Shown here: piece after piece, positions 1 to 45,047 of the stretch | Layout: each line of letters begins with the position of its first letter | Numbering within the stretch: position 1 is the stretch's first letter | Assembly: GCA_016839845.1 (NCBI GenBank) | Contig: JAEOTL010000135.1 | Span: forward strand, 1 to 45,047 | Reading direction: 5' to 3' | From: Promethearchaeota archaeon | Lineage (GTDB): Archaea; Asgardarchaeota; Lokiarchaeia; Sigynarchaeales; SOKP01 | DNA length: 45,047 nucleotides | The notes under the pieces: generated by a model | Databases searched by the model: none | Seen by the model: the letters and a program-made list of their open reading frames with translations, nothing else | What the model was told of the DNA's origin: nothing | Made by a program: the position numbers and the translations under genes

Positions 1-2
1 AT

Positions 3-236
3 AATCATGGTGAGACACCAAGGATGTTTATAGGTGCCAAAAATGATCTTGTTGAAGAAGCTGATGAAAAAACCAGAGTAGATAAATTAGTTATAGATAG
101 ATTTATGAAACGTCACTCTGAAGTTGAGTTTCATAAGACTTCATCAAAAGATAATTTTAACATTAATAAAGTCTTTGAATCACTAGTAATAAAGATTTTA
201 GAGAGTAACCAACTAGATTATGAGAAATTACTCTAA
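3..236 (+). CDS. Small Ras-like GTPase, C-terminal fragment (5' end outside window)
   Basis: The frame is open from the left edge to a stop at 234-236, so only the last 77 residues are present. They read like the last third of a Ras/Rab-type G domain. FIGAKNDL resembles the G4 motif (N/T-K-x-D, first residue changed to Ala). About 30 residues later FHKTSSKDNFNINKVF matches the G5 region (E-T-S-A-K-x-x-x-N-V-x-x-x-F), followed by a final amphipathic helix. No C-terminal prenylation cysteine is present. Such GTPases are abundant in Asgard archaea. The P-loop and switches lie outside the window, so activity cannot be judged. It converges on the EamA transporter gene. The family call rests on two motifs only. 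Confidence 0.6.
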   Translation, partial: NHGETPRMFIGAKNDLVEEADEKTRVDKLVIDRFMKRHSEVEFHKTSSKDNFNINKVFESLVIKILESNQLDYEKLL

Positions 237-312
237 ACTTATTACTCGATTCTAGTTTTTAATCTCATTGTGAGGAGTAAAACCGTTGAAGTTTAAATTT
301 AGATGTTTAAAT

Positions 313-1290
313 TTAGATAATAATTATCACAACACCAATAATGGTTAAAACAACACCAATAAAGCTATATTTTGACACTTTTTCTTTATTAATTGCATAC
401 GTAAGGGGAAGTGCAAATAAAGGACTTGCACTGGCAATCAGGGAAACAAAGTTTGCCCCGACCATATGGACAGATTCTGTATAGAGATAAGCTCCAAGAG
501 ACGTTCCAATAACGGAAGCAATGATTAGTAAAATCCACGTGCGGAGAGTCTTCTTCTTTTGGTAAGAGGAATCTTCTTTTCCTTTCTTAAAATATTTTTC
601 GCGTAGAACCATCGAAGTTAAAATCAAAAACGCGAAGGGGAATCTAATTACATTACCTAAAATGGAACTTAATTCTGTAGAAACGATAAGATCTATTTGG
701 GATGTGGCATATTCAATTATCACTGCACCAAACGCCCATCCAAGAGAGGCTGCGAAACAAAAAGCGATTGCTTTAATCATATTGCCTTGAAGATAATTTT
801 TAAGCTTATGGCCAGCAGGAACTTTTATTGCCCCTTCATTGATATGATGGGAATTACCCGAGTTTATTTTGGATTTTCCTATAATTGTTATACCCACTCC
901 AATAAATAATAAAGAAACTATCAAGTTTATTTTAAAGGGTTGACCAAGAAAAATGAGAGATAGTATGAAGGTAAATAGAGGAAAAGTCATTGAAATAGCA
1001 AGAGCGACAGTAGTTCCCAAAGTTTTTTGGGCGTTAAAATATGCAGTATCACCAATTACTTGCCCAAAAATGAAACTTAAAATTAAAAATCCCCATAAAT
1101 CCCATGAAACTAAGAAAATTAGGTTTAGCTTGCTAATAATTAGGGCAATAAGGATGAAAGTAATAGTTCCAATACCCGTTCGAAATAAGTTAATAAATAC
1201 TGGACTTGCTTCATGTTCCGTTTTACGAAAGATTACATTAGATCCAGCAAAAGTAATCACTGCTAGAATTGCGATAAGTTCACCTAGCAT
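313..1290 (-). CDS. EamA/DMT-superfamily transporter
   Basis: This 325-residue, very hydrophobic protein has the two-fold repeated layout of the drug/metabolite transporter superfamily: about ten membrane helices, with a hydrophilic loop near residues 140-170 separating the two EamA repeats. Features such as the N-terminal AVITFAGSNVIFRK and the C-terminal ASASPLFALPLTYAI are typical of EamA domains. The substrate cannot be predicted; relatives export amino acids, nucleotides or other metabolites. The ATG start overlaps the 3' end of the upstream acyl-CoA synthetase-like gene by 7 nt, so the two are probably translated from one leftward transcript. The short tail after the last helix has no extra domain. 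Confidence 0.85.
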   Translation of the reverse strand: MLGELIAILAVITFAGSNVIFRKTEHEASPVFINLFRTGIGTITFILIALIISKLNLIFLVSWDLWGFLILSFIFGQVIGDTAYFNAQKTLGTTVALAISMTFPLFTFILSLIFLGQPFKINLIVSLLFIGVGITIIGKSKINSGNSHHINEGAIKVPAGHKLKNYLQGNMIKAIAFCFAASLGWAFGAVIIEYATSQIDLIVSTELSSILGNVIRFPFAFLILTSMVLREKYFKKGKEDSSYQKKKTLRTWILLIIASVIGTSLGAYLYTESVHMVGANFVSLIASASPLFALPLTYAINKEKVSKYSFIGVVLTIIGVVIIII

Positions 1291-2771
1291 TTTGAACTCT
1301 TAAATCCTTCAATCTTCTTTCCATATTCATATAGTTTTAAAAATGATTTCGCTGCAGCTTCAAGAGAAGGATAAACAAGAAACTTATCCTTAAGAAGCAT
1401 ATCGACAAAGATCTTACGAGATTCACTAGGATATTGATGCAAAATGATAATCAACGTTTTGTTTTGGTTTTCCACATATTCCCTAATTTCTAATAAATTT
1501 TGATAATATCCTTTAAAGCGTTTCCCTTCTGTATTTTTCCAAGCATCTGTCTCTACTATTACCAGGCTAATATCTTCATCTACAGCTGCCTTTGTCACTT
1601 CGACAAGTTCTTTTTGGTATGTTACAAAGGGTAGATCTAACGGATTCGCCAAACTTCCTACTCGAATCGGATAGATTTCCGTGAGTTTTTCTAAAGTTTC
1701 ATCCTGAAATTGAGGAACTTCAATTCCCATCTCTATGAACGTATCTGTTGCCAGAATTCCAAATCCCCCAGACCACAATATAATTAAAGCTTTCTTATTT
1801 TTTGGATATTCAATTTCTCGTTTTAGCGTCTTAAAACGAGTGAAATATGAAGAAAATAGGTAGGCGATATCAATTAAGTCATCTAAAGAAGATGGAATTT
1901 CTACTAAAGGTGTTTGTTTATATACAGCATTCCAAATACTCTTGTTAGTTGCCATAGAGCCTGTATGTGATAGTACGGCAGTTTGGCCTCTCTCAGTTTT
2001 CCCTCCTCTCATAAATAAAACTGGTTTCCTCATATTTTTTAAAATATTTAATAGCCTTTTTCCTTCGTTCTTATGAATAGGTGAGATACCCTCAAAATAG
2101 ACACAGATGACATCTGTATCTTTATCTTCGTTTAAATATTGTAACACTTCAGAAATTTGAATATCAACGCAATTTCCAATACTAACCCCAATTGAAAATC
2201 GAAGGTGATATCTTCGAGATCCGAACTTAATTGTTTTTGAGTGTAAATCTCCTGACTGAAAAATTAAACCTATATTCCCAAGTTCTATCGGGAACGATGA
2301 ATAATAAGCAGTTTTCCCTCTTGGACTATAGATCCCCATGCAATTCGGTCCAATGCTTCTTGTAACATTGGCTTCCTCTAAAATCTCTTTTATATCTTTT
2401 TCTATTTGGGTCCCAATATCATCAAATTCCCCTGTTCCCGCTGTAAATATATGAATGAAACTAACTATCTTCTTTGCGAGAACTTCCTGCAGAGTTTCAA
2501 CCAGTAAATCTCTCCTTATAGATAAAATTAAGAGATCTATTGTGTCAATGGGGATTTCATCAAGAGTTTTATAACATTTTACTCCAAGAAACGTATCTTC
2601 TCGAGATGATATAAGATATAAATTGTCAAGGTTAAATCCCTGTCTCTTAAATCCTTTTACGAAAAAATCTACCGCGTTACTAACTCTATAAATGACAACA
2701 GTCCTGGGTTTAAATAACAATTCTAGAGAGCTTTCTTTATTATTTGAGTCTGGCATTTTCCTCTTGATCAT
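1284..2771 (-). CDS. ADP-forming acyl-CoA synthetase alpha-subunit-like protein
   Basis: The 495-residue protein has the alpha-subunit layout of NDP-forming acetyl/acyl-CoA synthetases: a CoA-binding Rossmann domain (about 15-150), then succinyl-CoA-ligase-like domains. Conserved marks are GPNCMGIYSP (141-150), FQSGDL (171-176) and LSHTGSMAT, with H269 at the position of the phosphorylated catalytic histidine. Family members make ATP from acyl-CoA, ADP and phosphate. Two things are odd. The N-terminal glycine-rich loop reads VIYRVSN instead of the usual V-I-G-A-S. No ATP-grasp beta subunit is encoded nearby or fused. The protein may work with a distant beta subunit or have another CoA-related role. 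Start ATG 2771 overlaps the upstream membrane-protein gene; Met6 (2756) is an alternative. Confidence 0.75.
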   Translation of the reverse strand: MIKRKMPDSNNKESSLELLFKPRTVVIYRVSNAVDFFVKGFKRQGFNLDNLYLISSREDTFLGVKCYKTLDEIPIDTIDLLILSIRRDLLVETLQEVLAKKIVSFIHIFTAGTGEFDDIGTQIEKDIKEILEEANVTRSIGPNCMGIYSPRGKTAYYSSFPIELGNIGLIFQSGDLHSKTIKFGSRRYHLRFSIGVSIGNCVDIQISEVLQYLNEDKDTDVICVYFEGISPIHKNEGKRLLNILKNMRKPVLFMRGGKTERGQTAVLSHTGSMATNKSIWNAVYKQTPLVEIPSSLDDLIDIAYLFSSYFTRFKTLKREIEYPKNKKALIILWSGGFGILATDTFIEMGIEVPQFQDETLEKLTEIYPIRVGSLANPLDLPFVTYQKELVEVTKAAVDEDISLVIVETDAWKNTEGKRFKGYYQNLLEIREYVENQNKTLIIILHQYPSESRKIFVDMLLKDKFLVYPSLEAAAKSFLKLYEYGKKIEGFKSSKC

Positions 2772-3345
2772 AAATTAGTTTAGCATTACAATTATAACAA
2801 TACAGTGGAGAAGAATCAAATTCGGTCCCACATTTCGTGCACTTCGATTTTATAGATCTGGCAATATTCTCTAAATCCTCTAAGTATGCTTGTGGTTTAA
2901 TTTTTCTCACCTTTTTTAGAAGAATAGAAAGAGATATTGAAATCAATATTATTATTAAACCAAGTAAGATAGAGTGAAGAAGATGGAATCCAAAATGGAT
3001 TTCAAAATAATTTCGTGAATGATAGTATAAAAATGTGTAAACAAAAAAATTGGGAAAAAAGTAGGTAGTCAAATTCATTGAAGATGCTTTTTTCACGTTA
3101 TTAAACATGAAGATCGGGACGAGTGAAGTTGCTATCCAAATTGAATAAATAAATAGAAGGCTATTTCTATTATTAAACAATACATAGTTTGCAAGGATTT
3201 GTATTATTTTATCTTGAAGAGCAGAAATCCCAACATCTAAACTTAAATTTATTGTATATTTGAAAGTGACAATGAATATACTCAAAATGAGTATTTGAAT
3301 TATAAAGACAACAATCTTAGAAAGGAAAAATGCTTTTATTTTCAT
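2740..3345 (-). CDS. Membrane protein with C-terminal zinc ribbon
   Basis: I do not recognise a family for this 201-residue protein. The first about 150 residues contain roughly four hydrophobic segments (near residues 8-30, 60-82, 92-108 and 118-145). A short basic linker leads to a cytosol-type zinc ribbon at about 168-190, CTKCG...CYNCN, followed by an acidic/polar tail. Such tethered ribbons are common in archaea, where they may carry protein-protein or nucleic-acid contacts. It is the first gene of a leftward unit with the acyl-CoA synthetase-like and EamA genes, overlapping the former by about 30 nt. Function unknown; the topology is read by eye. Confidence 0.6.
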   Translation of the reverse strand: MKIKAFFLSKIVVFIIQILILSIFIVTFKYTINLSLDVGISALQDKIIQILANYVLFNNRNSLLFIYSIWIATSLVPIFMFNNVKKASSMNLTTYFFPNFFVYTFLYYHSRNYFEIHFGFHLLHSILLGLIIILISISLSILLKKVRKIKPQAYLEDLENIARSIKSKCTKCGTEFDSSPLYCYNCNAKLIYDQEENARLK

Positions 3346-3698
3346 TAATAGGTAAATAAATTATCTCCAAAAATTAAACTCTTTCATATCTCAAGATTAA
3401 TCAAAATAATTCAAGCCAAAATTCTACTCTTGTGAAAACCTTTTATGCTGGCTATTCTTTCCTTTTACGGTAAAGCTTATTAAGAATTGCATGAATAGAT
3501 TTCTCTATTTAGATCCCCTCTAAAGTTAAAAAACCCAAAACAGTAAAATTTTTAATATTTGGTATCTTTATTTACCTACAGTGGAAAACTCGCTTTCTTA
3601 TTTTTTAAAATTAGCATTTTATCATCAAATTAGAGGATGTTTTCTCTCATGATATTATATTCTTCTTCGAATAATGAGTTTATGGAGGTATTTACCAG
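3346..3698. other. 353-nt non-coding gap between divergent transcription units
   Basis: This AT-rich gap separates the leftward membrane-protein gene from rightward rpoA1. I see no tRNA, no open frame of useful size and no strong long hairpin. Several TA-rich stretches could act as archaeal TATA elements (for example near 3549-3559 and 3652-3660), but none stands out. rpoH and rpoB, which normally precede rpoA1 in archaea, are absent, so this gap must carry the promoter for the RNAP/ribosomal-protein operon. Confidence 0.6.
3684..3689 (+). promoter_or_regulatory. Shine-Dalgarno GGAGGT of rpoA1
   Basis: A near-perfect anti-16S match, GGAGGT, lies 9 nt before the rpoA1 ATG at 3699. It fixes the start codon and is stronger than the sites before most genes here. 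Confidence 0.8.
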
Positions 3699-6653
3699 AT
3701 GAGTTATACTTTTTCAAGAACCAAAATGATAGAAAAAATCAAATTCGGCTTATTAAGCCCGGATGAGATTAGAAAAATGTCTGCAGCTCGTATTATTACT
3801 GCTGACACATATGATGAAGATGGATTACCTATTCCAAGTGGCCTTATGGACCAAAGATTGGGAACCATTGAACCTGGCCAACGATGTCAGACTTGCGGTA
3901 ATTTAGTAAGTAATTGTATGGGTCATTTTGGTCACATCGAATTAGCAAGACCGGTAATACATGTAGGCTATGCTAAAAGAGTTTTAAAAGTTTTACGTAG
4001 CATCTGTCCTGAATGCTCCCGATTAATGCTCACCGAAGAAGAGAAGGAAGAATTTAGAAGCGATCAAATCAAACATCGAAAGATTTTTTTCGAAGGTGAT
4101 GAAGATGCTGCAAAAATTGTTTTTAAAAGGGCACGTAAGGCGAGAACTTGTCCTTATTGCGGTACCAAGAAGAAAAAGATTATAATTGAAAAGCCCACTA
4201 CATTTTATGAAGAGGAAGAGGGAAAGGGGTCTCGTAGATTAACACCCATAGAGATTTTAGAACGGTTGAAAAAGATGAATGATGTTGATCTAAGAGTATT
4301 AGGTATATCACCCGAGAATGCTCGACTTGAATGGGTTGTATTCACTGTATTACCAATCCCTCCTGTTTGTGCACGACCCTCAATTACATTAGATAGTGGA
4401 ATTCGCTCCGAAGATGATCTTACCCATAAGTTAGTAGATGTTATTCGAATAAATCAAAGATTGAGAGAGAATATTGACGCTGGTGCTCCTCATCTTATAG
4501 TGGAAGATCTTTGGGAGTTATTACAATATCACATTACCACTTACTTTGACAATCAAGTATCAGGTATCCCTCCTGCCAGACATCGTTCTGGAAGAGCCTT
4601 AAGAACACTAACTCAAAGATTAAAGGGAAAAGAGGGGAGGTTTAGGAGCAATTTAAGTGGTAAGCGAGTTGATTTTTCTGCAAGAAGTGTAATTTCACCA
4701 AATCCTTATATCAGCATTAATGATGTAGGAGTTCCAATCGAAATTGCAAAAATATTGACTATTCCAACCAATGTTAATGATTGGAACATTGAAGAAATGA
4801 AAGAAATGGTATTAAATGGACCATTTCACCATCCAGGAGCTAATTATATAATCCGAAACGATCGTCGAAGGATCGATCTTCGATATGTTAAAAATCGAAA
4901 AATAATTGCGGATATGCTAGCACCTGGTTTTACTGTAGAACGACATCTCAATAATGGTGATTTGGTATTATTTAATCGACAACCATCTCTTCATAGAATG
5001 TCGATAATGGCACATGAAGTAAAGATTATGGATGGTAGGACATTTCGATTAAATTTAACCGTTTGTCCACCTTACAACGCTGATTTTGATGGAGATGAAA
5101 TGAATTTACATGTACCTCAGAGTGAAGAGGCACGAACTGAGGCAGAATTATTATTAAAAGTACAAAACCACATCCTTTCACCCCGATTTGGTGGTCCAAT
5201 TTTGGGTGGAATTCAAGATTTTATATCCAGTGTGTTTCAATTTACAAGTAAAGAGTCCTTATATAACAAGAAAAATGCATTGAATTTACTCTATATCGGG
5301 GGAGTATTTAATAATAACCCTAATTTTGATTTAGATCAACTTGATCCTGTTACTTCTGATCCAGAACCCCTGTATTCTGGAAAGGACATATTTAGCTGCT
5401 TATTTCCCGATGATCTAAATATCAAAGTAAAATCAAAATTTTGTAAGAAATGCGATGTATGTAAGGAAGAAGATTGTGATTACGACGCGTATGTGGTTAT
5501 TAGAAATGGTAGATTAATAACTGGAACCATAGATGATAACTCATTTGGGGCCATGGTACCAAATAGTATACTGGCACGAATTATAAAAGATCATGGGAAT
5601 GCAAGGGGTAGATTATTCTTAGATAGCGCAACTAAAATGCTGTTATACGTAATAAGAAAAAATGGAATTACAATGGGATTAGATGAAGTGTATGTTCATG
5701 GTTATGCATACGATGATATCAAATCAATTCTTAAGGAAGCTAATGAAGAATCTGCTAAATTAATTAAAGCTTATGATGAAAATGATACGACTATCCTCAA
5801 AAGAGCTCCTGGTAGGTCAATGAGAGAAACTCTAGAATTACGAATTCGTCAAGTGTTGGGAGAAGCCCGTAAAAAAGCAGAGGATTCTGCAGCTGAATTT
5901 ATTGGAGATGAAGCACATTCAGTGATTATGACTAAATCTGGAGCACGGGGAAATACTCTAAATTTGGGACTCATGTCAGCTGTTGTAGGTCAAATGACCA
6001 TAAGAGGTGAACGGATTAATCGAGGTTATGTAGGTAGTAATAGAACATTACCTCATTTCAAAGTTAATGATCTTTCACCTGAATCGAGAGGTTTTGTATC
6101 ATCTTCTTATAGGAATGGATTAAAACCTACAGAATTTTTCTTCCATGCAATGGGTGGAAGAGAAGGTTTAGTTGACACGGCAGTAAGAACAAGCCAATCG
6201 GGTTACATGCAACGGAGGTTAGTAAACGCCTTACAAGATATGGTAGTTGAAAATGATGGAACTGTAAGAAATTCCGACAAGAATATTATCCAATTTCGTT
6301 TTGGAGATGATGGTATTGATGCTATGCACACAGATCATGGAGCAGCCGTTAATTTAGATGTCTTACTACTAAAAGCGAAAGCTTTAGATGTTGATAAAAT
6401 ACGAGAAGATGTTAAATTAGAATCTCTTGAGAAGAAGTCAACCATTAAAGAGAAAAAACCAACTAAAAAAGAAACTCCTAAGAAAAAAATTCCCTCAGAA
6501 AAAACCCCCAAAAAGGAAACAAAACCTAAAAAGGAAAAAACAGAAATAACCGAAGAAGACCTTCAAAAACAATTCGAAGAAGAAACTGGTAAGAAAGCAA
6601 TATGGAGAGGAAAACTTACCAAAGGATATATTGAGTGGAAAGAAAAGAATTAA
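3699..6653 (+). CDS. rpoA1: DNA-directed RNA polymerase subunit A' (RpoA1)
   Basis: This is the N-terminal part of the largest RNAP subunit (homologous to bacterial beta' and Rpb1), holding the clamp core, zinc sites and active centre. Visible: clamp zinc ligands C63-x2-C66...C73-x2-H76/H79; a second Cys set (CPEC near 107, CPYCG near 150); and NADFDGD with the catalytic Mg-binding aspartates D462, D464 and D466. The A' core ends near residue 895-905. About 80 further residues follow: a Lys/Glu/Pro-rich linker and a short folded-looking tail containing KKAIWRGKLTKGYIEW. The total of 984 residues is clearly longer than usual archaeal A' (about 870-910). A'' follows after 37 nt. No rpoB or rpoH lies upstream. 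Confidence 0.97.
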   Translation: MSYTFSRTKMIEKIKFGLLSPDEIRKMSAARIITADTYDEDGLPIPSGLMDQRLGTIEPGQRCQTCGNLVSNCMGHFGHIELARPVIHVGYAKRVLKVLRSICPECSRLMLTEEEKEEFRSDQIKHRKIFFEGDEDAAKIVFKRARKARTCPYCGTKKKKIIIEKPTTFYEEEEGKGSRRLTPIEILERLKKMNDVDLRVLGISPENARLEWVVFTVLPIPPVCARPSITLDSGIRSEDDLTHKLVDVIRINQRLRENIDAGAPHLIVEDLWELLQYHITTYFDNQVSGIPPARHRSGRALRTLTQRLKGKEGRFRSNLSGKRVDFSARSVISPNPYISINDVGVPIEIAKILTIPTNVNDWNIEEMKEMVLNGPFHHPGANYIIRNDRRRIDLRYVKNRKIIADMLAPGFTVERHLNNGDLVLFNRQPSLHRMSIMAHEVKIMDGRTFRLNLTVCPPYNADFDGDEMNLHVPQSEEARTEAELLLKVQNHILSPRFGGPILGGIQDFISSVFQFTSKESLYNKKNALNLLYIGGVFNNNPNFDLDQLDPVTSDPEPLYSGKDIFSCLFPDDLNIKVKSKFCKKCDVCKEEDCDYDAYVVIRNGRLITGTIDDNSFGAMVPNSILARIIKDHGNARGRLFLDSATKMLLYVIRKNGITMGLDEVYVHGYAYDDIKSILKEANEESAKLIKAYDENDTTILKRAPGRSMRETLELRIRQVLGEARKKAEDSAAEFIGDEAHSVIMTKSGARGNTLNLGLMSAVVGQMTIRGERINRGYVGSNRTLPHFKVNDLSPESRGFVSSSYRNGLKPTEFFFHAMGGREGLVDTAVRTSQSGYMQRRLVNALQDMVVENDGTVRNSDKNIIQFRFGDDGIDAMHTDHGAAVNLDVLLLKAKALDVDKIREDVKLESLEKKSTIKEKKPTKKETPKKKIPSEKTPKKETKPKKEKTEITEEDLQKQFEEETGKKAIWRGKLTKGYIEWKEKN

Positions 6654-6678
6654 AATATAAAATAAGATTGAAAATTAG

Positions 6679-7887
<1,209 letters not shown>

Positions 7888-7978
7888 ATTTCTTCTTTAA
7901 ATTAATGTAAACACCAAAAAAAACTTAAACAATATATTATTATTAATACTAATTATACACACATAATCTGGAATTATT

Positions 7979-8356
7979 ATGGCAAAGAGAAGAAGTCAGA
8001 GCTCACTAGAAAAGGTTGACTTATCACGTAAGAAAACCAAAGAATTCGATGTTAACTCAAACATCAGAGTCGCTTTCAAAACAGGTAAATTTATTTTTGG
8101 CAAAAACCAAGTTATAAGATATTTAAGAGAGAACTCTTTCAAAATGATTATCACGAGCAATAATTGCCCAGAAGAATTATTGACTCAATTAAATTATTAT
8201 AACTCTCTTCTGAAAGACAAAATCTATATTCATAATTATAAAGGATCTTCCTGGGATTTAGGATTAACCTGTGCAAAACCCTATATGATCTCTGTTATTG
8301 GTGTTGTTAACGAGGGTGATTCTGATCTCTTATCTTTAAGGACTAAACCAGTCTAA
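7979..8356 (+). CDS. rpl30e: Ribosomal protein eL30
   Basis: A 125-residue member of the L7Ae/L30e RNA-binding family. The canonical fold starts near residue 25 (NSNIRVAFKTGKFIFGKNQV) and continues through MIITSNNCPEELLTQLNYY and the VIGVVNEGDSDLL end. It follows rpoA2 and precedes nusA, the classical archaeal order rpoA2-rpl30e-nusA-rps12-rps7. About 20-25 extra Lys/Arg/Ser-rich residues at the N terminus make it somewhat longer than the usual about 100 residues. The ATG is preceded by an AT-rich 91-nt gap. Confidence 0.9.
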   Translation: MAKRRSQSSLEKVDLSRKKTKEFDVNSNIRVAFKTGKFIFGKNQVIRYLRENSFKMIITSNNCPEELLTQLNYYNSLLKDKIYIHNYKGSSWDLGLTCAKPYMISVIGVVNEGDSDLLSLRTKPV

Positions 8357-8378
8357 TTACAAATTACAGACACATCCT

Positions 8379-8855
8379 ATGTTAAAAAAAAACATTAAGA
8401 TTGATAGGGAATCAATGGAACTCATCTCGTTATTCAACAACATCTCTGGAGCTATTATAAAAGACTGTTTAGTATTTAAAACCCCAGATAATAGTTCTGA
8501 AGTTGTTATCTTTCTTGTTAAAAATGAAGATGTGGGGAAAGCTATTGGAAAGGCAGGAGAGCATGTAAAGGATCTAAAATCAAAGCTCAACAAAAAGATC
8601 GATGTTATTGCATTCTCAGAGAATCTCAACCAATTTATTCAAAATATTTTGCAGACCACAAAGAACTCAATCATGGTTCAAAACATTGAAATAAAAGAGA
8701 GCAGGAATTTGAAGAAAACAGTTATTATTACTGTTCGGCCTCAAGATCGTGGAAAAGCTATTGGCAAGGAAGGTTCAATGATAAGAAAGATAAAAGAATT
8801 AGTCTTAAGGTATTTTGAAGTGGATAATGTTATAATCAACACAAAAAACATTTAA
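8379..8855 (+). CDS. nusA: Archaeal NusA-like transcription factor (two KH domains)
   Basis: This 158-residue RNA-binding protein corresponds to the KH portion of bacterial NusA, as usual in archaea, which lack the N-terminal and S1 domains. The two KH loops are visible: GKAIGKAGEHVKDL around residues 55-68 and GKAIGKEGSMIRKI around 127-140. It starts 22 nt after the eL30 stop within the RNAP/ribosomal operon. The predicted role is RNA binding during transcription elongation or termination; this comes from family knowledge. Confidence 0.93.
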   Translation: MLKKNIKIDRESMELISLFNNISGAIIKDCLVFKTPDNSSEVVIFLVKNEDVGKAIGKAGEHVKDLKSKLNKKIDVIAFSENLNQFIQNILQTTKNSIMVQNIEIKESRNLKKTVIITVRPQDRGKAIGKEGSMIRKIKELVLRYFEVDNVIINTKNI

Positions 8856-8989
8856 AACCTAATTCTCATTCTGTTTTGCCACGAAAAACCAAGAAATTTT
8901 TTACCTAAAATATTTTAATTACATAAATTTTAAGTTCTAGGGAGTATTTTTGCACATTATAATTAATTTAATGTTGGTGTTATAAGAAA

Positions 8990-9418
8990 GTGCCAAAAGG
9001 ACTTTACGCTGCGAGAAAACTGAAAACTAATCGTAAAAAATTTCAGTGGTCAAAAACAAAGTATAAGAGAAGAAAACTCAAGTTAAAAAGAAAAGTTGAT
9101 CCTCTTGAAGGAGCTTGTCAAGCTCTTGGAATTGTACTTCAAAAGGTAGGTAGAGAAAGTAAACAACCTAACTCAGCGATAAGGAAATGTGTAAGAGTGC
9201 AGCTTAAAAAGAATGGCAAAGGAGTAACAGCTTTTCTACCTGGTGATGGTGCACTTAATTTCATAGAAGAACACGATCGTGTCATTATAGAAGGCATAGG
9301 CGGCGCTAAAGGTCGTAGTGTTGGAGATCTTCCCGGAGTTCGTTATAAAGTTGTTAAAGTGAATGGTGTATCACTTGAAGCACTCTTAACTGGCAAGAAG
9401 GAAAAACCTCTGAGGTAA
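8990..9418 (+). CDS. rps12: Ribosomal protein uS12
   Basis: Small-subunit decoding-centre protein of 142 residues. The conserved loops are visible: [10 protein letters not shown] and [19 protein letters not shown], the region around the decoding site. The start is GTG at 8990 ([11 protein letters not shown]), which fits the archaeal N terminus; no in-frame ATG lies nearby. It follows a 134-nt gap after nusA, longer than others in this operon, so an internal promoter is possible. uS7 begins 6 nt after its stop. Confidence 0.97.
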
Positions 9419-9423
9419 ATCAT

Positions 9424-10041
9424 ATGAGCAAGGTTAAGAAAGAAATTAAGCTTTTTAATAGATGGTCATTTGAGAACATCGAAATTAGTGACAGAACTCT
9501 CGAGAATTACATTAATTTAAAACCTATTATTGTCCCTCATTCTGCAGGAAGACATGAACATAGAAGGTTTTGGAAATCTTCAAAAGTTTCTGTTATCGAG
9601 CGATTTGTAAATAGATTACTCTCTCCGGGATTCATTGGAAGTAGGATTAAAGGTCATAAAAGTTCTTATAACTCGGGAAAAAAGGGAAAATTACTGAGGA
9701 GCTTGAAAAATGCTTTTATACTAATAGAATTAAACAGTGGAGAAAACCCAGTTCAAATTCTAGTAGATGCGGTTGTTAACACAGCTCCCAGAGAAGAAAC
9801 AACAAAGATTGCAATGGGAGGGATAAGTTATGCCTCAGCCGTAGATATCGCACCACAGAGGAGAGTTGATTTGGCTATAAAATACTTAGCTCAAGCTATC
9901 GGCGCTAGATCCCATGCAAATGAAAAGCAATTTGAAGAAAATTTAGCTCAAGAGTTATTGTTGGCTGCGCGAAATAGTCAAGACTCACGAGCTGTAAAAC
10001 GTAAGGATGAGATTGAAAGAATAGCCGTGTCTGCTCGATAA
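9424..10041 (+). CDS. rps7: Ribosomal protein uS7
   Basis: Small-subunit head protein that nucleates assembly of the 16S 3' domain. The 205-residue length is typical for archaea, with an N-terminal extension compared with bacteria. Conserved segments include SVIERFVNRLLSPG, ENPVQILVDAVVNTAPREE, the YASAVDIAPQRRVDLAIK block and the Arg/Lys-rich end. It closes the operon. EF-2, which often follows uS7 in archaea, is absent; instead a convergent membrane protein gene lies 17 nt away. EF-1A is encoded separately at 21772. Confidence 0.97.
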   Translation: MSKVKKEIKLFNRWSFENIEISDRTLENYINLKPIIVPHSAGRHEHRRFWKSSKVSVIERFVNRLLSPGFIGSRIKGHKSSYNSGKKGKLLRSLKNAFILIELNSGENPVQILVDAVVNTAPREETTKIAMGGISYASAVDIAPQRRVDLAIKYLAQAIGARSHANEKQFEENLAQELLLAARNSQDSRAVKRKDEIERIAVSAR

Positions 10042-10058
10042 TCAATCTTTTAGTATTT

Positions 10059-11531
10059 TTATATAATTTTTTCGCTTCTATTTTTTGGAAAATATTCCAA
10101 TACCGTAATTATTATCGCACCAATCATAAGGGGAATTAATATTAACCATAATTGGTTTGACGGTGAAGTAGTTACTTGAATAATCATTATTATGAAGTTA
10201 GTCAATATAAATGTTGTCCAAAGGCTTAAAGTTCCAATTTTTACAGGTTTTCTTGTAAATATTCTTCTGATAAGCACCGCTATCGCATATACAACTATAA
10301 TTAAAAGAGGTATTGGTACCCAGAACAATTGTAGCCAAGTTATTAATAAAATCAGTGATGAAAAGACTATGAAGAAATTAGTGTAATAAAGTATTCTTCT
10401 CGAAATATTCTTATTTTTATCAATTTTAAACCACCAAATTCCAAATGAGACAAAGAGAATCCATGCAAAAATTAAATCGAGAATTTCTAAAATTTCAAAA
10501 CCCGCTTCTAGACTGTAGTGAGTTCCCCAGTAAGCTGTGATTATCGCGTATCCAAGGATTTGTGTAAGTAGAATGTGGTATGTTGAATTTGATATAACCT
10601 TAATCCTCCTTGAAAGCCAATTATCAGGCTTTTGAGGCAAAAAATACATAGCCAGTAAAAATAAGAAAGCCGAGTAGGGGATGATTAAAAGATGATAATC
10701 CCCGCTAAGTAGCGAAACGCCTTCGATCCTGATTCGAAATTTAAAAAACTCGTGAGCCGTAATAAATGCTAAACTGACCGGATACAAAATCCACATGAAA
10801 AAGTTGCGTTTATCCTCAAATTTATGTCCAAATGAAAACCACATGCCTAAACCAACAGCAGGTAAGTAAAAAAGTATACTTGTCTGGAAAAAATTTTTAA
10901 TATGTAATTCAGTCCAAGAAGTAATTTCTCCTATTAAGAAAAATACTATTAACTGCATTATGATCTCCACAATAAAACATAGTATCAATGCTAATTTTGG
11001 TAATTTCGTAAAAACCCAATATAAGAATGGTAGAAGCAAGATCGATTGGAACAATAAAGGAAGGAACCAGTTTCCCGGGCCCCAAAACGGCATAAATCCA
11101 ATAAATAAATTTGAAAAACCATGTAATGGGGAATATTGATTTTGATACATCGCTGTAATATCAAAGCCGTATATAAATAGACCAATAAAGGTTGAAAATA
11201 CGTATAACACTAGAAATGGGATAATATACCGTATAATTTTACGTTTGAAATAATCCCATGAATATAACTCCCTTAATGTAGTTTTCCCAGATGTTTGGAT
11301 AGATTTGGCTATATTAAATCCCATAACTATTAAGAAAACGGGGATAGAGATCCTTTCCCATAATGTAACACCGATAAAGCTTTTAACACTCCAATCAACA
11401 ATGTGATCAAAAATCACTAAAAATATCATTATTGCTTTTAGAGTGTCTATCTGAAAATATCGTGTTTCATCAGTAGTTCGTTTATCCATTTCAGTTTGAA
11501 TTAATTGACTTTCTTGCTCTTTCTCTGTCAT
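10059..11531 (-). CDS. Acyltransferase-3-like polytopic membrane protein
   Basis: A 490-residue membrane protein. After about 28 polar residues it begins with FQIDTLKAIMIFLVIFDH, which matches the start of the acyltransferase_3 family (R-x-L-D-x-L-R-G-x-A-x-L-x-V-V-x-x-H), including the helix-1 histidine thought to be catalytic. Roughly twelve hydrophobic segments follow. Family members O-acylate cell-surface glycans and lipids. The helices after residue 380 may be an extra module. It is convergent with rps7 and starts about 90 nt from the divergent HTH/NrdD-like gene. The acyl donor and acceptor cannot be told from the sequence. Confidence 0.7.
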   Translation of the reverse strand: MTEKEQESQLIQTEMDKRTTDETRYFQIDTLKAIMIFLVIFDHIVDWSVKSFIGVTLWERISIPVFLIVMGFNIAKSIQTSGKTTLRELYSWDYFKRKIIRYIIPFLVLYVFSTFIGLFIYGFDITAMYQNQYSPLHGFSNLFIGFMPFWGPGNWFLPLLFQSILLLPFLYWVFTKLPKLALILCFIVEIIMQLIVFFLIGEITSWTELHIKNFFQTSILFYLPAVGLGMWFSFGHKFEDKRNFFMWILYPVSLAFITAHEFFKFRIRIEGVSLLSGDYHLLIIPYSAFLFLLAMYFLPQKPDNWLSRRIKVISNSTYHILLTQILGYAIITAYWGTHYSLEAGFEILEILDLIFAWILFVSFGIWWFKIDKNKNISRRILYYTNFFIVFSSLILLITWLQLFWVPIPLLIIVVYAIAVLIRRIFTRKPVKIGTLSLWTTFILTNFIIMIIQVTTSPSNQLWLILIPLMIGAIIITVLEYFPKNRSEKII

Positions 11532-11608
11532 CTATACTCAATTTATTTAATAAATTTTAATAAAATTTAATAATAAATAGTGTAAAATCTAAATAAAATT
11601 TATTAGAT

Positions 11609-11614
11609 GAGGAG
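11609..11614 (+). promoter_or_regulatory. Shine-Dalgarno GAGGAG deciding a TTG start
   Basis: GAGGAG ends 8 nt before TTG 11623. The nearby ATGs (11607, 11627) are out of frame with the long coding region, so this site supports the non-canonical TTG start. Confidence 0.65.
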
Positions 11615-11622
11615 TCCAGTTT

Positions 11623-13815
11623 TTGCATGAGTTGAGAGAAAAAGAGAGAACTCATTATTTAGAAACTTTGGGACGTTTTTCTTTAAATCTCTTCATTTGG
11701 AGAGCCCAAATATCACCCCCATATCACCTAAACTCACTGATAGATTGTAAAAATCCTAAATTTTTATATAATGGGGAAACATATTATTTAGTTAAACAAA
11801 TTTCAAAATCTAATACAGTTTCACTTAGTAAAGTGGGTTCCGACAAAAATACCAATTTCTTGGAAAAACATCTAAAAACACTTGGTCAAACAGTAAGGAT
11901 AGATATATTAAAAAAATTGAACTCCTCTCAGTATCATATATCCTTTTCAAAACTCCAGAAGGAAGTCCTAGATCAAAATCTCACTTCAGTTAATTTCTCT
12001 TTTCATTTGAATGAATTGAAAAAACGTGAAATGATTGACTCAAATGAAAATGGATATTTCATTACAAAGTTAGGAAAGGACATTTTGGGGGGGATATTGT
12101 CAATAGAAGAAATTCTTATCAAAAAAAACAAGAAGAAAATGATAAGAACTTCAAAATATTCAAAAGAACTATTCGATTTAAAGAAAATAGAGGAATATCT
12201 TATTACTGAAGGGGGATTGGAAAATTCTTTAGCTCAGAAAATTGCTCGAGAAGTAGAAGAACGATTAGCAAAAACAGATATAGAATATTTAACAGCTCCA
12301 CTAATGCGGGAATACATTAATGCAATTTTATTAGAAAATGGATTAGAAGAAGTAAGACATAAATTAACGCGATTAGGTACTCCCCCATATGAAGTTTCTA
12401 AACTATTTAATTTAGAGAAAAAAGGGTTACTACCTGATCAATTCATAAAGAAATTAGGATCAGATGTTTCAGAACAATATCTCCTTTTGAACCTTATCCC
12501 AAAAAATTTGGCTGATTTGTACCTTTCAGGAGAAATTGCACTCTTGAATTTGAACTATTGGGCGTTAAGACCATTAGGAATTTATTTAGACTCTAAAACT
12601 CTAATCGATTATGTTATGCAAAATAAAATTTCTTCTTCAGGTAAATCTAGCGGTGGTATAGATTATATTAATTTAATTTTAGCATTATTCGATTTTCTTC
12701 ATCAACTTAAACATTTCTACTCAACAGATGTTCTATTAGGTAATTTCAGCAAACTTTTTTTAGCAGATTTAAATTTCGCAGAGAGTCAATCTTATCTATC
12801 TGATATTTTAGCATCCCAGATGCTCAAATTCAACAATGACCATAATACAACTCATTCTCACTTAACATTAGGATTCAGTGGAAAGATTGATTCACAGGAA
12901 AATCAAAATTTGAAAGATTTTTTAAATTCTTTATCTAAAACACAAGATCATTATCATTTACCATTGCTAGCTTATGACTATTCAAATATTGGCACACAAA
13001 GCACTGAAAACACCTTATTAACTGAGTTCCTATCAGATAACCTTAGACCTAATACAATATTCTTTAATAATCAGAATTCTAGTATACTAAATTCAACAAT
13101 TACAAAGATAGAACATCCTCATGATAACAAACTCATTTTGGATAAAATCCTAATCAATCTACATATGATCTCAGTAGAAGCAAAGCAGAATGATGATCTG
13201 TTTCTTGAAATATTAGAGAATAGAATGGAATCTGTTTTTGATCTTTATCACTACAAGACAAAGTTAGTGGAAAAGAAATTAAATCCTATTAACAAATGGG
13301 ATAAAATATCACAGCATATATTCGGTGATAAAAAAGAGAAAATTTTTGATGAATCAATTAAATCTATTAGCTTTTTTGGTTTAAATAAAGCAATCTTAAA
13401 TCACTGTGGGATTGAACTTGAGAGGACAGATAACAGTACTTCATTTGCTTTAGAAGTATTATCATTAATGAAAAGGATAATCGAAGAGAGAAATGAAACA
13501 GACAATAATCACTATATTTTCAATCAACCTCATAAGGCTGAATATTTGGGAAACTCATGGCATAATGATGTGCAACATGATAACGGATTAGGGAGCTGTT
13601 ATTCGTCAAAAATAATAAGAGAGGAATGTTCCATTCCAATCACCAAAAAAGTTGCCATTTTTAAAAAATTTGAACCAATTCTAAGTGGTGGGTCTCTTTT
13701 TACAGAAAATATTGATGATGAAAAGATCTCAGTAAATGAACTAACTCAGTTATTAGTGAAATCAAAAATTAATGCATTCTCACTAAATTCTGTTAATAGT
13801 AAAACGAGCCTTTAA
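11623..13815 (+). CDS. wHTH + ATP-cone + degenerate NrdD-like protein (putative nucleotide-responsive regulator)
   Basis: The 730-residue protein has three recognisable parts. Residues about 80-155 resemble an ArsR-type winged helix (LKTLGQTVRIDILKKL..., SFHLNELKKREMI). Residues about 165-260 resemble an ATP-cone, the allosteric nucleotide-binding domain of ribonucleotide reductases (PLMREYINAILLENGLEEVR, HKLTRLGTPPYEV). The rest matches class III anaerobic ribonucleotide reductase NrdD in order (NLNYWALRPLGIYLD, DFLHQLKHFYSTD, SFFGLNKAILNHCGIELE, FALEVLSLMKRIIEE, SGGSLFTENI). It stops before the glycyl-radical domain, and only four cysteines exist (42, 595, 659, 669), none arranged as the C-terminal zinc site. 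Catalysis therefore looks lost. I infer a DNA-binding sensor of (deoxy)nucleotide levels. No nrdG lies nearby; pyrB is convergent. Confidence 0.7.
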   Translation: MHELREKERTHYLETLGRFSLNLFIWRAQISPPYHLNSLIDCKNPKFLYNGETYYLVKQISKSNTVSLSKVGSDKNTNFLEKHLKTLGQTVRIDILKKLNSSQYHISFSKLQKEVLDQNLTSVNFSFHLNELKKREMIDSNENGYFITKLGKDILGGILSIEEILIKKNKKKMIRTSKYSKELFDLKKIEEYLITEGGLENSLAQKIAREVEERLAKTDIEYLTAPLMREYINAILLENGLEEVRHKLTRLGTPPYEVSKLFNLEKKGLLPDQFIKKLGSDVSEQYLLLNLIPKNLADLYLSGEIALLNLNYWALRPLGIYLDSKTLIDYVMQNKISSSGKSSGGIDYINLILALFDFLHQLKHFYSTDVLLGNFSKLFLADLNFAESQSYLSDILASQMLKFNNDHNTTHSHLTLGFSGKIDSQENQNLKDFLNSLSKTQDHYHLPLLAYDYSNIGTQSTENTLLTEFLSDNLRPNTIFFNNQNSSILNSTITKIEHPHDNKLILDKILINLHMISVEAKQNDDLFLEILENRMESVFDLYHYKTKLVEKKLNPINKWDKISQHIFGDKKEKIFDESIKSISFFGLNKAILNHCGIELERTDNSTSFALEVLSLMKRIIEERNETDNNHYIFNQPHKAEYLGNSWHNDVQHDNGLGSCYSSKIIREECSIPITKKVAIFKKFEPILSGGSLFTENIDDEKISVNELTQLLVKSKINAFSLNSVNSKTSL

Positions 13816-13834
13816 AAAATTTGTTCAAGATTCT

Positions 13835-14752
13835 TTAATCATGCATTAATTCGGCTAAAATTGCTTCTCTCATAGGTATTCCGTAAAATGTCTGCTTAAA
13901 GTATATTGTTTTTTCATTGTTGTCAATATCGGGAGAAATTTCTATAGTTCGCGGGAGTGGATGTAATAAACGAAAATTATCCTTAGTATCATCAAGATCA
14001 CTTTTCCTGAAAATGTAATAACCTTTAACTTTCTCATATTCTTCCAGGTCAATGAACCTTTCTTTTTGAATTCGTGTCATGTACAATACATCTAGAGTGC
14101 TCAAAATTTTTCTATAATCTGTGATTTCCTTATACTTCATGTGTTGCTGTCTAAGGTAATCTTTGTCTCTATTTCTCATTTTCAGCTCGAGAGGGCTTAT
14201 AAAATAAACATTCACATCAAAATTTGACAGCAAAATTGAGAGGGAATGAACTGTTCTACCATACTTGAGATCTCCCATTAATCCTATGTTTAAATTGTCA
14301 AGTGATCCGAATTCTTCCGTAATCGTCAATAAATCTAACAATGCTTGTGTTGGGTGTTCTCCACTACCAGATCCGGCATTGATTATCGGGACTTTTGAAA
14401 ATTTTGATGCCATTCTTGCAGCTCCCTCAAGTGAATGTCTCATAACGATACAATCACTATAGTTCTCTACTGTTCTTATTGTATCAGCTATACTTTCGCC
14501 TTTCTTAATTGAGGAAACATCACTAGAATGAAATCCAATTACATTCCCCCCTAATCTATACATAGCAGATTCAAAACTTAATCGAGTGCGGGTTGATGGT
14601 TCAAAAAAGAGAGTGGCTAAAATTTTCCCATTAAGAAGATTAGAGTTTTTAGTTTTAAGCATTTCTTTGCTTTTCTTCAAAAGATACTCAATATCTTCCC
14701 TTTTAAACTGCTTAGCACTAATTACACCTTCCCTAAAATTCTCCTGAAACAT
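13835..14752 (-). CDS. pyrB: Aspartate carbamoyltransferase catalytic subunit (PyrB)
   Basis: PyrB transfers the carbamoyl group of carbamoyl phosphate to aspartate, the committed step of pyrimidine synthesis. The carbamoyl-phosphate loop STRTR (53-57), HPTQ (133-136) and HPLPR near residue 263 are all present, and the 305-residue length is normal. The aspartate-binding 240s loop lies around 225-240. The regulatory chain gene pyrI, often next to archaeal pyrB, is not within the window. The gene is alone and leftward, 19 nt from the convergent HTH/NrdD-like gene and divergent from eL42. Confidence 0.95.
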   Translation of the reverse strand: MFQENFREGVISAKQFKREDIEYLLKKSKEMLKTKNSNLLNGKILATLFFEPSTRTRLSFESAMYRLGGNVIGFHSSDVSSIKKGESIADTIRTVENYSDCIVMRHSLEGAARMASKFSKVPIINAGSGSGEHPTQALLDLLTITEEFGSLDNLNIGLMGDLKYGRTVHSLSILLSNFDVNVYFISPLELKMRNRDKDYLRQQHMKYKEITDYRKILSTLDVLYMTRIQKERFIDLEEYEKVKGYYIFRKSDLDDTKDNFRLLHPLPRTIEISPDIDNNEKTIYFKQTFYGIPMREAILAELMHD

Positions 14753-14864
14753 TTACATACCTTATGATTCTATTTTTATTAACAATATGCAAATAAGATT
14801 TAAATGGTTTATTATTAAACAATCGTAATTTGAAAGATAGTGGCGAAACTAATAAAATTTAAAA

Positions 14865-14874
14865 TTTATAAATA
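14865..14874 (+). promoter_or_regulatory. Candidate TATA box before eL42
   Basis: TTTATAAATA resembles the archaeal box A. It lies 36 nt before the ATG at 14911, which would leave a short leader if transcription starts about 25 nt downstream. The flanks are also AT-rich, so support is limited. Confidence 0.4.
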
Positions 14875-14910
14875 ATTAAAGAAGATAACATAGATAAGTG
14901 GTTTTTGAAA

Positions 14911-15192
14911 ATGAAATATCCCCGAACAATACGAAGATACTGCTCAAATTGTAGGGCACACCAACCCCATAATGTCTCTATCTACAAAAAAGGAAAAGAA
15001 AGAACCTTGAACCATGGTCGCAGGAGACTCGAAAAAAAGAAAAGAGGATATGGTTCCTTTCCTAAAGAAATTTTTCATAAGAATGCAAAAGTTAATAAAA
15101 AGACAACTCCACTTTTAGAATGCTCTGTATGTGGCAAGAAACATTATTCAAAATCTTATCGTGCAAAACGTCTTGAACTTCAAGAAGTATAA
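14911..15192 (+). CDS. rpl44e: Ribosomal protein eL42 (L44e)
   Basis: A 93-residue large-subunit E-site protein. It has the start MKYPRTIRRYCSNCRAHQPH, a zinc ribbon formed by CSNC near residue 12 and CSVCGKKH near 72, and the basic middle with GYGSFPKEIFHKNAKVNKKT. An upstream TTG at 14905 would add two residues, but ATG 14911 gives the standard N terminus. It is 21 nt ahead of eS27, the usual archaeal pair, which normally continues into aIF2-alpha and Nop10. Here those two are about 5 kb away on the other strand. Confidence 0.95.
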   Translation: MKYPRTIRRYCSNCRAHQPHNVSIYKKGKERTLNHGRRRLEKKKRGYGSFPKEIFHKNAKVNKKTTPLLECSVCGKKHYSKSYRAKRLELQEV

Positions 15193-15213
15193 ATAGAAAA
15201 AGGTTTATAGAAA

Positions 15214-15420
15214 ATGGTTAAATCGAGGAAACCGAAGGATCTGATACCACACCCAAGAAGCAGGTTTTTGCGTGTGAAATGTTTAAATTGTGGAAACCAA
15301 CAAATTGTTTTTGGGTGTTCCGCAACTGATGTGGAATGCTTAGTTTGCGGGAAAACCTTGCTCCAATCTACAGGCGGGAAAGCTCGAATTCTTACCAAAA
15401 TACTAGAAGTCTTATCGTAA
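15214..15420 (+). CDS. rps27e: Ribosomal protein eS27
   Basis: A 68-residue zinc-ribbon protein of the small subunit. The four ligands appear as CLNCG (residues about 24-28) and CLVCG (about 43-47), with [14 protein letters not shown] between them and [11 protein letters not shown] after. The start [19 protein letters not shown] is typical for archaea. It ends the short eL42-eS27 operon and converges on tfs, with a small perfect hairpin in the 40-nt gap. Confidence 0.95.
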
Positions 15421-15427
15421 AATTTTC

Positions 15428-15445
15428 AGTATAGTAATCTATACT
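15428..15445. terminator. Perfect 7-bp hairpin between convergent eS27 and TFS genes
   Basis: AGTATAG (15428-15434) pairs with CTATACT (15439-15445) around a TAAT loop. TTTT (15423-15426) lies on the eS27-sense strand just before the stem; read in the tfs direction it is an A-run after the hairpin. The location between two facing stop codons suggests a shared 3'-end signal, but there is no strong U-tract after it on either strand. Confidence 0.35.
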
Positions 15446-15460
15446 TGATGTTAAAAGAAG

Positions 15461-15793
15461 CTACTGTTCGCGCCAAGTGTATTTACATTCTAAACACTTG
15501 AAAAAATGAGTACTCGGCTCATCTGAGCTCCGGATTTGTACTTGCCAAGTTTCAACCTCCATAAATCCACATTTAGGGCATTCTCTTCTTGTTCTTGCAT
15601 TTACGCTGATTTTATCCTCATTGCTTATTATAACCAGATTTTTTTCGAGTTCTTTCTTTTTTTTCTCTATATGTTTTGAGTCGACAGAGGTATTACCTTT
15701 TTCTTGGTATCCACATTTACATGCTAGATAGATCTGTTCATCTACTTTCTTTTTACGTAAGAGACTAGAGCACTCTGGGCAAAATTGTACCAT
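15461..15793 (-). CDS. tfs: Transcription factor S (TFS, TFIIS/Rpb9-like)
   Basis: A 110-residue transcript-cleavage factor that rescues backtracked RNAP. The N-terminal zinc ribbon (CPECSSLL...CKCGYQ, residues 5-28) and the C-terminal one (CPKCGFMEVETW...CLECKYTW, about 70-107) are both present. The hairpin motif RSSDEPSTHFF contains the acidic D-E pair that reaches the polymerase active site, so it should be cleavage-competent. It follows the OB-fold gene by 7 nt on the minus strand and belongs to the replication/transcription neighbourhood known to be conserved in archaea. Confidence 0.95.
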   Translation of the reverse strand: MVQFCPECSSLLRKKKVDEQIYLACKCGYQEKGNTSVDSKHIEKKKKELEKNLVIISNEDKISVNARTRRECPKCGFMEVETWQVQIRSSDEPSTHFFKCLECKYTWREQ

Positions 15794-15800
15794 AATTAGA

Positions 15801-16118
15801 TTATAAGTATTCGTTTTTGAGCTTGTATAATTTCAAATAATAATCAAAATTTAAATTAGTCATATCCTGGATGATTTCTGCTACTATAGATTTCGTACCA
15901 TCCTTCTTAATATTAACATCTCCGATAACATTGATTAGATCCTTCTCCTTGTTTTTGTATTTGATGTTCTCCGTGATTACACTAATTTTACCTGTTGTAT
16001 CATCCAACACAAAATTACTTTCTTCAGATATATCTTCAATATAACCGGTAATTTGAATTTTGACATCTTCAGCCTTAATATCTTCTATTGTGCGCTGTTT
16101 TGCTGGTTGATCTGACAT
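15801..16118 (-). CDS. Small single OB-fold nucleic-acid-binding protein
   Basis: The 105-residue protein contains one OB-fold pattern from about residue 18 to 88: VKIQITGYIEDISEESNFVL, DDTTGKISVITE, and LINVIGDVNIKKDGTKSIV. The D-D-T-T-G-K-I-S-V element is typical of RPA32/Stn1-type OB folds. There is no zinc finger or winged helix. It is probably co-transcribed with tfs (7-nt gap) and divergent from PCNA, which fits a role as an RPA-associated or single-strand-binding subunit. No closer assignment is possible by eye. Confidence 0.65.
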   Translation of the reverse strand: MSDQPAKQRTIEDIKAEDVKIQITGYIEDISEESNFVLDDTTGKISVITENIKYKNKEKDLINVIGDVNIKKDGTKSIVAEIIQDMTNLNFDYYLKLYKLKNEYL

Positions 16119-16298
16119 TTTTCCTTTAAAAACACTTGATTTTAATTACTCAATAACAATTGACAGTTTTTGGTAACTATAAATAATTAATTTAAAACAG
16201 AGAGTTGCTATTATTAAAAGACTAATATTAAAGATTATTAATAATGTCAATAAAACTTTACTATCTTAATTATAATTGAATAAATATACTGAAAGAAT

Positions 16299-17099
16299 AT
16301 GACTTTTACGCTAAAATTAGAAAATAGTCGGATATTGAAAGGGATTATCGAAACTCTAGCGAGTATTATAGACGAAACTGAGTTTCGAGTCACTCCGAAG
16401 GAGTTTACTATATCCGCAATGGATCCAAGTAGAATTTGCTTGCTTAAGTTATCAATCAAAAAAGATGACTTTGATGAATATACCTGTGCCAAAGATTCAA
16501 AAGTAGGCCTAAATTTAGATGACCTTGATAAAATCCTGAAAAGGAGTGCTGCGAGTGATTCGGTTGAGATTGAATTTAATGAAGCTGCCCAAAAAATAAA
16601 AATAAAAATGAAGAGAGAGGGAGTTTCGAGGACAAGAACGTTTAGCCTTGCTTTATTAGATATAGATATTGAAGAAATCCCTATGGACAATTTACTCAAA
16701 ATTGAATATCCTTCAAAATGGGTAATTGACCCGGATTTCTTAGTAGAAGCAATTAAAGATGCTGAAATTTACTCAGAAATCCTTAATATAAACGCAAATG
16801 CGGGAAAAGGTCTTGTCTTTAGTTCTTCAGGGCAAATTGGTGAAATGGAATATGACCTAGCTGAAGAAGATCTTATTGAGAGCGAGCTTGAAGGTATTAG
16901 CACTGGAGCCTATTCTCTAACATTCTTAAAAGCTATTTTAAAAATCGCATCTATCACTGAAAAACTCGAAATTTCTTTGAAAACGGACCATCCCTTAAAG
17001 ATGAACTTTGATCTACTTGAGGGTGGCAAGTTAAACTATTTTCTCGCCCCAAGAGTGGAAGAGGAAGAGTTTGAAGACGACGACATGGATGAATTTTAA
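16299..17099 (+). CDS. pcn: DNA polymerase sliding clamp (PCNA)
   Basis: A 266-residue PCNA that forms the trimeric processivity ring for polymerase, ligase and nucleases. Typical features are FRVTPKEFTISAMDPSRICL near residues 29-48, the interdomain segment around 110-125, and the C-terminal KLNYFLAPRVEE, whose hydrophobic pocket region binds PIP boxes. A short extra acidic tail (EFEDDDMDEF) follows. It is divergent from the OB-fold gene and leads the PCNA-PriL-PriS-GINS series. Confidence 0.96.
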   Translation: MTFTLKLENSRILKGIIETLASIIDETEFRVTPKEFTISAMDPSRICLLKLSIKKDDFDEYTCAKDSKVGLNLDDLDKILKRSAASDSVEIEFNEAAQKIKIKMKREGVSRTRTFSLALLDIDIEEIPMDNLLKIEYPSKWVIDPDFLVEAIKDAEIYSEILNINANAGKGLVFSSSGQIGEMEYDLAEEDLIESELEGISTGAYSLTFLKAILKIASITEKLEISLKTDHPLKMNFDLLEGGKLNYFLAPRVEEEEFEDDDMDEF

Positions 17100-17252
17100 A
17101 TTCTATTTTACTCTCTTTAATATTTATTAGGCAATTAATAGCAGTATTAAATTTATCAATAAATCTATTTACTCTTAATCTATTAAAGTTTAAGGTAATT
17201 CAGCACTCTAAAGAGTATTTTATCATTCTTATAATTGGAGATTTTCCGAGCT

Positions 17253-18431
17253 ATGAGCGAGATTTTTGATTTAGTCAAACGTTACCCTTGGCTTCCGTCT
17301 TTAAAGAAATGTTACCCTAATAAAGCATCGATAGCTCCCGCGGAATTTGTTAAAAAAGCATTATCAAATGAAAACGCTAATAAGCTAGAAGAACGAGTCT
17401 TAGAATTTTTTTCTGCTGCTTTTGAAAGAATCGAAGATTTTTCTTTTTATATGGATGATGAATTAAATATTGATTTCTACTTGCTAATAAGGATCTTTTT
17501 AAGCGTTCTAAATAACAAGCAGATTTCTAATAGAATCGCAGAATTGTATTCGAAAATTACTATTAAACGTTTAAATAAGGAGATTAATAACGATTTTAAT
17601 CTATATCAGATGTATGCTGATCTAAACTTAGATATTATATATAGCGAAGAAGAATTTACTTTTAAAGAAATTAAGATCAAAGATCAAGAATTATCTCAAA
17701 AAACCAAATTTAGAATTCATTTTGTAGATTATTTGAATCTAGCCTCTTATTTGAGAGACGATTTTCGCAGATTAGTGAACAATTCTTTACAGAATGGTTA
17801 TGTTTTTATTCAACCTGAAGACCTTAACAGGTTAATTCAGGAAGTTGTGAGAAGGAAATTTATAGATCAAGTTAACATTGACGAGATAAAAGAGGAACTT
17901 CTGAAAATACAAGAGTTTAAAGAACTCTTCGAGAACATCAATGCAATTTGGGATTTGAAAAAAGAGGAATTTGAATTTGAATTAGAATTAACATTTGATA
18001 AGAGTCAAGATTTGAAAAACCATTTCCCTCCATGCATACAAGAAATTATCAACAAATTAAAAGAAGGTCAGAATTTAATCCATACGGAACGGCTATTCAT
18101 TGTCTGGTTTTTAAATGCATTAAACTATCCTGAACAAGAAATTATAGATATTTTTGCGACTCTTCCTGATTTTAATAGGGAAAAAACAGGATACCAAGTA
18201 AGATATGCTATCAAGAAGGGATATACACCCTATTCATGCAAAACTTTAAAAACTTATACCTTATGTATGGCAAAAAAATACAAAGATAAGCTATGTATGA
18301 AAGGTTATTTCTCTAAGAAATTAAATACTCAAAAGCAAGTTTCTCACCCTTTATTTTATGTACGGTATAACCAATTTGTATCTGCTATAAAAAAGAAAAA
18401 TATTAATGAAAGACAAGTAGATAATGAATGA
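17253..18431 (+). CDS. priL: DNA primase large subunit (PriL)
   Basis: Regulatory iron-sulfur subunit of archaeal primase, about 392 residues. The C-terminal half has the four cysteines expected for the 4Fe-4S cluster (PPCIQ, YSCKT, TLCMA, KLCMKG) along with the RLFIVWFLNALNY and GYQVRYAIKKGYTPYSC segments. The N-terminal half (EIFDLVKRYPWLPSLKK) is the usual helical domain. ATG 17253 is preferred; an in-frame TTG at 17235 would add six residues. The 3' end overlaps the PriS start by 8 nt, so the two are translationally coupled, in the order PriL then PriS. Confidence 0.92.
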   Translation: MSEIFDLVKRYPWLPSLKKCYPNKASIAPAEFVKKALSNENANKLEERVLEFFSAAFERIEDFSFYMDDELNIDFYLLIRIFLSVLNNKQISNRIAELYSKITIKRLNKEINNDFNLYQMYADLNLDIIYSEEEFTFKEIKIKDQELSQKTKFRIHFVDYLNLASYLRDDFRRLVNNSLQNGYVFIQPEDLNRLIQEVVRRKFIDQVNIDEIKEELLKIQEFKELFENINAIWDLKKEEFEFELELTFDKSQDLKNHFPPCIQEIINKLKEGQNLIHTERLFIVWFLNALNYPEQEIIDIFATLPDFNREKTGYQVRYAIKKGYTPYSCKTLKTYTLCMAKKYKDKLCMKGYFSKKLNTQKQVSHPLFYVRYNQFVSAIKKKNINERQVDNE

Positions 18432-19710
18432 TTTCTTGTACCTAAGACGGATTTTTAAGAATTACTACAAAGAGAGCAAGGCAATTTTACCACGAGTAAA
18501 TTCGTTTTCAAATAGGGAGTTTGGATTTATCCCTTGGGGTATTAAAACATTCATGATGCGACACATGAGTTTTCAAAATCCTGAAAGATTTACAAGACAT
18601 TTAACTATAGAGGGACCTCGACATGTATATTCAAGTGGGGCTGTTTACGCTCAACCGTCAACACAAGATATGGAAGGAAAAGGCTATCAGGGATGTGATC
18701 TAATCATTGATATTGATGTGGATCATTTTTTTACTCCGTGTAAGGAAGACCATGATTTCTGGTACTGTAAAGAGTGTGGGAAAAGTGGAAAAGGAATGGT
18801 TTCCTCTTGCCCAGAATGTAAGAAACCAAAATTAGGAACATTGACTTGGATCTGTGATAAATGTCTTGAAATAGCTAAAAAAGAAATTCTGAAACTAATT
18901 TATGAATTTTTACTTCCGGATTTTGCTGTTAATATTGACCAGATTAAGATAGCATTTTCTGGACATCGAGGGTATCATTTGAAAATAGAAAGTGAACGAT
19001 TTAGGAATCTCACATCTGAAAGTAGAAGAGAATTAGCAGATTATATTTCAGGAGAGAATCTCTCTCTTGAGATTTTAGGTTTACAAGAAAGAAGTGGAGT
19101 AATATATAGTTTTTCAGAAGAAACAATTGGATGGGCTCAAAAAATTATCAAAAAAACGGCTGAAATATTAGGTAAACCTGATTCTGAATTCCAAAGTCTA
19201 CTATCGAATAAGGAAAAATTCAATTTTAATAGTAACGTTATTAAGAGTTTTATGTATTCCAAGGATAATTACTTAAAAAAGATTAAAAACGGACAGTATT
19301 TTGTTCTACCCTCAATTGAGGGTTTTGCATTTACAAGTTGGAAAAAATTTTTCACAGGAGTAGTTCAGGAATTAGGTGTGGAAATTGATACACCAGTTAC
19401 AATTGATATTCATAGACTTATTAGATATCCAGGATCTTTACATGGAAAAACTGGCTTTAAAGTGCAAGAATTATCACCCAATGAACTTGTCGATTTTAAC
19501 CCGTTAAATGAAACAGAGGAGAGATTAGATCCAATTGTTTTAAAAAGTAAGGTTCAAACTACTCAAAAAATAGAAATAACTGCGACAAATGTACCTATGA
19601 CTAAAATTGATGGTAATAAATTTGGTCCCTATCTCAAGGGTGAGATAGTTGAGGTTCCCCACCATATGGCCGTCTTTCTTCTATGTAAGGAAGTTGCGAA
19701 AACGGTATGA
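18424..19710 (+). CDS. priS: DNA primase small catalytic subunit (PriS)
   Basis: Catalytic AEP-fold primase subunit, 428 residues, longer than many archaeal PriS (about 350-400). Metal-binding D96 and D98 lie in DLIIDIDVDH. SGHRGYH (near 179) and the basic IDIHRLIRYPGSLHG motif (near 335) complete the active site. The zinc region after the catalytic motif is expanded: CKED...CKECG, CPEC and CDKC, about 45 residues, instead of a single compact knuckle. It overlaps priL by 8 nt and precedes GINS. Confidence 0.94.
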   Translation: MNDFLYLRRIFKNYYKESKAILPRVNSFSNREFGFIPWGIKTFMMRHMSFQNPERFTRHLTIEGPRHVYSSGAVYAQPSTQDMEGKGYQGCDLIIDIDVDHFFTPCKEDHDFWYCKECGKSGKGMVSSCPECKKPKLGTLTWICDKCLEIAKKEILKLIYEFLLPDFAVNIDQIKIAFSGHRGYHLKIESERFRNLTSESRRELADYISGENLSLEILGLQERSGVIYSFSEETIGWAQKIIKKTAEILGKPDSEFQSLLSNKEKFNFNSNVIKSFMYSKDNYLKKIKNGQYFVLPSIEGFAFTSWKKFFTGVVQELGVEIDTPVTIDIHRLIRYPGSLHGKTGFKVQELSPNELVDFNPLNETEERLDPIVLKSKVQTTQKIEITATNVPMTKIDGNKFGPYLKGEIVEVPHHMAVFLLCKEVAKTV

Positions 19711-19770
19711 GTTAAAAATTTATGTATAAGAACACTAAAATATTCATTAAAAGAGATTATTGCAGAATCG

Positions 19771-20439
19771 ATGGATATCGTAAAAGATTATGAGAAATTT
19801 TATAACCATTGGCTTGAAGAGTTCCAAGATACAAATTTAACAGAATTAAATGATAAAACTTTCATGTCGTATACTAAGATTTTAAAAGATATAAACAACC
19901 ATCGGGAATCAGGTAGTAATCCCCTAAAACTTCAGATGTTTACTTCCTATAAGGAGAATTTTAACTTCCTCTTCGAAGATCTATTGAAAATACGCAAATT
20001 AAAAATTATAAATCTTGCTCTTGCCCTGAAAGATATTGTCATTGAGAATGTGACAGAGGCTGAAAAGAAACTATATCAAAATATTGTGGGTTCAATTAAA
20101 GGGTATGAGAAAATCAAAGCAATCTCTATTTACGAGGGAGATGAGTATCAAGAACCTGTGAGTGGACCTAAGGTTGAAGAGATTAAACCTGAGATAAGTA
20201 AAAGCCCTGATCCAGTGATTGAAGAGAAACAACCGATTGTCCCTCAAATAAAGACAGATCAAGAAGAGGATACAATTGAATACACTTTACTGGTATTTCT
20301 AAAAAAAACACCACCATTAGTAGGTATTGATCTACTAAATTATGGGCCTTTTGAGAAAGAAGAAATTGCGAATATTCCATCCCAGAATGCTAAAATTCTT
20401 ATTCTCGAGAAATTCGCAAAAAGTTTTGAGGTTTCTTAA
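19771..20439 (+). CDS. gins15: GINS complex subunit (Gins51/Gins15-type)
   Basis: Component of the CMG-like replicative helicase assembly. The 222-residue protein has a helical A domain (residues about 1-115, with FEDLLKIRKLKIINLAL), a charged Pro/Glu/Lys-rich linker (about 125-170) and a small C-terminal B domain. The B domain carries GIDLLNYGPFEKEEIANIP and NAKILILEKFAKSFE. This A-then-B order is that of archaeal Gins51 (Sld5/Psf1 type). It lies directly after priS, a known conserved archaeal neighbour. It converges on nop10 with only 2 nt between the stop codons. Confidence 0.88.
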   Translation: MDIVKDYEKFYNHWLEEFQDTNLTELNDKTFMSYTKILKDINNHRESGSNPLKLQMFTSYKENFNFLFEDLLKIRKLKIINLALALKDIVIENVTEAEKKLYQNIVGSIKGYEKIKAISIYEGDEYQEPVSGPKVEEIKPEISKSPDPVIEEKQPIVPQIKTDQEEDTIEYTLLVFLKKTPPLVGIDLLNYGPFEKEEIANIPSQNAKILILEKFAKSFEVS

Positions 20440-20441
20440 AT

Positions 20442-20627
20442 CTACTTGAATTTTTCATCAAATTCTTCTTTAAAATATTTAATCCGATAACTTCCATATT
20501 TATCTGTTAAAGAAAATTTTGGAGGTCTAGTATTCACTAGACGTCCTCCACAATATCGACATTTTGATTCAGGATTAGCTAGACCATATTTATTACAATC
20601 CTTACATTTTTGCAGGTATTTAGTCAT
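20442..20627 (-). CDS. nop10: H/ACA snoRNP component Nop10
   Basis: A 61-residue H/ACA RNP protein that supports Cbf5 in RNA pseudouridylation. It has the zinc ribbon CKDCNKYGLANPESKCRYCGG (split as C8-x2-C11 and C-x2-C near residues 23-26) followed by the conserved RPPKFSLTDKYGSYRIKYF. It lies 30 nt downstream of aIF2-alpha, the standard archaeal arrangement. Confidence 0.93.
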   Translation of the reverse strand: MTKYLQKCKDCNKYGLANPESKCRYCGGRLVNTRPPKFSLTDKYGSYRIKYFKEEFDEKFK

Positions 20628-20657
20628 CGTTTTGAATTTGCATTAATTATTCAAGTT

Positions 20658-21479
20658 TTAGTCTCTAATGAACTCAAAATTACCTTTATACTGTCCTGCT
20701 TTTTGTTCAATGATTTCCAGAGCATCAGATAAAATACTTTCTGCATCCAAATAATCTTTTGAAACAACTTCTAACCTATAAAATGGTGCAGCAATATAAC
20801 TAATGTTAATATTACGTGTTTCCTTTGAATCAATAACTTTGAGAGCTTCGATCAATGATTCTTTAATTTGTTCAATTCCGTTCTCTGAATTAACGCTAAG
20901 TTTTACCTTACCTGAAATACTTACAGTCGAGATTTCTACATTCTCATCTACAATCTTAAGTAGTGCATCTTTAATCTCTTCGGAGACCCCCTCTGTTTGA
21001 TCTAAAATATTCTCCCCGTCTTCTTTAAGATTTTCAATTGTTTCTTGATAGGATTCGAAATAATCTAGAACTGGAAACCCAACAACTTCGTATGCCTCAT
21101 CCAGTGACATATTAATTCCTTCAGTTTCCGTGAGGAATTGTAACAAATTCTCGAACTTGACAGCATATTTCCATTCTTTTAATCTAATTTCTCGCTGAGC
21201 GGAATTTACCCTTCGTAATGACATATCAACATGACCTTTACTCTGATCTACACGCAACACTCTTAATACTAACCTCTGACCTGGTCGAACAAAAGTTCTA
21301 ATATTTTTTATCCATCTAGAACTGATCTCTGATATATGGATCATTCCTCGCGCAGTTTCCTCTGACGGTAACCCTTCAAAATCAATTAAATCAACATAAA
21401 CATATTGATTCTCAATATCTGTTACTTTAGCGACGACAAACTCTCCTTCCTTTGGAAATTTCGCTCTACTTTTTACCAT
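20658..21479 (-). CDS. aif2a: Translation initiation factor aIF2 alpha subunit
   Basis: Alpha subunit of the heterotrimeric aIF2 that delivers Met-tRNAi. The 273 residues comprise an N-terminal S1 OB domain (FPKEGEFVVAKVTDIENQYV ... GMIHISEISSRWIKNIRTFV, residues 8-88), a helical domain around 90-175 and a C-terminal alpha/beta domain (about 180-270, ISYIAAPFYRLEV). The loop around ISSRWIKNIR corresponds to the region phosphorylated in eukaryotic eIF2-alpha. It is leftward with nop10, separated from its usual partners eL42/eS27 by the replication genes. Confidence 0.95.
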   Translation of the reverse strand: MVKSRAKFPKEGEFVVAKVTDIENQYVYVDLIDFEGLPSEETARGMIHISEISSRWIKNIRTFVRPGQRLVLRVLRVDQSKGHVDMSLRRVNSAQREIRLKEWKYAVKFENLLQFLTETEGINMSLDEAYEVVGFPVLDYFESYQETIENLKEDGENILDQTEGVSEEIKDALLKIVDENVEISTVSISGKVKLSVNSENGIEQIKESLIEALKVIDSKETRNINISYIAAPFYRLEVVSKDYLDAESILSDALEIIEQKAGQYKGNFEFIRD

Positions 21480-21664
21480 AATACTTAATATTAAATTATA
21501 CGTTGTTGTTCTTTTTTGATAGTTCTTACAATAATTAACGATCTATTATTTTTTATTCTTATCATCTTCATTAAACTGAAAAGCAATTCTTGAAAAATTT
21601 TTTCATTATTTGTGTAGTTTAAATAATAAAGACCTTAGAATTTAAGAGTAAATTATAGTAAAAA

Positions 21665-21672
21665 ATATAAAT
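21665..21672 (+). promoter_or_regulatory. Candidate TATA element before EF-1A
   Basis: ATATAAAT lies about 100 nt before the EF-1A start within a 292-nt AT-rich gap and is flanked upstream by A-rich sequence. A highly expressed gene should have a good promoter here, but several other TA-rich stretches compete, so this is only a candidate. A GAGG Shine-Dalgarno at 21755-21758 precedes the ATG. Confidence 0.3.
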
Positions 21673-21771
21673 CCATCGACATTTACAATTAACATCTAAT
21701 AAAAATAATTTTATGTAAACATTATAATATTAGAATTTTTTAATAATAAAAATAGAGGAAATTGATGAAAA

Positions 21772-23094
21772 ATGGCTGATAAACCACATTTAAACCTGGT
21801 TATTATCGGACACATTGACCATGGTAAATCAACAATGATGGGTGCATTACTCATTGAAACTGGGGCAGTAACCGAAAGAGAGGCTCGTGAGTTAGAAAAA
21901 CTTGCTAAGGAATATGATAGAGACTCTTGGTCATATGCCTTCGTCTTTGATAAATTAAAAGAAGAACGTCAAAGAGGGATTACAATTGATCTTGCGTTCA
22001 GAAAGTTTGAAACACCAAGTCGGTATTTTACAATAATAGACGCTCCAGGACACGCAGACTTTGTCAAGAATATGATTACAGGTGCATCACAAGCCGACGC
22101 AGCTATCCTTGTCGTCTCAGGAAAGAAAGGTGAGATGGAGGTTGGAATTGCTGCAAATGGCCAAACTCGTGAACACGCTTATTTAGCACAAACTCTAGGA
22201 GTAAAACAATTAGTTGTCGCTGTAAATAAAGCTGATGTGTATGATTACAGTGAAGATCGATTCAATGAAGTTAAAGAATCAGTTGGTGATCTGTTAAAAA
22301 ATATTGGTTTCAAACTCAAAGATGTTCCTTTCATTCCTACTTCGGGTATGGCAATGGAAAATCTTTCCAAAAAGAGTGAGAAACTTCCTTGGTATGATGG
22401 ACCAACTTTAATTGATGCGATTGATCAATTCGTTCTTCCTGAGAAACCTACAGGGAAACCTTTAAGAGTTCCTATTCAAGATGCATACAGTATTAAGGGC
22501 CAAGGTGTAGTTCCTGTTGGAAGAGTAGAAACAGGTATTTTAAAGAAAGGAGAAAAAGTTGTTATCATGCCAACCGGCTTCATAGGTGAAATTCGCTCAA
22601 TTGAGATGCATCATGAGGAGATTCCGGAGGCTCTTCCCGGAGATAATATAGGTTTTCTTATCAGAGGACTTACAAAACAAGATGCAAGCCGGGGAGATTG
22701 TCTAGGACATCCAAGCGATCCTCCTACAGTTATTAATCCTAATGGGAAGTGGACGGGACAGGTTATTGTAATTTGGCACCCTACTGCTCTCGCACAGGGT
22801 TATACGCCCGTTGTACATGCACATACCGCACAAGTAGCTGCAAAATTCGAAAGCTTGGTTAAAAAATTAGACCAAAAAACAGGTGCAGTTATAGAAGATG
22901 CACCTAAGTTCCTGAAACGGAACGAAGTCGCAATTGTTGAACTATCTCCAATAAAGAAAATGTGTCTCGAAAAATATGAGGTTATCCCTGAAATGGGACG
23001 ATTCGCTGTACGGGATATGGGTAGAACGGTCGCAGTGGGAATTGTAAAAGATATTGACCCAGGAGCACCGGCAGTGAAAACAGTGAAAAAGTAA
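21772..23094 (+). CDS. tuf: Translation elongation factor EF-1A
   Basis: A 440-residue GTPase that delivers aminoacyl-tRNA to the ribosome. G-motifs: GHIDHGKST (13-21), the effector region ERQRGITIDLAF, DAPGH and NKAD. Domains 2 and 3 follow in order, with QDAYSIKGQGVVPVGRVETG, SRGDCLGHPSDPPT and the C-terminal EMGRFAVRDMGRTVAVGIV. The eukaryote/archaea-type insertion after the P-loop is present. uS10, which usually follows archaeal EF-1A, is absent; an Arf-like GTPase lies downstream instead. Codon choice looks a little more C-rich than in its neighbours, as expected for high expression. Confidence 0.96.
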   Translation: MADKPHLNLVIIGHIDHGKSTMMGALLIETGAVTEREARELEKLAKEYDRDSWSYAFVFDKLKEERQRGITIDLAFRKFETPSRYFTIIDAPGHADFVKNMITGASQADAAILVVSGKKGEMEVGIAANGQTREHAYLAQTLGVKQLVVAVNKADVYDYSEDRFNEVKESVGDLLKNIGFKLKDVPFIPTSGMAMENLSKKSEKLPWYDGPTLIDAIDQFVLPEKPTGKPLRVPIQDAYSIKGQGVVPVGRVETGILKKGEKVVIMPTGFIGEIRSIEMHHEEIPEALPGDNIGFLIRGLTKQDASRGDCLGHPSDPPTVINPNGKWTGQVIVIWHPTALAQGYTPVVHAHTAQVAAKFESLVKKLDQKTGAVIEDAPKFLKRNEVAIVELSPIKKMCLEKYEVIPEMGRFAVRDMGRTVAVGIVKDIDPGAPAVKTVKK

Positions 23095-23100
23095 AGTAAT

Positions 23101-23136
23101 ATTTTTTTTGAACTTTTTTATTTTATACTTTTTTTA
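23101..23136 (+). terminator. Poly-T terminator after EF-1A
   Basis: Three T-tracts (T8, then two of six or more) follow within 45 nt of the EF-1A stop codon. Archaeal RNAP terminates at such U-rich runs without a hairpin. Confidence 0.55.
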
Positions 23137-23286
23137 ATATATAGATTATTTTTTTCAAGAATTATTGAGTTTATAATCTTTTTTCATAATTTAAGAGGAT
23201 TTTCCCATAACATGTCAATATTATTATCATTTTTGTACCTTTAATTGCCTTCTCTAATTAAGTTAGTATTAATTAGGAAAGGTCGA

Positions 23287-23775
23287 TTGACGGTTCTCAC
23301 AACAAAAACGAAAATTTGCTTTTTAGGTATGAGTAGTGTAGGAAAATCTTCATTATTATCACTACTTAAGGGACGTGATATACCTGAAAAAGCTGATCCT
23401 ACGGTAGGACTGCAAATTGAAAATTCGTTGCTTAATGGTAGGAAAGTAAATATTTGGGATCTTGGGGGTCAAGAGCGTTACAGGTTTATGTGGCAAGACT
23501 TTTTACGGGGTACCGGCTTAACAGTTTTAGTATGTGATTCTACAGAAGAAAATGTTGCTCAAACAAAAGAAATGTATGATAAATTCTCACGCTATTTCGG
23601 TTCTAAAATCATTGCAATCGCAAACAAGCAGGATCTTCCTAATGCATTAAGTGCTGAAAAAGTTCAAGAAAAACTAGGCTTACCTACCTATGGAATGTCT
23701 GCAATAAGACTAGACTTACGCGGAAGGATAAAGCGCATCTTAGAATATGAACTTGATGTGAATAAATCAAGTTAA
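23287..23775 (+). CDS. Arf-like small GTPase
   Basis: A small G protein of the Arf/Sar-like branch. The P-loop is GMSSVGKSS (residues 14-22), switch I contains DPTVGLQ, switch II is WDLGGQERYRFMW (the Arf-family W-D-x-G-G-Q), and NKQDLPNA is the nucleotide-base motif. TTG 23287, with AGGAAA upstream, gives a normal-length domain (162 residues); TTG 23245 would add 14. There is no N-terminal amphipathic helix and no Gly at position 2, so Arf-style myristoylated membrane anchoring is not expected. It follows EF-1A by about 190 nt and shares a TTAA overlap with the convergent DUF99 stop codon. The pathway in this organism is unknown. Confidence 0.85.
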   Translation: MTVLTTKTKICFLGMSSVGKSSLLSLLKGRDIPEKADPTVGLQIENSLLNGRKVNIWDLGGQERYRFMWQDFLRGTGLTVLVCDSTEENVAQTKEMYDKFSRYFGSKIIAIANKQDLPNALSAEKVQEKLGLPTYGMSAIRLDLRGRIKRILEYELDVNKSS

Positions 23776-24338
23776 TGTTTGTATAAACGTCCTACCAGAT
23801 GCGCCATCCGAAGACATTCGGGTATTTTTGCATCTATACTTACTTTATGTAACAAAGATTTTACACTTTCTACATCTATTCCTTTTGAATGAAAATAGAC
23901 ATGTGAAGTTCCCCCAGCAGTTGGGACTTCTACTTGAAATAATTCTCCCGCATTAGTAATAGTTTGAATTTTTTTTCTGTAATTATCAGGATACTTTTGT
24001 TTTAAAGCTTGAATTACAGCATCAAGGTTTACTTTCCGTTCATTAATTGCGATAATTGGTATTTTTAATACAGAATAAATTTGATCTAGATCTATTATGT
24101 TAAAACCACCAAAAGTTATTGTATGAGTTAAGATAAATTGTACCGAATTACTCAGGTTTTTTACTAGGTTAATTAATATTTTTGTTCCATCATTTCCGTC
24201 AATAGTTATATCCGCTTGTACAACATTTACCATGCGAACACCTTGACAAATGACTCCTATTAGCTTAGTCGTAAGTGATTGAGACTTCAATTTAAAAGTA
24301 GCATCATCAAATCCTACAGTTATGGGATTATTCTTCAT
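23772..24338 (-). CDS. DUF99 family protein (endonuclease V-like fold)
   Basis: A 188-residue archaeal DUF99 protein. Marks include GFDDATF near residues 9-15 with two acidic residues, IGVICQGVRMVNVVQADITIDG, and THTITFGGFNIIDLDQIY around 92-108. The family is related by fold to endonuclease V and RNase H-like nucleases, but its activity is not established. The start overlaps the upstream RNase III-like gene by 11 nt, so the two are coupled. They form the distal end of a leftward unit that begins with csl4 and rpoL. Confidence 0.85.
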   Translation of the reverse strand: MKNNPITVGFDDATFKLKSQSLTTKLIGVICQGVRMVNVVQADITIDGNDGTKILINLVKNLSNSVQFILTHTITFGGFNIIDLDQIYSVLKIPIIAINERKVNLDAVIQALKQKYPDNYRKKIQTITNAGELFQVEVPTAGGTSHVYFHSKGIDVESVKSLLHKVSIDAKIPECLRMAHLVGRLYKH

Positions 24339-24795
24339 TTTTTATAATTTGCTCTAATAAACCTTTAATTTTAATAAGTAAATTAGTAAAAGCTACTGTT
24401 GCTATTTCAGTTTCTTCGCTTCTATTGACAAGATTTCCTGATAAACTATCAGATAGAAGATTTATAACATCACTTAGAGCCATCAGGTTAGTAAGCCATA
24501 CATACGCAACCAAAGCCTCCGCAGTATCAGCAAGATCATGAGCATCAGCTCGACTCTTTGCATAATTTTTTAAATCTGCATTTTTTAACGCTGTAGATAA
24601 TATTTTTTTACTCACTTTTAGTCCAGTTCGAGTGATTTTATTGTTTATATCCGTTTTAGTTAAAAAAACTGATTTTGCAGTGGAATACGCTAGATTTACG
24701 ATTCCATCTCCTATTTTTGCTAGACCTTTATCAGTTCCTATAGCTTTTAGGGACTTATTAAGGTTCAGATCCTTAGTTAAAAACTCATAATCCAT
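24328..24795 (-). CDS. Archaeal RNase III-domain-like protein
   Basis: The 155-residue all-helical protein resembles a single RNase III domain of the archaeal type. KIGDGIVNLAYS (with D30) corresponds to the E-F-L-G-D signature helix, and DLADTAEALVAYVWL (D90, E93) to the D-x-x-E-A signature. The first glutamate of the E...D pair appears as Ala, so metal binding may be incomplete. There is no double-stranded RNA-binding domain. It is coupled to DUF99 and close to RpoL and exosome Csl4, which fits RNA processing, though activity is inferred only. Confidence 0.75.
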   Translation of the reverse strand: MDYEFLTKDLNLNKSLKAIGTDKGLAKIGDGIVNLAYSTAKSVFLTKTDINNKITRTGLKVSKKILSTALKNADLKNYAKSRADAHDLADTAEALVAYVWLTNLMALSDVINLLSDSLSGNLVNRSEETEIATVAFTNLLIKIKGLLEQIIKNEE

Positions 24796-24852
24796 TAAGC
24801 TAATTGAATTATGACTTCTTATAAACTTTTCATAAAAAATAAAATTAGGAAC

Positions 24853-25359
24853 TTATCCAAGTTTTTTGAACATGTTCTGTGCTTCGAGAACTTCTCCTCT
24901 TAGAGATTCAATTGCCCCATAAAGAATATCATTAATTTTATACTTATCATCTTCAACAAGACGAATAAATATTTGAGGAGCCTCTATTCCAGTAACTTTG
25001 TATGCTGCTGCGATAACTCCTTCAGTCTTTAATAGGTGTTTAACGAACATATTACAAAATCCATGGGATTGACCTTCGACGCTTAATTCATAGTCATTCT
25101 CTCTTAATGCTTTAACAAGCCTTAAATCTAGATATTTATAGTCCTTGAATCTCGGTTCTTCCTCGACTTCATATACATCCTCTTCTTCTATTTCCAAATC
25201 TTCATCTAATGAACCAGGAACATCCTCTTTTTTCTGTTTGTCACTAACTTCTGAGAGATCACTTTCAAAATCATCCTCTTCATCTGAAAAATCATCCTCT
25301 AAATCATCAAGTTCTTCTTCAAGTTCCTCTTCTGGTTTTACTGATTTCTTCTTTGCCAT
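24853..25359 (-). CDS. rpoL: RNA polymerase subunit L (Rpb11-like) with acidic N-terminal extension
   Basis: Residues about 78-168 are a complete RpoL, which dimerises with RpoD and supports RNAP assembly. Visible: LRENDYELSVEGQSHGFCNM, the EGVIAAAYKVTGIEAPQIFI strand-turn, and an end helix. Archaeal RpoL is normally only about 90-100 residues. Here about 77 extra residues precede it, extremely rich in Glu/Asp/Ser and free of hydrophobic structure, hence probably disordered. The whole frame is open from one ATG. Antisense reading of the acidic run gives a serine-rich frame, which I take as an artefact. Confidence 0.92.
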   Translation of the reverse strand: MAKKKSVKPEEELEEELDDLEDDFSDEEDDFESDLSEVSDKQKKEDVPGSLDEDLEIEEEDVYEVEEEPRFKDYKYLDLRLVKALRENDYELSVEGQSHGFCNMFVKHLLKTEGVIAAAYKVTGIEAPQIFIRLVEDDKYKINDILYGAIESLRGEVLEAQNMFKKLG

Positions 25360-25452
25360 GATTAATCTCTAATTTGATAGGATTTGTTTAACCTAATTAA
25401 AAAAATTAAGAATGTAATAAATTTTTTTTGGTTTTGCCCACTATGTTGGTTT

Positions 25453-25680
25453 TCAAAGATATTGATTAGCAAGATCTTTTAAACGTTCTGTTGCTAAATT
25501 TTGCATATCTCGGGAACCAAACAATGTAATCTTTATACTTTTTCCCTCAACACTAACATTAAAGCTGAGATAATTTATTTTTTTCTGAATATTTTCGAGG
25601 AATTTAACTAAATTATCAAGGGAGCCACTATTGTTATAAAAATGTATTACTTTTTTCCCTACTTTTCTCAATAAAATCAC
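25453..25680 (-). CDS. Small conserved-context protein of unknown function
   Basis: A 75-residue protein starting with GTG at 25680. It sits between csl4 (33 nt away) and rpoL in the same orientation, so it is likely a real gene of the operon. The pattern is one helix (NLVKFLENIQKKI), two or three strands (SFNVSVEGKSIKITLFG) and a last helix (DMQNLATERLKDLANQYL). This faintly recalls Pcc1/KEOPS or small KH-like folds, but I cannot assign a family. Confidence 0.55.
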   Translation of the reverse strand: MILLRKVGKKVIHFYNNSGSLDNLVKFLENIQKKINYLSFNVSVEGKSIKITLFGSRDMQNLATERLKDLANQYL

Positions 25681-25713
25681 GCTGTAATATTAATAATGTT
25701 TTGTAAGTAATTT

Positions 25714-26322
25714 TTAAAACCTTAGTGGTTGGCTGACGTTTCTGTAATCATTGGCCAATTTTCGTGTTTCTGTATTACCACATCTTTCACATCTTAATCT
25801 ATTACCACCTATTTTATCGAGGGGAGTTCCACAAACGACACAGTCCGCATAAAGAACACCAAGATCTTTACTACTAGTGCTCAAATTGAACTCATTATAA
25901 TTGAGTTTTATTACGCGAGCTCGGATAATGTCAGTAATTTGAAATGCTTCTGATATCTTCTCAATATACCTTTCTGATATCTGGGAAACATGAACATTCC
26001 CGAAATAACTTGAATTATAATGAAGTTTATTGTTAATAGTAAAAAAATTAAGACCAACGGAATATTGTCGGAGAAATAATATTGTTCCAATTACGGTATC
26101 CCCAACGTTAACAGTTTTTCGATCTTCTTCTTGATGAGTGTCAACTTCAATTACTCGTTTTTCATCATCTATATTAACTAATCCAGATTTCGTAGCATAG
26201 ATCTGTCCATCTTTAATGAAAGTAGTTTTCTTATCAGGAAGGAATTCTTCTACTACACCAAGTTTTTGTCCAGTTAAAACGATATCATTCTTTTTTAAGG
26301 TTTTCTTTTCCAATTTTACCAA
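25714..26322 (-). CDS. csl4: Exosome RNA-binding subunit Csl4
   Basis: Cap subunit of the archaeal RNA exosome. The 202 residues contain an N-terminal domain (about 8-60, GQKLGVVEEFLPDKKTTF), a central S1 OB domain (about 70-150, VNVGDTVIGTILFLRQYSVG ... GNVHVSQISERYIEKISEAF) and a C-terminal zinc ribbon (CVVCG...CERCG, about 162-183). The start codon is TTG. It is followed by a small unknown and RpoL, consistent with known archaeal csl4-rpoL linkage. It is divergent from the METTL5-like gene, another common partner. Confidence 0.93.
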   Translation of the reverse strand: MVKLEKKTLKKNDIVLTGQKLGVVEEFLPDKKTTFIKDGQIYATKSGLVNIDDEKRVIEVDTHQEEDRKTVNVGDTVIGTILFLRQYSVGLNFFTINNKLHYNSSYFGNVHVSQISERYIEKISEAFQITDIIRARVIKLNYNEFNLSTSSKDLGVLYADCVVCGTPLDKIGGNRLRCERCGNTETRKLANDYRNVSQPLRF

Positions 26323-26428
26323 CGTTAATCTTTTAATTTCCCACTTTCTTTCTAAATCTAAGTAATTAGTATTAAATAAATTAAATAAATTTAATGTATT
26401 AATTAAAAAAGAGTTAACATTTTAACGG

Positions 26429-27079
26429 ATGAAGATTGGAAAAAATGAACTAATTTCTGTCATCCAGAGCACTGAGCCGTTTATTAAACCTAAAATTAAA
26501 TTAGAACAATATTGTATCGACGCTACTAGTGCTGTGGATATAATTTATTTCGCTGGTTTTGAATATAATGATATTACCAATCGAATAATTATCGACCTAG
26601 GCGCGGGAACGGGAAGATTATCAATTGTTAGTGCATATTTTAGGGCAAAATATGTATTGAGTATTGATATAGATAGGAGTGCGCTAACGATATTAAAACG
26701 TAATATTGACTCGCTTGGATTAGAAGATATGATACTACCACTCTGCACTGACGTAAAACACTTAGAGTTTTCTAAAAACCAATTATTCAACAATTTAAAA
26801 ATTACAACAATAATGAATCCCCCTTTTGGGGTTAAAAAAAGGACTGCTGATCGTACTTTCTTAGAAAAATCTTTTTCCTTTTCTGACGTTATATATTCAA
26901 TACATCTAGCAGGAGATAAAACTCATAAATTCATATCTGAATTTTGTACACGATTTAATTGGCATATTGACAATTATTTTCCTTATAAGATGATCCTTGA
27001 AAAATCCTTTGAATTTCACAAAAAGAAAGCGAAATATATTGATGTAGTGGTTTATAGATTTTTACGAAATTTGCCTTAA
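26429..27079 (+). CDS. METTL5-like rRNA adenine N6-methyltransferase
   Basis: A 216-residue SAM-dependent methyltransferase. Motif I is IIDLGAGTGRLSI (about 53-65) and the catalytic N6-adenine motif is NPPFGV near residue 131. The following KKRTADRTFLEKSF and the N-terminal LEQYCIDATSAVDIIYFAG resemble METTL5 (L-E-Q-Y-x-T). METTL5 with Trm112 makes m6A in small-subunit rRNA; the same target is likely here but not shown. It is next to csl4, a linkage seen in many archaea. Confidence 0.85.
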   Translation: MKIGKNELISVIQSTEPFIKPKIKLEQYCIDATSAVDIIYFAGFEYNDITNRIIIDLGAGTGRLSIVSAYFRAKYVLSIDIDRSALTILKRNIDSLGLEDMILPLCTDVKHLEFSKNQLFNNLKITTIMNPPFGVKKRTADRTFLEKSFSFSDVIYSIHLAGDKTHKFISEFCTRFNWHIDNYFPYKMILEKSFEFHKKKAKYIDVVVYRFLRNLP

Positions 27080-27104
27080 TGTAAAGAAAAATTAGATAGT
27101 AATT

Positions 27105-28409
27105 TTATTGAAATTCCTTCCAAGAATCTAAGTTTCTTGGAAATTTAGCGTTATCCTTAAGACGTTCTTCAATTCTAAGAAGTTGGTTAAATTTAGCGCA
27201 ACGATCTGACCTGGATGTTGCTCCCGTTTTAAGTTGTCCTGTACATAACCCGACTGCTAAATCAGCTATGAAAGGATCCTCAGTTTCACCAGAGCGATGA
27301 GACACCATTACGTTGAATCCATTTTGGAATGACATTTTGCAAGCCTCTATAGCTTCTGTAAGAGAGCCTATCTGATTTACTTTAAGTAAAAGAGCATTCC
27401 CCGCCTTCTCTGTAATTGCTTTTTCCAGTATTTTGATGTTGGTAACTGTTAAATCATCATCTACAATTTGCATTGTTTTATCTATTTTCGCTGTTAGATT
27501 GGCAAAACTTCTGAAATCTTTCTCATCAAAAGGATCCTCAATAGATTTAAAGGGATAATCACGAATTAGGTCTAAGTAAAATTGTACTAATTCCTCAGCA
27601 TTCAATTTCTTACCATCAATATTATAAATTCCATTATCATAGAATTCACTGGCCGCAGCATCCATCGCAAGTACAAAATCAGTTTCCATTAAAAATCCTG
27701 CCTCTTCAATTGCATCAACAATTATATCAACAGCATCGTAAGTTGAAGACAAATTGGGAGCAAATCCCCCCTCATCTCCAACATTAATAGAAGAAGGGCC
27801 ATATTTCTTTAGTAGTAATGATTTTAATGTTTGATACACTTCAGCTACATTTTGTATTGCTTTCGAAAATGACTTAGCACCTATTGGTAAAACCATAAAT
27901 TCTTGAATTGCTAGATTATTTCCCGCATGTGATCCACCGTTTATAATGTTGCATGACGGTAAGGGAAGTAAATAATCTTGACGTGTTTTACCAAAAGCCA
28001 ACTTATGGATATGGGTAAATAAGGGAACCTCAGATAATATTGCAGCCAATTTAGCACTTGCTAAAGATACAGATAATATCGCATTTGCACCCAAATTACT
28101 CTTATTATCAGTCCCATCAATATCGATCATTTCTTTGTCGAGTTTTTCTTGATCGCGTACATCAAATCCTATTAATTTCTTACTTAAAATATCGTTAACA
28201 TTTGATACCGCCTTTAAAACATGTTTACCTTTAAAATCAGTACCTCCATCTCTTAATTCCAGTGCTTCTAATACTCCCGTAGATGCACCGGAAGGAACGG
28301 CTGCTCTTGCAAATATTTCACCAGAATAAACCTCAGATTCTACTGTAGGGTTCCCTCGAGAATCTAGTATCCATCTTGATTTTATATTTGTAATTTTAAA
28401 ATCAGTCAT
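27105..28409 (-). CDS. eno: Enolase
   Basis: Enolase converts 2-phosphoglycerate to phosphoenolpyruvate in glycolysis/gluconeogenesis. The 434-residue protein contains SRGNPTVE (near 19), GNLAIQEFMVLP, the metal ligands around FVLAMDAAASEFY, IEDPFDEKD and VDDDLTVTN, the catalytic lysine region LLKVNQIGS and the loop SHRSGETED. No motif is missing. It is a single leftward gene, convergent with the METTL5-like gene and divergent from the RFC gene. Confidence 0.97.
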   Translation of the reverse strand: MTDFKITNIKSRWILDSRGNPTVESEVYSGEIFARAAVPSGASTGVLEALELRDGGTDFKGKHVLKAVSNVNDILSKKLIGFDVRDQEKLDKEMIDIDGTDNKSNLGANAILSVSLASAKLAAILSEVPLFTHIHKLAFGKTRQDYLLPLPSCNIINGGSHAGNNLAIQEFMVLPIGAKSFSKAIQNVAEVYQTLKSLLLKKYGPSSINVGDEGGFAPNLSSTYDAVDIIVDAIEEAGFLMETDFVLAMDAAASEFYDNGIYNIDGKKLNAEELVQFYLDLIRDYPFKSIEDPFDEKDFRSFANLTAKIDKTMQIVDDDLTVTNIKILEKAITEKAGNALLLKVNQIGSLTEAIEACKMSFQNGFNVMVSHRSGETEDPFIADLAVGLCTGQLKTGATSRSDRCAKFNQLLRIEERLKDNAKFPRNLDSWKEFQ

Positions 28410-28511
28410 ATTAATTCTTTTAGTTTTTTAATAGATATGAATATTAATATAGAATTAAGAAAATTTAATTCTTAAGATAAGCTAATAAAATTTAAATTCA
28501 TTTTCAAAAAT

Positions 28512-29483
28512 ATGACTCTTGAGAATAGACCGTTTGTCGAAAAATATCGACCACGTTTTTTGGATGATATTACAAACCAAAAAAGTATTATCAAACGTCT
28601 AAAACAGTTTATAATGGATAAATCTATGCCTCATCTTATTTTTGCTGGTCCCGCTGGCACGGGGAAAACAACATCAGCACTCGCAATGGTTCGGGAATTA
28701 TATCGGAGGAAAATGGCAGTAAACAAAACCTATTTAGAGTTAAATGCAAGCGACGCTCGAGGAATAGATGTAATAAGAACCTATATTAAAGATTTTGCGA
28801 AAGCCCGTCCTCCTGCGGATATACCTTTCAAAATCCTTATTTTAGATGAAGCAGATAATATGACTTCCCCTGCTCAACAAGCTTTAAGAAGAACAATGGA
28901 AAAATATACAAAGAATTGTCGGATGATTCTAATATGCAACTATTCAAATAAAATCATCCCCCCAATTCAATCAAGATGTGTAGTTTTCCGATTTTCCTCG
29001 TTAAGTAAAGATGATATAAAAGAAAGGATTAAGTTTGTGGCCGGGGAAGAAAAAATTCAGCTCACACCTGGGGGAATAAATGCTCTTGTGGATGTATCAA
29101 GAGGAGACTGTAGAAGAGCTATTAACTATTTACAATCATGTAGTACAATCTCAAAAAAAATAGATCAAGAAACTGTTTTACGGGTAGCGGGTGAAGTTCC
29201 TTCAGATAAAATAAAAATGATACTGAATGCAGCATTAGAAGGAGAATTGCAGTTATCGATTAAGTTACTTAATAATCTCATTAATGATTATGGACTTTCT
29301 GGTCAAAATGTTATCAGAAACATCCACCGAGAGATCTATGATGCAAATATAACAGAAAGTGTAAAAATAGAATTATCTAAATTGTTAGCTGAATTCGAAT
29401 ACCGATTAAGTCAAGGCGGGACAGAAGAAATACAATTACAAGCATTATTAGCTAAAATTGTTCTGTTGCAAGAGTCCGAATAA
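28512..29483 (+). CDS. rfcS: Replication factor C small subunit
   Basis: AAA+ clamp-loader subunit of 323 residues that opens PCNA. Walker A is GPAGTGKTT (46-54) and Walker B is ILDEAD; the sensor/arginine region is IPPIQSRCVVFRF with the S-R-C motif, and LNASDARGID is also present. The C-terminal collar helices close the protein. The large subunit gene is not next to it. The 3' end overlaps the convergent truA gene by 36 nt. Confidence 0.95.
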   Translation: MTLENRPFVEKYRPRFLDDITNQKSIIKRLKQFIMDKSMPHLIFAGPAGTGKTTSALAMVRELYRRKMAVNKTYLELNASDARGIDVIRTYIKDFAKARPPADIPFKILILDEADNMTSPAQQALRRTMEKYTKNCRMILICNYSNKIIPPIQSRCVVFRFSSLSKDDIKERIKFVAGEEKIQLTPGGINALVDVSRGDCRRAINYLQSCSTISKKIDQETVLRVAGEVPSDKIKMILNAALEGELQLSIKLLNNLINDYGLSGQNVIRNIHREIYDANITESVKIELSKLLAEFEYRLSQGGTEEIQLQALLAKIVLLQESE

Positions 29484-30293
29484 TCGTTGTTTAAACTTAA
29501 AATATGATTCTCTTTTAAAGAAGAATCTTTCCATCCTTTCCATTGATTTTTCGTCTTCTTTTAAAATGATAGTATCGTCATATACAACATCCCATAGAAC
29601 GACTCCTCTTGGATCAGCTGGTTGATACGAGATTTCTTCTAAAGGATCAAATAATTGAAGGAAATCTTTATACTCGATAATGGCCCTACCCAGATCTAAA
29701 ACTTTTCTAACCATCCGTCGAACTTGCTGTCTTAGAAAGGCCCTACTTTTAAATTGAAAAAGCATGAAATCATCTTTAATCGACAATTCTACAGAATCAA
29801 TTTTGCGCTCAGTCTTGGTTTCTTTCTCACTTCTTTTTGAAAAATTAACAAAATTATGGGTTCCTTCTAATTGTTTACATGCTCTATACATAATGTCAAT
29901 ATTTAACGATTCAAAGTTCTTATCCATTGAAAGTGGTGTTGGTACTAGATATAAATAATGACGTAAAACAGCACTGTATCGAGAAGAAAAATCTAAAGGT
30001 ACTTTTGAATAGGCCCACATTCCTATTTCAACAGGTAATATAGAATTGATTTCCATCAATATTGGTTTTTTTTCCAGAATGATGCTAAAACACGCACCGC
30101 GTGCAGATACTAACTTATCTGTTCTGCTGGCAAACTCAAATTTAGAATCCTCTCTATTTTTAATGTAATTTTTTTCATACAGTGCATTTAATATGCAATC
30201 CTCAATTGTTAGAAGGTTGGGTTGTCTTTGTGATCCATGATACCTCGTTTTCCCTATGTAATAGTATTTAAGAAGATATCTGCTCTTTTCCAT
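29448..30293 (-). CDS. truA: tRNA pseudouridine synthase A (TruA)
   Basis: TruA makes pseudouridine at tRNA positions 38-40. Visible in the 281 residues: YYIGKTRYHGSQRQP at the N terminus, the catalytic aspartate D59 in FASRTDKLVSARG, the RHYLYLVPTPL strand, EGTHNFVNFSKR, and FLRQQVRRMVRKVLDLG. This matches archaeal TruA. The C-terminal 36 nt overlap the end of the RFC gene on the opposite strand. An oppositely oriented 198-nt gap upstream separates it from the STT3 gene. Confidence 0.93.
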   Translation of the reverse strand: MEKSRYLLKYYYIGKTRYHGSQRQPNLLTIEDCILNALYEKNYIKNREDSKFEFASRTDKLVSARGACFSIILEKKPILMEINSILPVEIGMWAYSKVPLDFSSRYSAVLRHYLYLVPTPLSMDKNFESLNIDIMYRACKQLEGTHNFVNFSKRSEKETKTERKIDSVELSIKDDFMLFQFKSRAFLRQQVRRMVRKVLDLGRAIIEYKDFLQLFDPLEEISYQPADPRGVVLWDVVYDDTIILKEDEKSMERMERFFFKRESYFKFKQRLFGLLQQNNFS

Positions 30294-30491
30294 GTAGTTA
30301 CTTCACTCTTTAATAAATTAATCAGTTTAAAATAAAATAATCCCAAAAAAATTTACACGATTCTTATGATCTTGGATTTTACAAAATGTCGGGTTAAAAA
30401 AAAACATTTTAATCTTAAGGATATTTTTTATATTCAAAATTTAATTATGGTTATTAAATTATCAATTTATTAAAATTTTAAAGGAAGAGAT

Positions 30492-33400
30492 ATGGCAAAG
30501 ATCACTGATTCACTAAGAAACTTCCGCGATCGAATACGAACAGGGGTAAGTATAAAAACTCGCAATGTTTTATTCTTCACAGCAATCTTCTTGGTTCTTC
30601 TTTTAGCCATTTTTCTTCGTATAACCCCTATTTTTAGAGGTCCACGGTTAATCAAAGCGTTCGATCCTTGGATTCAATGGTATAACGCAGAATACCTTTC
30701 TGATCACACACTATATGAGTATTTTAATTGGAAAGATTTAAAAAGTTGGTATCCGAACGGATATAATCGAGGTTCTTTACGTCCCGGTTTAACTTTTACA
30801 GTTGTAATAATTCAGAAAATCATAACCTTTTTTGGGATACAAGTTTCACTATATGATATCTGTTATTTTTTTCCAGCCATCATGGGTGGAATTACTGTAC
30901 TGGTGGCTTATTTTTTAGGAAAAGAACTCCTAGATCGGGGAACTGGGTTGTTAGCAGCATTTTTCCTAGCATTTAATCCAGGATATGCTCAGAGGACAAT
31001 GGCAGGATTTTTTGATAATGAAACCATAGGAGTGTTTGCCACTCTTATGACATTTTTGTTTCTCCTGAAAGCGATGAGGACTGGGAAATTTTTCCATGCC
31101 ATGATTGGGGGTCTTTCATTAGGTTACCTATCTTTAAGTTGGGGAGGTTACCAATTTGTCTTTCTCGTTATACCTATTCTCTGTATTATTCTGATCTTTT
31201 CGGATAAGTACAACCAAAATATCCTTATTGCGTATGCAGGTGTAGAAGGAGCAGGTTTACTTATTTTTTCATTATATTCTAGCTTCAAATATAAAGCTCT
31301 ATTTTCTGACATAGAATTAGGTGGAATCTTTCTATTTACAATAATACTGATCGCATTTCATATTATACAAAGAAGAAAAGCAGAGCATCCTGTTTCTTAT
31401 CGACGTCTAATAAATATTATTAAATGGGGTTTTATTCCAGCAGTGGTTATCGTTGCTGGCATTGTTTGGGTTGCCCCAGATATAATCCCTTTTGGTTTTG
31501 GGGCACGATTTCAGACAATTCTTAATCCCTTATTCCGTGATGATGTAAGTTTGGTTGCTTCAGTTGCAGAACAGATGCCAAGTCCATGGAGCGTTTTTTA
31601 TTACAACACTCTCATTCCCTTAGTATTGACACCACTCGGTATATATTTTTGCTTTAAACGATTAAATGCACCCGAAGTATTTTTAATTATTTTTGTAATA
31701 TTGATGTTTTATTTTACCGGTAGTATGATTAGAATTATACTGATCTTTGCCCCAGCAGTCTCTCTTATGGGTGCATATGGATTAGTAAGTGTTTTGCGCA
31801 TTTTTGGTAGCTTCCTAGGGGAGAGGAAGGTTGGAGTAAGCAGAAAACGAAGACGACAAGTAAGGGGTACTGTAGGGAGTGCAGAAACTATTGTTATCGT
31901 TTTAGTTGTTGGTTTCTTAGGTATTGCTCAGGTTGTACATGCAACAGATATTTCAATTGATCAATTATCATACAGTCAAATTTCTCCAGGTGGGGTTGTC
32001 CACGATTGGGAAGAAACTTTAACTTGGATGAGATCAAATTTAGATGGAACAGATGTTGTCGTGTCTTGGTGGGACTATGGATATTGGCTAACACCGATTG
32101 GTAATGTGACCACCGTAAATGATAATGCTACAGCAAATCAAACAAGGATAGGTCTGACTGGAATGGCTCTTATGCAAACAAATGAAATATATAGTGCAAA
32201 AGCATTCCGTAGATTAAGAGCAGACTATGTTCTAGTGTATTTTGGCTTGTTTCATACAGGATTGGGTGGAGACGAGGGTAAATGGCCGTGGATGGTCCGT
32301 ATTCCTAATGATAATTATGCTAAATATAAACAACTCGGTTGGGAAGAAGACAATTGGGCAGAGGATGCAATTTTCATTGAAGATGAATATCAAAATACTA
32401 CTTCCGGATTAATGGGAGCTAAGTGGTTTCAGAGTCAACTAGTAAGGTTGATGTTTGCGTTAGTTCCAACAAATCCAGGTGACCTAGATCAAAGTGATAT
32501 TAGATATCGGTATGCGAATCAAATTAATAACCAAAGAACCCAAGATGGATCATTATGGAAGGATCATATTCCAGATAATGGATTGTATAATTTCAAAATA
32601 TTCTCTCCAGTATATATCTCCAGATTTGGGTTAGTAAAACTATATAGAATTGATTATACGGTATTAGATTCAAGTTTTTTCATTAGTGAAGCTGAAGTTA
32701 TTGAGGACGGGTATGCAACGTTTAAACTAAAGAATACGGGTACTAAGGATTTGTTAATAAAAAAAGTTCAAGTAAATGGTGTGAGCTATGATTTCTCGAT
32801 GGGAAAAGGATCAGCTGATAATATGATAAACCATAGTGATGGTGATATTGTTTGGGTCGATTTAGATGGGGCATCACTTCAAAAAGATGATGTTGTAAAA
32901 ATTAATGTTACTGCCGAATCCGAGGCACAGTTTGGTAATAATTATGAATTCTCAAATAGCACCGCGAATTTCTTTGTAAAACAAGCAGAACAAGGAGAGA
33001 TAAAAATTAATAAGGAACATTCTTTAGTGATTCAAAAGGACGCCACTTCAAATGACATTTTCCTTGAAGTGGAAAACACCGGGGAAACCGTAGAAAAACT
33101 AGAAAGGTTTTATCTGAATGAAGATCTTGTTGAAAATGAATTAAATCCAACTAAAATCCACTATTTGAATGGATCCTCAATTCTTGAACCTGGAGATATC
33201 GTTTCTTTACAGATTGCTGATGTGGATGCTAACTTTTTCCCGATTAGAAATTTTAATAAAATTGGAGTGGTAACACCGAGTGGTATATCTAGTGAAGCTT
33301 TGTTTACTTCATCGAAAGAGAATTATTCAATTTCCATTTTGGGCCAGAATAGAATTTTGTCACCGGAAGTATTAGCAGCACTCAGTAGCACTTATAGAAA

Positions 33401-34400
33401 TCACATTCCGATCAACTTTAATAAAACTCATGCGTTAACTTTTGAGAATGGAAGTACAATAATTAAAATCAATGTAAAAAATACTGGAGATATTATTTTT
33501 GGGATTGACTCTGTGTACTTAACAGAATCTTTGACAGAAGTCGATTTTGAAGATTTCTATACTGAAAGTGGCTCATTTAACTTAGATAAAAATGAAGAGG
33601 ATTTCATTGTTGTTAATGCAACTAAATATATTGATTCCGTTGTTAATGAAGAAATCTTAATTTGCGTAACCGGAAGTTTTGGAACGACTGTCACCTCTGA
33701 TATCGGCTACGTTCACACTATTAAAGACCAACCTGATATACAAATAATAAAAGATATCGAAGGAGTAACTACATCATTCATTTATGCGAATGAGACAGGA
33801 AATTTATTAATCAAAAATACAGGTGACCAGCAAATTACACTTGACGAGGTTTATTTAAACTCCACACTGGCAAACAATATCACTTATCTTTATGGAAATC
33901 CTTCCTTAGGTGTGCAAGAATGTGCGATAGTACAATTTGATATTCCGGGGTTAGCAATTAATAAGTCAGATGATGTAATAATTAACATAACTACTACTTC
34001 TACAGCAAAAACTGGTGAGATTTTAAATGCATATGTAGATCCTCTTTATTTTAACATCGAAATTGATGATCCCGGGACATCTGTGTTTAATTCTGGGAAC
34101 ATGACAATATCGTTTACCAACCTTGGGCAATATAATGTTACCTTGGCATCGATTTACGTCAATAACACTTTTATATCTTTACCAAATCTGTATACTTTCT
34201 TCAATAACTCATGGGTCCCCTTAACAAGTAGTTATATGGAGGCTTTCAATATTGGTATCGGAGATTCAATGGATATCACAATTAGAGTAAATGATCTTGA
34301 AATTATAATGGGAACAACGATACATGTGGATGATGAGGTAGTAATCCTTGTTCGGACAGAGGAAGGTGCTGAGATTACCCACAGTGAAATAGTTAAATGA
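30492..34400 (+). CDS. aglB: STT3/AglB-type oligosaccharyltransferase with five C-terminal beta repeats
   Basis: A 1302-residue membrane enzyme that transfers a lipid-linked glycan to Asn-x-Ser/Thr sites on exported proteins. About 13 membrane helices fill residues 25-480. Catalytic acidic residues are D58 (AFDPWIQWYN) and the D175-N-E177 loop. The sequon-binding W526-W527-D528-Y529-G530 starts the extracellular domain. From about residue 730 to the end, five beta-rich units begin with N-T-G or N-x-G at N748, N862, N997, N1109 and N1210, about 100-135 residues apart, resembling CARDB/Ig-like repeats. Family members are usually 600-1000 residues. Many N-x-S/T sites lie in the tail, so it may be glycosylated itself. 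Confidence 0.93.
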   Translation: MAKITDSLRNFRDRIRTGVSIKTRNVLFFTAIFLVLLLAIFLRITPIFRGPRLIKAFDPWIQWYNAEYLSDHTLYEYFNWKDLKSWYPNGYNRGSLRPGLTFTVVIIQKIITFFGIQVSLYDICYFFPAIMGGITVLVAYFLGKELLDRGTGLLAAFFLAFNPGYAQRTMAGFFDNETIGVFATLMTFLFLLKAMRTGKFFHAMIGGLSLGYLSLSWGGYQFVFLVIPILCIILIFSDKYNQNILIAYAGVEGAGLLIFSLYSSFKYKALFSDIELGGIFLFTIILIAFHIIQRRKAEHPVSYRRLINIIKWGFIPAVVIVAGIVWVAPDIIPFGFGARFQTILNPLFRDDVSLVASVAEQMPSPWSVFYYNTLIPLVLTPLGIYFCFKRLNAPEVFLIIFVILMFYFTGSMIRIILIFAPAVSLMGAYGLVSVLRIFGSFLGERKVGVSRKRRRQVRGTVGSAETIVIVLVVGFLGIAQVVHATDISIDQLSYSQISPGGVVHDWEETLTWMRSNLDGTDVVVSWWDYGYWLTPIGNVTTVNDNATANQTRIGLTGMALMQTNEIYSAKAFRRLRADYVLVYFGLFHTGLGGDEGKWPWMVRIPNDNYAKYKQLGWEEDNWAEDAIFIEDEYQNTTSGLMGAKWFQSQLVRLMFALVPTNPGDLDQSDIRYRYANQINNQRTQDGSLWKDHIPDNGLYNFKIFSPVYISRFGLVKLYRIDYTVLDSSFFISEAEVIEDGYATFKLKNTGTKDLLIKKVQVNGVSYDFSMGKGSADNMINHSDGDIVWVDLDGASLQKDDVVKINVTAESEAQFGNNYEFSNSTANFFVKQAEQGEIKINKEHSLVIQKDATSNDIFLEVENTGETVEKLERFYLNEDLVENELNPTKIHYLNGSSILEPGDIVSLQIADVDANFFPIRNFNKIGVVTPSGISSEALFTSSKENYSISILGQNRILSPEVLAALSSTYRNHIPINFNKTHALTFENGSTIIKINVKNTGDIIFGIDSVYLTESLTEVDFEDFYTESGSFNLDKNEEDFIVVNATKYIDSVVNEEILICVTGSFGTTVTSDIGYVHTIKDQPDIQIIKDIEGVTTSFIYANETGNLLIKNTGDQQITLDEVYLNSTLANNITYLYGNPSLGVQECAIVQFDIPGLAINKSDDVIINITTTSTAKTGEILNAYVDPLYFNIEIDDPGTSVFNSGNMTISFTNLGQYNVTLASIYVNNTFISLPNLYTFFNNSWVPLTSSYMEAFNIGIGDSMDITIRVNDLEIIMGTTIHVDDEVVILVRTEEGAEITHSEIVK

Positions 34401-34411
34401 GTAAAAACAGC

Positions 34412-34434
34412 TTTTTTGCTTATCTTTTTTTTTA
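34412..34434 (+). terminator. T-rich terminator after STT3
   Basis: T6 and T9 tracts follow the stop codon within 35 nt, as expected of archaeal termination sites. Confidence 0.5.
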
Positions 34435-34537
34435 GAAAAAATCATAAGATATCATTCTTTAGAATACCTAGAGACTTATCTCTTATATATTAAATATAAT
34501 TTTCTTCTTACAATAAAGAATAAAAAATGAACCGAAT

Positions 34538-36541
34538 ATGAGTAAAGGTTTTCAAATAGAAACTGAATTTACTCCTTCAGGAGATCAGCCCTTAGCGATT
34601 TCTAACCTAGTTGACAACATTAAAAAAGGTAAAAGATATCAAACATTGTTAGGAGCAACTGGAACAGGGAAGACCTTTACTATTGCAAATCTTATTCGAG
34701 AAATTCAGAAGCCTACATTAGTTATGGCCCCAAATAAGACTTTATCCGCTCAGTTATATAATGAGTTAAAGGAACTCTTTCCACACAACGCTGTTCATTA
34801 CTTTGTCAGCTATTATGATTATTATCAACCTGAAGCATATATGCCCGTTTCAGGACTCTATATTGAAAAAGACTTCTCTGTGAATGAAGAAATAGAGAGG
34901 TTAAGATTAGCATCTGCACATGCAATAAGAACAAGAAAGGATGTTATTATAGTTGCGACAGTTTCGTGCATATATGGGGTTGGAGATCCAGAATATTGGG
35001 AATCTGTTACACTACATACAGAAGTTGGTCAAAATATTAAACGAGGAGATATCTTATCTAGTTTAATAAAGATTAATTATGAACGTAAAACTGCGGAATT
35101 CAAACCAGGATCAGTCAGAGTTAAAGGTGATATCATTGATATATTTCCTGCATACACTGAGGTAGCAATTAGAATTTCCTTGTTTGGGGATGAAATCGAA
35201 TCGATTCAAGAAATACACCCCATATCGAATAAAGTACTAAGAGAATTAAATGAGTTTAGGGTTTTTCCGGCCACTCATTTTATGATTCCCGAAGAAAACA
35301 AGATTAAAGCTCTTAAATTGATAGAAGACGAATTAGAAGAAAGAATCAAATTTTTCAAAAGTCAGAAGAAATATGCTGAAGCTCAGAGAATAGAGAGGAG
35401 AGTGAAGTTTGATTTAGAAATGATGCGAGAAATGGGGTGGTGTAAAGGTGTTGAAAACTACTCGAGACCACTCTCCTTAAGAGATCCCGGGACACCACCA
35501 ATGACATTAATTGACTATTTTCCAGAAGATTATCTAATTGTTGTTGATGAAAGTCATGTAACTATTCCCCAAATTCATGGGATGATAGGAGGGGATCGTT
35601 CACGTAAGAAAAATCTTGTTGAATTTGGATGGCGACTTCCTAGTGCATTTGATAATAGACCGCTGACTTTTGAAGAATGGGAGGAAAAAATTAGTAATAT
35701 AGTTTTTATGAGTGCTACTCCCTCAGATTATGAGTTAAAGAAAAGTGGAGGAATTTCTGCTGAACAAATCATCAGACCAACAGGTTTAGTGGATCCTGAA
35801 GTTGAGATTCGTCCTGCTAAGAATCAAATTGATGACTTATTAGCTGAGATTAGAAAAGTAGTGAAAAACAATGGAAGAATTCTTATAACGACGTTAACAA
35901 AAAGAATGGCAGAAGACATAGCCGAATACTATACAGGATTAGGAGTTAAAATAGCATATTTGCATTCTGAAGTTGATACCGTGGAAAGATTTGAAATTTT
36001 AAGGCAATTAAGGAATGGTACTCATGATGCAATTGTTGGGATAAACCTCTTAAGAGAAGGTTTAGATCTACCTGAAGTTAAATTAGTGGCAATATTAGAT
36101 GCTGACAAACTCGGGTTCTTAAGGGATACCCGATCATTAATTCAAACAATTGGAAGGGCATCTAGAAATGTGGAAGGAAGGGCAATTCTATATGCTGACA
36201 GGATTTCTGAGGCTATGAGGGCTGCTATTAACGAAACAAATAGAAGGAGGAATAAGCAGTTAGCCTTTAATAAAGAAAATAAAATCACTCCGCAAACAGT
36301 TAAAAAGAACATACTCAAGTCCCTCTCAGAAGAAAAAGAGTATAAAGAGCGAGAAGTTAAACGATTAAAACAAAGTGTTAAGGATAAAATCAGTCAGTTA
36401 GAAAAGGAAGGAGATGCAGATATAATAATACAATACCTTGAAACAAAGATGTTTGTAGCAGCTAAAGAACTTCGGTTTGAAGATGCGGCTTATTTAAGGG
36501 ATAAAATTAAAGAAGTCAAAGCGAATTATAAAATTTCATAA
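34538..36541 (+). CDS. uvrB: Excinuclease ABC subunit B (UvrB)
   Basis: UvrB verifies DNA damage and loads UvrC in nucleotide excision repair. The 667 residues include Walker A GATGTGKT (39-46), the damage-probing beta hairpin YYDYYQPEAY, Walker B DESH, and helicase motifs through TIGRASRNVEGRAILYAD. The C-terminal UVR domain that binds UvrC is intact (LETKMFVAAKELRFEDAAYLR). This is a bacterial-type protein, present in only some archaea and probably an old horizontal acquisition. uvrA is 6.3 kb downstream in the same orientation; uvrC is not seen. Confidence 0.97.
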   Translation: MSKGFQIETEFTPSGDQPLAISNLVDNIKKGKRYQTLLGATGTGKTFTIANLIREIQKPTLVMAPNKTLSAQLYNELKELFPHNAVHYFVSYYDYYQPEAYMPVSGLYIEKDFSVNEEIERLRLASAHAIRTRKDVIIVATVSCIYGVGDPEYWESVTLHTEVGQNIKRGDILSSLIKINYERKTAEFKPGSVRVKGDIIDIFPAYTEVAIRISLFGDEIESIQEIHPISNKVLRELNEFRVFPATHFMIPEENKIKALKLIEDELEERIKFFKSQKKYAEAQRIERRVKFDLEMMREMGWCKGVENYSRPLSLRDPGTPPMTLIDYFPEDYLIVVDESHVTIPQIHGMIGGDRSRKKNLVEFGWRLPSAFDNRPLTFEEWEEKISNIVFMSATPSDYELKKSGGISAEQIIRPTGLVDPEVEIRPAKNQIDDLLAEIRKVVKNNGRILITTLTKRMAEDIAEYYTGLGVKIAYLHSEVDTVERFEILRQLRNGTHDAIVGINLLREGLDLPEVKLVAILDADKLGFLRDTRSLIQTIGRASRNVEGRAILYADRISEAMRAAINETNRRRNKQLAFNKENKITPQTVKKNILKSLSEEKEYKEREVKRLKQSVKDKISQLEKEGDADIIIQYLETKMFVAAKELRFEDAAYLRDKIKEVKANYKIS

Positions 36542-36683
36542 AAATCCTTCATAGTAGTAAATTCGTTAAGAATCTAATATATAATTATCACCAAATTATC
36601 TTATTTTTTGCTTATTATGAGTGGTACTAAATTTTAATAAAAACAATAGATTTTCCAAACTATAACAAAAATTATAGATCAAG

Positions 36684-38192
36684 ATGGATAAGAAAATCAA
36701 TCCCATAATAATCGGTGCCGCTCAGTTTACACAGCGTAAAGACACAACCCAACCCCTTGACTCACTGAGTTTAATAGAGAAGACTGCGCGAAAGGCAATA
36801 GAAGATACACAAGCTAAGGGCATAACTAATTACATAGACGCAATATATATGGTGAATCTTGTCTCTTGGTCTTATGAAGATGCTCCCGGTGAACTCGGGA
36901 AGAGACTTAAAATAAATCCTAAAGAAAAGAAGTTCATGCCAGATGGGGGACAAACTCCTCAGATGTTAGTTAATCAAGCCGCTGAAGCAATTGCCAATGG
37001 AGAACATCGCTGCGTTCTTATTGCAGGTGGGGAGGCTGCTTATTCCATATGGAGGAGATTTAAAGGAAAACGTCCTGAATACTGGCCAGAGAGAAAAGAA
37101 CCAAAATATGTTAATGGAGATAAATGGGCACTAAAAGCTACAACTCATAATTATCAATTAAGTTTTCCAACAACTGCTTATGCTATATTCGAAACCGCCT
37201 TAAGAGCATCTTCTGGTCGTACCATCGAAGAACATAACGAGTATATGGGTAAGTTATTTGAACATTTTTCTCAGATAGCGTCAACTAATCCATATAGTTG
37301 GACTCGAAAGGCTTTCACAGCACAAGAAATAATTACACCCTCCTCTGAGAATCGACTCGTTGTGCATCCTTACACCAAACGTATGTGCGCGAATAATTCG
37401 GTTGATCAAGCTGGAACAATATTAATTACTAATGAAGAAATCGCAGAAGAACTCAACATTGAAAAAAAAAAATGGATTTATGTAATGGGAGGAGCAACGT
37501 TTAAAAATATTGATGAAATCTATCAACGCCCACGATTAGATGATTCTCCCGCGGCAAGAGAAGGAGTTCACCTAGCACTTGCACAATCGGGATTAGAATT
37601 AAAAGATATAGATAAATTTGACTTTTACAGTTGTTTTCCATCTATAGTAGAGATTTTTATGAAAGAAGTTGGAATAAATGAAGATGATCCACGTGACTTA
37701 ACACTTACAGGAGGATTACCATTTTTTGGAACACCCTTAAGTAATTATTCATTGCATGCCATTATCAACACTGTTGAAGCTATTCGGTATGATCCCTCAT
37801 TAAAAGTAATGGTTATTGCGAATGGTGGATTTAATACTAAGCAATCAGTTGGGATATATGGAACAACACCTTCTGCCGTGCAATGGGGTGTTCGGGATGA
37901 TTCAAAAATACAAAACTCAATATTCCAAAAAGAATTGCCTGAACCAGTTGACCAAGCAAATGGTAAGGTTATCATTGATGGATATTCTATTTTCTATGAA
38001 AGATCAGGGGAACCGAAAAGAGGAACTGCTATCGGCACTCTCGAGAATAAACGACGTTGCGTTGCTTTCATTACGAACCCAGAATTACTTAAAACAGCAG
38101 AATCTCAAGAATTAGTTGGGAAAACATGTATAGTTCAGTATGATCCTGTAATGAAAAGGAATGTAATTATCTCTATTAAAGCAAATAGTTAA
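36684..38192 (+). CDS. Thiolase-like protein (TLP1/SCP-x type, with extra C-terminal domain)
   Basis: A 502-residue thiolase-fold protein. The N-terminal half contains VLIAGGEAAYS, where a true thiolase would have its nucleophilic cysteine, so a Cys-based mechanism seems absent. ANGGFNTKQSVGIYGTTPS and the extra 75-residue beta domain after about 420 are typical of thiolase-like proteins type 1. The reaction is unknown; such proteins occur with fatty-acid or sterol genes. The next gene, a fatty-acyl-CoA synthetase, starts 12 nt downstream, so the two are co-expressed. An A-run near 37464 does not break the frame. Confidence 0.8.
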   Translation: MDKKINPIIIGAAQFTQRKDTTQPLDSLSLIEKTARKAIEDTQAKGITNYIDAIYMVNLVSWSYEDAPGELGKRLKINPKEKKFMPDGGQTPQMLVNQAAEAIANGEHRCVLIAGGEAAYSIWRRFKGKRPEYWPERKEPKYVNGDKWALKATTHNYQLSFPTTAYAIFETALRASSGRTIEEHNEYMGKLFEHFSQIASTNPYSWTRKAFTAQEIITPSSENRLVVHPYTKRMCANNSVDQAGTILITNEEIAEELNIEKKKWIYVMGGATFKNIDEIYQRPRLDDSPAAREGVHLALAQSGLELKDIDKFDFYSCFPSIVEIFMKEVGINEDDPRDLTLTGGLPFFGTPLSNYSLHAIINTVEAIRYDPSLKVMVIANGGFNTKQSVGIYGTTPSAVQWGVRDDSKIQNSIFQKELPEPVDQANGKVIIDGYSIFYERSGEPKRGTAIGTLENKRRCVAFITNPELLKTAESQELVGKTCIVQYDPVMKRNVIISIKANS

Positions 38193-38203
38193 TCAAGAAG
38201 GTT

Positions 38204-40084
38204 ATGGACATGAGGAAATTAATTAACCAATCGAAGAAAAAAAAGAGTTTTTTACCGACTAAATGGGATTACCTTAAAGGATGGTTTTTCTCTCGTCACG
38301 TAATTAAGCGAATGGAAAGTGTGGTTGATGAAGCTTTAGCGAATACTCCAGATTCTTATAATAATGTTGCCATTTTGATTGAAAGACACGCGAAAGACTA
38401 TCCGAATGATGCTGCTATTCTTTTTGAAGACATTAAGTATACTCATAAGGAATATAATGAATGGTGTAACCGATATGCCAATTATTTTCGAAATAAGGTT
38501 GGATTAAAGAAAGGGGATATAGCCGTTGTATTGATGACAAACAGACCAGAGATAATGTTTGCTATATATGGGCTATCGAAAATAGGCGTTGTTTCGTCTC
38601 TTATAAACACTAAACAAAGACAAAAACCTCTCATTCACAGTATTAACATCGATCCTGGGAGAATTTTCATTATTGGGGAGGAATTGATTGAAGCTTTTGA
38701 AGAAGTTCGGCCAGAGCTTAATTTATCAGCAGAACAATCTAAACATTTGTATTTTGTCCCAGATACCGGAGAATTTGAGAAACCAGACGGGTTCCAAGAT
38801 TTAACTGCAATTGTTGATAATGAAGATTTAACCAATCCTCCAACATCAAAAACGCTTCAATCTAAAGATCCTTATGCGTACATCTTCACTAGTGGAACTA
38901 CAGGATTACCTAAAGCAGCAGTTATCACACATGGACATACTTATGGTTCAAGTATTTATTGGGGTGATACTGTTGTTGGATTTAACCATGAAGATGTGAT
39001 ATACGTTACAACACCACTTTTTCATTCTCATGCTATCAATGTAGCCTATGCATCATCGCTAAGATACGGTTCAACTATTGCTATCCGTCGTAAATTTTCT
39101 GCTAGCAAATTCTGGGATGATGCTATCAAATTTAAAGCAACCAGTTTCAATTATATTGGAGAAATCTGTCGATATCTCTACAATCAACCCGAAAAACCTA
39201 CTGATCGAAAACATTATATTAAGAAAATCGTAGGAAATGGTCTTAGGAACGAAATGTGGAGAGATTTCAAGAATAGATTTGGAATTAAACAAATTTATGA
39301 ATTCTATGGTGCTACTGAAAGATTTGCGCCTAATTTTGCAAATCGTTTCAATTTAAACTGCACCGTTGGCTTTACATTAAACCCATACGCAATTGTAAAA
39401 TTTGATATTGATACTAATGAACCAATTAGAGATGAACACGGGCATATGATAAGAGTAGAAGAGGGAGAATCAGGACTCCTACTAGGACAGATTATAGCAG
39501 ATGATGTCTTTATCTATACGAGTAAAGCTGCTGATGATAAGAAAGTATTTAGAAATGTGTTTGAAGAGGGAGATGTATATTTTAATAGCGGAGATATGAT
39601 AAAAGAAATAGGTCATCTTAAAAAGATTTATAGATTTGCTCAATTTGTTGATAGAATAGGGGACACTTTTAGATGGAAAGGAGAGAATGTATCAACTGAA
39701 GAAGTTGAAGCAGTTATTAATGAATTTGACCAAGTAGAAATGAACTGCGTTTACGGTGTATTAATTCCTAATACAGAAGGACGAGCTGGGATGGTTTCTC
39801 TTGTAACAAATTCACATCCCGATAATGATTTTGAATTCCCAAGGTTTTATTCAATGCTCCAAGAAACTTTACCAGAATATGCTATTCCAAAATTTATCCG
39901 TTTTACTCCTGAGTTAGTCACAACAGCCACTCTTAAAATACAAAAAGGAAATTTAAAAAGAGAAGCATTTGATTTTGTTAAAGTTGAGGATCCCCTTTAT
40001 GTCTTATTACCTAACTCATCTGGATATGAACCCTTAACAAAAGAAATACATGAGGGAATTTTAAACTCGAAATATAATTTCTAG
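38204..40084 (+). CDS. FATP/very-long-chain-type acyl-CoA synthetase
   Basis: AMP-forming acyl-CoA ligase of 626 residues. The ATP-binding loop FTSGTTGLPKA is near residue 226, YGATER is the A5 motif, and the GD...R-W-K-G-E-N-V-S-T-E-E-V hinge is near 490. The TLKIQKGNLKREAF end carries the catalytic lysine region. The motif order and the LINTKQRQKPLIHSI segment resemble the SLC27/FATP-very-long-chain group more than acetyl-CoA synthetases. The likely substrate is a fatty or bile-acid-like carboxylate. The start is ATG 38204 or 38210. It is coupled to the TLP1 gene. Confidence 0.88.
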   Translation: MDMRKLINQSKKKKSFLPTKWDYLKGWFFSRHVIKRMESVVDEALANTPDSYNNVAILIERHAKDYPNDAAILFEDIKYTHKEYNEWCNRYANYFRNKVGLKKGDIAVVLMTNRPEIMFAIYGLSKIGVVSSLINTKQRQKPLIHSINIDPGRIFIIGEELIEAFEEVRPELNLSAEQSKHLYFVPDTGEFEKPDGFQDLTAIVDNEDLTNPPTSKTLQSKDPYAYIFTSGTTGLPKAAVITHGHTYGSSIYWGDTVVGFNHEDVIYVTTPLFHSHAINVAYASSLRYGSTIAIRRKFSASKFWDDAIKFKATSFNYIGEICRYLYNQPEKPTDRKHYIKKIVGNGLRNEMWRDFKNRFGIKQIYEFYGATERFAPNFANRFNLNCTVGFTLNPYAIVKFDIDTNEPIRDEHGHMIRVEEGESGLLLGQIIADDVFIYTSKAADDKKVFRNVFEEGDVYFNSGDMIKEIGHLKKIYRFAQFVDRIGDTFRWKGENVSTEEVEAVINEFDQVEMNCVYGVLIPNTEGRAGMVSLVTNSHPDNDFEFPRFYSMLQETLPEYAIPKFIRFTPELVTTATLKIQKGNLKREAFDFVKVEDPLYVLLPNSSGYEPLTKEIHEGILNSKYNF

Positions 40085-40101
40085 ATGAGGAAAATTTGTA
40101 A

Positions 40102-41178
40102 TTATATAATGTAATTTGATGCTTTTTTCAATGCAATTTCTGCTTCTTTTACACAATTTTCGATAATATCCGAAACACTTTCAATTTTTTCAACTAAACC
40201 AATGCTCTGTCCAAGGGGTACAATTCCGGTTTGCACGTCACCTTCATAAATTGCATAATTTTTGAGAAAATCCTTTCGATATTCCTCTTGCAATTCCTCC
40301 TTACTCATCGCAGCTCTTTTATCTTTTAAAGCTTGTTCCTCAGCGATCTTCTCCTCTTTGGATTTTATCATACCTTTTGCCATCGAGTATTCATTTCTCC
40401 ACATTCGTATTATACTAAGATTGCCAGTTTTTACTATTGTATCATGAGCTTTCGCAGGAGGAATTATATCCTTATAATTATCGTGAAATTCGCTATCTAT
40501 TGAGGCGATAAATCGTGATCCCATATTTACGCCATCAGCTCCAGCTGCGAGAGCTAAAGCTAATCCTGATCCACTAGCAAATCCTCCAGCAGCCAATTTT
40601 GGTATGTCTGGATATTTTTGGCAGACTTGTTGTAATAAAACGGAGGCACCTACCCTTTCATATGCTTGATGCCCACCCCCCTCAAATCCATTTACTACAA
40701 GCCCATCACATCCCGCTGCAACACATTTATCTGCCAGCCAAAGTGCAGGAGCAACATGGAAATGTTTAATTAGTGAATTTTCTCTCAACTTCTGAAAGTT
40801 CTTATTCTCGGGCATCCGACGTGCTGATCCTGCACTGGTGAGTGCATATTGGCATTGTTCTCTTAACCTTTTATTTTCTAAAATGTATTGCGAAATTTCA
40901 GAGATTAGTCTATCAATCCCAACTTCTACTCGTGCGGTTCTTACGTTGAACCCAAAAATCCCGTCTGTGTGTTCAACTACATAATCAAGATTCTTTTTCA
41001 TTGCAGTAACATAATCAGATTCAAGCCCAGTTGGTGACGCATTCGTATGAGATAACATTCCGAGCCCACCAGCTTCTGTTACAGCGATGCATAGATCATT
41101 TGTCCTAAATGGACCCATTGCGGCATTTGCAATTGGGTGCTTAATCCCAAACATTTCAGTTATTTTCGTTTTTAACAT
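40102..41178 (-). CDS. Nitronate monooxygenase/FabK-like flavoprotein
   Basis: A 358-residue FMN-binding TIM-barrel oxidoreductase of the NMO (2-nitropropane dioxygenase)/enoyl-ACP reductase II family. It has PIANAAMGPFRTNDL at the N terminus, GLVVNGFEGGGHQAY around 183, the phosphate loop AAGGFASGSGLALALAAGADGV near 210-230 and GSRFIAS. An inserted Lys/Glu-rich helical segment appears around 270-305. The substrate is not predictable. It is leftward, convergent with the acyl-CoA synthetase and divergent from the thiolase. Confidence 0.85.
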   Translation of the reverse strand: MLKTKITEMFGIKHPIANAAMGPFRTNDLCIAVTEAGGLGMLSHTNASPTGLESDYVTAMKKNLDYVVEHTDGIFGFNVRTARVEVGIDRLISEISQYILENKRLREQCQYALTSAGSARRMPENKNFQKLRENSLIKHFHVAPALWLADKCVAAGCDGLVVNGFEGGGHQAYERVGASVLLQQVCQKYPDIPKLAAGGFASGSGLALALAAGADGVNMGSRFIASIDSEFHDNYKDIIPPAKAHDTIVKTGNLSIIRMWRNEYSMAKGMIKSKEEKIAEEQALKDKRAAMSKEELQEEYRKDFLKNYAIYEGDVQTGIVPLGQSIGLVEKIESVSDIIENCVKEAEIALKKASNYII

Positions 41179-41347
41179 TACCGAGACCTTAATATTTTGT
41201 GATTAGAAAATATAAAATTGTTTTTGTATCTTGTGATTTCGATAAAATCTCTATTCCTTAAAATGATTTTTTCAAATCTTTGTTTTTAATAAATTTATAA
41301 TTAAATCCATCATTACTTCAATTGATACTTAATTGAGGATGAGAATA

Positions 41348-42622
41348 ATGGATGATGATGTTTATATTGTCGGTGTTGGAATGCCAAAATTTGGTAAATT
41401 TCTTGACAAGAGTATTAAAGAATTATCTGGTGTAGCGTTAGAAAGGGCATTCGAAGATAGTGGGCTTAAAGAGAGCGATATTGAGTGTGCTTGGTTTAGT
41501 AATTCTACATGGGGTGTTTTTCGTTTTCAACATATGATCAGGGGAGAAGTAGCATTATTCCCTCATGGAATTGAGAAAATTCCAGTATTTAATGTAGAAA
41601 ACGCATGTGCGGGTGCTAGTACAGCACTTCATGGTGCCTGGATGGCAATAAAAGCAGGATTATATGATTGTACCTTAGCTTTGGGTGCCGAGAAATTATA
41701 TAGTGAAGACCGAGCCCTAACGATGAGAGCCTTTAATGGCGCTACAGACATGGAAGTAAGTGAAAAGATCATCGCATATTTAAAAAAACAAGCTGAAGAA
41801 CGAAAAAAGACAATGGCTAAAGATCAAGAAAAAAGTCTTAGTGGCAAGAAAAAAGGAGGGCACTCTGCATTTATGGACTTTTATGCTGCTGGTGCTCGTT
41901 CACATATGAAAAATTATGGAACAACTCAAAGACATTTAGCTATTATTGCGGCTAAAAATCACAATAATTCAACTATGAATCCCCTTGCCCAATATACATT
42001 CCCTCAGACTGTAGAGCAGGTTATGAACGATTATGAAGTTGCTTTTCCCTTAACTAGGGCAATGTGTGCTCCGATTGGTGATGGTGCTGCTGCCGCTATT
42101 ATTTGTTCCGGATCATTCTTAAGTAAGCACCCAGAGTTAAAAGAAAGAGCAATTTTAATACGCGCTTCCATATTGATGTCTGGTTCTTTAAAAGATGATG
42201 ACATGGAAGTAAGAACAATGGCAGCTGCATGGAAAATGGCGAATCGAGGAAGACCAAATAGTGAAATAACACTTAAGGATATTGATGTAGCTGAAGTGCA
42301 CGATGCTACTGCTTTTGGTGAATTAGATTTGATGGAGCGAGTAGGCTTTTGCCCAAGAGGGGAAGGAGGACCTTTTGTTGAAACTGGGGCTACCGAATTG
42401 ACAGGTGAAATTCCAATTAACCCAAGCGGTGGATTACTTGCCCGTGGACATCCCATAGGTGCATCGGGACTTGCCCAAATACATGAATTAGTCACTCAAT
42501 TACGTGGAGAGGCTGGAAAAAGACAAGTAAAAAACCATAATTTCGCACTAGCAGAAAACGGCGGAGGAAGTATAGGTGTTGGAAGTGCAGCTCAATGTAT
42601 TCATATTTTAGAAATAGTTTAA
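41348..42622 (+). CDS. Thiolase (SCP2-type acetyl-CoA acetyltransferase-like)
   Basis: Thiolase of 424 residues from ATG 41348, the most likely start: TTGAGGATGAG upstream supplies a GAGG Shine-Dalgarno. TTG 41333 and ATG 41339 are alternatives. The nucleophilic cysteine is C87 in FNVENACAGAS, with the EVHDAT and ARGHPIGASG histidine motifs further on. The classical C-terminal Cys-Gly pair is replaced by ENGGGSIGVGS, as in archaeal and SCP2-type thiolases. An inserted polar segment (about 145-180) precedes the core. It may cleave or form 3-ketoacyl-CoA. No HMG-CoA synthase or DUF35 gene is nearby, so a beta-oxidation-like role is preferred over mevalonate synthesis. Confidence 0.87.
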   Translation: MDDDVYIVGVGMPKFGKFLDKSIKELSGVALERAFEDSGLKESDIECAWFSNSTWGVFRFQHMIRGEVALFPHGIEKIPVFNVENACAGASTALHGAWMAIKAGLYDCTLALGAEKLYSEDRALTMRAFNGATDMEVSEKIIAYLKKQAEERKKTMAKDQEKSLSGKKKGGHSAFMDFYAAGARSHMKNYGTTQRHLAIIAAKNHNNSTMNPLAQYTFPQTVEQVMNDYEVAFPLTRAMCAPIGDGAAAAIICSGSFLSKHPELKERAILIRASILMSGSLKDDDMEVRTMAAAWKMANRGRPNSEITLKDIDVAEVHDATAFGELDLMERVGFCPRGEGGPFVETGATELTGEIPINPSGGLLARGHPIGASGLAQIHELVTQLRGEAGKRQVKNHNFALAENGGGSIGVGSAAQCIHILEIV

Positions 42623-42667
42623 ATAATAAAAATTCTCCACTCTAAGTTCAAAAAGAAACATAATTAG

Positions 42668-42749
42668 TTTTTTTTAATTATTTTTTTTCCATAACATTAA
42701 GCTGTTAATAATTCATAAATTGTTTACCCAGATTCAGTATTTTTTTTTT
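42668..42749 (+). terminator. Poly-T terminator region after thiolase
   Basis: T8 (42668-42675), T8 (42681-42688) and a T10 tract (42740-42749) fill the 208-nt gap before uvrA, consistent with termination of the thiolase transcript. The later tract may instead be part of the uvrA promoter region. Confidence 0.4.
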
Positions 42750-42830
42750 AATCGTTAACAACAGTATAAGGTTTTAAAATATCGTAGAAAAACTTTTTTG
42801 ATTTCAAGAATTAAAAAGAAATAGTAAAAC

Positions 42831-45047
42831 ATGAATGATTTTATTGTTGTAAAGGGAGCTCGAGAGAATAATTTAAAGAATATTGACGTAAAAATTCCAC
42901 GTAATCAGCTTGTTGTTGTAACAGGAATTAGTGGTAGTGGGAAGAGTTCCTTAGTCATTAATACTTTATACGCAGAAGGGCAGAGAAGATTTCTAGAATC
43001 TCTATCAAGCTATGCAAGACAATTTTTAGGTGAAATGGACAAACCCGATGTTGATTCGATCGAAGGACTATCACCAGCTATAGCAATAGAGCAAAAAGCA
43101 TTATCGAAGAATCCAAGAAGTACAGTAGGTACTGTAACCGAGATTTATGACTATTATCGATTATTGTTTGCGAATATAGGAATACCTCATTGCCCGAAGT
43201 GTGGAAAAGAAATTAAGCCTCAAACCCCACAACAAATCATTCAAGTAGTTTTAAACTCACTCAAAACTGATCAAAAATTTGTGGTCAAGGCTCCTATTAT
43301 AAGAGACCGCAAAGGAGAATATAAAGATCTCCTTCATGATCTTAAGAAGCAAGGATATGCTCGAGTAGAAATTGATGGGATTCGGTACACTTTAGATGAA
43401 GAAATATCAGTGAAGAAAAATGTGAAGCATAATATCAATGTAATCGTTGATAGATTAGTAATGCGGAAAGATATCAAAACTCGATTAGCTGATTCTATTG
43501 AAACCGCTTTAGATTTAACTGAAGGTTTAGTAATTGTTGAAATTATTGATGAAAACGAGCAAATTTATTCAGAACATTTTGCCTGCACTGATTGTGGGAT
43601 CTCTTTTCCACAACTAGATCACAAGATGTTCTCATTCAATATCCCTCATGGCAGTTGTAAGTATTGTAGTGGTTTAGGTACAGCTATGGAATTTGATTAT
43701 GGATTAATTATAGGTAACGATTTAACAGTGCCACTAATGGAGACTCCAATAAGGGACATCCCTGGGTTTGGTTCTTTAACAGGTTACTCATGGCAAACGA
43801 TAGAGCAGGTTGCGAAACACTATGGTTTTAATTCTAATAAGTCTCCAATTCAGGATATTGAACCTGAAAAATTAAACAAATTACTCTTTGGGACTCAAAA
43901 TGAGGCAATTAATTTTCATTTTGAAAACAATGGGAATGATTATCGTAATCAAGATAACGAATTTAAATCATCCTGGGATGTTAAACGACCTTTTGAAGGA
44001 GTAATCCCAATTTTACACAGAAGATATATGGAAACTCGTTCCGAATGGGCCCGGGAGATATACGAGAGCTTTATGAACCAGATATCATGCCCACATTGCA
44101 ATGGGAAGCGATTGAAACCGGAGAGTTTAGCAGTAACTATTAATGATTTGAATATTGCCCAACTATCAGATTTACCCGTAAAGGAATCAAACACATTCTT
44201 CAATTCTTTACAATTAGATGAAACAGAAAAAACTATTTCCAAAGATATTTTAAAAGAAATTTTAGACAGGCTCTCATTTTTGGAAAATGTTGGTTTAGAT
44301 TATATATCACTTAGTCGTCGTTCAGATACTCTTTCAGTAGGAGAGGCAGAGAGAATTAGGTTAGCTACACAACTAGGATCAAGTTTAGTAGGGGTATTGT
44401 ATGTACTAGATGAGCCTAGTGTTGGCTTACATCAACGAGATATAAATCGTCTTATAAATATGCTCAAAAAATTAAGAGATTTAGGTAATACAGTCGTTGT
44501 GGTTGAACATGACGATGCTATAATGGAAAATGCTGATCATATTATCGATTTAGGACCTTTAGCAGGGGTAAGTGGGGGAGAAATAGTTGCTGAAGGAACC
44601 ATCGATGAAATAATAAAATCGGACAGTTTAACTGGAAGATATTTAGGAGGAAAAGAGAAAATTGAAATCCCTAAAATCAGACGCAAACCAACCAAAGATT
44701 TTCTTAAAATATCAGGAGCACGAGAAAATAATTTGAAAAATATTGATGTGAGTATACCTTTAGGATTGTTTACTTGTATAACAGGAGTTTCGGGGGCGGG
44801 AAAAACCAGTTTAATTTTGAATTGCCTTTACACAGGGATGCACAATCTCATTAATACTCGTAGTTCGAAAGTAAGAGAAGGAGATTTTGACAAAATAACA
44901 GGATATAATTCAATCGATAAAATAATCAATATTGATCAATCTCCAATAGGAAGAACTCCACGATCTGTTCCATCAACATATACCAAAGCTTTAGATTACA
45001 TTAGAGATATCTTCGCGCAATTACCCGAATCAAAGGAGAGAGGATAT
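42831..45047 (+). CDS. uvrA: Excinuclease ABC subunit A (UvrA), 5' portion, 3' end outside window
   Basis: The frame opens at ATG 42831 and stays open for 739 codons to the right edge; full-length UvrA is about 940. Visible: Walker A GISGSGKSSL (about 25-34); YARQFLGEMDKPDVDSI; zinc sites CPKCG near 122, CTDCG near 249 (with SFNIPHGSCKYCSGLG after it) and CPHCNGKRL near 423; DEPSVGLHQRD; and the second Walker A GVSGAGKTSLI. The first ABC signature reads TLSVGEAERIRLA instead of the usual L-S-G-G-E-A-Q-R. Loss of this glycine is unusual. UvrA scans DNA and loads UvrB, encoded at 34538. Confidence 0.95.
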   Translation, partial: MNDFIVVKGARENNLKNIDVKIPRNQLVVVTGISGSGKSSLVINTLYAEGQRRFLESLSSYARQFLGEMDKPDVDSIEGLSPAIAIEQKALSKNPRSTVGTVTEIYDYYRLLFANIGIPHCPKCGKEIKPQTPQQIIQVVLNSLKTDQKFVVKAPIIRDRKGEYKDLLHDLKKQGYARVEIDGIRYTLDEEISVKKNVKHNINVIVDRLVMRKDIKTRLADSIETALDLTEGLVIVEIIDENEQIYSEHFACTDCGISFPQLDHKMFSFNIPHGSCKYCSGLGTAMEFDYGLIIGNDLTVPLMETPIRDIPGFGSLTGYSWQTIEQVAKHYGFNSNKSPIQDIEPEKLNKLLFGTQNEAINFHFENNGNDYRNQDNEFKSSWDVKRPFEGVIPILHRRYMETRSEWAREIYESFMNQISCPHCNGKRLKPESLAVTINDLNIAQLSDLPVKESNTFFNSLQLDETEKTISKDILKEILDRLSFLENVGLDYISLSRRSDTLSVGEAERIRLATQLGSSLVGVLYVLDEPSVGLHQRDINRLINMLKKLRDLGNTVVVVEHDDAIMENADHIIDLGPLAGVSGGEIVAEGTIDEIIKSDSLTGRYLGGKEKIEIPKIRRKPTKDFLKISGARENNLKNIDVSIPLGLFTCITGVSGAGKTSLILNCLYTGMHNLINTRSSKVREGDFDKITGYNSIDKIINIDQSPIGRTPRSVPSTYTKALDYIRDIFAQLPESKERGY

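Follow-up and report, generated by a model that had tools for sequence, protein, structure and literature searches.

What does a protein do that resembles an anaerobic ribonucleotide reductase (RNR) and carries a DNA-binding head? This question is raised by a locus on a contig of a Promethearchaeota archaeon (the window, meaning the whole stretch of 45,047 nucleotides that was analysed), for which the original prediction proposed a regulator that binds DNA and senses nucleotides, derived from a dead class III reductase (NrdD). Based on sequence comparison and structure prediction, we consider it probable, at roughly three in four, that this fusion protein is a transcription regulator of RNR.

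Gene model and domain architecture

The open frame from 11623 to 13815 was confirmed with its 730 codons, as originally described, while the protein itself most likely has 660 residues, starting at the GTG at 11833 rather than at the TTG at 11623. Among the best 120 homologues listed, 111 begin at residue 70-71 of the 730-residue frame and nine later; since an in-frame GTG lies there, residues 1-70 are most likely not part of the protein, and a domain in this stretch was rejected because the listed homologues lack it. The features of the locus are compiled in Table 1, with residues numbered on the 730-residue frame here and below. The ATATCACC block sits 5' of the TATA-like box and is conserved in the aligned fusion-gene promoters of Lokiarchaeia; it was not noticed at nrdD. 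Further upstream, between rps7 and the fusion gene, the window carries a membrane gene of the acyltransferase family (10059-11531), a relative of which lies in the vicinity of the fusion gene at 14 of 81 Asgard loci.

Table 1. Features of the fusion gene and its surroundings in the window.
Feature	Position	Strand	Evidence
Fusion protein CDS, corrected GTG start, 660 aa (most likely)	11833..13815	+	Homologue starts; homologue lengths 635-671 aa
Residues 1-70 of the originally predicted frame, most likely 5' non-coding	11623..11832	+	Missing in listed homologues; contains conserved promoter-like blocks
ATATCACC block, two copies in the window	11710..11728	+	Conserved 5' of the gene in relatives (19 upstream regions aligned)
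TATA-like box TTTTTATATA	11761..11770	+	Position kept in most of 19 aligned upstream regions; TATA reading by eye
Candidate operator CCGACAAAA, overlapping the fusion gene start	11840..11848	+	45/46 Lokiarchaeia fusion genes; same element 5' of nrdD
Winged helix-turn-helix, residues 84-156	11872..12090	+	
ATP-cone, residues 172-250	12136..12372	+	
Catalytically dead NrdD barrel, residues 283-723	12469..13791	+	
Codon of conserved C595 (NHCGIE), outside the finger loop	13405..13407	+	99% of 121 sequences
pyrB, aspartate carbamoyltransferase catalytic subunit, convergent conserved neighbour	13835..14752	-	TIGR00670, 369 bits

According to profiles and predicted folds, which agree with the three parts originally delimited (a winged helix-turn-helix (wHTH) at about 80-155, an ATP-cone at about 165-260 and a class III RNR-like domain), the protein is a wHTH joined to an ATP-cone and an NrdD barrel. 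Pfam places DUF7347, a winged helix, at residues 84-156 (E 2e-9), the ATP-cone at residues 173-244 (E 0.028, under the cut-off in the window protein) and NRDD at residues 510-723 (E 2e-15, profile positions 283-506 of 562). In the relative L184, NRDD, DUF7347, ATP-cone and HTH_20 all exceed their Pfam cut-offs. The structure prediction that had been proposed as a check revealed both the wHTH and the ATP-cone fold, the latter matching 9a6n and 7p37, and the barrel shows the NrdD fold as well as its profile. Foldseek alone gave no matches for the N-terminal fragment at E ≤ 0.001, and the VIA and Foldseek lists leave room for unlisted families. The wHTH of the window protein displays an ArsR/HxlR-type fold and scores 17.1 bits against the ArsR metalloregulator profile NF033788 (HTH_metalloreg), for which the cut-off is 55 bits.

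Conservation along the protein is high above all in a few stretches, of which the ATP-cone region is one; its hairpin reads (I/V)RTS, followed by Glu-x-Phe and a Lys. Where NrdR, the bacterial RNR repressor, has Lys-Arg, the fusion has Arg-Thr, a feature that it shares with archaeal NrdD; counterparts of E56 and K62 of NrdR appear by eye to be kept. Among the cysteines of the barrel, C595 is conserved in 99% of the sequences, and C659 and C669 are not conserved.

Loss of the catalytic elements

As far as its sequence tells, the window protein is a catalytically dead NrdD, having neither the thiyl cysteine nor the NxN flap, the HxHD motif, the Zn site or the glycyl radical. Our alignment comprised 15 canonical NrdDs, 68 fusions (6 of group C1, 5 of C1b, 21 of C2, 13 of D1, and 23 of D2) and seven proteins of a second type (B). 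All 15 canonical enzymes display the finger-loop cysteines, the four Zn cysteines and the radical Gly, while none of the 68 fusions combines a finger-loop Cys with a radical Gly, in line with the original expectation that homologues would be without intact catalytic parts. Likewise, the NxN flap is present in 15/15 canonical enzymes and in 0/68 fusions, and the second His of HxHD is absent from all 68 fusions, though also from four of the 15 canonical enzymes (present in 11). HxHD is a triphosphate motif in the account of P. copri NrdD given in PMC11226230, and MGCR or MCCR predominate as finger-loop motifs among class III enzymes according to PMC9669993. The claim that the frame ends before the glycyl radical was borne out beyond the window, as none of the best 120 relatives listed has the R..GY motif; one of them carries a CxxC.

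The losses differ from group to group. A Cys occurs somewhere in the aligned finger-loop stretch of 13 of the 68 fusions, none of which has the radical Gly, and it is missing from all rows of the window's own family. A C-terminal Gly in a degenerate motif was seen in 12 of the 21 rows of C2, the longer Asgard relatives, and in two of the 23 of D2, never together with a finger-loop Cys. The Zn cysteines remain in 12-13 of 21 C2, 12 of 13 D1 and 19 of 23 D2 rows, and in no row of C1 or C1b. In view of these Gly remnants, surviving Zn cysteines and occasional finger-loop cysteines, the catalytic loss is to be regarded as graded.

Other unusual frames of the reductase family were encountered along the way. 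Lokiarchaeia possess a second NrdD-derived pseudoenzyme without HTH (L067, L068 and L070-L078, frames of about 600 aa), which stops before the Zn/Gly domain, has lost the finger-loop cysteine pair, branches inside the Lokiarchaeia NrdD and is found in at least 12 of 20 genomes. Short frames with the NrdD Zn/Gly domain alone or its end lie in L079 (4796-5059, 87 aa), L080 (4871-5146, 91 aa) and L081 (4918-5073, 51 aa); these may be remnants or spare parts, perhaps of canonical nrdD. Profile matches are split, possibly by inteins, in RNR frames of 1126-1228 codons, namely nrdD of G155 and G004 and nrdJ of G096, G099, G023 and G167.

Distribution and phylogeny

In a search of 5.8 billion proteins, 7992 candidates were scored, and 480 of them were homologues at E ≤ 1e-3. 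The best 120 of these 480 have 635-671 aa, are 51-100% identical to the query and bear NCBI names from Promethearchaeota, Thor-, Hod-, Hermod-, Odin- and Lokiarchaeota; one of them (P0001, Promethearchaeota archaeon) is 100% identical across 90% of the query. In the scan of named genomes the window protein alone retrieved no match, and a 24-row alignment retrieved 49 loci, 48 from Lokiarchaeia and one (L048) from a 'Thaumarchaeota' MAG. Across the Asgard phylum, 134 of 227 genomes match at E ≤ 1e-3, canonical NrdD being included through its ATP-cone; the fusion itself occurs in at least 81 of the 227, counting among the matches listed those rows that begin within the first 16 model positions. 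With the L048 protein as query, 219 of 300 Thermoproteota genomes match, partly through canonical NrdD, and 47 of them, besides the genome of L048 itself, match from residue 1-4 to at least residue 658 of 694. L184 in turn retrieved 4080 proteins at E ≤ 1e-3, of which the best 120 are 87-96% identical, the named ones being Nitrosopumilus. Among the matches listed, the Nitrosopumilus copies are annotated as 'anaerobic ribonucleoside-triphosphate reductase', 'ArsR family' or 'helix-turn-helix', and we reject the first of these annotations.

In a quick IQ-TREE phylogeny of 88 rows (SH-aLRT support only), 66 fusions are on one side of a branch with a support of 100, the canonical enzymes and type B on the opposite side. 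Judged by this tree, the fusions are one clade across Asgard archaea and Thermoproteota, including the aerobic Nitrosopumilus, which is most simply read as a single origin and a graded loss thereafter. Similar archaeal proteins with ATP-cone and HTH, whose existence had originally been suspected, are thus widespread in both groups, and with 66 of 88 tree rows sharing it the architecture is not an isolated case.

Genomic context and RNR repertoire

For Thermoproteota, 41 loci (L048 and L184-L223) were chosen from good matches, several of them closely related, and representatives of the neighbouring genes were identified by NCBIfam. Immediately 3' of the fusion gene, and in the same orientation, 19 of these loci carry the class II gene nrdJ; in two (L207 and L208), a glutaredoxin gene plus canonical nrdD follow the fusion gene. 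A pyrB neighbour is found in 19/41 loci, with a pyrI-like cluster nearby in 11/41, and in 69 of 81 Asgard loci (57/59 of C1 type, 12/22 of the others), where, as in the window, it mostly adjoins the fusion gene in convergent orientation; this linkage may be synteny only.

Full-length NrdD was detected in 16 and class I/II RNR (PF02867) in none of 19 Lokiarchaeia genomes, whose completeness is not given. NrdR (TIGR00244) was found in none of 52 genomes carrying the fusion, with nine of 14 control genomes positive.

An element shared by the fusion gene and nrdD

Within -150 to +40 of the gene start, CCGACAAAA is present at all but one of the 46 fusion genes of Lokiarchaeia and at none of 647 other genes of the same loci. 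It overlaps the fusion gene start in the window and in each of 18 aligned loci and lies, in most aligned loci, about 70 nt 3' of the TATA-like box. Up to 250 nt upstream of nrdD in Lokiarchaeia, CCGACAAAA was found in 13 and CGACAAAA in 14 of 15 testable loci, a sixteenth (L065) having been left out with only 80 nt of upstream DNA; L059 carries ACGACAAAA, and L052 neither CCGACAAAA nor CGACAAAA. Nearly all nrdD sites are located 76-88 nt before the first start codon (58 nt in L051), with a TATA-like box about 60 nt 5' of the site.

Genome-wide, CCGACAAAA occurs 13 times in G006 and 11 times in G007 (chromosome-level), no more than in the reversed control (16 and 20); in each, two copies are those at the fusion gene and nrdD, and both sites are also found in G001, G002, G003, G009 and G012, five further genomes for which all copies were listed. 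G006 and G007 display a third conserved site, between a ribbon-helix-helix gene and an unassigned 216-aa gene (L232 1501-1509, L243 1501-1509).

Where the element overlaps the coding region, the codon of Asp4 is GAC in 43 of 43 fusion genes, compared with 343 of the 1603 Asp codons of the same genes (Asp4 included), and although the residue before Asp4 may be Ser, Ala, Pro or Thr, the bases are kept. In L136-L140 (genomes G113-G117), the site is inverted, at a distance of 118 nt 5' of the fusion gene (86 nt in L137), which excludes a coding reason for its conservation there. Upstream of nrdD in G113, G114, G115 and G117, it forms a direct repeat at about 105-115 nt, and it is also present 5' of nrdD in G104, G157, G158 and G155 (as CGACAAA in G155), the start codons in G157 and G158 being inferred from the profile match. 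A dyad, TGTCG-N4-CGACA, was seen in L117 and L130 only, about 91 nt before the fusion gene.

The distribution of the element largely matches a single clade of the fusion: its carriers are C1, C1b and, within C2, L116-118 and L130, with L121 (at -270) and L135 (absent from the tree) as exceptions. Within this clade, CGACAAA was not found upstream of the fusion genes L119, L123 and L141, the last of which has CCGACA twice, nor was the element found at the nrdD-like genes of G105 and G106. The search for a conserved motif in relatives that had been proposed as a check yielded one for Lokiarchaeia, at the fusion gene and nrdD, but not for the Asgard clades with nrdJ that were examined (G096-G100, G023 and G167), where CGACAAA occurs at neither nrdJ nor the fusion gene.

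Promoters of ammonia oxidisers

In 11 Nitrosopumilus-type loci, GATC is frequent upstream of the fusion gene (54 in 3746 bp, 14.4/kb, part of this DNA being a short Zn-ribbon ORF) and of nrdJ (33 in 2399 bp, 13.8/kb) compared with other gaps (14 in 8650 bp, 1.6/kb), often at a spacing of 10-11 or 20-22 bp. Upstream of the fusion gene, CATG is elevated too (7.5/kb), and GATC-N6/7-GATC pairs are genome-wide no more frequent than in the control in three ammonia oxidisers; as such pairs are not rare elsewhere, GATC is a lead rather than a demonstrated operator. Another candidate, the dyad GT[TC]AA-N5-TTGA[AC], occurs upstream of nrdJ in seven of 11 ammonia oxidisers, with only looser matches at the fusion gene (L185 and L188), and was not used. 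In L184-L194 and L202, the gap that separates the fusion gene from the gene upstream of it holds the conserved Zn-ribbon ORF (about 55 codons, two CxxC).

Putative function and alternatives

The gene neighbours and the common promoter sequences suggest that the fusion switches a working RNR gene on or off. The originally proposed reuse of a dead NrdD is supported, at the level of sequence, by the neighbourhood of nrdJ, nrdD and pyrB together with the upstream element, and the best reading by analogy is an archaeal nucleotide-sensing regulator of RNR and of itself, a counterpart of NrdR made from a dead reductase. That NrdR itself was found in none of the 52 carrier genomes also speaks for this reading. 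In such a regulator, the barrel would retain the α2 dimer of class III enzymes, and ATP or dATP in the cone, possibly with dNTPs at the s-site of the dimer interface, would change the oligomeric state. The paired wHTHs would then bind CGACAAAA sites at the RNR gene and the regulator's own gene in Lokiarchaeia and their kin, while other clades would have a site of their own, for ammonia oxidisers perhaps in the GATC-rich promoters. Since the sites in Lokiarchaeia lie downstream of the TATA-like box at both genes, repression at high dATP would be expected. The fact that the element is not palindromic at most of these sites, unlike usual wHTH operators, counts against a regulator. Further points against it are the loci at which the element was missed, the Arg-Thr that sets the ATP-cone hairpin apart from that of NrdR, and the lack of a genome-wide enrichment of paired GATC.

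Pseudo-subunits are plausible partners in dimeric enzymes, and the fusion, with the fold of the enzyme and a gene adjoining nrdJ, might bind active NrdD or NrdJ and tune it allosterically, its wHTH serving as a protein contact or having a minor role on DNA. We consider this unlikely, as the wHTH is conserved, the fusion is associated with enzymes of both class II and class III, and the element common to its own gene and nrdD favours DNA as the target. A site common to two promoters does not name its binder, so CGACAAAA could also belong to another regulator of nrdD and the fusion gene, the protein itself doing something else; the third site at the ribbon-helix-helix gene fits this explanation, which we nevertheless find quite improbable, for the element largely tracks one fusion clade and other clades keep the fusion without it. 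An enzyme that still works together with a separate Zn/Gly protein is very hard to reconcile with the loss of the NxN flap and HxHD in 68/68 fusions; the short Zn/Gly frames mentioned above do exist, but in only three of 20 genomes searched, where they may be remnants of canonical nrdD, and they were rejected as the missing subunit. Finally, a decaying nrdD pseudogene, to which the shorter length might point, is refuted by 480 homologues with a narrow length range and many invariant columns at 52-77% identity.

Relation to known systems

A regulator of RNR built in this way would share the ATP-cone with NrdR (TIGR00244), which reads DNA by an N-terminal Zn-ribbon and has no reductase barrel, whereas the fusion consists of wHTH, ATP-cone and dead NrdD. 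The window protein has no match to TIGR00244 at E ≤ 1 and starts with a wHTH rather than a Zn-ribbon; as DNA reader, body and profile differ, it would work like NrdR and yet not be NrdR. From NrdD (PF13597/TIGR02487), it is set apart by the added wHTH head and by the lack of the NxN flap, HxHD and the combination of radical Gly and finger-loop Cys, and from ArsR/HxlR/MarR-type winged-helix repressors by the junction of its wHTH to a presumably nucleotide-sensing former enzyme. PutA, BirA and NadR are enzymes that double as, or have turned into, regulators, and here, likewise, a metabolic fold would sense the state of its pathway and control transcription. To our knowledge, transcription regulation has not been ascribed to any reductase of the RNR family. 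Our best reading from the sequences, a nucleotide-sensing RNR regulator derived from a dead reductase, had no earlier report or description that we could find in the open-access full text of PMC.

PMC12176259 and PMC9110341 call NrdR rare in archaea and describe a shift of its oligomeric state with ATP and dATP, and PMC11226230 reports that dATP biases NrdD to tetramers; the fusion could combine nucleotide-driven oligomer changes of both kinds. A wider scenario, which we put forward tentatively and at somewhat less than even odds, has a class III reductase lose its catalytic activity and acquire a wHTH in an ancestor common to Asgard archaea and Thermoproteota. In a large part of the archaea it would then have taken NrdR's place as the permanent regulator of RNR that responds to dNTPs, the DNA site changing with the class of RNR controlled (nrdD or nrdJ). 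As the barrel dimer remains, it may read all dNTPs via the old specificity site besides dATP/ATP at the ATP-cone.

With a DNA-bound sensor derived from a dead reductase, RNR allostery could be examined apart from catalysis. Such a sensor would also explain why an 'anaerobic' reductase seems to be present in aerobes such as Nitrosopumilus in databases. For the transcriptional control of RNR in archaea, where NrdR is called rare, this family is a concrete candidate, its DNA sites being predicted for both Asgard archaea and marine ammonia oxidisers.
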